NCBI GenBank assembly: GCA_030849805.1
Contig: JASANZ010002238.1
Location: forward strand, 1-64,000
Source: Sergeia podlipaevii
Taxonomy: Eukaryota; Euglenozoa; Kinetoplastea; Trypanosomatida; Trypanosomatidae
Reading direction: 5' to 3'
DNA length: 64,000 bases
Numbering within the stretch: the stretch's first letter is position 1; the number at the start of each line of letters is the position of its first letter. Positions 1-64,000 of the stretch are shown one piece after another. The notes under the pieces are model-generated. The model worked only from the letters and a program-made list of their open reading frames with translations. It searched no databases and was not told the DNA's origin. The position numbers and the translations under genes were made by a program.

Positions 1-1130
1 CCCCCTCTCTCTTGTGCGACTTCTCTTGATTACTTTTCTTTCTTTTTTTTTTTTTAAGGAGAAGAAAGGAAAAGGTCTGGCTATGAAGGAGGGATCAATG
101 ACGCGAAGAGCGGTACATCTCTATTGCGTGCATAGCAGTGCGTCTTAATGTGCTGTAAGACCTGTTCTCTTTGCAAATCTTTTTTTTTTTCCCCTCCCCA
201 TTGGGTAGCAGGTTTGTTCTATCACGCATTTAGTCAAAATTGATTTTCTTTTCTTTTCTTGCTGTCTCGTCTTTCTCTTTTTTTTTGGTGCGATGCAAAG
301 GCCTTACTTCTGTCCTTCAGGTGTTTTGAATTTTTTTTTCTCGTGTGTGTGCGTGCTTTGTGAATCTTAGCTACTGTTGTTGCATTTCTATATACAGAAA
401 CAAACGCTACATGAGCGTCCATCTTTATCACTACTACCACTACTACTACTAATGCTTCCACAAACTGCTGTAATACCAATATTGCAAACGCCACAGAAGA
501 AAGATGAAGTAGGTTGCTCCTTCTTTCTTCTCTTTTAATCATAGAAAAAGAAATGGAAAATGCATTGATTGTATTCATTAAAAGCGAGTTTGAACGTGAA
601 ACAAAATAGTAAAAGTTAGAGGATTAACGAAAAGAAGAGGTGCTTATATATATACATATATAAAGGTGGTAATGATTGCACCCGTCTTACGCTTTCAATA
701 TTGGCAAAGTGCCCACCTTCAACTTTCAATTTAACTTGCCACGTCATTATTAGAAACAAGGACAATATATTTATAATGAGACGCACGTTTCACCCGCAAA
801 GCTGTAGGAAGCATTATTATTATTATAATCATCTTCATTTTGTATCCTTGAGTTTGTTTTATTTTCTTCTTACTATGGGACCATCTCGGTATTTTTTTTT
901 TTCAGGGGTCCTCTTGGTGTTGTAGATGCTCTTGCTTTACACTTTAACTCATCAGCTTTGTATTTTTCTTCTTTATTCTCCCTTTTTTTTCTTTTTAACG
1001 GTTTGCGCATTTTGTTTATCTGTAGAGAGGCATCTAGCCGCTCTTTAAGCATTTTTTTTTTTTGCTCTGAATCCCCTCTTTCATTCAGATTTTTTGTTTT
1101 CGCAGTGTGCTAATAGTAACCGAGCAATTC

Positions 1131-1168
1131 GTTTGTGTGTGTGTGTGTGTATGTGTGTGTGTGTGTGT
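1131..1168 (+). repeat. GT-rich dinucleotide tract
   Basis: Almost pure alternating GT over about 38 bases, interrupted once by AT. Two shorter GT tracts follow at 1561-1589 and 2141-2164, all before the first + strand gene. GT-rich tracts mark RNA polymerase II start regions in African trypanosomes. A promoter role here is inference, since simple GT repeats also occur elsewhere in the window (near 27154, 37831 and 43070). Confidence 0.5.
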
Positions 1169-2081
1169 AAGTAAGAGTGATGGAGCGAGCTTATATACAC
1201 CCCCCCCCCCGCCGTTGTTGTTGTTATTACTGGCTTTATGTGATGTTATATATTATTAGCATCATGTTTTACAGTTTTGAGCTTTGTATGCTAAATGCGA
1301 ACGGGGAAGTCAAGGAACAAATACAAATGAAAATAACGATCGGAAATTGCACTTCTGTTTACAATGCGATTTAGGAATGATTGCGGAGGAGGGGAGCAAC
1401 GAACAGAAAAACAAAATGAAAGTATATTTATATTATGGATACGAAAGGAACAATATAGTAGTTAAAATATCTCCGCAATGGTTTATTGTGCTATATGGCG
1501 TTGCATGTCTCTTTGCTGATGAATACTCACGTTGAATATGTACTGACGATTCGTAGATATTTGTGTGTGTGTGTGTGTGGGAGGGGGGGTTCTTTGTATT
1601 TGTGATTTATTATTATTACTTTTTGTTGATGGGTCTTTGCTTTTTTTTTTTTCTCTGTGTGTTTTGTTTCTCTTGAAGGCTTTACCATTGCTATTAGTGC
1701 AGCGGTTTTAGGACCTCATTTCGGTTTCTTTTTTTTACTATAATTGTCTCTTTTATCTCATTTCATCAATCATCTTTTAATGAGTTTGTTCTGTGACGAA
1801 ATGTTTCAAAGTTGTCTTCCTCCCCTTCCTTTCCACTTTTTCGCTTTTTTTTTTTTGATGGGAGCATTAAAACTTTTTTTAGTGCTGTTTTTCATCTACG
1901 TGCAGTTCCCGATAAGAGGAAGAAAAAAAAAAAAAAACTAAAAGGTGGATATCAGTAATAAGAAAAGAAATACAACACTGCAGAGTCGCATTGTGCCTTC
2001 GTACCCGATGTGGTTATCATTATCGTTATGATTTGTGTTTCCTCCGAGGTAAGTTGAGTTGCGTGAGGTCGGCACTGGTTC

Positions 2082-2084
<3 letters not shown>

Positions 2085-2107
<23 letters not shown>
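2085..2107 (+). repeat. A23 homopolymer run
   Basis: Twenty-three consecutive A on the + strand, by far the longest A-run in a window dominated by T-runs. It follows about 130 bases of unusually mixed composition. It could be slippage or the tail of a retroposed element; no element body or target-site duplication was identified. Confidence 0.5.
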
Positions 2108-2112
<5 letters not shown>

Positions 2113-4003
2113 AAAACTGAAGGATTGTGTTTGTATTATATGTGTGTGTGTGTGAGGTGTGTGTATTGGAGGAGGTACAGACATACATTGTAGCTTTGAG
2201 TTCGCTAACTGCCCCTTCCCCTCTGCATCACTACATCTATACATTAGTGTGAGTGCAGAAGCTGGAAAGTTGAAATGTGTGAAGGAGCAAGGGAAGAAAG
2301 AAAAGAAAAACTCGAAAAAACGAGATAGTATACATTTTATTTTAACATAAACAATAGGCGAGGGAAGAGAAAGATAAGAAGTTGAGAGACACAGCAGTAG
2401 CCATCACCGAGGAGAAGAAGATAAATGTGTTATGGTGGATGGGGTGACTCTTTCTCTTCCCCCTTTCTTTTGCCTACTATTTGCTTCTTTTGGAGGTACA
2501 TCCTTTTTTCTTCCTTTTCTCACTTTCCATTCTATGCCAAGTATTTTCAAGAAGGAAAGAAAGAGAAAGCAACAGAGAGGGAGAGATGTACGCATCTATA
2601 TATCTATAGTACTACTTAAAGTACAGCTGCGGTCATTGCTCGGCAATTGAGTAATCAGTGAGAAGGGGTGTGGCTGCGCAGAATTCGTATACATAATGCA
2701 CTCAGTTGCTTTTTTTTTTGTTTGTTTTATCATCATCTTTTCTGTTGTTGTTTTTTTCTATCACACACATAAAAAGGCACTTTTTTTTCTCTTTTTTTCT
2801 CTTCCGTCTGCACATCTGCTGTGTACTTTAATTTTATCTAAACAGTGCTTTTTGTTGTTGTTTTTTTGTTGTTTGTTTCTAAGAACTCGCATGTCGCGGT
2901 CTGAATGTGGTCAGGCAATAAGATAAGCTTATATATATATATATGCAGCTGTTTGTGGTGTTGCGTTCTCTTTTTTTGTTGCTTTTTAAAAAATGGGAAA
3001 AAATATATATAATGCGTTGTGGGAGCACTTTGTGTCTTTGTGAGGAAGCGAGTGGGTGTAATTTCTTCCATTGAATATATGTTTCACTGCTGTATGTATG
3101 CGTGCTTGAGCATGGAGAGCACATGTAGGAGAGGGAGACGCTGTAATGCCTTGTCATACATTTGGTATTTATTTTCCCCGTATGCGATTTCTCTTTTACT
3201 AGTGCTATTACTATTATTAAAGAGATCTGATGTGTTGATCATAAACTACCTTTTTGTGAGCGTTCCTATGTTATTGCGTTCGTTTTTCTTTTATCATCGC
3301 AAACTTTTTGTTGCAGAGCCATGTCATCTTGCTGAAGACAAGTGTGCTCCAGTTTCCTTTGTGTTAGCTTGTTTTTTTTTTTCTTTCTCTCATTTTTTGC
3401 TCTTGCGTAACACAAAAACATAAACTGGAACGCGTTCATGGTATTTCTTTACTTTTAAAAAAATATTATTTTTATGATTTTTGAAAAGATGGGGGTGATG
3501 AAAATGAAACGTTACATTGTATACCGTTCGATTCAAATACAAAGAACGAAAAATACATTTTTTTTTTCTTTGTATAGCTGTGTGCTGAAAGGGAGGACCA
3601 TTACGTTGTTCATTTTGGAAAATACATATTATAAAAACATTAAGACAGCTATTTAACCTTGTTTACAATGGGGCTTTTCATATATACTAGCACTAGTATT
3701 AGATTTTTTTTTTTTTTGTTGCCTAGGGTAAAAATATCGCAAAACACCCGTGACTTTTCACACCTTGCAATGCCCTTTAAGAATCATTCTTCTTCTCTCT
3801 CTCTCTCTCTCACTTTTACGAAAAAATATATTCTTTTCTTTCTAATTTTTTTTTCTGAGGCTTGTGCAAATCACCTTTGCAAAATCGATTTGTATAGCTC
3901 TCTATTATTTATGATTTTTTTTTCCCTTGCACGTACATATACACACCTTTGCAAAGTATCTATCTCTCTCTCTCTCTGAAAAAATACAATTATCACGGAT
4001 AAC

Positions 4004-4960
4004 ATGGATAATCCGCAAGGCGCCACTCCTGCAGAAACGTTAGACGACGACAACGGGGATGCCACCTATCTTCTTCCACGTCTTGCCGCTTATATCGATC
4101 CTGGACAGGATGTTGGTCATAGAGAGGACGGTGTCGACGATGGCGATGTCGACGCGGAGAACGCGAGGGAGGCTTATGTAGTGGAGAGTGAGACACTAGC
4201 GAACTCCTCTCCTTCTTTTGAAATGGCGGTTGGTCAAAGCGCCACACCGTACGATGCTGTCGAGTCACAGCAAGGTGGTAGTGATGACGAGCCTGTTTTC
4301 ATGCTGCAAAGTGGAGACGATGACATCGATAATGATGGTCAAGAGGAAGCAGATGGCGGGGATAACAACGTCGAAGAGGATGATGGGGATGTGGCGGAGA
4401 ATCTTGCTGGTCTCTTTCAGCACACTCGCGTCAAGGAGCTGCTCCGTTTTGAAGGTAACTCCTCTGTTATCTCTAAAACTGCTGCACAGACAGCTTCAGA
4501 GGCGGTCGTCCTGATCCTGCAGGATGTAACCAAGGCGGCCGCCACTGAGGCTTCACGTAGGAACCGCAAGACAATTATGTACGACGATGTGGCGCGTGTA
4601 GTGCAGCTGTATGATCGCTTTGCTTTTCTTAGCGACATAATCCCCCCCAGTGCTGCGACGAGCGCCATGTCCAGTTCAGTACACGTTGGCTCGGGAGTGC
4701 GGCAGCAGCAAAGACAAACGCAGTTGCTCAAGAAGAAGCAGAGCATGGGGACCATGCAAAAGGAAGCCGCGACAGAATTGGGTTCCTCTCGTGGCGCAGG
4801 AGGACCTTCAAAGGGGAGTGGTGTAAAGGAACGAAGGGGGAGTACGAAACAGAGGAACAGCGCTGCTGCTGCTGCTGCTGCTGAGGCGGAAGGTGTTCCA
4901 CTGGGGGGACATTTTCTTGCTCCGGGAAGTGGAATGCGGCAGGCGACGCTTCGTTTTTAA
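4004..4960 (+). CDS. CBF/NF-Y-type histone-fold protein, Dpb3/POLE4/CHRAC-like
   Basis: 318 residues. Residues 1-133 are strongly acidic and low-complexity. Residues about 136-214 form a single histone fold of the NF-YC/POLE4/CHRAC1 type: a VKELLRF helix, a long central helix (TAAQTASEAVVLILQDV), then KTIMYDDVARVV and the terminal FAFLSDIIP, which matches FLADILP/FLIDIVP of that family. The C-terminal third is basic, with Gln, Lys and poly-Ala stretches, and the last residues are RQATLRF. Histone-fold proteins of this class work as heterodimers in DNA polymerase epsilon, chromatin remodellers or CCAAT-binding factor. Which complex applies cannot be told; no dimer partner gene is present. The start is the first ATG. 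The CT-rich tract at 3959-3977 has no AG before the ATG, so the acceptor is probably AG at 3956-3957 or 3895-3896. Confidence 0.7.
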   Translation: MDNPQGATPAETLDDDNGDATYLLPRLAAYIDPGQDVGHREDGVDDGDVDAENAREAYVVESETLANSSPSFEMAVGQSATPYDAVESQQGGSDDEPVFMLQSGDDDIDNDGQEEADGGDNNVEEDDGDVAENLAGLFQHTRVKELLRFEGNSSVISKTAAQTASEAVVLILQDVTKAAATEASRRNRKTIMYDDVARVVQLYDRFAFLSDIIPPSAATSAMSSSVHVGSGVRQQQRQTQLLKKKQSMGTMQKEAATELGSSRGAGGPSKGSGVKERRGSTKQRNSAAAAAAAEAEGVPLGGHFLAPGSGMRQATLRF

Positions 4961-5464
4961 ACTTTTGTTTTCTCGTTCCTTCTTTCTTCCTTCCTTCCTT
5001 CCTTTTTTTTTTTTGCGGCATATATTTATAGAACGGTCGAACTGCGCGAAAGCGCATGGCCTTTTTTTTTTCTCTGGTGTATACGTCAGGAGGTGCTCCA
5101 TATAGAAGATAATTAGGAGATTTTCCCATATATGCATAGTTAACTGATTAAAACGAAAAAGTGACTTTTGTTTCTTTTAATTTTTTTTATTTTTTTTTTT
5201 GCGTGGTTATGTGATGGGTATTTCTTAGCGATAGAGTCAATAGACGCATATTATTTACATCTCTTCTCTATTTTCTCTCCTTTCTTTCAAATTCTGCTTT
5301 TTTTGTGTGTGTGCAAGGTTTTTATCTTTTTTTTTTGTAGTGCTAGTCATTATATACAAAGACACAATTCTTGTGTGATTTGTTTTGTATTTTTTTTCCA
5401 AAGTATTTATTCTGTTTTCCTTTTTTTTTTCTTTTACCTTATTATTTTTTATCGGATTTCAACG
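4961..5464 (+). other. spacer with 3' UTR and trans-splice signals
   Basis: AT-rich spacer without a gene. It contains TTCC repeats and T-runs near 4980-5015 and dense pyrimidine tracts from 5170 onward. The likely spliced-leader acceptor for the next gene is AG at 5402-5403 after a T-rich tract, 62 bases before its ATG. Confidence 0.5.
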
Positions 5465-6607
5465 ATGTCTGCATCAATGCCAGGCACTCCTCGCCTGGAC
5501 CGCCAGCAGGTACCAATGCAGCAAATGTCTACAGAGGAGCTTCGCCGTGAATACGTTCAGTTGATGGGCACGCAGTTCTGCTTGCGTGCAGAGGAGGAGC
5601 GGGTCAACAGCAAAATTGAGAAACTGCGAGAGGAGGCGGTACGACTACAGCAAAGCGCTGAGGTAGAGGAGGAACACGCAGCTAACCAGCTTTTGCGTCG
5701 CCTAGAAGGGGCCGAGCGGGACGTGCGTAAGTACGAACTTTTGCTCAAAGAGGAGGACTGCGCCACCAAGAAGCTGAAGGATCAGATTCAAGAAGTGCGC
5801 GGGCAGCAAGCGGATATTGAGAATCAGCTGGAGCAGCAGCAGGAGTATATCTTGCTGCAGCTTCAAAAGAAGGTACTGGATGTCACCAAGAAGAAGAATG
5901 AGCTGGAGCGGGAAATTATTGCTGAGCGCAAGCGCTATCTGGATCTACTTGCAAGTCAACTGGAGCTCTTCCGTCGCGCTGAGAGCAGCGACAGTGGCGC
6001 AACCTCTCCAGCTGCTCCCGCTGTGGATGCAAGCATGCGGTCGTCTACCTCCGCACATATACAGGATACTCCTCCGAGTGAAGCTGCAGCAGCAACAATT
6101 ACTGCAACGACAACAGCAGCCGCAGCAGCACAGGCGGACACTGCCTCTGCGAGGTCGACATCGATCCTTAGCACATCGCACGGCTCAACATCTACAGATC
6201 AGCTCATCACGCAGTTAGAGCAGCGTCTCAACAAACTGTTGCAGGATCACGCAGCCGCTACGCAGTTTAGTGCGGACACCGAGCGACGCTGTGATGAATT
6301 GATTGAGAGGCTACACTCCGTTCAGTCCGCAGCGTGCACTGACCGTGCGAGGGCAGCGGAGCTTAAGGAGGATCTTAGGCAGGCCAAGTCACGACTGGCA
6401 GATACCACAAGCGCTACCTTTGATGAAAGCATGATTGGGCGGGATAGTTTTTACGATGAAGGAACGTTGGGGAGTACACCGTCACGTTCGTTAGAGCAAA
6501 GCTCATCTAGCATTATCTCCGTGCCGTACTCCGCTACTTTGCGGGATCGCACAAAGGAGTTACTTTCTTTGGCACCGCCGCCCACGGCGCATCCAGGCAC
6601 CAACTGA
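5465..6607 (+). CDS. coiled-coil protein, function unknown
   Basis: 380 residues. An open frame extends upstream without an ATG, through what is clearly a T-rich leader (poly-Phe), so ATG 5465 (MSASMPGTPRL) is chosen. Residues about 22-170 are one long highly charged helix rich in E, R, Q, K and L (EELRREYVQL through EREIIAERKRYLDLL), a classic parallel coiled coil. A Ser/Ala/Thr-rich disordered linker (about 172-240) follows, then a second shorter coiled coil (about 240-320, starting DQLITQLEQRLNKLLQDHA). The Ser/Thr/Pro tail ends in APPPTAHPGTN. Such proteins are common in trypanosomatid cytoskeleton and flagellum, but nothing here assigns a location. Stop is TGA. Confidence 0.8.
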   Translation: MSASMPGTPRLDRQQVPMQQMSTEELRREYVQLMGTQFCLRAEEERVNSKIEKLREEAVRLQQSAEVEEEHAANQLLRRLEGAERDVRKYELLLKEEDCATKKLKDQIQEVRGQQADIENQLEQQQEYILLQLQKKVLDVTKKKNELEREIIAERKRYLDLLASQLELFRRAESSDSGATSPAAPAVDASMRSSTSAHIQDTPPSEAAAATITATTTAAAAAQADTASARSTSILSTSHGSTSTDQLITQLEQRLNKLLQDHAAATQFSADTERRCDELIERLHSVQSAACTDRARAAELKEDLRQAKSRLADTTSATFDESMIGRDSFYDEGTLGSTPSRSLEQSSSSIISVPYSATLRDRTKELLSLAPPPTAHPGTN

Positions 6608-7763
6608 TTTTTATTTATCTTTGGATTTCTCTGCTCCCCTTCCTCCTCCTCCCCTCATCTTTATTTATTTACTGCCTCCATTTGTATTGCTGCTGCTGCT
6701 ACTGCACAATTCTCTTGTTTGTCGTGGTGCAAAAGAAGAGAATGCAAGTCATCATCATGCTTGCGCATCAACTTGCTTTCGTGCTTGTAGATTTTTTTTT
6801 TCCCCAAGGTCATCCCCCTTCAAGTAGTAGAGCCGAAAGAGGGGACATTTTTTTTTTTTCCTGGGTATATATATATATATATATATTTCAAAACGCAAGT
6901 GAAAAACGCGTGTAGTGCAATATATATTTAAGATAAAATATGTGCTGAAGAGAAAACAGAATGTTTTTTTTCTCCGATTTTTATTTCATTTTATTAAGGA
7001 GGGGAAATTACGTAGAGTCTACATCTGGAGTTTCTTTTTTTTTTTTTTTGAGTGTGAGATTCTTTACAAAAAAAAAATGCGATGATACGTTCTTCTTCCT
7101 TCTCTTCTAGTTACAGTAACTTGTTACGTACAAACCGTCAATAGCAAAAAGAAGTTTGGAAAGCGAAAAGAATTTGACAGCAAAAAAAAAGTTAGTTGAA
7201 CAACAGAGAACACATTTTCTTTTTTTTGTTCTTGACGTACAAAGCACGGATACTGTGCAGTATAGCTGAAACAGTCTTACGATGCCATTCGCCATACAAC
7301 GAAGATGTATGTTGCTGTGGAAACCAGAAGAGTGAGAAGGAGACTTGCAGAAAAGAAAAAAAGATATATTGCTGTTCTTTTTTTTCATTTAGATAAGTGT
7401 ACTTTTGCTTGACCCAAGTATTCTTTTTACATGCTGTATTTTGTAAATCAATTGCTTCTATACATCAATTATTGTTAGTACTGTTCCTTAGACACATGTT
7501 CGTCGTCTATGATACACATCTTTTTTTTTTCTTTTCTTTGTAGTGGGACATGGTGATATTTTAATGGTGTTTCAATTTTTGTATTCGTATCATATTGATC
7601 GTATTAACTCTCTTCTCTTTTTTTATTTTTATTTATTATTATTTAAACATGCTTTCTATACGAACAAAATTCACTACAGTCAATAGTGGCAGCAAACGTA
7701 ATTTTTTGCTTTTGCTCTGCCTTTTGTAATTATTTTAAAGAAAATAATTTCCCATCAGCACCC
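6608..7763 (+). other. spacer with (TA)n tract
   Basis: No gene seen. Features are a (TA)11 tract at 6866-6887, long T-runs, and a more mixed stretch at 7090-7390 without a convincing open frame. Candidate acceptors for the next gene are AG at 7678-7679 and AG at 7757-7758, the latter six bases before the ATG and after a T-rich stretch. Confidence 0.5.
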
Positions 7764-10274
7764 ATGTACACTACGCACTCTGAGGAATACCCTGACTGGC
7801 TAGAACTCCAGGTTGGATCACATCTCTCCTCGAAGGCAAGCGATGTGGGTATTGTCTATGGCGCTGCAATTCCTACAGGTTCAACGTTTCCCAGCACCCT
7901 TTTTGGTCAGCACGTGGACCGAAACAGCTATGATAGTGCGCTTCGTGGAGGGTCAAGTGACGGCTCCACACAGCTCAACCCGGTAACGCGCTTTCGATTT
8001 ATTTTTGACGCTTTGCCAAGTGTCAGCGAAGACTGCGCAGACTCGTCGGGGACCGCAGTGGATCCCAAGGAAGAGGGCACATGTCTTGATACCGCCGGTG
8101 CCGCTGCGATGGCTACATGGGAGGAGATGAAGGGGACGTTTATGCGTGCGGAGGAGGTGGTACTACCAGTGAAGGTGCCTCTTTGGAGTCTCACAGTCGC
8201 CGATCTCGCTGCAGAATTCTCTGCGCGTGTCAACCGCAAGTATCCCTTACTCGGCACTCAATGGACAGTATCGACGTTTCTCATGCGGCACCCGGTGATG
8301 GAGGAGGAGATGCAAGTGGATTTGCCCCCCATACAGCCTAAGCTTAGTGCGCTCCGACAACGAGCAGTAGATCGGAGACTGAAGGCTATGAATGCTGCCG
8401 CCAGTGTTCCGTCCAGCAGTGCGAAAGCGCAAGAGAGCGAGGGGCAGTTCTGGAGTTTGGATGTATGCATGAATGGAGAGGATACGCTAGATGATTTTTT
8501 TCAGGCCCCCGCGAATGTGCATGAAGTCCGTGTGTACGATCTCATAGTACGCTGGGAACTGAAGGAGGTCTGTGGCACTCGAATACCAAATTTGACTACT
8601 AACATGCCGAATGATGTGAACAGTGGTTGTATTGCTGCTAGTAAGAGGAGTAGTGGGCATTGCAAAGCTGCCGCTGTTGCTGCTGCTGTGGCGCCGCCTG
8701 AGCCAGTTGTCATGGTGGTCCAGCGGTCCACGTATTTAGACCTGCTTCAACGCAAGTGTGCACGCGCAGCAGAAATCGCTGCCCGCACTTATGTACCTCC
8801 GCCATTTCCATTTTTGGACGCTCAGGACAGTCAGGGTATGGACAGCGCGGAGTCCTCAACCACCTCGTCTTTAGATGCCCTCATTGCTCCCTCCAGAGAG
8901 CAACTGGAGCGACGGAGGCGTCGGCAAGAGCGTGCAGCGGCGGTGCACGAGTTGCTGGGAGACGAGGGCACTGCGCGGGCCGCCATCACAGAAGAGGAAA
9001 GGAGGGGGGCAGAGATGTTGAAAGCGATGGAGGCGGATGCGCTACGCCACGTACTCACGTTGGAGGCTCTTAAGGGTGACTTTACAAAAAATGGTCAACT
9101 GGCAGCCTTCTTGCGCAGAAGACGGTTTTACCCTCTTGATACGGTGCCACTCACGCGGAGGCGGTCCCCGGAACTAACCGAGCGCTTGACCCAGAGTGCA
9201 GATTGCGCTGTACAGCAGTCATTCGCCTTTAAGGGCCCACACCGGCCACGCAAGAACAAGAAGCAGCAGCAGAAGGCCTCTGATGATCCTCTGTTTCTGC
9301 TGCGCAGCCCCATCGCACGGAAGGGAAAGGGACGAGGTGGGAAGAATGCTCAATGTGAGCACAATAGCGACGACGACGACACCCCACCTGTTCAGTTCCG
9401 GCAAGTACTGCAAGACGCCATCGACGCGGAGAGGGTCCTCATGCGCAAGGAAGAAGAGGAGGAGCTGCGAGTCGCGTACTACGTGATGCGGGGTGAGCCA
9501 GTGCCTCCGCGTACCCCCACGCCGCCACCGACGCCACGGACACCAACCATGGAGGATATTCCTGAGTACATGTACAAGACTGTGCTGGAGGCTTACCTAG
9601 AAGACCGCCGAGATATCATACGCACGGAGCGCGTGTTGTTTCGTGACATCACACGAACCATGACGGAGGTGCTAGTCTACCAGCGCACTGTGGAGGAGGA
9701 AGCCGTGCGACAGGCCTTTCTCGAGGAGCTCGACGCCGCACGCGCACTTGATTTTGCTGCTTATCTGCCTTATGGGCACACCGGGCTTGGCAGAGAGGAC
9801 AATGAGACCCAAGTTCGTCCCCTTGGCGTTGGAGCACCTTCGCCAAATGAAGATATTGTTTTGATGAGTGAGGGTGCAGCGGTGAATGCCCAGACATATA
9901 CAAGCATGCAGATGCCAATATACGCATCTACTGAATCATGGCGGTACAGTTTCAAGACCACACGATCGCAAATTCAAGAGGAAACATCAAACGCTATGTT
10001 TGCGGAGATCGGAATGCTTGCCAAGGCCGGAGGGATGTCAATTGAAGGAAGACTGCGCAGACAGTACGCGATGATCAGCGAGCGCAAGGCTGCGCTGGCA
10101 TCCAAAGAGAGACAAACTGCTGAAAAGAGCAAGACCGATAAAGTAAAAGGAGGCACGCTAGAAGACATTAAAGCTGCTCTCCAAGTCCTCATGCGTCGTG
10201 AGGAGCTTACACGAATGGCTATTGTGGAGGAAGAGTGGAATCACTACCTAAGGATGACACTTACAAACAGATAG
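7764..10274 (+). CDS. helical-repeat protein, function unknown
   Basis: 836 residues, starting at ATG 7764 (MYTTHSEEYPDW); the frame is open further upstream only from a GTG. No known domain recognised. The C-terminal half is highly charged and helical, with a degenerate motif of the form V-L-x-R-x-E-E-x-x-R seen three times: ERVLMRKEEEEELR near residue 557, ERVLFRDITRTM near 619, and LQVLMRREELTR near 804. A proline-rich hinge (PVPPRTPTPPPTPRTPT, about 579-595) separates the first two. A basic patch (HRPRKNKKQQQK) near 495 could bind nucleic acid or act as a nuclear signal. The pattern suggests a structural or scaffolding protein. Stop is TAG. Confidence 0.75.
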   Translation: MYTTHSEEYPDWLELQVGSHLSSKASDVGIVYGAAIPTGSTFPSTLFGQHVDRNSYDSALRGGSSDGSTQLNPVTRFRFIFDALPSVSEDCADSSGTAVDPKEEGTCLDTAGAAAMATWEEMKGTFMRAEEVVLPVKVPLWSLTVADLAAEFSARVNRKYPLLGTQWTVSTFLMRHPVMEEEMQVDLPPIQPKLSALRQRAVDRRLKAMNAAASVPSSSAKAQESEGQFWSLDVCMNGEDTLDDFFQAPANVHEVRVYDLIVRWELKEVCGTRIPNLTTNMPNDVNSGCIAASKRSSGHCKAAAVAAAVAPPEPVVMVVQRSTYLDLLQRKCARAAEIAARTYVPPPFPFLDAQDSQGMDSAESSTTSSLDALIAPSREQLERRRRRQERAAAVHELLGDEGTARAAITEEERRGAEMLKAMEADALRHVLTLEALKGDFTKNGQLAAFLRRRRFYPLDTVPLTRRRSPELTERLTQSADCAVQQSFAFKGPHRPRKNKKQQQKASDDPLFLLRSPIARKGKGRGGKNAQCEHNSDDDDTPPVQFRQVLQDAIDAERVLMRKEEEEELRVAYYVMRGEPVPPRTPTPPPTPRTPTMEDIPEYMYKTVLEAYLEDRRDIIRTERVLFRDITRTMTEVLVYQRTVEEEAVRQAFLEELDAARALDFAAYLPYGHTGLGREDNETQVRPLGVGAPSPNEDIVLMSEGAAVNAQTYTSMQMPIYASTESWRYSFKTTRSQIQEETSNAMFAEIGMLAKAGGMSIEGRLRRQYAMISERKAALASKERQTAEKSKTDKVKGGTLEDIKAALQVLMRREELTRMAIVEEEWNHYLRMTLTNR

Positions 10275-11048
10275 CTTTCTTTTTTTTTTTTGTCTTTTCT
10301 CTCTTCTCAGTCGGTCATTCCGATGTCATGCCGGTGGATATGCAATGCAAAAAAAAAAAAAAATGTTAAGTAGCGCAGTGGATTGACGTATTTAGAACAA
10401 CAGACACTTCTTTTATTTACTCCAAACTACTTTATAAAGCGGAAAAAAATAATAAAAATGGGAAAGAAAAACTTTTTTTTCTCTTTTGTTGTTGTTGTTG
10501 CTGCCGTATTGGACGATGTAACTAGCACGTTTTTGTTCTTTCTCGCTTTTTTTCTTCTTCTTGCAGTACTTGATGTTTCGACTGCTTGCAGAGTGTATAC
10601 GAACATTAATATATAGATCAACAGAAACTGTCAATTTCTCCTTGTGGATATCAACTTTATTTTCATGCTTAATTAATTGTAGAATATGATGAAGCAATTT
10701 TGTATCATGTTTGATATTTTTGTCTTGTTTGTATTGATACGATACACTTGGTTTCAATATCTTGCTCTCCTTCTTTAATTTTTTTTTTCACTTTCTTTTA
10801 TTAATTTTTATTTTTTTTCTGCTTTAGTTTCCCACCTGTGATTGGAAATCAAGTTGTGCCATTATTTTATAGCGTGAAAAAAAAGTTTTGTAGTGAAATA
10901 TTAGTATTATTATTTTTATCTCGTTGCTGTTGCGTCTTCTCCGAATTTTTTTTTTTTGTAGAAAGGAAACATATTTGTGTGTTGTGTGTCTGCGTGCTTT
11001 GTTTGAACAGAAGAAAAGATAGAATATCTTGTTCTCTTCTTTTCAGTG
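10275..11048 (+). other. spacer before AsnRS gene
   Basis: AT-rich with T-runs and one A13 run near 10350. No gene seen. It ends in a pyrimidine tract and AG directly before the upstream AsnRS ATG. Confidence 0.5.
11028..11046 (+). promoter_or_regulatory. putative trans-splice acceptor for long AsnRS mRNA
   Basis: The tract TTGTTCTCTTCTTTTCAG ends in AG at 11045-11046, two bases before ATG 11049. It fits the kinetoplastid acceptor consensus (pyrimidine tract then first AG). Using it would give an mRNA encoding the 857-residue form. Another possible acceptor, AG at 10960-10961 after a T13 run, would give the same product. Confidence 0.5.
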
Positions 11049-13622
11049 ATGCACACTCGTTGGCATTGCACTAGATTTTGCCAAAGTTTCTGGAGTCATG
11101 AGTCAGGCTACTGCGCGGTGCAGCAGAACTTTACAACAGTAGCACGAACAAGAGTACGACGCGCAGCGGCAATAAAAAACTTGCTCCTGCCGCTGCTGAG
11201 TGCCGGTGCTTCACAATGGAACGGGGGGCACGCTGGTGTCAAGAGTGTTGCCGCCACTGCAAGTCACCGCTCATTGTCACCGCAGATCGCTTTGCGCGTG
11301 TCATGCACTGAGAGACGAGGCATGCAGAATGCACGCTCCCTGGACCCTCTCCCTTCCACATTATGCAAGCTTCTTCACCCCGATTCCTCTTATCTCTCTT
11401 CCTCTATTCTTTTCTCTACTCTCACAACACCACGCCGTCACTTTTCTTTTTCCTCTGACGGCAATCATAACGAAAGGAATATTAGCTCAGATTGTAGAAA
11501 CCCTACCAGTCTTGGCCATAGCTCAACAACAACAACCACACCAAAACAACCACCCATATCACCTGAAAAAGTCTATAAAATGGCTGATCAGGAACAGCTA
11601 AAGCAGCAAGCGGAGGCTGCCGCGCTAAAGCTGAAGGACATTGTGGGTCTTGACGACAAGAATGCCAAGGATCTCTCCACCAAGCCCGAGCGCGTGGAGG
11701 ACCTGCTTGCCTTCTTCGCAGCTCACAACATGAAGAGTGAGAGCCCTCGCGATATGAAGGTGATGCTCTTCAGCGTCTGGACCAAGGTCAAGTCTACCAA
11801 GCATCGCGAAATTATCGCCAATTTGGTGCTTGAGAAGAAGCTGGACAACACTCAGAAGGTGGACGCCGCTATCAAGTACGTCAGCGCGATCATGGACGCT
11901 AATGCGGACATCAACACCACCGAGATGGAGAAGGAGTGTGGCGTTGGCGCATTTGTAAGCGAGGATGATGTGCGCAAGCTTGTTGCTGAGGCACTTGCGG
12001 CTGAGGATCTAAAGGCCCTCAAGGCCGCCTGGGACAAGAATCCAAACATGATGCTAGGCAAGATGCGCCGCATCGCTGCTCTGCGTTGGGCTGAGGTGAA
12101 CCACATCAAGACCGCCCTCGATGAAAAGGTCCCTGCGCTGATCAGGGATGTGATGCTTGATGACGCGTCAGACAGCAACGCCAAGACAGCTGTTAAGGAG
12201 GCGAACGAGGCTGCTGCAGCGGCCGCCAAAAAAGTTGAGGTGTGCCCGCGCAACGACGATTTTGTTGCCATCGCGCAGGGCCTCCCAAAGACACCTATTG
12301 GCGAACTGAAGCTCCACAAGGAGGGGAGCATCGTCTACATCACTGGTTGGGCCCACCGCGTGCGTCATCAGTCCCGCATGTCCTTCATCGTCCTGCGCGA
12401 TGGCACTGGATACGTGCAGTGTGTCTTCAACGGCACCACTGAGCCTTTCCACCGCGAGTCCGCTGTGGCGATCCGCGGCAGGATCGTGCCTGAGGCCAAG
12501 GCTCAATCTGAGATCCAGCCTCCACTCGAGGTGCACGTTGATGAGTACGCCGTCATTGGTCCCTCCGACGGTTCTATCGAGACGATTATTACCGCTGAGA
12601 GCTCTGTCGACAAGCTCTTTGATCAGCGTCACATTGTTCTCCGCGGTACCAACGCTACTGCGATGATGAAAGTGCGCCACGAGGTTCTCCGTGCGTTTCG
12701 CGAGTACTTTTGGGCGAAGAAGTACTACGAGGTAACTCCCCCGACACTCGTGCAGACCATGTGCGAGGGCGGCTCGACGTTGTTTGATGTGCTTTACTAC
12801 TCTGAGACTGCCTACCTTACTCAATCGTCACAGCTCTACCTTGAGACGTGCACTGCATCGCTCGGTAACGTGTACTGTGTGATGCCTAGCTACCGCGCCG
12901 AGAAGTCCAAGACGAAGCGCCACCTCAGTGAGTTCACGCATCTGGAGGCTGAATACGACATCTGCAACTTTGAGGACCTCCTCGGTCATCTTGAGGACAT
13001 GATCTGCTGCGTCTTTAAGACTGTTGTGGAGCGCGCTGGACACCTCGTCGCGATGTTGAACCCTAAGCAGTTGATTGATCCCAAGGGCAACCTGAACGAC
13101 CCCAACAACTACAAGTTTATGCCCAAGAAGCCCTTCCGCCGCCTGCCATACGCCGAGGCGATCAAGTTCTGTAACGAGAACGGCATCATCAACACCGAGA
13201 CGGGGAAACCCTTCGTCTATGGTGAGGACATTACTGACCAGCCGGAGCGCGCGATGGTGGCGAAGTTTGGTGAGTTTGTTCTGATGACGCACTTCCCAGC
13301 TGAAATGAAGTCCTTCTACATGCAGCGCGACCCCAAGGATCGCACGCTGACAGAGTCTGTTGACGTCCTGGCCCCCGGCATTGGCGAGATTGTGGGTGGC
13401 TCCATGCGTATGTACAACTACGAGGAGCTGATGGAGGCCTACAAGCGCGAGCAGCTCGACCCCTCTACGTACTACTGGTACACCGACCAACGCAAGTTTG
13501 GCGGCACTCCTCACGGTGGCTTTGGACTCGGTGTGGAGCGCCTGCTGGTGTGGCTGCTGGACCTTGACAGCGTCAAGGATGCGTGTCTCTTCCCACGCTA
13601 CATGGGTCGCTGCAAGCCTTAA
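11049..13622 (+). CDS. asparaginyl-tRNA synthetase with GlnRS-like N-terminal domain; two possible starts
   Basis: Class IIb synthetase charging tRNA-Asn. ATG 11580 (MADQEQLKQQ) gives a 680-residue cytosolic form; ATG 11049 adds 177 residues in frame, rich in Arg and Ser with few acidic residues, resembling a mitochondrial presequence. In short-form numbering, residues about 20-195 resemble the N-terminal domain of eukaryotic GlnRS (a paired helical domain ending in MEKECGVGAFVSEDDV), not usual for AsnRS. An OB-fold anticodon domain follows (about 250-330, IVYITGWAHRVRHQS). The catalytic core has motif 2 with the AsnRS-type sequence AEKSKTKRHLSEFTHLEAEYD (from about 438; the E-H-L-E signature) and motif 3 GFGLGVERLLVWL (about 647). 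The C-terminus PRYMGRCKP matches eukaryotic AsnRS. The single gene could supply cytosol and mitochondrion. The short form is the safer call; the long form is inference. Confidence 0.92.
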   Translation: MHTRWHCTRFCQSFWSHESGYCAVQQNFTTVARTRVRRAAAIKNLLLPLLSAGASQWNGGHAGVKSVAATASHRSLSPQIALRVSCTERRGMQNARSLDPLPSTLCKLLHPDSSYLSSSILFSTLTTPRRHFSFSSDGNHNERNISSDCRNPTSLGHSSTTTTTPKQPPISPEKVYKMADQEQLKQQAEAAALKLKDIVGLDDKNAKDLSTKPERVEDLLAFFAAHNMKSESPRDMKVMLFSVWTKVKSTKHREIIANLVLEKKLDNTQKVDAAIKYVSAIMDANADINTTEMEKECGVGAFVSEDDVRKLVAEALAAEDLKALKAAWDKNPNMMLGKMRRIAALRWAEVNHIKTALDEKVPALIRDVMLDDASDSNAKTAVKEANEAAAAAAKKVEVCPRNDDFVAIAQGLPKTPIGELKLHKEGSIVYITGWAHRVRHQSRMSFIVLRDGTGYVQCVFNGTTEPFHRESAVAIRGRIVPEAKAQSEIQPPLEVHVDEYAVIGPSDGSIETIITAESSVDKLFDQRHIVLRGTNATAMMKVRHEVLRAFREYFWAKKYYEVTPPTLVQTMCEGGSTLFDVLYYSETAYLTQSSQLYLETCTASLGNVYCVMPSYRAEKSKTKRHLSEFTHLEAEYDICNFEDLLGHLEDMICCVFKTVVERAGHLVAMLNPKQLIDPKGNLNDPNNYKFMPKKPFRRLPYAEAIKFCNENGIINTETGKPFVYGEDITDQPERAMVAKFGEFVLMTHFPAEMKSFYMQRDPKDRTLTESVDVLAPGIGEIVGGSMRMYNYEELMEAYKREQLDPSTYYWYTDQRKFGGTPHGGFGLGVERLLVWLLDLDSVKDACLFPRYMGRCKP
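11371..11490 (+). promoter_or_regulatory. internal pyrimidine tract and acceptor for short AsnRS mRNA
   Basis: Within the long reading frame lies a dense T/C tract (11371-11453) followed by AG at 11475-11476 and 11489-11490. No ATG occurs between 11490 and the ATG at 11580, so splicing here would give a clean short leader of about 90 bases for the 680-residue form. A pyrimidine block this long is otherwise typical of spacers, not of coding sequence, in this window. Confidence 0.55.
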
Positions 13623-14654
13623 GAAAGGGTGATATATATATATATATATATATATATGCTTTGTATGCACACGAGGGGAATAATCTGGGGCATGTACAGA
13701 GGACTTCTACGTTGAGAAGGTGTAAATATGAGAGAAGGACAGAAGTGAGAAAGAATCTGGGAGAGTATCAACGTGCGCTTATTTTGTGTATTCCATCTTC
13801 CTTATCGTTATCGCTAGATGATGAATCCACACATGTGCATAAAAAGAAAACAAAGAAAAAGGAAAAAAAATGAAAAACTGCCTTCTTTGTGCAAGGGATG
13901 GGGTCCTCCTCTTGTCGAGCGCCAAATGTGGTGTCGGACTTTCAGCAGTAATCTTGTGCTCTTTGATTTTTTTTTTTATCTCTCTCTCTCTCTCTCTATA
14001 CATGTCTCGCTTTACGTATGTACATCTTTATGCGCTACAAAAGAAAAAAATATGGTGAGATTGTGTTCTATATGTTTGAGAGAAAAAAAAAGAAAACGAA
14101 AGGCAAACGTGTCATGATTTGCAACAAGTTAATCCAACAATATTCTTGGCTTGTTTTAACCCTCTTTTTCACTTTTTTTGTTTGTTTGTTTGCACTTGAA
14201 GTAGTGGAACTTTTACTTATGCACAGCGTGCATCGAATGTGCCGATTTGGGAACATCATGATCAAAAAATATATATTTTTTAAATGCAACGAAGAAAGAA
14301 AGACGGCTGTCACGCAATAATATGGCTGGAAGAGCGAACGCATCATGTGTCGTGCCATAGGGTAATTCAATTTTATTAAGGAAAAAAACCAGGTATCCTT
14401 ATGCAACTATTCACTCATAAATGAAATACTATTCCCTAAGATGATATCATTTTGACGACTGACTTTTCTCTTTCGCATTGTTATTACTATTTCTTTGATG
14501 CAGAAAGCAACTGCTGGCTTACCATACAGCATGCTTTAAAATACATCTTTTCCTTACCTTCTTTTGTTCTTTTTTTTTTTGGCATAGCAGGTTATATTAT
14601 TATAGTGCCGGCTTCCTTTCCTATACGTATTCCAGTGACCAGAGGGAGGGCACG
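13623..14654 (+). other. spacer with (TA)n, CT repeat and AP-2 sigma acceptor
   Basis: No gene seen. A (TA)13 tract (13632-13657) begins nine bases after the AsnRS stop codon. A CT repeat lies near 13980. A pyrimidine tract (14547-14580) with AG at 14589-14590 is a good acceptor for the next gene, 65 bases before its ATG. Confidence 0.55.
13632..13657. repeat. (TA)13 microsatellite
   Basis: Perfect alternating AT immediately downstream of the AsnRS stop codon, in its 3' UTR. Confidence 0.9.
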
Positions 14655-15089
14655 ATGATTCAATTTATATTGCTGCAGAACCGAATGGGCAAGACTCGTC
14701 TTGCGAAGTTTTATATTCCCACAGATGATGAGGGTCGCGAACGGATCATGCGAGAGGTACATAGCATCGTGAACTCCAGAGAGGCTAAGTATGCTAACTT
14801 TGACGACTACGGCACGGATGTGAAGCTCGTCTACAGGCGCTACGCGGGTCTGTTTTTTATCTGTGGTATTCATCAAACCGACAACGAGCTGGCCTACTTG
14901 GAGTTCATTCATCTTTTTGTTGAGGTACTGGACATGTTCTTTAAGGATGTCTGCGAGCTAGATCTCGTGTTCAACTTTCACAAGGTGTACATGATTATTG
15001 ACGAAATGGTCACCGGCGGAGAAATTCAAGAAGTATCACGTCCTGTCATTCTTGGTAGGTTGCAGAAGTTGGATATATCCAGTCACTAA
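14655..15089 (+). CDS. AP-2 complex sigma subunit (small adaptin)
   Basis: 144 residues, the usual size of a sigma adaptin. The N-terminus MIQFILLQNRMGKTRLAKFY is nearly the AP-2 sigma consensus; VYRRYAGLFF, AYLEFIHLFVEVLD and CELDLVFNFHKVY are further hallmark blocks across the longin-type fold. AP-1 sigma typically starts M(M)RFMLLFSRQGK, which fits less well. The sigma subunit is part of the AP-2 core that binds dileucine cargo signals at the plasma membrane (flagellar pocket in trypanosomatids) for clathrin endocytosis. African trypanosomes lack AP-2, so this gene is informative about lineage. Start is the first ATG after a strong acceptor. Stop is TAA. Confidence 0.93.
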   Translation: MIQFILLQNRMGKTRLAKFYIPTDDEGRERIMREVHSIVNSREAKYANFDDYGTDVKLVYRRYAGLFFICGIHQTDNELAYLEFIHLFVEVLDMFFKDVCELDLVFNFHKVYMIIDEMVTGGEIQEVSRPVILGRLQKLDISSH

Positions 15090-15558
15090 CTAGTTGTGGC
15101 TATGCACGTCTATACTTTTTCGCTTGTTGTGGGTTTGCTATATTCGCTTTTTTTTTTCTCTCTCTTTATATAGATGTCTTGTTGTTTCCCTGTTTGCTTT
15201 CTTTGTGCGCAAAGAAAAAAAAAATATCTTGCGAAAAGCGTTATGCTAGACACAGATACTCCCATTGCGGAGAAGAGAGAAAAGGAAGGGCTCTTTTATT
15301 GATTTCTGCTTGGCAAAGGGACTTTCGAAGCAAACTTTTTCTTTTTGGAATATCACTAAATTTTCTGTTTCTTGACTTTTTGGGGTAGAATTTTTATATA
15401 GGTATCTTTTTTTAGTGTTCACTCGGAGGGAGTAGTGTAGTAGAATCACATACAAGAAGCGTGTTGATAGATTCTCTCTTTGCGTTTCTTTTTTCTTTTA
15501 CGAGACATTGATACAACGTTAAGGAATAAGTGATATATATATATATATATATTTAAGA
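15090..15558 (+). other. spacer with (TA)n in 5' leader
   Basis: No gene seen. T-rich tracts are followed by AG at 15503-15504, a likely acceptor. A (TA)10 tract at 15533-15552 then sits in the predicted 5' leader, six bases before the next ATG. Confidence 0.5.
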
Positions 15559-15960
15559 ATGGGGTTCTTCACGCGTTCCGCATTTTTTTTTGGTGTGATT
15601 CTTATCGCCAGTGGATTCTACCTGGCTTTTACTATTCGAGAGCAGCTGCAGGCTCAACATCACGGTAATGGCATGATCCCCGCTATCGAGTTTAACGGTA
15701 CCTCAGTGCCCGTAACCGCCGCTAAGATCCCCATAGCTGTGTTGGTCATTCTTGGACTGGCCTTTGCCATGTTTGGATTTGTGGACCGCAATAAGTTGAA
15801 GGCGGCTCGTCTGGCAGATCAGACCAAGTTCGAGCGCTATGACCAGCACGTGGTGACAGACTTTATGCACTTTAACCATCGCGGAACGCTAGCCAGCAAG
15901 AACGATAGCTCCATTGTTTCTAGTGGCAGCAAGGATGCCGAAGCCAAAAAGAAGGAATAG
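15559..15960 (+). CDS. small two-span membrane protein, possible ER retrieval signal
   Basis: 133 residues. Two hydrophobic segments, about 5-24 (SAFFFGVILIASGFYLAFTI) and 56-76 (KIPIAVLVILGLAFAMFGFV), are joined by a short hydrophilic loop containing one N-x-T sequon (NGT). A basic hydrophilic tail of about 55 residues ends in KKKE. Lys at positions -3 and -4 matches a dilysine (KKxx) ER retrieval signal if the tail faces the cytosol. No family recognised. Start is the ATG that follows the (TA)n leader; stop is TAG. Confidence 0.8.
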   Translation: MGFFTRSAFFFGVILIASGFYLAFTIREQLQAQHHGNGMIPAIEFNGTSVPVTAAKIPIAVLVILGLAFAMFGFVDRNKLKAARLADQTKFERYDQHVVTDFMHFNHRGTLASKNDSSIVSSGSKDAEAKKKE

Positions 15961-16766
15961 TCATTCTTTCATTGTGTTCGTATTCAAATACCTTGTGTAT
16001 CTCTGGAAGTTGCTGCCAACATTGTTCTTGGGGATGGAGAAGGGAGGGGGGGGGGAAGAGGAAGGAAAGCAAGACCTAGAGGTAGGGAGAAGAAAAACAA
16101 AAAAGAAAGGCATTTGCCACTATCCGCTTGTGGTTGTGTGTAGCGGTGAGTTTTGATTGCCTTCCTTTTTTTTTTCGTATGTACCCCTTCTATAAACGTC
16201 CCTTGCCTTCAACCTTCATCAGCCGCCTGCACCTGAAAGAAGGAAAGAAAGAAAGAAAGAAAGAAGTAGGCAGGAGTTTTGCGCAGCACTGGCAAAGGTG
16301 TAGAAGGGGAGAAGGTTGAAGGAGGGGAAAGGCAAAAGTTTTTAATTTTGTAATGCGTTATTGCAAGAGAAAGACAAAAAAAAAGTAATAAAAGCATTTT
16401 GCTGAATGCTCTCGTTTATGTATTTTCTTGCGATATGAAGTAAGGAGAACTGAGTGTGTTTTTAAGTCGAAATTTTTTTTTTAAAAAAAAATAAATAACC
16501 CTCATGCAACCTTTCTCAATCACAATTTAATTACGTCTTTTTTTTCCCTCTTTTTTTGTCTGCATTTCAAAATTCATTTCTATATGAAGGGAAGTTGGCG
16601 AGCGAGTTTGTTGTCCTTTTCTCCCCCCTCCCTCCTTGCCAAGAATTTTTTTTTTCTGCTCTGTGCAGAGGCAGAGGGATACTATAGTAACGCACAGCGA
16701 GAGTTTCAACCCTTTTCTACATAAACAATAGCGCATCATTGCAAGTAAGAATTAGTGGATATCGAT
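15961..16766 (+). other. spacer with G-run, GAAA repeat and acceptor
   Basis: No gene seen. It holds a G-rich run near 16046, a (GAAA)n repeat at about 16242-16266, T/A runs and a pyrimidine tract (about 16621-16662) with AG at 16667-16668, a good acceptor about 99 bases before the bL32m ATG. Confidence 0.5.
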
Positions 16767-17018
16767 ATGCTGCGCCGATCCTTCACAGCATGGATGCCGG
16801 CGATGATTGGTCACCCGACCCTGTTACTTCTAGGCAACAAGGGTGGTACTCCCAAACGTAAGAAGAATCCAATGCAACTGCGTCGCAAGACGTACGGCCT
16901 GCACTTTAAAGAGCGCTATCTCAAACTTGAGGACTGGTACTACTGCCCCTTGTGTGCGGAACCGAAAAAGCAGGGTGAATGGTGCCGTAGAGAAGATTGC
17001 AGGCAGATCAAGCCTTGA
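16767..17018 (+). CDS. mitochondrial large-subunit ribosomal protein bL32m
   Basis: 83 residues from ATG 16767; the frame opens upstream only from a GTG. The N-terminus MLRRSFTAWMPAM is amphipathic and basic, consistent with mitochondrial import. GTPKRKKNPMQLRRKTY matches the basic PKRKTSKxRRxxRR start of bacterial L32. The C-terminal half carries a zinc ribbon with Cys60, Cys63, Cys73 and Cys78 (CPLC ... CRREDC), as in bL32 proteins that bind zinc. The short length fits the family. It would act in the mitoribosome. Stop is TGA. Confidence 0.85.
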   Translation: MLRRSFTAWMPAMIGHPTLLLLGNKGGTPKRKKNPMQLRRKTYGLHFKERYLKLEDWYYCPLCAEPKKQGEWCRREDCRQIKP

Positions 17019-17558
17019 GAAGGCCACAGGAGTGATGGTGATGTTGCTTGGGAGAATGCGTGCGACAAGCAATTCTTGCTGTTTTTGTGGCTTTACATCT
17101 TATTCGCAAGCGCTGATTCACACACACACACACACTTCTTGTTATTATTTTTTGACGATGGTTGTTGGCGGTGTAATGGTTGAAGCATTTTAAATGGGAA
17201 ACCAAATTGCAAAAGTCATGTTGACAGCGAGAACTCGTGTACGAGTAGAAAAATGGCGATGCAAGCCATAGAATAAAGTCAAAAGCTATTGTTCTTCTAC
17301 AGGTTGGAATAAAATATATGGATGCGCAAAGGTGGTATCACTACTTGGTGCTATTAAACACTATGTTTTTTTTTTCTTCTTTCCTGCTCTTTTTTTCTCA
17401 ACATCATTTTTTTTTTTAAAAAAAATACACTTTTCAGTATCCCTGCACTGGTGTTGGGGCACAAAAAAAAGATAGAAAAAGGGAGATTGAATTTATTCTC
17501 ATTTCCTATTTTTTGCCAATTGCTTAGTTTATCTTTGTTGTCCTCCTGCAGAGAAGTC
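17019..17558 (+). other. spacer with acceptor for next gene
   Basis: No gene seen. It includes a CA repeat near 17120, T-runs, and the tract TTGTTGTCCTCCTGCAG with AG at about 17550, eight bases before the next ATG. Confidence 0.5.
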
Positions 17559-19556
17559 ATGCATCAGATATTTCCAAGTTCGGACATCTGTTCATCCGGT
17601 GTTGCAGGTGACATTTGCATGCCAGCAATTTACTTTGAAGTTCCCAATGATGTGAAGCCAATAACGGTTTTGAAGGCTGACTCGCCTTCTTTGTCACCAT
17701 TATCTTCAAGCAGTAAAAGCAGTGCCACTGCGACTGCTCGCGTGAAAGGCGGCAAGCGTCCTAGGAATGCTGCTAGCACAGAAGCAAAGGAGGAGTTGCA
17801 TCAGGAGGTTACGAAAGCGCCGCGCTTTAACGAGGATACGCGGCACGCTATGCGCCGCGTGTTGGAGTTTGGAAGTGCGACAATTGTGTCGTCATCTCAT
17901 ACGTTGATGTCACTCAGCTGCTTCGCAGCCATTGCGCAAGACGATGCGCTGCGTATCAACCCCAGTGCACTCTTTGCTCACAAGAAAAATATCCCTGGAG
18001 CTCCATCACAGGATTACAGCGCGCAGCAGCAGCAGCAGTGCTTCAGTGGCGCCGCCTTGCGCCGCGCTCTTTCCCTGCTTTGCCGTGTGGTAACACTGGA
18101 CCCATCAGGCTATTTTCTTACGCGCGTTGCTTCCCCAATGAACGCAATGGGCGCAAATGACCCTGGGCTCGAGACGGCGATAAATGATATTCCCAAGTCA
18201 TCGCGCTCGTTTTTGGAACTTTACTGTGCGATACAGTCTCTTGAGCTCGAGCTTGAAGACCTTCAGTCAGCGTGTTCCACCTCAGTGGTGACCTCTACGG
18301 GAGAGGAGAAAGCGGAGGATGCGCTTGCTCAGCTGCAGGCGACTATTGAAACCTGCATCAACGCCATGGAGCAAACGATTATTGATATTGTTCTCACGCC
18401 AGGAGAAATGAACGACAAGGTTCCACGTGCGTACATCAGTCAACTAGTAAAGGATCTGCCGCGAGTGCTGCAGCAAGAGGCGTGGCCTTGCGAGCTGCTC
18501 GGCCATGCAGAAAACCACAGGAAAAATGCCCAAGACGACGGCAATACAAGCACAGGTCTTTCTACTGAGCTTAACGCCGACGTGTTGGGTTATGTCGCGG
18601 AAGGAGCGAGCGCTGTCATCATGAATGCGCTTCACGATGTACGCCACGCGGATAGCTGTGATATCCTTGCCATGGCCTCAGCGTCTCCAGTCACTGTCTT
18701 GGCCGCCGGCATAGCAGCGGGCGGAGGCGCCACAAAGCGAAGCTTTACCTCTAAGCAGAAACAGCAGCAAAATGTGACGCCTCGCGGTATGATTGACATA
18801 GAGAGCATTTCCTTTGCACTAATACGTGCTAAAGCGTGGGCCGGTATCTACACACGGCATGGTCTTCGCAGCGCTCAAGTTGAGGTACAGGCACTGTTTT
18901 ATCGTCTTTTTCTGGACGCGCGAGATGCACAGACGTCGTCCTCCGGCAGTACATCAAGCACTATGAAGCGCTCGGGAGCGCAGGCTTCTGGGAAGCCACC
19001 AGGGAACGCCGGGATGTTTTCGGAGCAGCGCTGGGCACTAACGATGGAGTTGTGGGAGCGATGGAATACGTCCTTGCGCTTCCACTACGCCGCATTGTTG
19101 TCAAAGATAGGGTATAACGACGGCACGATGGAAGGAGAGGAGGGTGCCAGAGATAGACAACTGCTGGAGCGGCAAAACGTCTTTGCTATTTTAGAACAGT
19201 GCCGCACTAGCGAGGGCAGCGGCACTCCTGGGCAGCATCCATGTCAGTTGTCTGATGTTCAGCTGCGCACCCTACGCGTGCTGAGCCATTTGCGGGCGGT
19301 GGATGCAGAGGGCTGGTTTGCTGTGCCAGCCTTTGATCTCGTTAACATTGACTTCACGAGTGTTGAAAAGTGGGTGTGCAGTACAAGCTTTGCAGGAAAG
19401 ACAAGCCGTGCCGCTTTTGATGCCGTGAGGAAGGTGTTGGAACGTATGGTGGACTGCTGTGTGGACCGCTATGGTCCTACGCATCAGTTTAGCGAGTGCA
19501 TCACTCGCGTGAGGCAGCAGCTTGTGGATGCGGCAAGGCGCGAACGTTTACTATAG
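17559..19556 (+). CDS. conserved-looking protein of unknown function
   Basis: 665 residues, beginning MHQIFPSSDICSSG right after a strong acceptor; an upstream in-frame GTG start is unlikely. The N-terminal 110 residues are Ser-rich with a basic patch (VKGGKRPRNAAS) that could be a nuclear signal. The remainder is mixed helical sequence with disordered inserts: a Gln run (AQQQQQC) near 150 and Ser/Gly runs near 470. A conserved-looking C-terminal region (about 560-665) contains LRTLRVLSHLRAVDAEGWF. No domain recognised. No signal peptide or membrane segment. Stop is TAG. Confidence 0.75.
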   Translation: MHQIFPSSDICSSGVAGDICMPAIYFEVPNDVKPITVLKADSPSLSPLSSSSKSSATATARVKGGKRPRNAASTEAKEELHQEVTKAPRFNEDTRHAMRRVLEFGSATIVSSSHTLMSLSCFAAIAQDDALRINPSALFAHKKNIPGAPSQDYSAQQQQQCFSGAALRRALSLLCRVVTLDPSGYFLTRVASPMNAMGANDPGLETAINDIPKSSRSFLELYCAIQSLELELEDLQSACSTSVVTSTGEEKAEDALAQLQATIETCINAMEQTIIDIVLTPGEMNDKVPRAYISQLVKDLPRVLQQEAWPCELLGHAENHRKNAQDDGNTSTGLSTELNADVLGYVAEGASAVIMNALHDVRHADSCDILAMASASPVTVLAAGIAAGGGATKRSFTSKQKQQQNVTPRGMIDIESISFALIRAKAWAGIYTRHGLRSAQVEVQALFYRLFLDARDAQTSSSGSTSSTMKRSGAQASGKPPGNAGMFSEQRWALTMELWERWNTSLRFHYAALLSKIGYNDGTMEGEEGARDRQLLERQNVFAILEQCRTSEGSGTPGQHPCQLSDVQLRTLRVLSHLRAVDAEGWFAVPAFDLVNIDFTSVEKWVCSTSFAGKTSRAAFDAVRKVLERMVDCCVDRYGPTHQFSECITRVRQQLVDAARRERLL

Positions 19557-20038
19557 AATATACATCAAAGAGCACGTGTAAGAGAGAGAGGGAGCTTGGT
19601 TAAGGGTCAAGTTACATTAAAAAAAAAAAAATGCGTGTGGTGATGCATTCAATATTGTGACTGCAGCAAAACACTGTCGTTGATCTTTAATTTATTTTCA
19701 ATAGAGTTTATGGAGAAATCAACGCATTTGATACTTTGAGAAAAAAACGATTTGTATGAGCTGCCTCAATACATACATTCTATCTTTTTTTTTTATGTTT
19801 CCTTCTGTTCCTATTGAACTGTACCTTGTTTACTTTGCCCCATATTATCATGGTGCAATAGCAATTCAAGAAAAAAAAAAGCATACAACATTTTCCCTTT
19901 CTGCTGAAAGCCACACGCTTCAACTCACCCAATAGGATCAACAGCAATATATAAGCAATACTCGAACATACAGATATTCAACTCTATACGTTTTACTCAC
20001 ACCTATAGCGAAGAAGAGCATACCTCACCACTTAACAA
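19557..20038 (+). other. spacer before twinfilin
   Basis: No gene seen. Candidate acceptors for twinfilin are AG at 19859-19860 and AG at 19909-19910 after a TTTTCCCTTTCTG tract. Confidence 0.45.
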
Positions 20039-21013
20039 ATGCTCAAGATTAACTTCAAGATTACCGAACCACTCATGGCGGAGTTCAAGCACTTTGGTGA
20101 GCCCGATGCTGCCGACGCGGTTGTTGTGACGATAGATAATGAAGAGATGATGATGATGACAAATGGCTGCATCGCAACGCACGGTGATGTTGACGAGGCT
20201 TCGCGACAAGCGCGACAGTGTCTTCAAGCTGCACAGGCAGAATGCGCGTATGTGCTTGTTTGCTGCGCGCCTGCGGAGGCTGCTTTGGTGATTTATGTGA
20301 GTGACAACGCGAAGGCGAAAGAACGTATGCTCTACGCAGCAGGCTCTGCTCATGTAGAGGAAACGTTGACCGGCTTACACGTGCGGACGATTCAAACATC
20401 GTCGATTGAGAGCATTGAACCGCGTCTTTTTAGCCACAAGCAGACAGACGAGGGCAGGGAGGCACTCATGACAGAGAGCGAACGCATGCGCGCGGAGATT
20501 GATAAGATGGAGGTGGCGCCACAGCCCACTGCGCTGCCAGGGATCACGTCGACCATCAGTGCGGACTGTATTGCCGCTATCAAAAAGGTGGTGGCGCACT
20601 CCTTGCTTGCAGTGACGGTGATGGTAGAGGGCAGTTTGATTATGCTGGATAAGGAGATTGCAGTGAAAGGCAACGGCGACAGCACGGATCTGCGCGCCAT
20701 TACAGAGCTGCTCCCTCGTGATCACCCGCGCTACTGTGTGTTTGTGTATAACGACAACGTAATGCTGGTTCACGTGTGTCCTGTTGCTTGCAGGGCAAAG
20801 GAGAAGATGCCCTACGCTCTTTCCAAGGCTTCCTTTATCAATCAACTGTCGGCGCAGGGAATAAAAGTGGCATATCGCAGGGAGGTGAGTGATGCCGACG
20901 AGTTCATATCGACCGTGGAGGAAGTCGGGAACGGTGTGGAGGTGGACCACCATGAGAAACACGCAACACCTCCACACCCGGCAATGTGCAAGGGACCGCG
21001 CATGCTTATTTAG
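20039..21013 (+). CDS. twinfilin (two ADF-H domains)
   Basis: 324 residues. It has two ADF/cofilin-homology domains, about 1-140 and 170-305, joined by a linker (SESERMRAEIDKMEVAP). Each domain ends with the family pattern: KAKERMLYAAGSAHVEETL followed by VRTIQTSSIESI in the first, and RAKEKMPYALSKASFINQL followed by IKVAYRREVSDADEF in the second. A short tail ends in KGPRMLI. Twinfilins bind ADP-actin monomers and barbed ends; Leishmania twinfilin has been linked to actin and the mitotic spindle. Length matches the roughly 330-350 residues usual for the family. The start is the first ATG. Stop is TAG. Confidence 0.88.
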   Translation: MLKINFKITEPLMAEFKHFGEPDAADAVVVTIDNEEMMMMTNGCIATHGDVDEASRQARQCLQAAQAECAYVLVCCAPAEAALVIYVSDNAKAKERMLYAAGSAHVEETLTGLHVRTIQTSSIESIEPRLFSHKQTDEGREALMTESERMRAEIDKMEVAPQPTALPGITSTISADCIAAIKKVVAHSLLAVTVMVEGSLIMLDKEIAVKGNGDSTDLRAITELLPRDHPRYCVFVYNDNVMLVHVCPVACRAKEKMPYALSKASFINQLSAQGIKVAYRREVSDADEFISTVEEVGNGVEVDHHEKHATPPHPAMCKGPRMLI

Positions 21014-21093
21014 ATCCTTTTGCTCCGAAGTGGATGAGGACGTTCTTTTCTTTCTCTCATCCTTTCTTTCTCTCTCTCTCTTTCTCTCTCTCT

Positions 21094-21134
<41 letters not shown>

Positions 21135-21824
21135 GTCAAATTTATGTGCAGCAGCAACTCTTTTTGTTTTCATATATATGTGGCATTCATCGTTTTATTG
21201 TTGTTATCTTCTTTTTTTTTTTTTGCATCCGGGGACTATTTTGCTTTTCTTTCTTCCTCTCTTTTTGGACGTACGCAAATGATAGAACAGAAAGAAAAAT
21301 CCAAAGCAATATGAATGTTGATGCTCTTGGTTAGTACGATCAAGGGAGGGCGGACTGCCTGACACGACAGGGCTCAATTCCAACATTTTTCAAAGAAAAT
21401 CTTAAAAAATGCCCTTGAGTTTTTTTTTTCTTCGCAGATAGACCATGAATGAATTAACCATTGCACAACAGCGTATATATATATATATATATATATTATT
21501 TGAGTATCATTTTTTTTTTCTTTTTACATTACGCTAAATATGGTCCCTTTTTTTTAAAGTTTATATCTTGATGTCGCATGTTGAACCACTTTTTTTTTTT
21601 CTTGCTGCCAACTGCGGAAGTGCATATAGTTTCCTCTCTGTTTAATTTTTTCTAACGCGACTTTCAGTTTTTCTCTATTTCCCTTCTTTTTTTTTTCTTG
21701 ATTTTAACCCCGTTGCGTCGACAAATTTGGTTGATTTCTTTTTTTTTTTGAGGAAGAGAGGGAGAGAGGAGCATTTTCATTTACATACATACATCTCTTT
21801 GAAGAAAAAAAAATTAAAGCCGAG
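21014..21824 (+). other. spacer with two (TA)n tracts
   Basis: No gene seen. A CT repeat runs into (TA)16 at 21097-21129, about 84 bases after the twinfilin stop, and a second (TA)11 lies at 21474-21496. A T-rich tract with AG at 21751-21752 is the likely acceptor for the next gene. Confidence 0.55.
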
Positions 21825-24203
21825 ATGCTGAATGAACTGGTTACCTCATGGGAAACACAATGGGTTCCAGATACAGAGGACTCTATCGTAGCTTCTCGCA
21901 ACGCATTTGACCAATGTAGTCGAGATCCCTTTACGTACTTGCACGTGTTTCACCATGTTCTTGAGCAGGTTCTCCCAAACGGTGATGAAAGCATTGAGGC
22001 ACAACACTTGGAGGGTCGTATGTATTGCAAGTTTAGTATGACGGACGCGGATGAATTAAAGGCTTCACTATTACCATCGTCGACATCATCTTCAGGGATA
22101 CTCAATTTTATCGCAAAAGACGCTACGAAGGGCGGTGGTGGCAACCAGCACGTCGTTCCTAGCGGTAGTGGTGCTGGGGCATATCGCAACGTATGGCTCC
22201 TTTCCCTTGTGTGCCATAACACCACCCTCATGAAGGCGACAGCGCGTCTTTATGTTCAGTTTTGTGACCAATACGCTGTCATGGTAGTGGCACATGCTCG
22301 GGATATGCAAGCCTTGCAAGCGCAACAAGCGGAGCAGCTTGCTTCTGTCTTTAGCGTTGCTGCAGAAACGGGCAATGTTATTGTGGACTCCTCCGTTACA
22401 GAGAGTTTTGTCGCGGAACACCAGCAGGAACTGGAAGCGCTGCAGCGTGCCTGTATAGCGCGCAAGGCTGCACTGGAGTGCGAGTTGCGCGACAGTTTAC
22501 ACGCGGTGCTACAGACCTCTGCACCAGATGCCATCACGGCACTTGAGGCTCAGAGTCGAAGCAATGAAGACTCCAACGCGGAAGCGGCAGCAGACCTTGC
22601 TTATGCAGCCATTGTAGATGTCAGTGCATTTGCGGACTATCAAACTGCTTCCCTCCCATTACCGCCATCAACGCCCGCTGCTGTTCCAACAGTACGCTCG
22701 GTTCCGGTGCGCACAGCTTTTCTTGAGAATCCAATGAGAAGACAGCTGCCTCATGCAAGACTGAACGACCCTTCGCTACAGCCTATCGTTGTGGATCTCT
22801 CACCCACCTCAGCTCTTCGTGCCTGCCTATTATCTATTGCAACCTCTCCCTCTGCAGTATCTGGAAGCGGAGATGCTAACAACACCAACAGCAGTGGTAA
22901 TAGCGGATTGAGAACGAATCTTCTTGGTATCAGGTCCTCTCCATCTTCTCGTACATTGGCAGCGGCTGAAGAGCACCTGCGACGCCTTGCGCACGCCAAG
23001 CACTCTATGTTGCTGCTTATTGGTTCGGAGCGTGCTGCGCTGGACTTGCTGCACTCAGTGCAGATGCCAGAGCTCCTTCTAGGCCAGGGATCTGCTTCAG
23101 ATGTCTTTGTACCACTGCCATGCTATGAGTCTCTTCGAGTGATGTTCAATACACGTCTGTGGGGAGCCAACATTGTTCTACTATGGGATCCACTTCAATC
23201 TCGCAAGAGCCACCACTATGATAGCAGTGACGGCAGTGACGGCTGCGCTACCCATGAAGCAGCAGCCACACCCCAGCGGATACCTTTCCCCACAAGCGAC
23301 AGTGATGCCGCTGCCACGTCGTCGCCTCAACATAAAAGCACAGGCGCGATATCCAGCGTGTTTCATCATCTTCCAGTGGTAGAAGATGTGCTGCACCTCG
23401 CGTTTTCATGGAATGTAGACATGCTCTCCATCACCGTATTGGACAAGGTTTTTTCGTTGACGTTGCCACGTTCTGGCGCGGCAACGGCAAGTGGAGGCTC
23501 AGCATATGCCCACACTGAAAGTTTTCACCACTATCGAGGTCACAGCGAGGGCATGTGTGTGGAGGTGTTGCAGCAGCTTCAGTATGGTCTCGCCAAAGTA
23601 CTGCTAGAGTCCTACAGCGCAACGCGTCCCGAGTTGTGGACCGTGCAGGACGAGGAGTTACTCTCACGGGGATATCGCGGCGATGTGGCGAGCCACACGT
23701 GCCCCAAACCGGTTGGTATTCACAAACAGCAAGGTGTGCACTCTGGGAGTAGCCCCAACACCAACGCCATGCGGGCCACGTCTCCAACGAATCAGGCGTA
23801 CTCTCCCGTTTCCTTCAATACGCCGATGGCGATTCGTGTCTTTCTGCCTTTACCAGAAGCCTGGTTTGAGAATCACAGTTCAGAGGAGACTTCTCCAACA
23901 GCAGGGACGGGTGCTAGCACCGACCGAGGCACCGCGGGTCAAGGACGGGGCAGGGGAAGATCCAGAGGTGGGGGTGGCACTGCAGATCGAGGTAAGGGTC
24001 GAGGGGCAGCAGCATCGCAGTCATTTTCACTGCAAGTGTCCGAGGATCCACGTGCGAGTGGCGCTAACCCGACTTTTCATCGTCGCGATCCGCAGTTTGG
24101 GAGTTTCACGGACGTGACAGGTGACGCCATGTCTGCAGGTGCAAGGCCACCGCTTGAGCAGTTTTTGTTTTATGCGTTTGGTGAGACTGCTGGACTCTTC
24201 TGA
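21825..24203 (+). CDS. unknown protein with RG-rich C-terminal segment
   Basis: 792 residues, starting at ATG 21825 (MLNELVTSWETQW). Residues about 1-250 are mixed helical. Residues about 385-450 and 520-610 look folded (SMLLLIGSERAALDLLHSVQM; GMCVEVLQQLQYGLAKVLLES), separated by Ser/Thr/Gly-rich disordered inserts. Near residues 705-735 an RG-rich stretch occurs (GQGRGRGRSRGGGG then DRGKGRGAA), a typical substrate for arginine methylation and an RNA-binding element. No enzyme motif recognised. An RNA-associated role is inferred only from the RG segment. Stop is TGA. Confidence 0.78.
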   Translation: MLNELVTSWETQWVPDTEDSIVASRNAFDQCSRDPFTYLHVFHHVLEQVLPNGDESIEAQHLEGRMYCKFSMTDADELKASLLPSSTSSSGILNFIAKDATKGGGGNQHVVPSGSGAGAYRNVWLLSLVCHNTTLMKATARLYVQFCDQYAVMVVAHARDMQALQAQQAEQLASVFSVAAETGNVIVDSSVTESFVAEHQQELEALQRACIARKAALECELRDSLHAVLQTSAPDAITALEAQSRSNEDSNAEAAADLAYAAIVDVSAFADYQTASLPLPPSTPAAVPTVRSVPVRTAFLENPMRRQLPHARLNDPSLQPIVVDLSPTSALRACLLSIATSPSAVSGSGDANNTNSSGNSGLRTNLLGIRSSPSSRTLAAAEEHLRRLAHAKHSMLLLIGSERAALDLLHSVQMPELLLGQGSASDVFVPLPCYESLRVMFNTRLWGANIVLLWDPLQSRKSHHYDSSDGSDGCATHEAAATPQRIPFPTSDSDAAATSSPQHKSTGAISSVFHHLPVVEDVLHLAFSWNVDMLSITVLDKVFSLTLPRSGAATASGGSAYAHTESFHHYRGHSEGMCVEVLQQLQYGLAKVLLESYSATRPELWTVQDEELLSRGYRGDVASHTCPKPVGIHKQQGVHSGSSPNTNAMRATSPTNQAYSPVSFNTPMAIRVFLPLPEAWFENHSSEETSPTAGTGASTDRGTAGQGRGRGRSRGGGGTADRGKGRGAAASQSFSLQVSEDPRASGANPTFHRRDPQFGSFTDVTGDAMSAGARPPLEQFLFYAFGETAGLF

Positions 24204-24603
24204 GTGTAAATAGTGGGTGAGCCCGTTTTTTTTTCCTTTTGTTGATGTTTTCAGGTGTGTATATTTTTTCCCCTTGTTTTTCTTTCTTTCTAAGAATATA
24301 TACATAACTAAAAAGATACCGCAGAAAAAAATAGTCAGAACAAGGACTGTTTGCTTAAGATCGGTACAGTTGTGCTACAGCGTCTAAATGCTTTAATGAC
24401 ATATTATTGATATGGACTTTCTTCTTCATCCCCTTTATACGCTCTTCCTTTTTCCGTAATGGAATCTCAGCACACTCCGCATTTAGCATTCGCTTTTGTT
24501 GTTGATGTTGGTGTTGTTTGACAAGTATTGCCAACTCTGTTTCAATCCTTTTACTATGTTCGCACCCACATCCGCTCATGGCACGCATTCACATTTACAC
24601 ATC
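24204..24603 (+). other. spacer upstream of EHD pseudogene
   Basis: No gene seen. It contains T-runs and the start of the more GC-balanced stretch that belongs to the broken gene downstream. No strong pyrimidine-AG acceptor is visible close to the old ATG, which agrees with loss of function. Confidence 0.4.
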
Positions 24604-26328
<1,725 letters not shown>

Positions 26329-28010
26329 AAAAAAGAAGTGGTCAAGTGTGTATCTATGTGTGTGTCCATATTTTTATTTTTAGCAATCGGATATAATAAT
26401 ACGGGTGAGATGAGAATATTTGGCAACTTTCTATTTATCTTTTGTTTTTCTTAGCGTTGTGGGCTCACACGTTGTATCCTATTTTTCTCAACGACGTATA
26501 ATGTGTGTAATGTTGGCTGTGCGATGCTGCGCAGATATTTTTTTTCAACAAGAAACTCCTTTTTTTTGTCGTTGTGCATATGATTGTAGCTTGATATACT
26601 TCCCTTTTCCTTTTTGAAGGAAAAAGCAGAACGTTTGTTTCACTGTATAATGTCTGCTTTCCATTCGTTTCTCCAGTTTTTGAGGCACTATTTGAGATAG
26701 CGCAGGCGCTGAAAGGAACGAATATACCGTCGTACGCGCTTTCTATATGAATATATGTGTGTAATGATTTTTTTTAAATGTATTATAACGGCGTTTTTTC
26801 CTAATTTAAGTAGAGGCTACTACGAATTTTGTGAACAAGTTAGTCATTATTCTCATTTTCTTTTAAAAAATACTGTTAGGACACTTGCCAACAGCATGCT
26901 TAGTGGTGATGTAGGTGGGCTTTTTTTCTTTCTTTTTTCTTTCTGAATTCTCCATTTTCTTTGTGGTATAGGGAGAGATGTCTCTTGCAATTATATAGCA
27001 AGCCAAATGGCATCTTTTTGCCGTTGTGCTTCTACATTTTTTTTCATTCTTAAATTCGCTGAAGCGTGCCAATTTTTTGATTATATATATATATATAATA
27101 TACATATATTTATTTATTTGTTTACATCATTTTATTTTTGTATGAATGAATGTATGTGTGTGTGTGTGCGTGTGTTATGATATTATATGTTCAACTCCTG
27201 TCACACGCGATACGTATTCTCAAACAAGCAAAAAGAGAAGGAGAAGGAGACACGGAAAAGAATTTATGAGAAGCACCACAACAAGTGGTGTGCAATATTT
27301 TATTTATTTGCGCAAAAAAATTAAAAAAAAATGAAAAGGAATTCACAAGCTGAAGTCGTTGCTGAAGTCAGAAGTGTCTATCATCTGGCGCTATGTACTG
27401 CGCAGTATATGATGATCTTTTCCTTTTTATGTGTTGGGGATGCAGAGAAGAGGTTATTGCATGCGCGTGTGTATGTGTGCGTGCTGAGAGGAAAAACCGT
27501 AGTGAGAGGTGCTGAAAGTCTATCAAGCTTCGTAGAATGTGGTCGGTGAGCGTGCGCCTAACCATTACCTTGCGTGTTATTGCTATTTTCTTTCTTTACG
27601 TGTTAGTCAAAAATGTGTATGACTATTGAAGCATTTGTTATTCCACGATATAGTATCAGAAGCCGAGAAAAGGGCGTTATATGTATCTGAACGGCAATCT
27701 TTTTTTCCCCCATTTTTTTAAGAGAGTGGAGTACCCTGCGCATGTAAAGATGCTGTGTTGGATATGCTTTTGCTTTACACGGTAATCGGTTATTGCTAGG
27801 CTTTTTTTTTTTGAATCTTCTTGTCTCCTTTTTTTATTAAAAAAAAATCTCTTTTCCGTTGATCTATTTACAAATACTGCGTCTCATTAATATTTGGGAA
27901 CTCCTCACGCAAAAACAACATAGAACGAAGAGGGGAGCAAAGATAATATTGCCCCCCCCCCCTCCCTCTCTCCCTAAACGGAAGGCGGAGAAAACAAAAC
28001 GAAAGCAAAT
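26329..28010 (+). other. 1.7 kb spacer before DEAH helicase
   Basis: No gene seen; small open frames are AT-rich and low-complexity. It contains a short (TA)n near 27082, GT repeats near 27154, and a C12 run with CT tract (27951-27975) followed by AG at 27983-27984, the likely acceptor for the helicase gene. Confidence 0.5.
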
Positions 28011-30326
28011 ATGCAGGGTCCAGATGCGCAATATGGTACATCGGCGGATGGAGCCACCTTTGAATCTTCCCTGTCTGCGCCACCACCACCACCATTACAG
28101 CACCAACGCACAGAAGCCAGCGTGTCTGTCCCTTCTTATTCTCATGCAACCTCTAGTTCTAGTAGTTCGGCATTGAACCCCTTCACACAGCGTCCGTTCA
28201 CACAAGCGTATATCGACATCCTCCGTGGGCGTCAGCGGCTTCCTGTCTATGAGAAATGTCGCCTCATTCAAGAGACCGTTCTTGCACATCCAGTTACGCT
28301 TCTTGTAGGTGAAACGGGTAGTGGCAAAACAACACAGGTGCCGCAATTCATTGCACTTCTGCGTAGCCACTTTTCCGGATATGTTGCGTGCACTCAGCCA
28401 AGGCGCATCGCTGCGATATCCGTAGCTACGCGAGTCGCCGCTGAGATGGACGTGTCCCTTGGCGAAGAGGTTGGCTATCATGTTCGCTTCCAGTCCGCTC
28501 GGTCTGCTCGCACCAAAGTACTATACCTCACCGACGGTATGCTTCTACGGGAGGCTTTCTCGGACGCAGACTTGGGTGCATACAGCGTCGTGGTCGTTGA
28601 TGAGGCGCATGAGCGCACAGTGGACACAGATGTGGTACTCGGCTTGATGAAGCGTCTGGTTGTGCGTCGGCCAACATTCAGACTTGTTGTGATGTCTGCC
28701 ACACTTGATGTAGCGAAGATTCAAGCCTTCTTTCCCGGAGCACCACTCGTGCAAGTCTCTGGACGCATGTACGACGTGGATGTGCTCTACGCTCCACAGC
28801 CGGTGAAGGACTACGTCGCAGCTTCTGTCTCGTGCATCTGGCAGCTGCATGAAAGTGAACCCGCGGGCGACATCTTGTGCTTTCTTACAGGGGAGGCAGA
28901 AATTGAAAAGGCAGTGGCGGCTACGAGAGAAGCCCTCGGTAAAGCTGCAGTGAAATGTGTTTTGGAGGACTCATCCAGCCGAAAGCGAACGAGCAGGGAT
29001 GAGGATACTGACAGCGTTGCTACTGCTGCTAGTGGTCATGCCGAGGGCACTGCTGCGGTTGTACCACGGCCTACTGAGGCCGTTGTACTTCCCCTGTATG
29101 GCTCGTTATCTCTTTCTGAGCAGGAAAAGGTTTTTAAGGAGTATCCATCACACGTGCGCAAGATCGTCTTTGCCACTAATATTGCCGAGACGTCTGTGAC
29201 GATTGATGGTGTCGTCTACGTGGTGGACTGTGGGTACCAGAAGCAGAGCCTCTACAGCGCAGACGGCTGTGTGGACTACTTGCTTCCTGCCGTCATCAGC
29301 AAGGCCTCGGCGGAGCAACGGAAGGGTCGTGCTGGTCGCACGCGGCCCGGCAAGTGCCTGCGGATGTTCACCGTGGACGATTTCAGCGCATTTCCCGCGC
29401 AGACTCATCCCGAGATACTTCGGACAAATATCACAAACACCATTTTGCTTCTCTTGAAACTTGGCGTCGATAATGTGTTGCATTTTCCATTTATTGATGC
29501 GCCGTCTGACTCCGCGCTTAGCGACGCTTTTTACCAGCTTCTGTATTTTGGTGCTGTGGACGATGAGCTACAACTGACCGATTTCGGCAAGAAGATGGCA
29601 GAACTGCCCCTTGATGCGTGCCTTGCTCGTATGCTTCTCAAAGCGGCGGATCATGGCTGTGCGGGCGATGCAGCAGTGGTTGCTGCGATGCTTCAGTGCG
29701 GAAATGTGTTTTCACGTCCTGTTGGTCGTGCTTTTGAGGCAGATCGAGCGCGCTCGCGTTTCCAGCGTGCCGAGGGTGACCACATTACTCTCTTTTTTGT
29801 CTTTCACGGGTACTACCGCAATCAACATCGTGCGTCCCAATATTGTTTTGACCACTATCTTCGCTATCAGGCACTCAATCAAGCGGTACAGGTGTATGCG
29901 CAACTGCGGCGTCTCATGACCGCGCTTGCTGTGCCTGTGGCATCCACCTATGACGAGAAGGCCAATACAGTGGATACGGTGGCGTTGCGTAGAGCCATAT
30001 TGGAGGGCTTCTTCACTCAAGTGGCGTACTTGTCTCCGGGGGCAAGCGTGTACAAGACAGTTCGAAATCATCTTTCTATTTCTCTTCATAGACAATCTGT
30101 TCTGGCCGATCCATGTCGCAGAAAGCCAACATGGCTCATGTACGATCGAATAGAAGTACAGGGAGGCGCGGACGGCACGTTTGCACGTTGTGGGTCAGCG
30201 GTCGAGGTGGAATGGTTGCTGAAGGTCAGCGACTTGTATTCGAATCCAGCGGATATTGGTGATAGTGAGATTGCTCTAGTGCTGACGAGAGCCGCCTCTG
30301 GGGTACAGGACAAAATACCCGCGTGA
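28011..30326 (+). CDS. DEAH-box RNA helicase, PRP43/DHX15-like
   Basis: 771 residues. After a Pro/Ser-rich N-terminus, LNPFTQRPFTQAYIDILRGR aligns with the PRP43/DHX15 start (NPFTxxPxTxxYYDILKKR). Helicase motifs: I GETGSGKTT (about 100-108), Ia TQPRRIAA (about 127), II DEAH (197-200), III SAT (about 229), V NIAETSVTIDG, VI QRKGRAGRTRPGKC (about 436). Winged-helix, ratchet (HA2) and OB regions follow to about 760. A low-complexity insertion of about 45 residues (from about 322, SSSRKRTSRDEDTDS) interrupts the second RecA domain. PRP43 releases lariat spliceosomes and acts in ribosome biogenesis with G-patch cofactors. The N-terminal RS-rich region of longer DHX15 proteins is absent. Stop is TGA. 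Confidence 0.88.
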   Translation: MQGPDAQYGTSADGATFESSLSAPPPPPLQHQRTEASVSVPSYSHATSSSSSSALNPFTQRPFTQAYIDILRGRQRLPVYEKCRLIQETVLAHPVTLLVGETGSGKTTQVPQFIALLRSHFSGYVACTQPRRIAAISVATRVAAEMDVSLGEEVGYHVRFQSARSARTKVLYLTDGMLLREAFSDADLGAYSVVVVDEAHERTVDTDVVLGLMKRLVVRRPTFRLVVMSATLDVAKIQAFFPGAPLVQVSGRMYDVDVLYAPQPVKDYVAASVSCIWQLHESEPAGDILCFLTGEAEIEKAVAATREALGKAAVKCVLEDSSSRKRTSRDEDTDSVATAASGHAEGTAAVVPRPTEAVVLPLYGSLSLSEQEKVFKEYPSHVRKIVFATNIAETSVTIDGVVYVVDCGYQKQSLYSADGCVDYLLPAVISKASAEQRKGRAGRTRPGKCLRMFTVDDFSAFPAQTHPEILRTNITNTILLLLKLGVDNVLHFPFIDAPSDSALSDAFYQLLYFGAVDDELQLTDFGKKMAELPLDACLARMLLKAADHGCAGDAAVVAAMLQCGNVFSRPVGRAFEADRARSRFQRAEGDHITLFFVFHGYYRNQHRASQYCFDHYLRYQALNQAVQVYAQLRRLMTALAVPVASTYDEKANTVDTVALRRAILEGFFTQVAYLSPGASVYKTVRNHLSISLHRQSVLADPCRRKPTWLMYDRIEVQGGADGTFARCGSAVEVEWLLKVSDLYSNPADIGDSEIALVLTRAASGVQDKIPA

Positions 30327-31015
30327 CACACATTAATGCACATCATTAAAATAAATATATTATATTCATTATGATTATTTCATAAGTGTTTCCCCTTTCC
30401 CTTTTGAGAAATGCGGGCTTTGATGTGTTTTCCTCTATTCAATTGATATTTTTTTCTTACTTCCCGCTTCATACTCCTTTGTTTTCTTCATGCTATAACT
30501 CCTGTTAGTATATTTTCACCTTTTTTTTTTACTGGAGTGGGTTCACAAATTAATCAGAAAGACCCCCAGCTGAATTCTCAACCATTTTTCACTTTATATA
30601 TATATATAGAACGTAGTATCAGAAGCCGTTGCATAGCATACCTTTTTGGACAGCAAGGGCTTTTGTTACTTTTCATAGATCTGAAGAGCCGCCAAGTATA
30701 CCTTATTCGTAAGTGCGTCTTGCCTCTCTTTCTCTCTAGTTATATATACATATTTCTTTTTTTTCACCTTCTCTGTTTCTTTTTTTTTAAAGGCATTTGC
30801 AATTGCAACATTATTGTCAAATACATTTTCTTTTTTTTTTTTACCTTCCTTCTTTTTTTTCCTATATACACCTTTCTCACCACGTTTGCTCTGTACTATC
30901 TTGTTGCATTTCTATTATTGCAAATTGTTATTTCGGTCGCGTAACTTCCTCTTTCCCTTCTAGAAAAGCACAAACACGCACACACAAATTTAAAAGGGAA
31001 GTAGAGCACGCGCTG
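30327..31015 (+). other. spacer before kelch gene with strong acceptor
   Basis: No gene seen. T-rich tracts fill 30740-30960. CTTCCTCTTTCCCTTCTAG ends in AG at 30962-30963, 53 bases before the next ATG. Confidence 0.55.
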
Positions 31016-34000
31016 ATGGCGGCAACAGCACCAACTATGGGAGGCATGCCTCAGTACGTTCGTGCTGGAAACGAGCAAATTCAAGTGGAGGTGGTGGGCC
31101 CTGACGGGACGGTGGTGACCCAACCTCCTGTGAACGTGGAGGACCTACTGCGACAAGAGGGGCATCGCGTGGACATCGGCAATGGCGTGTCGCTGCAGCT
31201 CGAGGAGTTTAACCCTGACACCACATACAGCGAAGAGACCAGCGATGACGAGGAGGACTATAGCGAGGACGACATTGATGATGACTATAGTGATGAGAAC
31301 GAAGATGCGCCATACGCTGGTGGTGGCAGTGCACCCCCTCTCATGCCACCTCCAGGCACAACGGAAGTGAAGGACTGGTACAGCGTGCTGAATGCTTTGC
31401 GTTCCGAGCGCGGTGATGTCCTTGACACACAGATGGCAATTGGCGCTACAGAGTCTTTGGCGTTGAAGCGGCATCACGTGCGTGGACAGCATCGAGGCAA
31501 GTCCATTGACGCACAGCCACCACGCCACGTTGCTGCTCCACCCGGCGCGGATGACGCGTTGGTCGCACGGCGAGAACTGTGGGCGTCTTTCGCGCCACAG
31601 CAGCAGCAGCAGCTTGGTGGTGGCGGCAGCCACCACGAGGAGCGCAACTACCATGGGCTGCACTATATCTCCGTGCTTGGTGCCGCTGGAGCGGACGCGC
31701 GCCAGTTTCGACCCAATTCTCTTAGCTTCCACGCCATGACGTCGTACCTCAGTTCAAAGGACCGCTGTCAGCGCGTTCTTGTCTACGGCGGCATCTCACA
31801 CGGTGGTCGCACGATAGAGAAAGAGCTCTATGAGTTCTCCCTCCTCACGGGCAACTGGCGGCGCGTAGAGGGGAAGCAGTTTGTGCCTGCTGGACATTAT
31901 GGTCACTCCATGACGGTTGTTGAGGCAAGTGACAAGCTGGTGCTAGTGGGTGGTGTTGGCCCTGGCGGCATTCCAGTGCAAGAGGGCCTGTACAATGGAG
32001 AACCTTTTAAAGCGAGCCGTGCGCAGCTTCTCTTGTCTTTGGCGCACGAAGGCACCCAGAAGGCACGGCGCGTTGCACACCCAAGCTTGCCAACGGCGGC
32101 AGCGAGTGAGCCGGGTACCACTACTGCTGCACTAGTAGGTTTTGTTCCCTATATGTTTGACATGGACCTGTCCACGCAGCGCTGGCGCGCGATTCAGACT
32201 TCGCCAATCTTTCCTCTTGCCTTTCACTCTGCCGTTTCGTTCGGAAAGGAAGTGTTTATCTTTGGCGGGCTTACAGAGGAGTTGGTTGTCTCTGGGCAGC
32301 TGATTGCCGTCAACGTTGAAACATACGCCACGCGTCTTATCACGACGCACGTCCCAGCAAAGCCTACGGATGCTAAGAAAGAGGCGCAAGAGCCTTGCCC
32401 ACGCTTCTTGCACAGCGCTGTCCGCTATGGCAACTTTCTGGTCATTTTTGGCGGCTATGATGCGCGCAACGACGCGCTTGGTGATACCTGGGCATTTGAT
32501 TTGTTCAATGAAAGATGGGAGAAGCTGGACTGTCACGGAGGCACGTCTGCTCGCGCAGGCCACACCGCATGCGTCGTTGGCTGCCGGATGCTCGTGACTG
32601 GTGGCTTTGAGTGTGGCATGAATGAGATTAGCAACAGCGGGGCGATACCAGAGTCAAACGTGACAGAACTTAACCTTGTACCAACCCTAAAGGGTCAACA
32701 TGTGTGGAATGCATCCCTGCGTACGCGGCCGCCACTGCCGCCTCTTGCTTTTGCCACCAGTGCACCATGCGGAGATGGGGTGTCTTGCGTTGTCTTTGGA
32801 GGTCTCACCCCGAAGCCTAAACAGGCGTCACGTTCTAAATCAGCGACAGGAGCGGGAGCGCTGCGTGCTGTGAGCCAGCATTCTCGCTCTCCATCGGTAT
32901 CTCATAAAACAGCAGCATCACCAGCACCTCATCACCGGCAACAGCAACATCATGCGCACAATGCGTTAGATGATGACACTGTCAACAGCATGTTTAACCG
33001 GCTTATCACCTTTGATGACAGTATTGTTCTCACGTTCCCTCTTAAGCGCAAGCACCACCACACCAAGGACGGCGGTGAACAGAACGGCACGCACGTCAAC
33101 GAACTGGGGGTGGAAGTGGATGTCAACGAGATACCAGAGCACTTCAAGGTATTCATGCGCCGTCAAGAGGACTTTATCAAGAAGAAGAACGCTGCCCTAG
33201 CGGAAACGATGCGGAAGACGGAGCTGCAAGAGAAAGAAAGCATGGAGCCCACGCTGTACCTCACCGACGATGAGATTGCTCTCTTGTGCGAGAAGAGCGA
33301 GGAATGCTGCACGTGCTTGAGCGAGGCGTACAAGATCAGCGACCTCCCCTCCAACGTCCCGGATCGTGAGGCTCGAGTAAAAATCATGGAAGAATGTATC
33401 TCGCTCAGCCGTCAGGCCCGCGATGTCATCAAGTCAATGAAGGGCTCCGTGCCGGGTGTCACCGCGGTGAAATCCAAGACACACCGCAAGCGCGCGGGAC
33501 AAAAGTTTGAGGACTACTCCGCCGCTAAGCCACTCCGACACGCTGTTATTACGCAACTACTGCATGAGATCAATCACGAGCTTAGCAGAATGCATCGGTA
33601 CAACAAGGCACTTCGTACAGTAGAATGGGAGGATAAGGAAAAGTTTGCGGAGGCGGTGGCGTCGATGCAGGCATCTGTGGATGCACTTTCACGAGCCATC
33701 AACCATGTCATGAATAGGTACGTCCAGAACCGCGTGAAGACCCTCATGAAGGGAGTGGATAAGCACAAGGAAGTGATGCGGCTTCTCACCGAGATCGTGA
33801 CGCGCAATCGCCATGACAAGATCTTTGCAAAAGACGAGCAGCCAGATGCGCAGCGCGAGCGAGTGAAGAGAGTATGGGCTCAGGGCGACAAGGGGGACAG
33901 CGGTGGTGCGGGAAAGCAGCAGAAGCAGCAGCAGCAAGGTGAACAGCACCCAGAACGTTCAGGTGGCGGATGTCGGAGCAGGCGTAAATCCAGCAAGTAC

Positions 34001-36940
34001 ATGGGTGTTGGCTATCACAGGAGCGAGGAAGAGGCATCGATTGAGCTACTGGATAAAGACTGGAAGGGTCTGTGCGATGGTGCTGAAAAGGTGAGCGATG
34101 TGGCCAAGGTGCTTGCAGAGTACTGCCGTGTGCACAACACAGGAGGAGCAGCTACAGCCGCTTCACCTCATCCCTCATCAGGGGCAGAAGCAGCACCGAT
34201 TGCGCAGCAGTCGCTACAGGTGGAGCAGGCTCTTGGCTACCTCGTGGCCCCTACCCCCGCATTCATAGCACCCCAAGACTCTTTCATCCCACCGCCGGTA
34301 GCGCAAAGCGGCGATGCAGGACTCCCTCCACCGATTCTGCCGCCACCCTCTTTTACACATGGCAGTGTGCTTGCTCCACCAACTACGACGGCAGAGCCGC
34401 AGCCCTCGCCAGCGGTGGCTGGAGCAGTGTCGAATAGAGAAATTGTTATTCGACACTCGAATGCGCTGCGCGGAGCCACGGCTGCGGTTGCGGACGCAGT
34501 CGGTCAGGCAGCACTGGAGTTCATAGCGTCTTTGGAAAAGGAAAGGGAGAAGAAAGAAGCGGAGTCTCGCAAGAAGCAGCAGCAGCAGAAGATCCAAACA
34601 CAGAGCTCTACAGCTGTCACGGGCACATATGCTGGTAGCGGCAACTCCCCGCTTGACTCACCCACTGGTGCCGATGTCCAACCAATCTCATCGAACTCGA
34701 CTGGTTTTTTGCCGATCCCAGTATCTACCACCGTGCCTGCTTTAGGTGTGTCTCCGGCACTTCCCGTGGGTAATGGTGTCTCTACGGTGCTTGCTTCACC
34801 ACCAGCACTTGCCACTGGGGTAGACTCAGCGACGAAGAATCGCATCTGTACGAGCCCTCAGTCAAAATCGCCACAGCCACAACCCGCAAAGACTTCCGCG
34901 GCGCACACGCTGCATCTCCGCCACCTTCGTCCCCTGATGGAGGCTCGTGAAAAGTTCTTCAAGGTCGCTGAGAAGGCACCTCTTGTACGGGTGAATGAGT
35001 GGGATGCCAACAACACTGCTGGAGCTCCTCAGGACACTCGCGTTGAGAAGCTCTGCAAGCGCTTGAGTGCTGCTCTGACCTCACTGCTGCAGCGTGCGAC
35101 GTCAAGCTTTCTTTCTCAGGCTGGAGCAAAGAAGAAGAACCCTCAAGACGTTGACCAGACCAAAGCTGCGATGAGGAGGACTAGTGGAAAAACTACCACT
35201 GCCTCTTCGCGCTCACGCTCTCAGCCCACAGCAGCAGTGAAGAGTGGCAGCGCCAAGAAGACCGCCTGTTCCAGCAAAAAGCGAAGTGGTCGCTCTCACA
35301 GCGGGAGCAGCAGCAGCAGCAGCAGCAGCAGGAACTCTAGGAGTTACTCTAGCGACACCTTCACTGATGACGACATAGAAGGCAATGCCCGCGCGCAGTA
35401 CTCTGCTGCGCCACTGGGCCCCCGACGAGTGCAGTCAGTGCACAGTGCCAGCACCACAGTGACTACAATGTCAAAGTCAACGGCTGCCCGCTCACTAGCG
35501 AGCACTCGGAAAGTACCGGCGTCAGCAACAGCAAAGGCAGAAAGCCGCGTACTTGAGGCTCTTCACATGCCTCCACGCGCCTATATGGCGGACTTGTCTG
35601 TTGCGGTGGCTGCCGCTGCCTCTTCTGGTGATTGTAACGTGCAGCAGCTAAGGGATGCTAACGCACGAGCCCAAACCGTCGCAATTGCCTCTGGGGTTTC
35701 TATCTGGGAAGATGGTAGCGTCGTGAATAGTACGGATAGCAACCTGAGTCTCTCCTCCTGTGGTCTGCCGGGACGGGAGCCTCCGCGGCGCGAAATCATT
35801 GCAGTTGTGGAGCCAGCGAAGGTGTGCGCTGTGCACCGCATACCAAACACTGCTGTCGCCCCCATCACCACTACCCCTGGTGCTGCGACGTTGGTTTCAA
35901 GTGATTTTGTCGTCAGTTCTGCTGGTAGCCGTGGACGTTACGCGAATGAATGGGCCATTGCGTCCGCCGCCAAGATTGCCGCCGCTGCTGGTACTGCACT
36001 TGGTTCACCGCTGCCTCCACCAGCCACTGAAGTCACCGCAGCTGGTGCAAACGCGGTGCTAACACCGTTGTATGAACATGAGGCACTACCGTTTGACACT
36101 AATATGACCATTTTAAAGAGCACAGGGCCAGTAGTGCATATTCCTGAGACGCCACTCGGTGCTCGTTGTGGAAAACTAGACGACGGCGCAGAAGCCGGCA
36201 GCCCACGCCGTCGCTCTACCATTGCCACACTTTCTCATATCAACGGATCAGAGCCCGAATCCATGCATATTGAGGAGCCTGCCACGAGCATCGCGCCTGG
36301 CACATTTGTTGTCAACCCAGACTATTTTTACAAGCAGTCGGGCGTTTCTCCTTCTGCAGGGCAAGCCGCAGTTCCCACCTCTAACTCAGCTCCTGCCTCA
36401 GGCAGCAACTGGGCAGATGCAGAGGATGACTACTTTTACTTTGGGAAGAGGGGCACCAGTGCTGCCGCAATCGGGGGTAGTACTCTTGCCCTTTCCCAAA
36501 CGCATGACTCAGGTGAAGGGACTGCAGGTGCGGCTGCATTGTTTGGCATTGGGGCCTTTCAGCCCAGCGTTTTCAAGGAAGAGTCTTCGAAGGTGAGACA
36601 GCCACCTGCGGTGTCTACGACAGTTGGCCTGATGCTGCCCTGGCAGCGGGTAACTGCAGAGAGGAAGGACACGTCCTCTTCCACACGAACGCGCTCTTCT
36701 TCAGCCAAGGCTCGTCTGGGAATTGGCGGCGGCGCCGCTGCTGCTCCGAATACCTCGAGCACTGTACGTGTACAGGCGGCTGCCACCGCTGCTGCCAAAC
36801 GTAGAGAGGAACAGATGGCTGCGGCCGCTACGGCACGTTCTGCGGCGGCGTCATCGCGTGACCCTGTGAAGTTTAGAGGGACTTTGACGCCAGGTGAATT
36901 GCAGATTATGCAAGCAAGAGAACGACTTCGTCGCAAGTAA
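31016..36940 (+). CDS. giant kelch-repeat protein, kinetoplastid type
   Basis: 1974 residues from ATG 31016 (MAATAPTMGGMPQ); the upstream open frame is leader sequence without ATG. Order of regions: acidic stretch (about 70-95); kelch beta-propeller (about 245-600) with repeat signatures VLVYGGI, LVLVGGVG, VFIFGGL, FLVIFGGYD with DTWAFDLFNERWEKL, MLVTGGF and VVFGGL; helical region (about 700-950) starting IPEHFKVFMRRQEDFIKKKN; then long Pro-, Ser- and Ala-rich disordered segments with another helical block (HLRHLRPLMEAREKFFKVAEK, about 1300). A Ser run encoded by AGC repeats sits near 1430. The C-terminus is basic and helical. Kelch propellers bind partner proteins, sometimes as ubiquitin-ligase adaptors or cytoskeletal anchors; no BTB or RING domain is seen. 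Function unknown. Confidence 0.85.
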   Translation: MAATAPTMGGMPQYVRAGNEQIQVEVVGPDGTVVTQPPVNVEDLLRQEGHRVDIGNGVSLQLEEFNPDTTYSEETSDDEEDYSEDDIDDDYSDENEDAPYAGGGSAPPLMPPPGTTEVKDWYSVLNALRSERGDVLDTQMAIGATESLALKRHHVRGQHRGKSIDAQPPRHVAAPPGADDALVARRELWASFAPQQQQQLGGGGSHHEERNYHGLHYISVLGAAGADARQFRPNSLSFHAMTSYLSSKDRCQRVLVYGGISHGGRTIEKELYEFSLLTGNWRRVEGKQFVPAGHYGHSMTVVEASDKLVLVGGVGPGGIPVQEGLYNGEPFKASRAQLLLSLAHEGTQKARRVAHPSLPTAAASEPGTTTAALVGFVPYMFDMDLSTQRWRAIQTSPIFPLAFHSAVSFGKEVFIFGGLTEELVVSGQLIAVNVETYATRLITTHVPAKPTDAKKEAQEPCPRFLHSAVRYGNFLVIFGGYDARNDALGDTWAFDLFNERWEKLDCHGGTSARAGHTACVVGCRMLVTGGFECGMNEISNSGAIPESNVTELNLVPTLKGQHVWNASLRTRPPLPPLAFATSAPCGDGVSCVVFGGLTPKPKQASRSKSATGAGALRAVSQHSRSPSVSHKTAASPAPHHRQQQHHAHNALDDDTVNSMFNRLITFDDSIVLTFPLKRKHHHTKDGGEQNGTHVNELGVEVDVNEIPEHFKVFMRRQEDFIKKKNAALAETMRKTELQEKESMEPTLYLTDDEIALLCEKSEECCTCLSEAYKISDLPSNVPDREARVKIMEECISLSRQARDVIKSMKGSVPGVTAVKSKTHRKRAGQKFEDYSAAKPLRHAVITQLLHEINHELSRMHRYNKALRTVEWEDKEKFAEAVASMQASVDALSRAINHVMNRYVQNRVKTLMKGVDKHKEVMRLLTEIVTRNRHDKIFAKDEQPDAQRERVKRVWAQGDKGDSGGAGKQQKQQQQGEQHPERSGGGCRSRRKSSKYMGVGYHRSEEEASIELLDKDWKGLCDGAEKVSDVAKVLAEYCRVHNTGGAATAASPHPSSGAEAAPIAQQSLQVEQALGYLVAPTPAFIAPQDSFIPPPVAQSGDAGLPPPILPPPSFTHGSVLAPPTTTAEPQPSPAVAGAVSNREIVIRHSNALRGATAAVADAVGQAALEFIASLEKEREKKEAESRKKQQQQKIQTQSSTAVTGTYAGSGNSPLDSPTGADVQPISSNSTGFLPIPVSTTVPALGVSPALPVGNGVSTVLASPPALATGVDSATKNRICTSPQSKSPQPQPAKTSAAHTLHLRHLRPLMEAREKFFKVAEKAPLVRVNEWDANNTAGAPQDTRVEKLCKRLSAALTSLLQRATSSFLSQAGAKKKNPQDVDQTKAAMRRTSGKTTTASSRSRSQPTAAVKSGSAKKTACSSKKRSGRSHSGSSSSSSSSRNSRSYSSDTFTDDDIEGNARAQYSAAPLGPRRVQSVHSASTTVTTMSKSTAARSLASTRKVPASATAKAESRVLEALHMPPRAYMADLSVAVAAAASSGDCNVQQLRDANARAQTVAIASGVSIWEDGSVVNSTDSNLSLSSCGLPGREPPRREIIAVVEPAKVCAVHRIPNTAVAPITTTPGAATLVSSDFVVSSAGSRGRYANEWAIASAAKIAAAAGTALGSPLPPPATEVTAAGANAVLTPLYEHEALPFDTNMTILKSTGPVVHIPETPLGARCGKLDDGAEAGSPRRRSTIATLSHINGSEPESMHIEEPATSIAPGTFVVNPDYFYKQSGVSPSAGQAAVPTSNSAPASGSNWADAEDDYFYFGKRGTSAAAIGGSTLALSQTHDSGEGTAGAAALFGIGAFQPSVFKEESSKVRQPPAVSTTVGLMLPWQRVTAERKDTSSSTRTRSSSAKARLGIGGGAAAAPNTSSTVRVQAAATAAAKRREEQMAAAATARSAAASSRDPVKFRGTLTPGELQIMQARERLRRK

Positions 36941-37646
36941 ACATGATCATATAGATGAGGGAAAAAGTATGGACAAAGAGAGATAAATACAAGATCCACA
37001 TAGAAGGAGTGTAAAGGGGACTAGTGATACCCCCTTTTTTTTTTACCGCACGAGATGCTGTTGTTGTTTATTTAATGAGTGCACTCATAGACGTATCATA
37101 TCTCTTTTTTATTTTTTTCTTTTTTTTGTGTCATAGAATTCGCTGTGTTGTTCAGCATTCATAGAATAAATGTTTTCGTGTATACATGTACGCTTTTTAA
37201 AGAAAAAAAAATGCCAGTTGTTATTTCATGACTCTTCATCTACGTTATCGCGGGGATGTCTTTGTGATGTCCTGTATCTTGCATAGCACACTCGAGCTCA
37301 ATTTCTTATTCATTTTTTTTTTGTAAAAATCTGCTTTTTTTATCCTTGTTTGTTTCTTAACAATTTTTATTTATTTTCTTTAGTTCGACTGTTGGGTTCA
37401 TAATTTTTGTGACTACGCACCCTATTGCTGTATATTTACCTTTCAGAACCCTAAGCAATTGATCAAAAAATACAAGAAGGAAGCCTTTTATTACTATTAT
37501 TTATTTTTGTAGTAGAACCTAGCTGCCACAATTGTTTGCTTTCTCTTTTATTTCTACTTTTTTTCTCTGTACTTATCTTTTTTTCCTTTAGTAAACATAC
37601 TTACACTCACACACACGCACATTTAGACTATTCAAACTCGCCTCAA

Positions 37647-37688
<42 letters not shown>

Positions 37689-38917
37689 AAATATATAATA
37701 GAAGAGTTGATCCGAGGCGAACTCCTTTTAAAGATCAACTTTGCACTTTCCTTTTAAGTGTTATTAGGGGCAAAGAGTTGCTAGGCGAAGAGTTGCCAAT
37801 TCCGCTTCCATAAGCAGACGAAATCGGTAGTGTGTGTGTGAGGGTGCGTACGTGTGTGCTTAGTTATTGCGTGAAATTTTTTCATTTTGTTTTTGCTACT
37901 GGTACTGCTACTTTTTTGTTGTTCGGTGTGGGTTTGCTTGTTCACTTGAACATTTGACTTCAGTGAAGCGACTGACTCATACTCTTTTTCTTTTTGCATC
38001 TCAATACGACCACCACATCAAGTGTTTGCACACACATATTGTTGCTTTACAAAACGATTCAAGCCACCAAGTATTACTTTTTTTTCATACAGAGTATAGG
38101 GAGTTTCTTTTGACCGATATCTCTATTCTTGTGAGTGTCCCAAACACTGTGTAGTTCATCAAGAAATCTTGAAATCGCAGCTTACAGAGCCCTGAATATA
38201 TATACTTTAGAATAAACCAAAAGGAAGTGAAGAAACATATTAACTGTTTTCTAACGTAGCCAAAGTACCTACTGTTTATTTGTTTATTTCTTCCCTTGAG
38301 ACTGACAATACCCATAAATACACACACCCACATAAGGATACACGCATTAAGAAATTCAGTTAATTTAAAGAAAGGGTTCACATAATAGCAACAACAAACG
38401 AAAAGAACATTGGCAGGTAATACTGCGTATTAACTGTTGAGAAGAAAGATAAAATTTCAAGAAGAAAGCGATATATATATATTAGTGTGTGTTTGTGTTT
38501 TGCTCTCTTGTTCCTTCAAGTTTACCGGTTAAGATCAAGGGACGAGGAAACAACTATATATATATTTGAAGTAAAACCAGAAATTTGTTATATTTTTGTA
38601 TATAAATTGAAAGAGTTTGGTGGTGGGCCTTTTCACCCTTTATATATAAGTATTCTTTAGCACACACGATTCAAGGTTGCATACGCACAATATACGTAGT
38701 GTCTTCTTCCCTTCCTCTTATAAAACGCATACTGTATTTCTCGATATATATAATCCTAGTTGAAAGGTGTAAAAGAAGCGAGAGTGCTTGTCACGCCGTG
38801 CATAGCCTCACCTTTACCCTTCCCTTCCCCTTTCTTCCTATTGAATATAGGTCTATATCTTTATATATATATATATATATATTTCCTGTCTCTGTACACG
38901 TACGTATATATATTAAG
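36941..38917 (+). other. 2 kb spacer with (TA)n tracts
   Basis: No gene seen. (TA)13 lies at 37649-37675, followed by an AAT repeat. The stretch 37990-38420 has fewer T-runs but no convincing open frame. A pyrimidine tract (about 38811-38839) with AG at 38849-38850 is the likely acceptor, after which (TA)11 at 38862-38883 sits in the predicted 5' leader. Confidence 0.5.
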
Positions 38918-41900
38918 ATGTCTGCACCGCATCTGGCTCGTGAATATGAAGTTCCTAAGAGGCCAGTATTTGTCCTTGATGACATGGAGGTAGTGCAAAG
39001 CACAGACTCCGCTGCATATGTCTCTAGTAGTCTCACAGACAGCGTCATGTACGGAACAAACGGAAACATAGGTCTCCGTCATTGCAGTGAGGTGGAAACA
39101 ATAGGGTTTAAAACGCAGGTCATCATGAATGGGGTGCATCACTTGGCGCCGTTTGAAAACTATTGCAAAAGCAGTGCCATTCCACAGCACCGTCAGGTTG
39201 GCGCATATGTATGTGGCGCGGACTTGGACTGTCTTGTCGATGGTGAGTCTGGGACGCTTTCGTCCATGCCCCTTCGACGCTTGAGTCTCAAGGACGGTGC
39301 GTATCGAAGTTTCTGCGAGGACGTTATGAGTTCTGATGGTGGGCTCATTTTTGACAGCACCTATGTGCGCACCGTGTCAGCGACCGACCTTAGTCTGTGG
39401 GGTGCACAAGCTGTGTGTAGTAATTTTCGATTTGTTTCCCCAAGCACGTCAACGGGTGGGGCCGGCACGGCCGATGCGATGACGCAGGACGATAGGCGTT
39501 GTAACTACTTCAGTTCGTGGAGCGCGCACTCAGGCACCATCGGAAATAACAACAACAACAGTAGCGGGCGTGGCAGCGGGGTTGGCGGCGGCCTTCGCTC
39601 CGACACTTCCACAGACTGCTTAGCTGCGATGACGACGTCACGCTCTGTTATCGGGGAGTCTTATAAGCTTGAGTTTGCAGCCACATTTACGGTGGATCTG
39701 GAAGAATGGGAAGTGATGAAGGCACAACAGATGGATGAGGTGTGGCAGCGATCGCAAACCTCCGGCATCCTTGTCAACACGACTACGGCTCTGTCTTGCA
39801 TTGTCGACTACGGCACGAACAAAACACGCATTAATCCCGAAGTTGAGATAATGGTGTGCAGCGGAGATGACGATCCGGCATCTCCCATATCATTAGATCG
39901 CTTTCCTTCTAGCGTTTTCGGCAACACCAACGCTAACGCCAACAAGGATCAGAGTGGTATGGCTGCGGCTGGGGGCGGCGTGGGCAGCCTAACTGGTGGC
40001 GGTGTCGGTGGTGGCGCGGCTGCCAGTGGAGGGGGAGGAGGTGGCCACCTTGGGGGTATGAGCGGATGCAATATCACCAGTAGCAACACTGGCGGGGACT
40101 CCCTAGTAGGAAGCAGTGGAGCGCGACGGCGGACAACGTATGGAGTGCAGTTTAAGGACAGTCGCAGGCGACTCGTGATTCGAGCGCGTTTTCTGTTTTT
40201 ACTCACCGAGGATGCGATACCCGAGAGCGTTTCTCTTACCTTTAAGGCCCGTCATTACGTTGGCTCTGTTCCTCCGCTACGGCCTTTCCCGTCTATTGGT
40301 AGCATCATTGAGAGCCGTCGTCGGTCGCTTGAGGCATTCTGGGCAACATATGATATTGATCTACAACTGCAGGAGGAGCTCACGCCAAACCGCACGCGCC
40401 TCTCCCTCTTATACAACGCCTTCCGCCTCTTCACAATGAGTTACAATATCGAGAAAGGCATACCACGTGCGGGGTGTTCCGCAGTAGGAGAAGGACTCCA
40501 GTGCGATCTTTCGCAGTACATCTATCACGGGATCTACTACACACTTACGCAGCCTGAGAGCGCGTTGTCACTGCTCAAGGGCCTGTATGCCTACTTACCC
40601 CAGACTCGCCTTAATGCACGCAATCTGTGCATCCCTGTTGGCGCCGTGTACCCCGTTACTACCATCACTGGCATCAACTGCAAGTCCAACGCCAACGTGA
40701 ACAACACGCAGTTTCACGTGAATGCTGATATCGGGTACCTCGTGGCGCTATACTTTTCCGCTGCCGAGTCAATCTCCACGGAGCATCGCCTGATGTTGCT
40801 CGAGCTCATGCTGGAGACCGCGCGAGTCTGGCCGTACATTGGCGACTGGCAAGAGAACAGGACGGTTTTCCGTCTCGACAACATCGGAAGCGTAGATGAG
40901 TACAACACGTGCTCGTCTGGTAACTTCTATGTTCATCTTTCTGCGCAAGAGCACATGCTTAAAACGGTGAAATTGTTTCAGCGGCAGGAGCGGATGATTG
41001 CCGCGGAGCACGTGGCGGCGCTGTTGGAGCGTATCGCCATGACACGAGAGGAGGTGCTGTCACTGGAGGAGGTGTCTCGTGCGATTTCTATCCACCGCGA
41101 CGATCAACAGGGTGTCTACCTCGTGCATGACAACTTCCACACTCTTTCAGAGTGGACGGAGGAGCGGGTGAAGCACCCGCTGCACTCCAACTACCACCCA
41201 CTTGCCATTTACCGGCACAAACTTGTCGACATCCCCGATGTTCTCTTGGGGATGTTGCTATACAGAGAGCGTTTTGAGCGTCATGAATTCGAGCGCAACT
41301 TGGCGTATTACGTTCCACTTTGCACTTTTGACTCTCCTGAGGCACTGGGCATTGTTGCGATTGCGCAATGTTGTGCACGGCTTAACTATGCTCAGCCAAT
41401 TCCGTACTTGCGGTCCCTGAGCAATCTGGACCTTGACAACATTCTTTACACAGCTGAGGAGGGTCTACACTTTGGTGCCATGTCGCTCTCCCTCGTTACT
41501 CTCATCTGTGGTGTAGGCGGTGTGTCGACAATGGGTGGCTCCATCTACTTGAACCCGGTTCTCCCTGCCGGCGTCTCGCGCTACCATTTCACGATTTGCT
41601 GGCGGGGAGCTGTGCTGCGCACCACGCTTGATGCAGAGTCTTTGACCTATGAACTGGTCTCTGGCGATAGCATTCGTTTTATTCATGGAGACACAAAGAA
41701 CCGCATTCACCTCCACACCGGCTTCCGACGCTTTGAGGCATCCAGGAAGCTCACCATTCCACGCATCAGTTTTAGTCAGATCAACCAGTTTGAAGGAGCC
41801 ATTGTTTTGTGTGACGCTATTTTTCACAATTTGCTAGAGTACAGCTACATCTCGTGGCTACGCACATTGGAGACACTCTTTGATAATTTCCGTACGCTTC

Positions 41901-42625
41901 ACCACCGCAACATCCCGCCGTTGAATCCAGAGGAATTTATTGAAAAGGTGGTGTACCAGTCTGAAGTGCGCGGGATTGCGTTTAGTGGCATTCACAATGT
42001 CCTCCTTGCGCGCGACATCAACCTCGAGCTGGGCACCCCAGACGATGCGGAGATTGTGGAGACGCGATATGGTCTTGCAAACGCGAAACTAGCGGAGATG
42101 GCGGAGCTGATGGAAAACCAGCTCCCAGTAGTCAACCCGGACATTTTTGCTTTGCTCACGTGCCTAGCACGCAGTGGCGTCGCGCTCGCCGTGGTAACGT
42201 ACGGTCGCAACTTGAAGCAGCTCATGACGCACAATCCCGAGCTGGCCAGCCTTTTTGTTGCGCGTATTGATGGTGAAGAGGCCTATGACAGGCAGATTAG
42301 AGGAAGGCCGCACTTGGATCTCTACACATGCGCTGCCGAGAAGATCCACATCAACCCTAGCAGATGCATTGTCATTGGGCATCATCTGGACCGTGGGTAT
42401 AGCGCGGAGGATCTTGTAAAGTTCCGCATGTTCCTTGATGTAGAAGACCCTTTCGTGAGCAGCCGCGTTTCTACAAAGCCGTACCCGACGCTGGATGCGG
42501 AGTACGTGGAGAAATGCCAGCGCGACAACCCCGTTGTGTGCCGTCTGCGTCTTGCGAAGATCCCAATGACAATTGACGAAATTGAAGATGTTGTGGATGG
42601 ACGCTTGCTGAGCGGTGCCGATTGA
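38918..42625 (+). CDS. GH65-like glycosidase/phosphorylase fused to degenerate HAD domain
   Basis: 1235 residues from ATG 38918 (MSAPHLAREYEVPK). N-terminal beta-sandwich (about 100-440) carries Ser/Asn-rich and Gly-rich inserts. The GH65 (alpha/alpha)6 barrel spans about 460-870: SLLYNAFRLFTMSYNIEKG, NNTQFHVNADIGYLVALYF, then GSVDEYNTCSSGNFYVHL, aligning with the GPDEYHxxVDNNAY block; Glu661 matches the family's general acid. The C-terminal GH65 cap is clear (EGLHFGAMSLSLVTLICG ... PAGVSRYHFTICWRG). However, the HxFWDxE segment reads LSQYIYHG, KQADV reads HKLVDIPDV, and the phosphate-site TSHGSSLS reads CTFDSPEAL. Residues about 1010-1200 resemble beta-phosphoglucomutase, but the FDxD nucleophile motif is FSGI (Ser1023, Ile1025) and the EDS acid loop reads GHH. 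The protein may be a non-phosphorolytic hydrolase or a carbohydrate-binding pseudoenzyme. Confidence 0.82.
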   Translation: MSAPHLAREYEVPKRPVFVLDDMEVVQSTDSAAYVSSSLTDSVMYGTNGNIGLRHCSEVETIGFKTQVIMNGVHHLAPFENYCKSSAIPQHRQVGAYVCGADLDCLVDGESGTLSSMPLRRLSLKDGAYRSFCEDVMSSDGGLIFDSTYVRTVSATDLSLWGAQAVCSNFRFVSPSTSTGGAGTADAMTQDDRRCNYFSSWSAHSGTIGNNNNNSSGRGSGVGGGLRSDTSTDCLAAMTTSRSVIGESYKLEFAATFTVDLEEWEVMKAQQMDEVWQRSQTSGILVNTTTALSCIVDYGTNKTRINPEVEIMVCSGDDDPASPISLDRFPSSVFGNTNANANKDQSGMAAAGGGVGSLTGGGVGGGAAASGGGGGGHLGGMSGCNITSSNTGGDSLVGSSGARRRTTYGVQFKDSRRRLVIRARFLFLLTEDAIPESVSLTFKARHYVGSVPPLRPFPSIGSIIESRRRSLEAFWATYDIDLQLQEELTPNRTRLSLLYNAFRLFTMSYNIEKGIPRAGCSAVGEGLQCDLSQYIYHGIYYTLTQPESALSLLKGLYAYLPQTRLNARNLCIPVGAVYPVTTITGINCKSNANVNNTQFHVNADIGYLVALYFSAAESISTEHRLMLLELMLETARVWPYIGDWQENRTVFRLDNIGSVDEYNTCSSGNFYVHLSAQEHMLKTVKLFQRQERMIAAEHVAALLERIAMTREEVLSLEEVSRAISIHRDDQQGVYLVHDNFHTLSEWTEERVKHPLHSNYHPLAIYRHKLVDIPDVLLGMLLYRERFERHEFERNLAYYVPLCTFDSPEALGIVAIAQCCARLNYAQPIPYLRSLSNLDLDNILYTAEEGLHFGAMSLSLVTLICGVGGVSTMGGSIYLNPVLPAGVSRYHFTICWRGAVLRTTLDAESLTYELVSGDSIRFIHGDTKNRIHLHTGFRRFEASRKLTIPRISFSQINQFEGAIVLCDAIFHNLLEYSYISWLRTLETLFDNFRTLHHRNIPPLNPEEFIEKVVYQSEVRGIAFSGIHNVLLARDINLELGTPDDAEIVETRYGLANAKLAEMAELMENQLPVVNPDIFALLTCLARSGVALAVVTYGRNLKQLMTHNPELASLFVARIDGEEAYDRQIRGRPHLDLYTCAAEKIHINPSRCIVIGHHLDRGYSAEDLVKFRMFLDVEDPFVSSRVSTKPYPTLDAEYVEKCQRDNPVVCRLRLAKIPMTIDEIEDVVDGRLLSGAD

Positions 42626-43858
42626 GAAGAAGAATTTCTTGCGTGTGGGCTATCCTTAGCATAGAGGAGGATTGCGAGGGCGTTGGGGGAGGGAGGTGAG
42701 GGGGGGGGGGTAGCTGGAGGATGTATATGGCNGGGGGGTAGCTGGAGGATGTATATGGCGTATAAAGGGAGTGTTGTCTCCCCTCTCTATGAAGTTTATA
42801 TGAATAAGAAAGAAACGCCTCAATACCAACATAGAAGAAAAAAAAGTAGACGATTGAAAAGTCGTTGCAAATGAGAGTCATTGAGGTGAAAAGCACAAAC
42901 ACAAATAGTAAAAATGAAAACGAGGTTTTTTTGTACTTTGTATTCATTCGATATATTCGTCCCTCTTGTGATAGAAGTCGGAATTATAAACAACAAAATA
43001 AAACGGAGGTGATCTTTACGCCTTTCTTTTCTTTTTTTTTTGGCCATAAATATATTAGAGTGTACGTATGTGTGTGTGTGTGTGCTAAAAGTAATAACCC
43101 CTCCCCCTTTCTGTGGTACTGCGCTGTGTTCAGCCATTTTTTTTTTTCAGTTTTGTTGTGAGTTTTCATTTTTTGTCGTTGGTAATTATTACTACTTTTT
43201 TTTTTTTTTATCCCTGAGATGCTTTTTGTACTTGCTCTGATGAATAGTATTCCATTATTACTTTTTTAGTTGGACGCATTGTTTTTTCTTCTTTTTTTGT
43301 ATTTGCTTTCATTTTATATCATAATATGTTTCTCGAGTTATATACATTTTTATTAATTTGCATCTTAAACAATAGTAATAATAAGAGAATATCATCACTT
43401 AGTGGTACATTCTGGGGGGCGGAATAGGAGGCAAAAGCTGTCGATGGAGAGCTACCATTTTTTTATTATTATTTTTTTTTGCGATGGATGCACAAGTTTA
43501 TACATATGCAAAAATATTATAAAAAAGAAGGACGATTTTTCTCATTGACATTTTTTTTTTTTTTCGTAACACTATCGCTTATGTGGCACGGTGATGATAT
43601 ATTGTCATGTAATGCCTTTATACTTTGTGAGTTTAAGGCGCCACTATTCACACTTTCTGCATTTATGTTTTGCTTATCTCTAAATCCATTATTTTTTTTA
43701 ATTTTTTTAAAGGTCTTTGAAGTCATATCTTGCTGATTTGGCTGTGTGATTGCGTTTATACAAAGAAAGGAACGAAATACACACTGGATTATTATTATTA
43801 TTATTATTATTGCAATTTGTTTGCTAAATCACACTTATAATTACTTTTTGATAGGAAT
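42626..43858 (+). other. spacer with tandem duplication and one ambiguous base
   Basis: No gene seen. A G-rich duplicated segment flanks the single N (42732). GT repeats lie near 43070 and an ATT repeat at 43789-43811. The best acceptor for the next gene is AG at 43853-43854 after a short T-tract, only four bases before the ATG. Confidence 0.5.
42705..42759 (+). repeat. two-copy tandem repeat of about 27 bp around the N
   Basis: The unit, a G-run followed by TAGCTGGAGGATGTATATGGC, occurs twice (about 42705-42731 and 42733-42759) with the undetermined base 42732 exactly between. The copy number may be collapsed or uncertain because of the poly-G. Confidence 0.85.
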
Positions 43859-44326
43859 ATGACAGGTATATCGCTTCTTCTTCAGGTAGGCTTGGTATTT
43901 AGCGTCTTGGGCCAGGTAGCCCCACACCTGCTTCACGCGTATCGTTTTCTCCCGTTTCTCTTTCTACTCATGGCATGTACGGTGCTGCTTCTATGGACTT
44001 TAGTGTGGATGATTGTGTTTGCGGATCGCACGATGCGCACCTTTACCGCTAATACGCGAGCAGAGAAGAGGGAGAGTAGGGCGACGACAGTAGTAGAGGT
44101 GCCGTTACACCTGGAGGCATTCTGGCGTGTCAACATCACCATGAGCTCCATCTGTGCCGTTGCGATATTGTGTATGGTGGCTTGGCTAGTGGATCGCGTA
44201 GGCCGAAGCTGGTCACTCTATGTCCTTCCATTGCTGGATAGTTTTGATGAGATTGAAATTCAGTTGTGGGATACGATGGAGGACATGCGAGGTCGCGTCC
44301 CACCAGAGGCTCTTTCGAAGGAATAG
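43859..44326 (+). CDS. small multi-span membrane protein, unknown
   Basis: 155 residues. Hydrophobic segments lie at about 4-22 (ISLLLQVGLVFSVLGQV), 29-54 (RFLPFLFLLMACTVLLLWTL) and 93-112 (ITMSSICAVAILCMVAWLV), with a basic loop (ANTRAEKRESR) between the second and third. The hydrophilic tail contains DSFDEIEIQLWDTMEDMRG. No family recognised. The codon composition is more GC-balanced than its flanks, which supports a real gene. Stop is TAG. Confidence 0.75.
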   Translation: MTGISLLLQVGLVFSVLGQVAPHLLHAYRFLPFLFLLMACTVLLLWTLVWMIVFADRTMRTFTANTRAEKRESRATTVVEVPLHLEAFWRVNITMSSICAVAILCMVAWLVDRVGRSWSLYVLPLLDSFDEIEIQLWDTMEDMRGRVPPEALSKE

Positions 44327-45113
44327 GTACTGCATTTACTGCACTGAAAAGGGAGTGAGATGTCTTCTTTTTTTTCTCTCCCTTTTTCTTTTTTTGATTC
44401 TTTTGTTGTGGGTGTCCCTTTCTCTTGATTTCTTGTTGTTGTTTTTTTTTTTTTTTTTTTTGAGACACATATATTGAATGATATGTGTTGTAATAATAAT
44501 CGAGTAGCTGCAAGGAGAAGAGCAATTACTTAGCTACAACAACCGAAAAAGGAACGAATCATGGAAAAGAAAAAAATTTGTTTTCATTACTAAACGTGTA
44601 GAAACAGATTTCTATGCGCTTTGCTATGAGCGAGTATCTACTTTTTTATGCAAAGAAATCTTTTAATTTGTTTATTTACATGGGAAGCTGTTTTCAACTG
44701 AAAGATAGCTTTTAGCGAACAACGCTTTATGTTTTGCTTTATGTTGCTTTGTGTTTGTCTACTTTCTTTCTTTCTTCCTTCCGAAAAGGAATATGAGTTT
44801 TTTTTTCACCACTAAGCTCTTATTTAGCCACATAGGAATTTAGTACTTCTCCTCAAATAGCAAAACGAAGTCCCTCTTTAACATTCGTGTTTGCACGTGG
44901 AGCGGAAGTGGAAGTGCCTATTCTGTGAATTTTTTAGCACCTACAGTTGGAGACTATACTTACCGCTCCTCGCACCTTTTCTGTTTGTCAAAACCTGTAG
45001 CTAGTACGCTGTCTTCTGCGAAGCGATCGTACGCAACTTCAAGCAGCACTGGTTCATTTCCGTCTTCCTCTTCTTCCACCGCATCTTCGTCATCCTTCCT
45101 CTTTGAAAGAAAC
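44327..45113 (+). other. spacer before PDE12-like gene
   Basis: No gene seen. A T19 run is near 44442. The reading frame of the next gene is open back to about 44925 but has no ATG there; that stretch is a pyrimidine-rich leader (45055-45104) with AG at 45108-45109, four bases before the chosen ATG. Confidence 0.5.
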
Positions 45114-47168
45114 ATGGATCGTTGGGCATCACGTAGAAAGACTGCCATCTCATCCTCTCCCTCCATGAAGAACTCCACAATGGTATCACGTGTTGCGTCA
45201 CGACGCAATACCGCCGCCGTCTTGCACCCGGAGAATAGCACGATTGTTTCTCTTGACTTGTGTTTTCAGACTTCTCCAGACTCGGACACTGTAATCACAA
45301 AGAGTCTGGTCAGGCAAGAACAGGGGGCAGCTGCCAAAACGCTTGATCGCATTCGTCTATTGTGTGCCCCAAAGCCGTCAAAACAGGCGGAGAGTGCGAA
45401 GAAATCGGCAGGCAAGTCTGTCGGTAAGGAGGAGCTGCTTGCTGCTTGCCCTCCTGTTTTTGTGCTTGGCGTGTCGAGTGACGAGGAGCAAGACTTGAAG
45501 CATAGCAGTATAGCGGGATCGTACGTCGAGCTGGACGCTTCGCTCAGCAACAGCGTGTTTTGGCGTCGCGCTCGTGTCCTTCGCATTGGTGCTGTGGAGG
45601 TGTCGGTGCACTACAACATCCCCGTTATCACCAGCATCACCCCTCCAAGCAAACCCTTTGTTGGGCTTCCTGTGGTCTGCGCGAACATCACCACCCTTTT
45701 CACCACCGCCGATGATCTGTACTACGAATGGTGCGTCAAGGATGTCAACGCAGATGCAGCGAAGGATGACCTGCGCGTGGTGTCTACCAACGCTGTTTTG
45801 GTGCCTACCTCAGAATTGCTTGGGAAAACACTCACGCTGCGCGTTACACCAGATAAGGAAACTGGCGTGTGGACGCAGGTGGCGCTGCCTCCAGTTCAAA
45901 TGCCACCTCCACCCGTGGAGCGCTGGTCTGAAACAACAACACGTGCTGAGTACCCGGCGTTTCGCGTCACCACATACAACATTCTTTATGATGGCTTCTG
46001 TGCCGCTCGTCGCAGTCGCATGAAGATCTACCCCTTTGCCACCGATGAGGTCCTCGCCATTGAAAATCGGCAGGTGCGCATTTTACAAGAGCTACTGGCA
46101 TGCAACACTGATATTATCTGTCTTCAGGAATGTGGCAAGACTCTATTTAATGAGTTCATGTATCCAGCATTGCACGCATGCGGGTTTGATGGTGTCTACC
46201 ACAACAAAATGGGCAGTGCACAGGAAGGGTGCGGGTTTTTCCTTCGCGCGGAGCGTTTCGAACTCGTCGAAACGCAGCTGGTTCCTCTTAACTGGTCAAC
46301 GATAGAGAAGCGAACGCCAGAGACTGCGGCGGTAATTGCAGAGCAGCACGTTGGGCTGAAGGAGGCTCTAGAGCACATCACATCCATCGCCACTATCTTC
46401 ACACTGCGCGAGAGGAATACGGGAAAGGAGGTGGTGGTTGGTAACACTCATTTGTTCTATCACGCCAATGCCTGTCACATTCGCATTCTTCAGACCTATA
46501 TATACCTTTTGACTCTTCAAGAAGCTTCCAATGCTCCTTGCAGCAACCCGTCGGCATCTTCAGCGGAGCACACACGGCCTATTGTACTGTGCGGGGACTG
46601 CAATTTTACGCACACAACAGGCGCATATCGGCTGGTGTCCACTGGGCAGGTCGAGGCGGAGCATCACTCATGGCAGAAAGGAAAACTATTCTACTGGGGT
46701 TGCGATCGACAGCTTGGCTACAATGAGGATGAGGCGGAAGAACTCATGGCGGCGACTGACAACAAGAGCGGAGGTGGAAATAGTGCTGAGACAGATGCGA
46801 AGAAGAAAGCGGTTACCACCTCTACGTCGGTTGCTATTGCGACGGAAGGGACAGATGCAGAGAGCAAAGCAGCTACTGTAGCAGAGGCTCGCCCACCTCT
46901 TGAAAAGTGGTACCACACCACCCTGCGTGCTCCGTTCCGTCTGACAGATGCATACGACCGCACTGACCCATCAATGCCATGGACGAACTACACAATGACC
47001 TTTCGTGAGGTAATTGACTACATTTTTTTTTCTGAAGACACCCTTGATGTGCTGCGCACGGTGCCCATTCCACCAGAGTCAGAGCTCTCTGAGAACTATG
47101 CTCTCCCGAATGCTAAGTACCCATCTGATCATGTGGCGCTCATTGCAGACCTTGCATTCAAGAAGTAG
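45114..47168 (+). CDS. PDE12-like endonuclease/exonuclease/phosphatase-family nuclease
   Basis: 684 residues. It starts MDRWASRRKTAISSSPSMK, a Ser/Arg-rich, mostly acid-free segment compatible with mitochondrial import. The C-terminal EEP domain (about 283-684) has RVTTYNILYDGFC, the metal-binding Glu339 in CLQECGK, GNTHLFYHANACHIRILQ, Asp495/Asn497 in CGDCNF, and the terminal SDHVALIADL with His673. The arrangement, the ELLACNTDIICLQE block and the YALPNAKYPSDH ending match PDE12/2'-phosphodiesterase more than CCR4. Human PDE12 is mitochondrial and trims poly(A) and 2',5'-oligoadenylate. The middle region (about 130-280) resembles the beta-rich N-terminal part of PDE12. A Lys/Ala/Thr-rich insert (about 565-600) interrupts the catalytic domain. 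Role in mitochondrial RNA turnover is inferred. Stop is TAG. Confidence 0.82.
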   Translation: MDRWASRRKTAISSSPSMKNSTMVSRVASRRNTAAVLHPENSTIVSLDLCFQTSPDSDTVITKSLVRQEQGAAAKTLDRIRLLCAPKPSKQAESAKKSAGKSVGKEELLAACPPVFVLGVSSDEEQDLKHSSIAGSYVELDASLSNSVFWRRARVLRIGAVEVSVHYNIPVITSITPPSKPFVGLPVVCANITTLFTTADDLYYEWCVKDVNADAAKDDLRVVSTNAVLVPTSELLGKTLTLRVTPDKETGVWTQVALPPVQMPPPPVERWSETTTRAEYPAFRVTTYNILYDGFCAARRSRMKIYPFATDEVLAIENRQVRILQELLACNTDIICLQECGKTLFNEFMYPALHACGFDGVYHNKMGSAQEGCGFFLRAERFELVETQLVPLNWSTIEKRTPETAAVIAEQHVGLKEALEHITSIATIFTLRERNTGKEVVVGNTHLFYHANACHIRILQTYIYLLTLQEASNAPCSNPSASSAEHTRPIVLCGDCNFTHTTGAYRLVSTGQVEAEHHSWQKGKLFYWGCDRQLGYNEDEAEELMAATDNKSGGGNSAETDAKKKAVTTSTSVAIATEGTDAESKAATVAEARPPLEKWYHTTLRAPFRLTDAYDRTDPSMPWTNYTMTFREVIDYIFFSEDTLDVLRTVPIPPESELSENYALPNAKYPSDHVALIADLAFKK

Positions 47169-47283
47169 CAGAGGACACACTTGCACGACTATGCGGCTCT
47201 CTGGTGTATAAAAGATGAAAGGTGTGTGAGAGAGGAGGAGGTTGAATGATTTTGCTGCTGGTAAACGTTTCAAATGGGCGTCT

Positions 47284-47319
<36 letters not shown>

Positions 47320-48034
47320 TTTTTACCGAGAATATTATGAGTATAGCGATAAAATTTATCTAATGCTCGTGTTTCTTGTGTTTTTGGAGTGTTTGTATAT
47401 CTTGCTTTGTGTACTTCTTTTCTTACTTGCTTCTTCTCAAATATCTTTTTTTCTACTCATATTTTGCCTCTTTTTTTATTATTTATTTTTATCGCAAAAG
47501 TCAGCGAACGGAGCAACACGTACAGGAAGCAATTGGCAAATACAGATTGCCAGCACGCCGACCTGTCAAATTGCGAAGTGTTCGCTTACGCACACTGTGC
47601 TATTATATTTTACTTTCTGATTTAACATATTATTCTTACTTTAACAATATAGATTCCTTTCCTAGAACGTGTTTATATATACCTGTAGAATCGCGTCTAT
47701 CCTGGTGTTGTGCCTAAAGGAAAACACCACTTCTTTCAATTATTGGTGCAGCTTGGAACGTCAGAGGAATAAAGAAGCTGAGAGTAGCAACACAAGTTTA
47801 AATTGAAAAGGAAAATAGGGCAGAATAAACTTGGAATCAGGTGCATTAGATCGCTGTGTGAGTTTTCTTTTTTAACAAAAATAATACATATATATGATTA
47901 TATTATATTTCAAGTTTTGGTAGATAGTTCATTGTATTCTCACTTCAGTACTGATACTTTTTGATGTGGTTGTTCTCATCAATATAAATTGGTATTTTAG
48001 TGAGTACTTTTTTTCTCCTTTCCAGCCTTTTCAA
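47169..48034 (+). other. spacer with (TA)n and a GC-richer island
   Basis: (TA)16 lies at 47287-47318. A stretch at about 47497-47600 is clearly less T-rich than its surroundings and holds two perfect short hairpins (see the separate entry). A TTTTTTTCTCCTTTCCAG tract with AG at about 48024 is a strong acceptor just before the next ATG. Confidence 0.5.
47534..47585 (+). other. two adjacent perfect hairpins in spacer, possible structured RNA
   Basis: Hairpin 1: TGGCAA (47534-47539), seven-base loop, TTGCCA (47547-47552). Hairpin 2: GCGAA (47573-47577), loop GTG, TTCGC (47581-47585). They lie in a GC-richer island between two T-rich blocks. No known RNA family recognised; the pairs could also be chance. 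Confidence 0.3.
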
Positions 48035-51000
48035 ATGCCAAACGAGAAAAGCGTGTTCGAGCCTTACACAGCACCACTGTCGTGTAGTTTATCGCTTTTT
48101 TGCCAGCGAAACTTACGCCAGTGTGCGCGACTACATGAGGGCGAACTGTTCCCGAAAAGCAGCTCGAACGTTGGAGGCTTTGACAGCCTATCAGAGGGCC
48201 CCTCTAGTCTCCAGTACTCCTCTCCACATGAAGTTCTTCATCACGTGCCTGAGGACATCACATCCCTCTCCGCTTTTCAGTTAACCTCTCTGTCCTCGCA
48301 GCTGGGTGGTGTAGTCGATAGTAGTGCGCTGATGACACTTAACAATAGCAGCGTAAAGACAAGAGGCACTTCTGGCAAAGATGCCACAACTACTTCTGTC
48401 CTTTCCAGAAAGGCCCCGAAGAGGCACGCAAGTAACAGCAGTAGCAACAGGTCGTGCTTGGCCACAGCGGGTGGGACAGAGAGAGACTCTCAACTGCCGT
48501 GCGGGATCAGCGTGAGTGGGGAGAGGACGGACGCGAGCAGTTCCATAAAGCAGACCTTTACGCATTCGTCAACGTCTGCCTGTGGCGTCCGCATTATGAA
48601 CGATGACGATGAGGGGGATGATGCCGAGGCAGATCATGCAAGCAATAAAGCTTATCATCGCAGCTCAGACGGACAGGAGACGACTCTCCGTATGAAGGTC
48701 TGCGAACCGGTGAGCAGTAACGACACTTCTCCAGACTGTTGCCCACCGCCAGCTGACAGTGCTTTCACCCCGCACAAGCACGAAAAGGAGTTGCATAAAA
48801 ATAGACGGCACATCCGCGATGTTGGTTGCCCGCCGCACTGCCGACTTACACCACCACCGTCAGCTGTGCTTGCGAGGCCTCCGGCAGACAATGACGAGTC
48901 GCATACAGAGAAGGTATTGTTCCCTGTTTACTCGCCTGGAGAATCTGCTAGAACAGGAGAGACCTTCTGCCTATCACAGTACATGGTGGCGCACACACCA
49001 CACAAACCTCGCAACGATGGGCGGCTTGCCGTGACGAGAAATCTCAGTTCACAGCGTGGTGACCCATTGCACATGCGGAATACCGTGGATGACGGCAAAG
49101 CAATGTGGACTTTAGAAAATAAGGGTAGCTGTGCTGTTGGCACCCAACATGACCACCGCGAGCAAACGCATGACGATCACCAAAGCGAGTACCGAGTACT
49201 ACGGGAAGCTGTCTCCTCTTCGTCACTATCTCACTTTCAGCCAAGTATGACACAGCTACCTTCGCCCGTCAGCGGCACTCCCCATCGACTGCCAGGTCAA
49301 CTATCGAGAGAGGATGACCCCCCTTTCTTCTACGCAACACATCAAGATTGGCTTGCAGCTTCGTATGTGTCCATGTGTCCTACACCCTCCAAGGAGCCCT
49401 GCACCATTAATGCTGGGTCTGAGGAGCGAGTGAGCGATGATGCTGCTCTCCTCACAGGCTTTCCATCCCCTGTGAAACTTTCTCCCATCCCTACAAAAAC
49501 CTACGGGGTGGCGACGGTTCTACGGCGTCAGCAACAATACTGTGGCGGCAGCAGTATCACCAGTACGCACCATCGCTCTCCCTCTGCACTGCAGCCATCT
49601 GCCGCGGCTTCTCCTATCAAGGACAAGAACACTACTCCAAGGAAAGCATCAGGTGAAAGCGGATTGAGGGAGGCTCTAGAAGTGCCTGCCCCTCCTGCCG
49701 TCATGAACCGCAATGACAGCTTGCGCGCTACTTTCAAGTGCGAGATATACTCGACCCAGACCCCGCCACGTGAGCCAGGTCCGAACTTCCAGACGACCAT
49801 CTGGCCAACGAATTTGTCAGCGGCTGGTGCAAGGCCTGCAGCAGCAACACCATCACCTCGACCGCAACAAGAGCAGAAGCAGCAGCACCTTCACTGTGGA
49901 AGCAGCGTCACAAACAGTACCACAGCTACGAGTGCCTGTGCAGAAAATATGAACACCGCAACGACGCTCAACTCCAGATCGGTCACTGCCATATATCCCT
50001 TTGGGTTAAGTGGCACCGTCATCAACAGTTCTCTACTGCACACCTCTCACATGGAAGGAGGTTCTAGTATTTTTCTGGCTACACAATCAGTCAAACAGTG
50101 CAGCACTAGCAACACCGTCACTCCGGCGAGTGCTGCAATGGCGAAGACGACTAGTAGTAGTAGTAGTAGTAGTAGTACTGCGCTAAACCCTGCTGTTACC
50201 CCTGTGACAGTGGAGAAGGGTGGTGTTCTGAATAGCGAGGAAGCACATCGCAGTTCACTGGCCACACCGATGGTATCAGACATTCAGATGCCCTCCGCAA
50301 GTTGCCATTACAACACCAGCTCTTCGATTGTTCTTGGTACCGCATTGGCTAGTACTAATCAGTTGCCTGGCCACGTTGCTACTGATAAGCAGCAGAGCAT
50401 GACAACTATTAACACAAGCAATCCAGCCTCACAGCAGTACATTACTGCAAAACCTATCCCAGGCATGCTGACGATGGCTGCACACACTCCTCAGCCACCC
50501 TGTTACAGCAACACGGGTAGAAACAGCAGGAATAGTGATGATGCGGCGGGGGGCCGCCCTGTGCAGCAGCATTGCAGAAGTCACGTTCTCATGGCGCCAA
50601 CACCAGATGAACGAGCGCGATTTCGTGACCCTATGTCAGGGATGATACCCACGACTGAAGAAGCGCACGGCCAGCGTCCCAGTGATGCTGCTCCTCCTGG
50701 CATCAGCAGTTCTACGAGAGAAGTGCATCGAGGAACCGCAGTGACGGAGACGCTGTGTTACCGCGCTCTCTTTTCTTCCTTGCCTGCACCCGATAGAAGG
50801 GCAAGTCTGGACGTTTCCAGCGCTCATGCACTGCAGGAACACCGCAAACGCTACCACAGAAGCGCCGAATGTCACCGCTCCCATCACAATGACGTGGCGT
50901 CTGGTAAACTGGTCAGCAGCGCTGCCCCTGTCGCGCCTGCTTCTCCCTTGCCAAGAAAGCCCACTCGCAGTGCGCCGATGAGCATGGACGCATGTATTCC

Positions 51001-51073
51001 AAGTGACTTGCTACGCCCGTGGCGGCCCACTACAGGGACTTCTTCTACACACGCATTGGACAGCTGGCTTTGA
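48035..51073 (+). CDS. large Ser/Thr-rich, largely disordered protein, unknown
   Basis: 1012 residues from ATG 48035 (MPNEKSVFEPYTAPLSC), ten bases after a strong acceptor. The composition is dominated by Ser, Thr, Pro, Ala and His, with no membrane segment and no recognised domain. Short more complex islands may be binding motifs: DPPFFYATHQDWLAASYVSM (about 430), TFKCEIYSTQTPPREPGPNF (about 570), and ETLCYRALFSSLPAPDRRAS (about 905). Many SP/TP dipeptides, such as PTPSKEP and SPVKLSPIP, suggest proline-directed phosphorylation. An AGT repeat encodes nine Ser near residue 710. Probably a regulatory or scaffold protein; nothing more can be said. The stop TGA runs straight into a (TA)n tract. 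Confidence 0.72.
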   Translation: MPNEKSVFEPYTAPLSCSLSLFCQRNLRQCARLHEGELFPKSSSNVGGFDSLSEGPSSLQYSSPHEVLHHVPEDITSLSAFQLTSLSSQLGGVVDSSALMTLNNSSVKTRGTSGKDATTTSVLSRKAPKRHASNSSSNRSCLATAGGTERDSQLPCGISVSGERTDASSSIKQTFTHSSTSACGVRIMNDDDEGDDAEADHASNKAYHRSSDGQETTLRMKVCEPVSSNDTSPDCCPPPADSAFTPHKHEKELHKNRRHIRDVGCPPHCRLTPPPSAVLARPPADNDESHTEKVLFPVYSPGESARTGETFCLSQYMVAHTPHKPRNDGRLAVTRNLSSQRGDPLHMRNTVDDGKAMWTLENKGSCAVGTQHDHREQTHDDHQSEYRVLREAVSSSSLSHFQPSMTQLPSPVSGTPHRLPGQLSREDDPPFFYATHQDWLAASYVSMCPTPSKEPCTINAGSEERVSDDAALLTGFPSPVKLSPIPTKTYGVATVLRRQQQYCGGSSITSTHHRSPSALQPSAAASPIKDKNTTPRKASGESGLREALEVPAPPAVMNRNDSLRATFKCEIYSTQTPPREPGPNFQTTIWPTNLSAAGARPAAATPSPRPQQEQKQQHLHCGSSVTNSTTATSACAENMNTATTLNSRSVTAIYPFGLSGTVINSSLLHTSHMEGGSSIFLATQSVKQCSTSNTVTPASAAMAKTTSSSSSSSSTALNPAVTPVTVEKGGVLNSEEAHRSSLATPMVSDIQMPSASCHYNTSSSIVLGTALASTNQLPGHVATDKQQSMTTINTSNPASQQYITAKPIPGMLTMAAHTPQPPCYSNTGRNSRNSDDAAGGRPVQQHCRSHVLMAPTPDERARFRDPMSGMIPTTEEAHGQRPSDAAPPGISSSTREVHRGTAVTETLCYRALFSSLPAPDRRASLDVSSAHALQEHRKRYHRSAECHRSHHNDVASGKLVSSAAPVAPASPLPRKPTRSAPMSMDACIPSDLLRPWRPTTGTSSTHALDSWL

Positions 51074-52135
51074 TATATATATATAGTGTATCTAGATCTC
51101 GGTAGCTTGAATACGCTCCTTCTTGTTGGTCTTTTCCTCTTTTTTTTTGCCGTACATAGTGGTGCTGCTGCCTTGAGCGATGGGTGTATATATATATCAA
51201 AACCAAGACAACTGAATCGTGCTTTTTTTTTATCCTTTGTTCTTTTTTTATTGTTATTATTTAATTGTTTTTCCCCCCTCATAGACACACAAACCTTAAC
51301 ATATATATATATGCGAAATGTTTTTTCCTGAAGTTTATTAAACACTACAAAAGTGTATAGAAGCACCATGCAAGCGGCGAGAGTCAGTGAGTTGCAGTTT
51401 ATTTTTTTTTTCTCCGAATTTGAATCATTCCCTTTGTCTTCGTTTTGTAATGTACTGTTGTGTCAAATGTCACTTTAGTATAAGTAGAAGTGTTGGAATT
51501 TATGTGTCATTCAACACTGCAAATATATATTTATATATATATTGAAGACAAAAAAAAAAAAAATAACGCCAACAGCGAAACTGTGCATTACAATCGATTG
51601 TAGTGAAAGAAATTGTACTAGAAGCACGAAGCTGATCTCAACCACTTGAAATGTCAATGAAGCTGCATTACTTTTTTTTTTTTTTCCGAACGTGTGTGCC
51701 TAAGGTGCCTCTGCGCTGGTATCAATTTATCACGCAGTCTCGACTGAAGAGAGTATTTCTGCTCCAGTTACATCTATTTACTTATCTCCTTTTATCTTTT
51801 TTTTTTTTCATTTCTTTCCGTTGCGCTCTTCAAAATAATAATAATTTAAAGGCACTTGACTCTCTGGCGCACACACACGCGCGTATCTAAAGGGGATTTC
51901 TCCCCCGCTCTGTGCAAGTGTATAGTTCTACCGCCGTAAGCTCACAGATAGGGGGTGTTTTGTAAATCACCTCTTTGCCGCTGTTGTTCAATGTGAGCAT
52001 AGAATATTTAAGCATATACATCTATAAAGGCTTGAGTGCCAGATATAGAGTTATTCCACAAAGCCGAGAGAACACGTACCTCATTGAAAAAGGGACGGGA
52101 AACATTTTTTTTAGTTGCTGTTAAGTAGATTCACC
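51074..52135 (+). other. spacer before CorA gene
   Basis: No gene seen. A short (TA)n starts at the stop codon (51073-51085), with further TA-rich stretches near 51301 and 51523-51542. Candidate acceptor for the next gene is AG at 52113-52114 after T8, 22 bases before the ATG. Confidence 0.5.
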
Positions 52136-54712
52136 ATGCGCAACTTTTCTTCTATAGCATTGCAGCGCACTCAGCAAAACATGCTTTTTGTTACTGGGAG
52201 GCGGTGTGCTTTTCTACGTCCTACTCGGCGAAACCCCCAGCTTCATCGCTTTTCTTGTTCGGCTCTCTGCTTATGTAAACGGTGGCACACAACAGCCGCA
52301 GGCCCCACTGCTAGGGACGATATACTACCAGCACAAAGCAGCAACAAGAAAGAAGAAGGGGCAAACATGGAAACAGGAAATGCTCACAAAGAATCAGCGA
52401 TGGAGGTGTCCACGCACATTACCGCTCATGAGGCCACACAGGTAGTACCCGCTGGCGACCACGTCATCAAGGATTCAGATTGCATTGAGAGCAGCACGGC
52501 AGCTGCTACCACCGCTGACGCGCTCCCCCCAACTCAGTCCAAACTCCCACAGGAACCCGAAGTGAGCAGCAAAGCACCACTGTCTGCTGCTGCTTCTGCC
52601 TCCACAAAGCTGGCGTCGGGTGAAGATTCAGTGTCGCACGCATTCACACCAGAAGCCGATGACGCTGCTTCTGCGGAGACTACAGAGCCGAAAAAGGATC
52701 CATTGGATGAGGCGGAGCGGGGCACGGAGATAGATGATAGCGAAGATGAGCTGCTTACGTACGGCCGCAAGGCACACACAGATGCACAACGCAAGATGGA
52801 ACAGGCGAAGCGCTTACGGGAGGCTGAGGCGCACTTGGCATTTGCCGAACTTATGGCTCCAGAGACCATCAACAAGTACGTTGACATGACAGAGGTGTCC
52901 ACAGTATCGGGCATTCGATGGCTCGACATTTGCGCCAAGTCGTCGTTCAGAAACAGTAAACTATTGAGCAAACAAGGAGAAGGCAGCTTCGCGGCATCGG
53001 TGCTGCACGCACTACACGGCAGCAGCGTGCCCGCTGACCTTTACGTGAGCATTTCCAACGGAAGCCCGTTGCCCACCGTGCATATAGAGGAGAACTGGGT
53101 GTGTATGGTGTTGCGAGTCTCACGAGAGGCAACACGTGGGTATGTGGAGCACAACCAAACTATCGGCACTGCTTCAAGATCGAGAGGGCAGCAACAGAAG
53201 GAGTACGCAGCGCGTTACGCAGAGGCGCTCTACAGTTCTAGCTCTAGTGAGCGCCACGCGCAGGACATGTCGACACGACGCCGGCGGTACAAAATGTGGG
53301 CCAGGCGGAATATGACGGGATCAGATGCAGACGGTACTGGCCTTTGTGGTTTGGGTGAAACAGGAAATCTTGGCGAAACCTTTATATCATCACCACCTGC
53401 TGGGGATTCTTTTATCGCTGGAAGCACTGATCCCTCCGAGCGATTCCGCTACGATGAATCCACAAATCAATACTTACAGGTAAAGAAATCACGATGGGAG
53501 CGCTTTCTGGAGGAGCGGGGAAACAAAGAGAAGCTTCATCGGAAGCTGCGGGAGCATGACAAGAAAGCTAGTAAACGGCGTATACGCGCGACGAAAGGGG
53601 TGGGGGCCGCTCTTCAGCGCGAACTTGGTGCCCCGACATTGACCGATCTTACCGATCGGTTGAGCGTATTTATCTACAAGGAACTGCACCCCATCGAGGA
53701 AGAAGGCGTAGAGCTGCCGATGAAGGAAGCCGATGTGCAAGATGTTACAAAACTAGTTCTCATGGAAATGGATGAGCACGGCAACGTCATTAGCCACTAT
53801 GTTGAGCACTCCACCTCTGAGGAGAAGGCGGCGCTACGCAAGAGCGGCAGCAGTAAAGGTGGTGGGAAGGGACAGGTGAAATCGGGAACTGCAGATACCA
53901 AGCTTGAAACAGTAACGAATGCATCCTCGGCGAGTGAAGGAGAAGAAGAGGGAGGAGATGTCAAGACACAAGCAAAACGCTACCACACCCGCTGGCGCAT
54001 CATCACAGTGCATCGCGTTCCGGTGCCTTTCATTGAAGATGCCATGCGACGCTGGCCGGATCTTATTATGTCTCGCAGGCCAACTGCGGATGTTGGTGGC
54101 GTGCAGCACCTCCACCACCCAGCGATATCCGGCTGGGAAGATATTGCACGTCTTATCTTTAATGGCACCGCGGGTGGACTTCAGGAGTCCACCTATCGCA
54201 ACACTCGTTTGCTAGAGCAGCTGGAGATGGAGATATTTAGCCCCGGTGATTCCACTGGAGATCAACTGAAGCACATGACCACGATGATGGCGCAGCTACA
54301 CACCTTGAACCGACGTGCGACTATTTACTCTTCGAATTTGCGAGAGATGAAGGTGACATTTACAAAGCTCAAAACTACCCTCAACTCACCGCTCACCGCT
54401 GCAGACAAGAAGGCGCTGACATATCTGCAAGGGTCTCTCTCGCTCGCAGCGCATCTGGAGGAGCACACCAAATCGCTGCTGTTCTTGCAGTTCTCGGTGG
54501 CAATGAGCCGAATGGAGGATCACCTGCGCACCCTCACCCTCTTCTCTACACTTTTTATTCCACTGGACTTCATTGCCTCTTTCTTTGGCATGAACTTTCA
54601 TCACATGGATAGTTATAGGAACAGTTCAGCTGCTGCGTACTCTGTGCTGGCATTGATTGGTGTGACGGCGCTCGCGGTCGGACGATGGATCAGAAAAAAT
54701 CTACGTCGATGA
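52136..54712 (+). CDS. mitochondrial CorA/MRS2-type Mg2+ channel with long N-terminal region
   Basis: 858 residues from ATG 52136. The first 55 residues are Arg/Ser-rich with no acidic residue (MRNFSSIALQRTQQN ... CKRWHTTAAGP), a clear mitochondrial presequence. The C-terminus has the CorA signature: TM1 ending in the G-M-N triplet (Gly818-Met819-Asn820, FFGMNF), a short loop, TM2 (AYSVLALIGVTALAVGRWI) and a basic tail. The preceding helical region (about 700-800, LEQLEMEIFSPGD ... LSLAAHLEEHTKSLLFLQF) is the stalk helix of the pentamer. About 600 residues before it, including Ala/Ser/Glu-rich stretches, a Lys/Arg-rich segment (LREHDKKASKRRIRATKG) and a Gly/Ser/Lys patch, have no counterpart in the roughly 320-residue bacterial proteins. 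CorA-type proteins move Mg2+ into the matrix. Stop is TGA. Confidence 0.87.
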   Translation: MRNFSSIALQRTQQNMLFVTGRRCAFLRPTRRNPQLHRFSCSALCLCKRWHTTAAGPTARDDILPAQSSNKKEEGANMETGNAHKESAMEVSTHITAHEATQVVPAGDHVIKDSDCIESSTAAATTADALPPTQSKLPQEPEVSSKAPLSAAASASTKLASGEDSVSHAFTPEADDAASAETTEPKKDPLDEAERGTEIDDSEDELLTYGRKAHTDAQRKMEQAKRLREAEAHLAFAELMAPETINKYVDMTEVSTVSGIRWLDICAKSSFRNSKLLSKQGEGSFAASVLHALHGSSVPADLYVSISNGSPLPTVHIEENWVCMVLRVSREATRGYVEHNQTIGTASRSRGQQQKEYAARYAEALYSSSSSERHAQDMSTRRRRYKMWARRNMTGSDADGTGLCGLGETGNLGETFISSPPAGDSFIAGSTDPSERFRYDESTNQYLQVKKSRWERFLEERGNKEKLHRKLREHDKKASKRRIRATKGVGAALQRELGAPTLTDLTDRLSVFIYKELHPIEEEGVELPMKEADVQDVTKLVLMEMDEHGNVISHYVEHSTSEEKAALRKSGSSKGGGKGQVKSGTADTKLETVTNASSASEGEEEGGDVKTQAKRYHTRWRIITVHRVPVPFIEDAMRRWPDLIMSRRPTADVGGVQHLHHPAISGWEDIARLIFNGTAGGLQESTYRNTRLLEQLEMEIFSPGDSTGDQLKHMTTMMAQLHTLNRRATIYSSNLREMKVTFTKLKTTLNSPLTAADKKALTYLQGSLSLAAHLEEHTKSLLFLQFSVAMSRMEDHLRTLTLFSTLFIPLDFIASFFGMNFHHMDSYRNSSAAAYSVLALIGVTALAVGRWIRKNLRR

Positions 54713-55280
54713 AAAAAAAAAGATCGATTAAAAGAAGACCGTTTTGCTGTGAGCACCTCTTTTTGTGTGTGTAGTAATGAAGATTTTTTATTTTGGATGC
54801 GTTCTATTGTATACTTACGATTTTGTACAGTGCTCTTTCACCTTCTCTCCTCTTGTTGTTGCTTTCTATAGTTGAATGATTTCAAGAATGGAGAAGTAAA
54901 AATAAGATGATTTTTTTTATGGTTGCGTGATGCTTTTTTTTTCCCCCCTAATCCTGGTATATATCCCTTTTTTTTGATTGCGAGCAAACAACAACAACAG
55001 TAAAGTTAACAGACTTAGATCGAGCACAGCGATTTCCTAAAACTGGTTTGTGTGTAGAATGCGCTTTCATTGCTTTTAATGTTTTTGTTATTATACTATA
55101 TATGAGCAGTGCTTGCCTTCCCGCTTTTTTTTTTGCCGTTCTTTAGGTTTTTCAACATTTCCACATTTTAGCAAATAGTTTTCTTTTTTTTTCTTTAGCG
55201 AGACAGATATACTGAAAACCGAGGAGAAATAAGAGAGGTGCGACGAGAGCATTATAAAGAAAAAAAGTCGCCGTTCAACA
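54713..55280 (+). other. spacer before PDI gene
   Basis: No gene seen. The acceptor for PDI is likely AG at 55197-55198 after TTTTCTTTTTTTTTCTTT, 83 bases before the ATG. Confidence 0.5.
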
Positions 55281-56546
55281 ATGTTGAGGTCTGCGGTTGC
55301 GCCGCTTGTGATGGCGTTGCTGGTGTGCGTTGTTAGTGTTACACCTTGCTATGCTGCCTCCGGCCTCTTTTCCAAGACATCCGATGTACAGGAGTTGACG
55401 CCCAAGTCGCTCCCCTACTTTGTCGACACTCACAAACCCGTTATGATTCTCTTTTATGCTCCGTGGTGTGGTCACTGCAAACAGCTGCACCCCGAGTACG
55501 AGAAGTTTGCAGAAGCTGTCAAAGGCATCATGCGTGTTGGCGCTATCAATGCCGATGAATACGCTTCCTTGGGACAACAATATGGTGTGCGTGGATTCCC
55601 AACACTCAAGTACTGGAAGATGGGGCCCAAGACGGTCAACTCTCCAGAGGAGTATCAGGGTCCTCGCACCGCCACCGCACTGCAAGCATCCATGACGCAG
55701 GGCATCATCCCTGATCGAGTTAAAGTACTGACAGATGTGCGGCAGCTGCAGGCAGTGCTGGCGAATGCTCCAAAGCAAATGGTTGGTGCGCTTTTCTCCT
55801 CCAAGGACAAGGTGGCGCCACTGCTCTCTGTGTTAGCTTACTCCAAACGCCTAGAGCAAATGCCTATTGTGTTCATCAAGGATGAGAAAGGTGCGCGCGA
55901 TGTGTTTAAGATTGATGTCTTTCCTACTGTCGCGGTGCTGAATCTTAACGGAACAGAGTATGTCACCGTGACATATGCGGATAAGGTCAACTACGATGCG
56001 ATTGCAAAGTTCTTTGTTGGATGCCTAGAGAACGGATGTAACGGCGAGTCCGCAGAAAACAAGGAAGGTGGAGCGAAAAAGACGTTGCTCGATGAACAAC
56101 AAGCTCCCGTGGATGGTGAGGGGAGTACGCGCATCAAGAAGGCGCGTTTCGCTGTACCGCCGTCTCCAGAGGCCTTTACGCATGAGACTTTATCTCGATA
56201 CTGCTCGCCGAGCACACAGAAAATTCGGTCCAACTCCCCGCTCTGCGTTCTTGTGGCGTCCAAGAACATTAATCTTGATGAACTGCACGCGCAGTTTCAG
56301 CGTGACCCCGTCGTGATCATTGACGCCAAGGAAGATCCAGGCTTACTGGGAAGGAGTCTGGAGGACACTGTTGGGGTGTCACTTACGAAAGGTCCAGCGC
56401 TGACAGCGGTGGTGGTGTTGCGGCACTCGAAGCCGACGCTAGTTCGCTACATGGAGTTACACACGACAGAGACGACTGTGGTTGCTGAGGCGCTCCAGAA
56501 GATTCTCACTGGCGATATACGCCTGGACTCAAAGACAATCGAATAG
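55281..56546 (+). CDS. protein disulfide isomerase with one active thioredoxin domain
   Basis: 421 residues. Signal peptide about 1-25 (MLRSAVAPLVMALLVCVVSV then CYAA). Thioredoxin domain about 28-135 with active site WCGHC (Cys63, Cys66) and the cis-proline segment GVRGFPTLKYW, close to P5/PDIA6-type PDIs. A second, redox-inactive thioredoxin-like region (about 145-255) has VFPTVAVLNL but no CxxC. The C-terminal part (about 260-421) is Glu/Lys-rich, then a third possible fold. The protein forms or rearranges disulfides in secretory proteins. It ends DSKTIE, with no KDEL-like ER retention signal, so its retention or final location is open. Stop is TAG. Confidence 0.9.
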   Translation: MLRSAVAPLVMALLVCVVSVTPCYAASGLFSKTSDVQELTPKSLPYFVDTHKPVMILFYAPWCGHCKQLHPEYEKFAEAVKGIMRVGAINADEYASLGQQYGVRGFPTLKYWKMGPKTVNSPEEYQGPRTATALQASMTQGIIPDRVKVLTDVRQLQAVLANAPKQMVGALFSSKDKVAPLLSVLAYSKRLEQMPIVFIKDEKGARDVFKIDVFPTVAVLNLNGTEYVTVTYADKVNYDAIAKFFVGCLENGCNGESAENKEGGAKKTLLDEQQAPVDGEGSTRIKKARFAVPPSPEAFTHETLSRYCSPSTQKIRSNSPLCVLVASKNINLDELHAQFQRDPVVIIDAKEDPGLLGRSLEDTVGVSLTKGPALTAVVVLRHSKPTLVRYMELHTTETTVVAEALQKILTGDIRLDSKTIE

Positions 56547-58505
56547 CTTAGAGAGAAAACGAGTGAGTGAAACGAGGCAACCTTTTTCCTTTGACAAAGA
56601 AGAGCTAAATCATTATTAGAGCCACCTTAACCATTACACGGGAGTTCTCATTTTCGTTATTTATTTTATTATTATTATTGCATTGGGTTTGAGCTCCGTT
56701 CCCCCTCCCCTCTCTTACCTTACTTTTATTTCATGTGTATGTGATGCTGGTAAGTAATGGGGTACTAAAGGAACGAACAATAACAAATTCACTACTACCT
56801 TCTTTTTTTTTCCTTTTTTTTCTGCACTACTTCACTCACTTATGCCTCATTCATTTTTTCTTCCTTTTCTCTTCCTTTCTTTTTTATTCTGTGATAAAAT
56901 GTTTTCTTTTTCTTATCATCGTTATCATTATTTTCAAAGAAACTTGCAGATAGAACGCCTATTCTGTGGTTGGCAAGCAGATTTGTTTCTGAATTATTAG
57001 TCTTAAAAAGAAAAAAGGTTGTAAACACACACACATATATATACATACATATATTTGTGAGGTCAAATTCATTTGCTAGCTACTTGTGCTATATTTTTTT
57101 TTCTTTGTTTCCACACTACTTTTAAGCATTTTTTTTTTTAAGAACTTGCTGGTGGGGACCGCCGCATCTGAACGATACCTTGGGTAGGATTTCTTTTTTC
57201 ACATATACTAGTAGCTACGATTGTTTGTGAGTGGGTGTGTATATAGTGCTCTATATTTTTTTCTGTTTTTGAGAGTTAGTATCATCTATTATTACTATAT
57301 ACATCTGCTTTTTCTTCTTTTTTTTTGTTTGTTTCACTCCTTTCTTTTTCCACCTTCTTTCTAGAGACTTTAGTATCCGGCAGTCGCAATACACTCGCAG
57401 TTTTGCTCACTAGGCGCGTGTGCGGTGTATATTTCTAGATAGATTTTTCTTTTTACTTTCTTGTTTATTCCTTTTATTTTTATTTTCATAATCTGTTGGC
57501 CCCGTTGTCTAAGTGCCAATTTCAATTTCTTTCCTCCCTGAGCACTAGTTTTCTTTTTAAAAAAAACTTGTTGGCAACTTTTTGATTTCACTTGTTTGTG
57601 AAACGAAGACTTTTTACCGGCATCTGCATACACAAAAAAAGAGCAGGATAAAATTGTGGCTAGTAGACTTGTTGCAGCTGATATTTATTTTTAAAATTAG
57701 TAATTTGCAGTTTTACAAAAGAAAAAGAAACATTTTATATTGGTTTTATTTTGTGTTTGTGAAAGTGTGTGTTAATAGATCTAAATCTCAACTTTAGACC
57801 TTTAAGGGTTTAAAGGAGAGTACTTAGTAAGCTGGTGTGAGAAAGAAAATAGAAGATCTCTCAATACATTCGTGCTAGGAACACACACCGATAAGCAGAT
57901 ACACGCACACACACACACACATACATACAACATTGCACGATAGAAAAAGGAGCGTGTTGTTTTAATTCATTTATAATATTGCTACTTGTGGGCGGAGTGG
58001 GCTATACACCAGTATATTCGATCACACCTATAGTTTCATTATTATTATTATTATTATTATTACTATTATTATTATTATTATTTTGCGTGAACACATAATT
58101 GTTGATTAGAAGCAGATATAGCGAAAGTGTCACTTACGTGCAAAAATTTCTGTCTCCTCTATTCACCTTGCCTTGAAAGTGCTGGGTTTTTTTCTGTCCT
58201 TTTCAAAAGAAAATTATATACACCCGTGTGCCTTCGAACAAACGCTGTACCTTTTATCTAAACGAGGACTCTGTGTGTGCGTGTGTGGTGAAGGAAAAAT
58301 AAACTCCCTTTTTTGCTTAATCACTATATAACAGGACTAAAGCGATTGGGTGAAAAGAGCAGAGAAGAAGAGAATCAGCAGTATTCGACACTTGGTGCAA
58401 CTGTCATTAGTTGTGCGCATACATTTACTTATTTTTCTTTCTCCCTACTTATATATATATATATATATATATTCACACGTACACTTCTATTTGCGATAGG
58501 AGAGA
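56547..58505 (+). other. 2 kb spacer with ATT and TA repeats
   Basis: No gene seen; small open frames are AT-rich. It holds a CA/TA mixed repeat near 57026, a CA repeat near 57906, an ATT/ACT repeat at 58038-58083 and (TA)11 at 58450-58472. AG at 58499-58500 after a pyrimidine-rich stretch is a possible acceptor six bases before the next ATG. Confidence 0.5.
58038..58083 (+). repeat. ATT trinucleotide microsatellite
   Basis: About fifteen ATT units with one ACT interruption, in the spacer upstream of the kinase-phosphatase gene. Confidence 0.9.
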
Positions 58506-61500
58506 ATGGGCAACGGATTGTGTGGCGGATCATTTTCTGCCGAACCACATCAAATTGGTGGTGTACTGCGGCCCTCACATATGGAACCTGATCGCACCTC
58601 AACCCGCGCACCACCCGCACGAAGCAATAAAGGTTCTGTAAGCGGCAGCTTCAAAGGTAGGGTAGGTAGTGGTGCAGACATCGGTAGTGATGACCGTGCA
58701 CCCGCGTCCCCAACCAACACGACACGAGTATGCAATACGAACAGCGACAGCGTGAATCCAATGACCGTGGCGAGATCAACCGATGTGAATGTGGGACCGA
58801 AGCAGATACCGTTGCAGCAACAGCAGCAGCTTTCTGCTTCTTATCAGCCCCCTTCACTAATGCCCTCTTTAGTAACCCGAAGTAATAGCAGTGTAGCGAC
58901 AACTGTTGCAGCGGCTGCTCCCTCTGCGCCTTTCAGTTTAAGCGACGCGCATTCCCCGGATACCCATCTTCAAACGCAAAATGGACTACAATTGGTGGAT
59001 GCACTCAACACGCAACTTGGGGAAGAGATAGAGAGCACGTACGGTGCCGACGAAGAGGAGGAGGAGGATGTAGCAGCAGAAGCGCGTTTATCGAAACGTG
59101 CTCTTCATATTATTCGCCGTGTAGATGAAGTAATTCGCACTTGCACAGGCGAAACAGCGGAGGAACCCACTGAAGATGAACTTGCCATGTTTGAAGTCTT
59201 TACGAGCCTCCGGAACAGTCCTATTGGCCCACTATTTGTCAATCACCCTGAGGTATCCCTATCGAATCGGTCCTGTGTTATCACTACACCTGATTTCCAC
59301 CAAAGTGAACCGATTGACGGCTACTTGCTGCGTGGAGCGTACAATCCTGGCACTATTGGCCGTAGCTACTTTGCCACCAAAGAGAAGGACTACTTTCTCC
59401 CAACGGAGTCTGCTTGGGCGAGTGCTGGCGGTAGTAACGGTGTGGCTGCTGGGTCATCTGGTGGAACTGGGACGACTACCTCCTGCTCCAGTGGCTTCGG
59501 CCCTTATACGAGCAACCTCGCTGCGATGCACGCGAATTCTGCTAGTAAAACAAACCGATTGCTGCGAACTCGCAGTAACCTCGCGGCTCCTCCAGCTTCA
59601 CAGGACACGCCTCACGACTTTCAGCAGGGAAGTAGTACAGCCCATGGCATGTGTGTTCTTAAGGCGGTGAGCTTTGTCTTGCGCAAGGATGCACTTGAGC
59701 AGGTGATTGCAGAGCAGCGTGCGCTGGTGAACCTCAATCATGACAATGTTCTGAAGGTGTGGGATGTGTTGAACGACGAATACCAGGAGAATATGATTGT
59801 GGTAGCCAACTACCACCCCAAGGGAAACATTTGCGCCTACGCGGGTACGCTTGACAACGACGGAGAGAAGTTCTGTCATATAGTGGCTGAGATTGGTGTC
59901 GGTCTGCGTGTTCTTCACTCACACCGCATTTATCACCACAATCTTAAGTTGGACAACATTCTGGAGACCACGGAGGGACACTACTGCATCGCGGACGCTG
60001 GTTTCTCTCGACTATTTACCACGCAATGCCCAGAGGCCCTAGTGTTTAACGGCGAGCTCGCCTGTTTGCCACCTGAAGTGTTCGATGAAAACGGATCCTA
60101 TGCGGACGATAGTGTGAAACCGGGTGGCGGCATGCTTGGCGCTAGTGGGCCTGGCTTTAGCATTGGTGGCGCTGCCACTTCGTCCATGCGTCTAGGCGAA
60201 GGCTCTTCCTCACGAGGCTTTTCCGCTGCCACCAGCCAAACCGGTGGCGCCGGGCCATCCATAGAAGTGAATGAGGCGGACACGATCAGCCGCCAGCAGA
60301 GCAGCGTCACCGGGGCTACCGCTGCGTCTTCCACGAACAACAACACAACAGTGTTAGGTGCTAGCAGCGTGGGGTTTAGCGGTGTTGGAGGAGGCTTATC
60401 GTTGTCGTTCGCTGCAGAGAGTAAGGTGGATATATGGGGATTTGGTGTGCTCATGTACCGCCTTGCCTTTGGCAAGGACCCGTTTGAAATTGCTGAGTGC
60501 TCCTACGAGGAAGTACGCGAACGCGTCGTGTCAAGCAATCTACAGTTTCCTCACGGTCCATGGTCGTTCTCGCGTGAGCTTGAGGTGGTGATTGCGGCCT
60601 GTTTAGAGAAGAACCCACAGGATCGACCGACAATTCTGCGCCTTCTTCGATATCCCTTCTTCAAGGATTGTATGGCTCAGAGCTTCTTTTCAGGGCGGAA
60701 CGTGTCCATGATGGGTGCCGGCATTGGGAATGGGATATGGATGGGCGGAGGGCCGAGAAGATCCAGCATCGGCGGTGGCGTCAACTTTGCTTCCCCTCTA
60801 AGTAACACGTCCAACATAATGGGGGGAGCGAACAGCATCAGCAACAACATAAGTGGCCGTGCTCAGTTTGTGTGTGCCTCACAGTCGGTTGGGCAGCCCT
60901 TCCATCACTCGCTTCATCAACAGCAAACTCAGCAGATGGCACATGACCGCAACGGTTACCTCGTTGTACGCACACTCGGTCACGGCAGATGCACTGAAAC
61001 GCTTCTTGTGCATCTCCGTCGTGATCCAAACCACTTCTTTGCGTTCAAAATTGTCACCAAGTCAGTTTTGCTGCGCATGCAGAAGGAGGCAGAACGGCAA
61101 AAGTTAGAGGGAAACGCGAGCAGTACCCCACGTGCGCGGGAGATCAAGACTGCGCTCGCCGTGTGTAAGAAAGCACGCCACCCAAATATTCTCCCGCTTC
61201 TTGACATTGTGGATGGCAGAGGCAGTGACTGCTTTGCCGTGCAGGAATACATGCAAGACGGCCCTCTCACTGAGATCCCGCCGCTGGCGGCACCCTCCTC
61301 TTCGTCCTTGGTAGCGGCAGAATCAATTCAGTCCGCAGCACCTGCAGCGGCGGCTGTTGCCTGTAACTTCAATCGCCGCAGGAGTAGCAGCCACAGTGTA
61401 AGCAAGGAGGCTAGTGCCAGCGGTAGAAGCAACGTACCGCCACCGACACTGCAGAAGCTTCTGAGAGATGTCTTGGCTGGGCTCATTCACTTGCACGATA

Positions 61501-63932
61501 ACGGCGTTGCGCATTTGTGTTTGCTGCCAACCAACATTTTCTATTGCAAAAACACTGGGAACTTCAGAATTGCCGACTTTGGGCCTCTCTTTCTAACTGT
61601 AGAGGAGCTGATGGAGGCAGAGGCGGAGGGTAGCCCGATCTACTCGCTGCCGGACCGCATTCTCAGTCAAAAGCGATACAACTGTTTTCTCATTGACACT
61701 CTCTTCGTGGGTCTTCTTGCCGCGTCTATTGTACCTGATGTATTCAACAATGTATGGAGTCAGTTGATCTGCGTTCCCGGGTATGGTCGTGTCTCCACCG
61801 ATGCCATTCTTGTGTCACTCAACGCACCGCCGAATCACTTGCCACCACAGCTCTGTGACTTCGTTATGGTTGCTCTTACAACGGACTGCACAGCCCGACA
61901 ACTCTACCAGCACCACTTCTTGGCGGAAGATGGGGTAGTTCCAAGCGTAGAAGGAGCAGCAGCAATGAGGATGGTTCCTCCGGTAGTGAAGATTGAGATT
62001 TCCGCGGAGGAGCTGGAGAAGGCGGTGATGCCTCGTCCCGCTTTGCGGGATGAGAATCGTATGCGCGAGGTGCTGGGGCATGACCCGTTTCAAGATAGTC
62101 AGATGCTCAGCTCTATGTTTGATCTTCTTACAGAAGACGTTGGCTCTGCGAGCATCGCTGGTGCTGGCGATCGGTCTATTGCCATGTCTTTCCGCGGTGC
62201 CAACCTTCGTTGCGGGCAATGCAACGCTGAAGTGCCTGTGGCGCTGTACACGTGCCCAGACTGCTATGATGTGGTGCGCTGTGGTAAGTGCGCTGTCAAC
62301 GACGCCCACGCAGACGGTCACTCTCTAGTTCTCTATGTGATTCACACTATTGAAGTTGGCGGAAACGGCGAGAGCCGCGCGGTACTTGTCCACCCCTCCG
62401 CCATTCACGATGTGCACGCGCTCGAAACGCTGGAAATGTCTGCGAACTTTCCGGTTGGTTCGCTCTCAGCTCACCTGACTAATCAGCGAGCGATGGAGCG
62501 ATCTTTGGCTCGCAGCATCGGTGGCACGACAGTGAGCAAGCTGTTCATGTCCACGCACTCGTCTGGAGATTCCGACGGGATGGAAAGTACCTACTCTGTA
62601 GTCACAGAGAACATTATCAAGTGCCACGACAACACTCAAGGGTGGGTAATCCAGTTTCCTGCTATGAAGCGGGCAGCTCCAATGAAACCTGGGCTTTTGA
62701 TGAAGTCCACGTCGATGATGAAGACGACCCCCAAGCGTGTTGCCCTCCCCAAAGAAGAGGAGCTCATGGAAGACGAGACGTGGCAGCAGGAACTCGAAAA
62801 GTGCCGCGATGGTGTGTCGAACGAGCTATTACTGTACAACTACAACTTGGAGGAGGTCCCAATGGACATCTACAATCCACCCCCTCTGAATGTGGTGGAG
62901 TTAGATCTTTCGCAAAACTGCCTCACAGATCTTCCCCACGAGCTAAGTTTCCTTGTCAATTTGCGCAAGATGGTGGTGTCATACAACAGGCTCATTGAGC
63001 TCCCCGAAAGTTTAGGCAATCTACAAAATCTTGAAACTTTTGACGCGAGCCACAACATGCTTACTGATTTACCCCAGACATTTATCTACCTCACGAACCT
63101 GGAGAGCATTGCGATGGATTACAATAATTGTAAGTGCATTCCTGACTGCCTTCTCGAGATTGTGGCACCACCGAGTTGTGATCTTGGCATGACGAAGATG
63201 TTGGAAAGAGCATCCTTGTCTACATCGGTGACAACTGTGTCAAATTTGAACGCACACGACGAGCCTTCACCACGTCTTAGCATTATCTACCTTGCCGCAA
63301 ACGATAACTTGGACATTTTCCCTGACGAAGAACGTCTCAAACGTTTTCGATCTCTCAAGATCGCGCTTGACAACGAGCCGTCGCTTTACAAACACTACAT
63401 GAGCCGTCAGCTAGAGACAACACTTCCGAGTGTCACTGTGAACTGGAACAAAATTTATCCAGACGAGATTATTCCGCATCTGTACTGTGGCAGTCTACGC
63501 TCCGCCCAGTCACAGATTGTGTACGAAAAGCTGAAGATTAGCTACGTCCTTACTGTTGGGCGTGGTCTACTTCCGGTGCCACCGGAGGGAGGCAAACACC
63601 AGGTGATCATCGTGGACGATATCCCCGGTGCTGACATCTTCATTTCCATTCAAGAGGCAGTTGACTTTATTGATGAAAGCCAACAAAATGGTGTTGGTTG
63701 CTTGGTACATTGCTTTGCTGGTCTCTCTCGCTCTGCCACCACTGTCATTGCCTACTTGATGATGCGCAAGAACATGCGTTTGGATGAGGCATATCTGGTG
63801 ACGAAGAAAGGTCGTCCAGCTATCTTGCCTAACAAGGGCTTCTTTGAGCAGCTTGTTCAGCTCGACAAGAAGCTCTTCCCAGGGGATGTGCGGCCACTCG
63901 ATTTTGCTTCCTTGGAACGTCCCCCGGAGTAG
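58506..63932 (+). CDS. N-acylated double-pseudokinase, ZZ-finger, LRR, dual-specificity phosphatase protein
   Basis: 1808 residues. MGNGLCGGS is a strong N-myristoylation signal (Gly2) with Cys6 for palmitoylation, so membrane or flagellar targeting is likely. Kinase-like domain 1 (about 375-725): Lys386 and DAG (Asp497) are kept, but HRD reads HHN, with Asn479 replacing the catalytic Asp; a Gly/Ser-rich insert of about 110 residues splits it. Kinase-like domain 2 (about 815-1140): Lys848 and DFG (Asp1024) are kept, but the catalytic loop reads HLCLLPTN (Cys1005 for Asp, Leu1007 for Lys). A ZZ-like zinc finger starts at Cys1236 (CGQC, CPDC, CGKC, then HADGH). Leucine-rich repeats span about 1461-1552. 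The dual-specificity phosphatase domain (about 1650-1795) has the intact active site HCFAGLSRS (Cys1736, Arg1742). Kinase-phosphatase fusions and LRR-phosphatases are known in trypanosomatids. The phosphatase is predicted active and the kinases regulatory. Confidence 0.9.
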   Translation: MGNGLCGGSFSAEPHQIGGVLRPSHMEPDRTSTRAPPARSNKGSVSGSFKGRVGSGADIGSDDRAPASPTNTTRVCNTNSDSVNPMTVARSTDVNVGPKQIPLQQQQQLSASYQPPSLMPSLVTRSNSSVATTVAAAAPSAPFSLSDAHSPDTHLQTQNGLQLVDALNTQLGEEIESTYGADEEEEEDVAAEARLSKRALHIIRRVDEVIRTCTGETAEEPTEDELAMFEVFTSLRNSPIGPLFVNHPEVSLSNRSCVITTPDFHQSEPIDGYLLRGAYNPGTIGRSYFATKEKDYFLPTESAWASAGGSNGVAAGSSGGTGTTTSCSSGFGPYTSNLAAMHANSASKTNRLLRTRSNLAAPPASQDTPHDFQQGSSTAHGMCVLKAVSFVLRKDALEQVIAEQRALVNLNHDNVLKVWDVLNDEYQENMIVVANYHPKGNICAYAGTLDNDGEKFCHIVAEIGVGLRVLHSHRIYHHNLKLDNILETTEGHYCIADAGFSRLFTTQCPEALVFNGELACLPPEVFDENGSYADDSVKPGGGMLGASGPGFSIGGAATSSMRLGEGSSSRGFSAATSQTGGAGPSIEVNEADTISRQQSSVTGATAASSTNNNTTVLGASSVGFSGVGGGLSLSFAAESKVDIWGFGVLMYRLAFGKDPFEIAECSYEEVRERVVSSNLQFPHGPWSFSRELEVVIAACLEKNPQDRPTILRLLRYPFFKDCMAQSFFSGRNVSMMGAGIGNGIWMGGGPRRSSIGGGVNFASPLSNTSNIMGGANSISNNISGRAQFVCASQSVGQPFHHSLHQQQTQQMAHDRNGYLVVRTLGHGRCTETLLVHLRRDPNHFFAFKIVTKSVLLRMQKEAERQKLEGNASSTPRAREIKTALAVCKKARHPNILPLLDIVDGRGSDCFAVQEYMQDGPLTEIPPLAAPSSSSLVAAESIQSAAPAAAAVACNFNRRRSSSHSVSKEASASGRSNVPPPTLQKLLRDVLAGLIHLHDNGVAHLCLLPTNIFYCKNTGNFRIADFGPLFLTVEELMEAEAEGSPIYSLPDRILSQKRYNCFLIDTLFVGLLAASIVPDVFNNVWSQLICVPGYGRVSTDAILVSLNAPPNHLPPQLCDFVMVALTTDCTARQLYQHHFLAEDGVVPSVEGAAAMRMVPPVVKIEISAEELEKAVMPRPALRDENRMREVLGHDPFQDSQMLSSMFDLLTEDVGSASIAGAGDRSIAMSFRGANLRCGQCNAEVPVALYTCPDCYDVVRCGKCAVNDAHADGHSLVLYVIHTIEVGGNGESRAVLVHPSAIHDVHALETLEMSANFPVGSLSAHLTNQRAMERSLARSIGGTTVSKLFMSTHSSGDSDGMESTYSVVTENIIKCHDNTQGWVIQFPAMKRAAPMKPGLLMKSTSMMKTTPKRVALPKEEELMEDETWQQELEKCRDGVSNELLLYNYNLEEVPMDIYNPPPLNVVELDLSQNCLTDLPHELSFLVNLRKMVVSYNRLIELPESLGNLQNLETFDASHNMLTDLPQTFIYLTNLESIAMDYNNCKCIPDCLLEIVAPPSCDLGMTKMLERASLSTSVTTVSNLNAHDEPSPRLSIIYLAANDNLDIFPDEERLKRFRSLKIALDNEPSLYKHYMSRQLETTLPSVTVNWNKIYPDEIIPHLYCGSLRSAQSQIVYEKLKISYVLTVGRGLLPVPPEGGKHQVIIVDDIPGADIFISIQEAVDFIDESQQNGVGCLVHCFAGLSRSATTVIAYLMMRKNMRLDEAYLVTKKGRPAILPNKGFFEQLVQLDKKLFPGDVRPLDFASLERPPE

Positions 63933-64000
63933 TGTACCTCCCTACATAGGATGATTTGCTAGCTTGACTAATTTGAAAAATAAAAAATGCGCGTATATAT
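63933..64000 (+). other. start of 3' UTR at window end
   Basis: Only 68 bases remain after the last stop codon. They show no gene. Confidence 0.5.

What the first reader, a model, noticed from the sequence alone, without database searches (positions are those of the whole stretch)
58506..63932. Two tandem pseudokinases, ZZ finger, LRR and an active-looking phosphatase on one acylated protein
Both kinase-like domains keep the ATP Lys and the DFG-type Asp but lack the catalytic Asp (Asn479, Cys1005), while the phosphatase CX5R is intact. An ATP-sensing, membrane-anchored phosphatase controlled by two pseudokinases would be an unusual signalling design. Kinase-phosphatase fusions are known in trypanosomatids, but the double-pseudokinase plus ZZ layout deserves attention.
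Basis: partly seen in the sequence, partly recalled or inferred. Interest (0 to 1): 0.8.

Follow-up and report, generated by a model that had tools for sequence, protein, structure and literature searches.

The report
Trypanosomatid kinatase: phosphatase with two pseudokinases
This is the known trypanosomatid 'kinatase', a phosphatase fused to two kinase-like domains that have lost their catalytic residue; comparison with relatives shows that both keep their nucleotide-binding residues and that a zinc finger, not mentioned in the descriptions I read, is part of the family.

Summary
But it is the orthologue of the 'kinatase' named in the 2007 TriTryp phosphatome paper, which already described two pseudokinases + LRR + phosphatase with the catalytic Asp lost; the Leishmania infantum orthologue was studied in 2026. 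What I add: (1) in 30 two-pseudokinase orthologues the core nucleotide-binding residues of both domains are among the most conserved columns; (2) the catalytic-Asp site is held as Asn in PK1 (28 of 30), as in JAK JH2, but drifts in PK2 (no Asp in 29); (3) eight zinc ligands are invariant (29 of 29) and their profile finds ZZ domains first in the PDB; (4) PK2 lacks the alphaC Glu (0 of 30); (5) one metagenomic orthologue (P0004) has Asp at the PK1 site, nested among Asn orthologues; (6) three distant relatives carry one kinase-like domain, clearly PK1-like in one. ATP control of the phosphatase is plausible but untested. Interest is modest.

The parts
58506..63932 (+). kinatase ORF, 1808 aa plus stop
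   Evidence: the only full-length match in the 23.4 Mb assembly
58506..58535 (+). N-terminal MGNGLC..., putative N-myristoylation (Gly2) and S-acylation (Cys6) signal
   Evidence: sequence; MG start in 24 of 33 family rows, Cys within residues 3-7 in 16 of those 24
59307..60677 (+). PK1, residues 268-724: pseudokinase with HHN for HRD and DAG for DFG, carrying Ser/Gly-rich insertions
   Evidence: Pfam Pkinase; family profile; K386, N479, D497
60951..61925 (+). PK2, residues 816-1140: pseudokinase with HLC for HRD, DFG intact, no alphaC Glu
   Evidence: CaMKK2 and CaMKK1 are the best PDB sequence hits; K848, A883, C1005, D1024
62196..62354 (+). ZZ-like zinc finger, residues 1231-1283, six Cys and two His
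   Evidence: eight ligands 29 of 29; profile ranks ZZ-bearing PDB chains first
62793..63305 (+). leucine-rich repeats, approximately residues 1430-1600
   Evidence: Pfam LRR_8, LRR_4; repeated strand-turn units in the model of window residues 800-1808
63462..63875 (+). dual-specificity phosphatase domain, residues 1653-1790; D1704/D1705, C1736, R1742
   Evidence: Pfam DSPc; catalytic residues 30 of 30; model resembles MKP-4, MKP5 and DUSP7

Best explanation
The gene encodes the kinatase of this trypanosomatid. Shown here: orthology, domain order, intact phosphatase residues, loss of the kinase catalytic Asp with retention of the core nucleotide/metal-binding residues, and an invariant zinc-ligand set. 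Inferred: the protein is tethered to a membrane by N-terminal acylation; the LRR and the two kinase-like domains act as docking and scaffold modules that bring a phosphorylated kinase (MAPK-like) to the C-terminal MKP-type phosphatase, which removes its phosphate; and the kinase-like domains bind nucleotide, mainly to hold a fold or conformation that controls docking rather than to transfer phosphate. Orthology is close to certain (about 0.97); the confidence given is for the mechanism as a whole.
For: Orthology: 27 of 45 hits carry kinase + LRR + DSP (24 with two kinase-like domains, one of these an incomplete model, and 3 with one), and adds 5; they include Leishmania, Leptomonas, Phytomonas, Strigomonas, Angomonas, Trypanosoma and Bodo, and the window lies in a trypanosomatid group with support 100/100. 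Nucleotide binding: PK1 K386 28 of 29 readable rows, N484 30 of 30, D497 30 of 30; PK2 K848 30 of 30, N1010 28 of 29, D1024 29 of 29. Five-residue sets (two glycines, Lys, Asn, Asp) are more conserved than random column sets of the same domain (1 of 20000 as low for PK1, 0 of 20000 for PK2); wider sets that include lost residues give 0 and 6 of 20000. No catalysis: PK1 site Asn in 28 of 30, PK2 site Asp in 0 of 29; P+1 Thr absent in 30 of 30 PK1 rows. Precedent: JAK JH2 has Asn at this position and binds ATP (PMC4718504, section 12 read). Phosphatase: Cys, Arg and both candidate general acids 30 of 30; MKP-like fold. MAPK-type role and SHOC2-like LRR: proposed in PMC2175518.
Against: No nucleotide binding, phosphatase activity, substrate or localisation has been measured here. 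The first Gly of the PK1 glycine loop is kept in 1 of 29 rows and the third Gly of PK2 in 1 of 30. Conserved Lys and DFG Asp can be kept for structure alone. Both models have pTM below 0.5, so domain contacts are unknown. Of three distant relatives with one kinase-like domain, P0028 reads NYG for DFG and Ser for the binding Asn (my reading of the sequence), so the pocket is not needed in every relative. Five Leptomonas-type N termini (MGV[TA]LKR) keep MG but fail the myristoylation pattern, as do Angomonas and T. cruzi.
Confidence: 0.55

Rival explanations
1. The two kinase-like domains are pure protein-binding scaffolds that do not bind nucleotide; the Lys and Asp are kept as a structural salt bridge.
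For: PK2 has lost the alphaC Glu (0 of 30) and, in most rows, the catalytic-loop Lys (4 Lys of 29); the pocket reads as degraded in the distant relative P0028 (sequence).
Against: The catalytic-loop Asn and two glycines, which a Lys-Asp bridge does not need, are also nearly invariant in both domains.
Confidence: 0.25
2. PK1 is a weak but real kinase, so the protein both adds and removes phosphate.
For: PK1 keeps Lys481, Asn484 and Asp497 in 30 of 30 rows; the catalytic site holds one residue type, Asn, in 28 of 30. JAK2 JH2 with Asn there has low activity. P0004 even has Asp there.
Against: No row has the P+1 Thr (0 of 30; Glu in 24); DFG Phe is replaced in 30 of 30, by Ala in 27; HRD Arg is kept in 2 of 30. 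JAK1 and TYK2 JH2 bind ATP without detected activity.
Confidence: 0.12
3. Nucleotide occupancy of PK1/PK2 acts as a switch that turns the phosphatase on or off.
For: Two conserved pockets on the same chain as an active-looking output domain.
Against: No evidence of coupling. In membrane guanylate cyclases, a pseudokinase plus output enzyme, the ATP effect was reassigned to the catalytic domain (PMC4718504 section 20 read). Micromolar affinities like those of JAK JH2 would leave the pocket always filled at cellular ATP (cell ATP level recalled).
Confidence: 0.2

Closest known systems
Kinatase subfamily of atypical DSPs (PMC2175518, 2007; LmjF34.2190 / LINF_340027100)
   Same: Two pseudokinases + LRR + DSP in one chain; catalytic Asp lost in all kinase-like domains; PK1 DFG altered; CaMKK among the nearest kinases (PK2 here; the best PDB sequence hit of PK1 is Aurora A); LRR likened to SHOC2; MKP-like phosphatase.
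   Different: Longer low-complexity N terminus and insertions than Trypanosoma rows. The ZZ finger is not mentioned in the main texts as searched (the bare word ZZ is too short to search, figures and supplements not seen).
JAK JH2 and HER3 pseudokinases
   Same: Asn in place of the catalytic Asp, with Lys, catalytic-loop Asn and DFG Asp (for JAK JH2, likened there to HER3; here).
   Different: PK1 keeps the Lys168 equivalent (30 of 30) and, in all 17 readable rows of trypanosomatids outside Trypanosoma, the alphaC Glu; the output is a phosphatase; the nearest sequences are Ser/Thr kinases.
Membrane guanylate cyclase pseudokinase domain
   Same: Pseudokinase with beta3-Lys-dependent ATP binding on the same chain as an output enzyme.
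   Different: One pseudokinase, transmembrane receptor, cyclase output; its ATP site has no settled function.
LRR-DSP of trypanosomatids
   Same: LRR followed by a related DSP; a likely paralogue lies at G000:C550:47275-48375.
   Different: No kinase-like domains in the published definition; the C550 frame is only 480 aa.

Membership tests
Kinatase (atypical DSP) | C-terminal DSP domain with intact CX5R | tested here: met
   DSPc E 1.1e-25; C1736, R1742 in 30 of 30
Kinatase (atypical DSP) | two kinase-like domains lacking the catalytic Asp | tested here: met
   N479, C1005; Pkinase 4 stretches; PDB sequence hits for each domain
Kinatase (atypical DSP) | leucine-rich repeats on the same chain | tested here: met
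   LRR_8 1.9e-09, between PK2 and DSP
Kinatase (atypical DSP) | groups in a tree with the Leishmania orthologues | tested here: met
   window within an 18-row trypanosomatid group, support 100/100, that includes Leishmania (32 rows, P0025 left out). That these Leishmania rows are the named kinatase rests on architecture and single-copy status in PMC13210143, not on an identity check to LmjF34.2190.
ZZ-type zinc finger | C2-C2-C2-H2 ligand pattern | tested here: met
   eight ligands 29 of 29 rows, 31 of 31 in A4 (P0025 and P0027 not in A4)
ZZ-type zinc finger | match to the Pfam ZZ model in the window protein itself | tested here: not met
   no ZZ hit for the window protein or fragment; 16 of 31 A4 members match at E <= 0.5. 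Hence 'ZZ-like'.
ZZ-type zinc finger | profile similarity to solved ZZ domains | tested here: met
   ZZ-bearing chains rank first, best E 8.3e-07; 51 sequences at E <= 5 include other zinc folds lower down
N-myristoylated protein | Met-Gly start fitting the NMT pattern, conserved | tested here: inconclusive
N-myristoylated protein | myristate attached in cells | not testable with these tools
   'kinatase' and 'dual specificity' do not occur in the main texts of the L. donovani and T. cruzi myristoylome papers; table rows and supplements not readable here
Nucleotide-binding pseudokinase | measured nucleotide binding | not testable with these tools
   only residue conservation tested

The most novel reading that the evidence does not exclude
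Kinatase is an ATP-gated, membrane-tethered MAPK phosphatase: two tandem pseudokinases, one held in a JAK-JH2-like Asn state and one free of catalytic constraint, read nucleotide (or a nucleotide-stabilised partner) and set the activity or docking of the phosphatase on the same chain, with a ZZ-like finger as a further, so far overlooked, recognition module.
Probability: 0.2. Interest if true: 0.65.

Novelty: new member of a known kind. Interest (0 to 1): 0.3.

Why it matters
The L. infantum orthologue is reported as probably essential in promastigotes, and changing its dose alters infectivity, peroxide sensitivity and antimony response (PMC13210143: part of the abstract and passages; section 26). 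In the parts read, its kinase-like half and zinc finger are not studied. The conserved binding residues and the zinc finger make definite questions testable on one protein: whether pseudokinases can control a phosphatase rather than a kinase, and whether nucleotide matters for it.

Tried and rejected
Chance or misread frame: rejected, one uninterrupted 1808-codon frame with strong family matches.

PK1 and PK2 as a recent tandem duplication: a direct BLASTP of the two window domains shows no meaningful similarity (best E 0.64). Each family profile recognises parts of the other domain weakly, as expected for two kinase folds. In the three one-kinase relatives the domain scores higher against PK1 than PK2 (91 vs 36, 39 vs 14 and 12 vs 9 bits), clear only for P0026. 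Whether PK2 was gained later or lost there is open.

P0004 as proof of an active family: rejected because it is nested among Asn orthologues and shares the Glu at the P+1 Thr site. The order of branches around the window and P0004 is unresolved (a fork drawn open).

Domain arrangement from AlphaFold models: rejected as evidence, pTM 0.49 (T. grayi orthologue P0020) and 0.48 (window residues 800-1808). Foldseek on the whole models lists kinases (CaMKK, Aurora, SIK, MARK and others) and MKP-type phosphatases in the 50 rows shown; none of those rows bears on the ZZ finger.

p62-like N-degron binding by the ZZ finger: considered only from memory. The acidic residues that I recall for p62 do not seem to be kept; no call tested this.

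A published T. brucei role: one RNAi paper (PMC7952579, passages) names a dual-specificity phosphatase and, separately, a pseudokinase; I found nothing tying either to the kinatase.

Rows dropped: 18 of 45 hits (P0029-P0046) show no DSPc and were left out, 3 of 18 (P0052-P0054) likewise. Both searches scored only the 7991 best candidates, so the family may be larger than counted. P0026-P0028 were left out of the 30-row counts because they aligned poorly. P0025 (an apparently incomplete Bodo gene model) has no residues from the PK2 catalytic loop through the ZZ finger and was left out of the tree, of A2-A4 and of the PK2 statistics; P0027 was left out of A4; P0017 lacks the start of PK1. One search prints one label (E208) a residue off; the APE Glu is E524, 30 of 30.

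Full report
What was claimed and what is there. The ORF at 58506-63932 is real: ATG start, 1808 codons, no interruption. Pfam finds kinase, LRR and dual-specificity phosphatase domains with strong scores. The window lies in a 23.4 Mb assembly of 576 contigs; the protein has one full-length match there, itself, and the next best is a 480-aa frame with LRR and DSP matches, probably the LRR-DSP paralogue.

It is a known protein. [quoted passage not shown] section 9 in full). Later reviews list it (PMC2994645, passages; PMC5743797, passages). In 2026 the L. infantum orthologue was studied: null mutants could not be obtained; overexpression slowed growth, while loss of one allele did not; both changes lowered metacyclic numbers and intracellular survival at 72 h; one-allele loss raised peroxide sensitivity and overexpression lowered antimony sensitivity (PMC13210143: 12 of 25 passages; section 26). 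That paper describes a single Pfam kinase domain. In its main text the words zinc and ZZ-type do not occur; in PMC2175518 ZZ-type does not occur and 'zinc finger' stands only in a list naming FYVE and PHD types. I cannot see figures or supplements, and one-word 'ZZ' is too short to search, so I do not claim that the finger is unpublished.

Relatives. A whole-length search gave 45 hits, of which 27 (P0002-P0028) carry kinase, LRR and DSP matches; a profile search added five from Trypanosoma. Both searches scored only the best 7991 candidates. Thirty rows (window, P0002-P0025, P0047-P0051) were aligned; P0026-P0028, with one kinase-like domain, were kept apart.

The kinase-like domains. PK1: beta3 Lys in 28 of 29 readable rows (Arg in P0024); catalytic-loop Lys, Asn and the DFG Asp 30 of 30 each; catalytic-Asp site Asn in 28, Asp in 1 (P0004), His in 1 (P0024). 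PK2: beta3 Lys 30 of 30, binding Asn 28 of 29, DFG Asp 29 of 29; catalytic-Asp site Ser, Cys, Asn, Tyr, Ile, Gly or Arg, never Asp, in 29 (all). In PK2 the alphaC Glu is gone in all 30 rows, seen also when the window domain is aligned to CaMKK2; in PK1 it is Glu in 17, Asp in 10, Ala in 2 of 29. Against full retention: the first glycine of the PK1 loop is kept in 1 of 29 rows and the third of PK2 in 1 of 30. The five core binding residues of each domain (two glycines, Lys, Asn, Asp) are more conserved than nearly all random five-column sets of the same domain: 1 of 20000 as low for PK1 and 0 of 20000 for PK2; with the wider sets, lost residues included, 0 of 20000 (9 positions) and 6 of 20000 (12 positions). 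All columns share the same rows, so shared ancestry alone does not explain it, but structural need could. The contrast at the catalytic site is the most telling: in PK1 about 15% of columns are more conserved than it, in PK2 about 58%. One residue kept that long suggests that the Asn does something. JAK JH2 carries the same substitution and is likened to HER3; JAK JH2 domains bind ATP, and only JAK2 JH2 is reported there with low activity (PMC4718504 section 12).

Could PK1 be active? The orthologue P0004 has Asp at the site. In the tree it lies in the trypanosomatid group outside Trypanosoma (18 rows, 100/100), among Asn rows, with Asn also in the Trypanosoma and Bodo rows; one change on its own branch is the simplest history. 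It still has Glu where active Ser/Thr kinases carry the P+1 Thr (recalled rule), as do 24 of 30 rows, none of which has Thr, and Cys for the DFG Phe. I therefore keep 'pseudokinase' for the family and carry weak activity as a rival.

The zinc finger. Six Cys and two His are invariant in 29 of 29 rows and in 31 of 31 when two one-kinase relatives (P0026, P0028) are added. P0027 was not in that set; its stretch scores only 7 bits against the family finger profile. The window protein itself does not match Pfam ZZ; 16 of 31 members match ZZ at E <= 0.5 and 16 match the UBR box, with best E 5.9e-06 and 0.014. A profile of the 31 ranks ZZ-bearing PDB chains first. I call it ZZ-like.

The phosphatase. 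Cys1736, Arg1742, Ser1743 and Asp1704/1705 are 30 of 30. The modelled domain resembles MKP-4, MKP5 and DUSP7 (TM-score by target 0.79-0.85 in the rows shown). Activity is likely; substrate is inference.

The N terminus. 24 of 33 rows begin MG; most of the other nine start inside the conserved core and look truncated. Five Leptomonas-type rows keep MG but fail the pattern; Angomonas and T. cruzi also fail it. Trypanosomatid PPEF shows that dual acylation of a phosphatase occurs (PMC2994645 passage).

Evolution. Three divergent relatives (P0026-P0028) have only one kinase-like domain before the zinc finger. All three score higher against the PK1 profile than the PK2 profile, clearly so only in P0026, which reads HGN, KLDN and DAG. 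So the PK1-type pseudokinase may be the older; gain or loss of PK2 is open, and these rows are long branches whose place is unsure.

How it works, graded. Shown: architecture, orthology, residue conservation. Likely: active phosphatase, no phosphotransfer by PK2. Inferred: membrane tether, docking of a phosphorylated kinase by LRR and pseudokinase modules, nucleotide binding. Untested: any control of the phosphatase by nucleotide. The models cannot help with that, since their pTM is under 0.5.

Verdict. A sound observation of a protein family published in 2007, with a few useful additions: a ZZ-like finger, and the held-Asn versus drifting-site contrast with conserved binding residues. New member of a known kind, interest 0.3.

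Noticed in passing
P0023, P0025 (Bodo saltans proteins): Two Bodo saltans kinatases carry the name 'GP46-like surface antigen', probably transferred from the leucine-rich repeats; the kinase + DSP architecture does not suggest a surface antigen.
   Followed up: partly
P0004, around HHDVKLDN: A metagenomic trypanosomatid orthologue has Asp at the PK1 catalytic site where 28 of 30 rows have Asn.
   Followed up: yes
   Followed up: partly
window 44925-56546, + strand: Upstream neighbours on the same strand look, by eye, like an endonuclease/exonuclease/phosphatase-type protein (44925-47168), a protein with a CorA-like C terminus (52115-54712) and a PDI-like thioredoxin protein with CGHC (55281-56546): an ordinary same-strand run (no family search done).
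   Followed up: no
G000:C550:47275-48375: Probable LRR + DSP paralogue in the same assembly; the search table counts one TAG inside its phosphatase match, which may just be the end of the gene.
   Followed up: no
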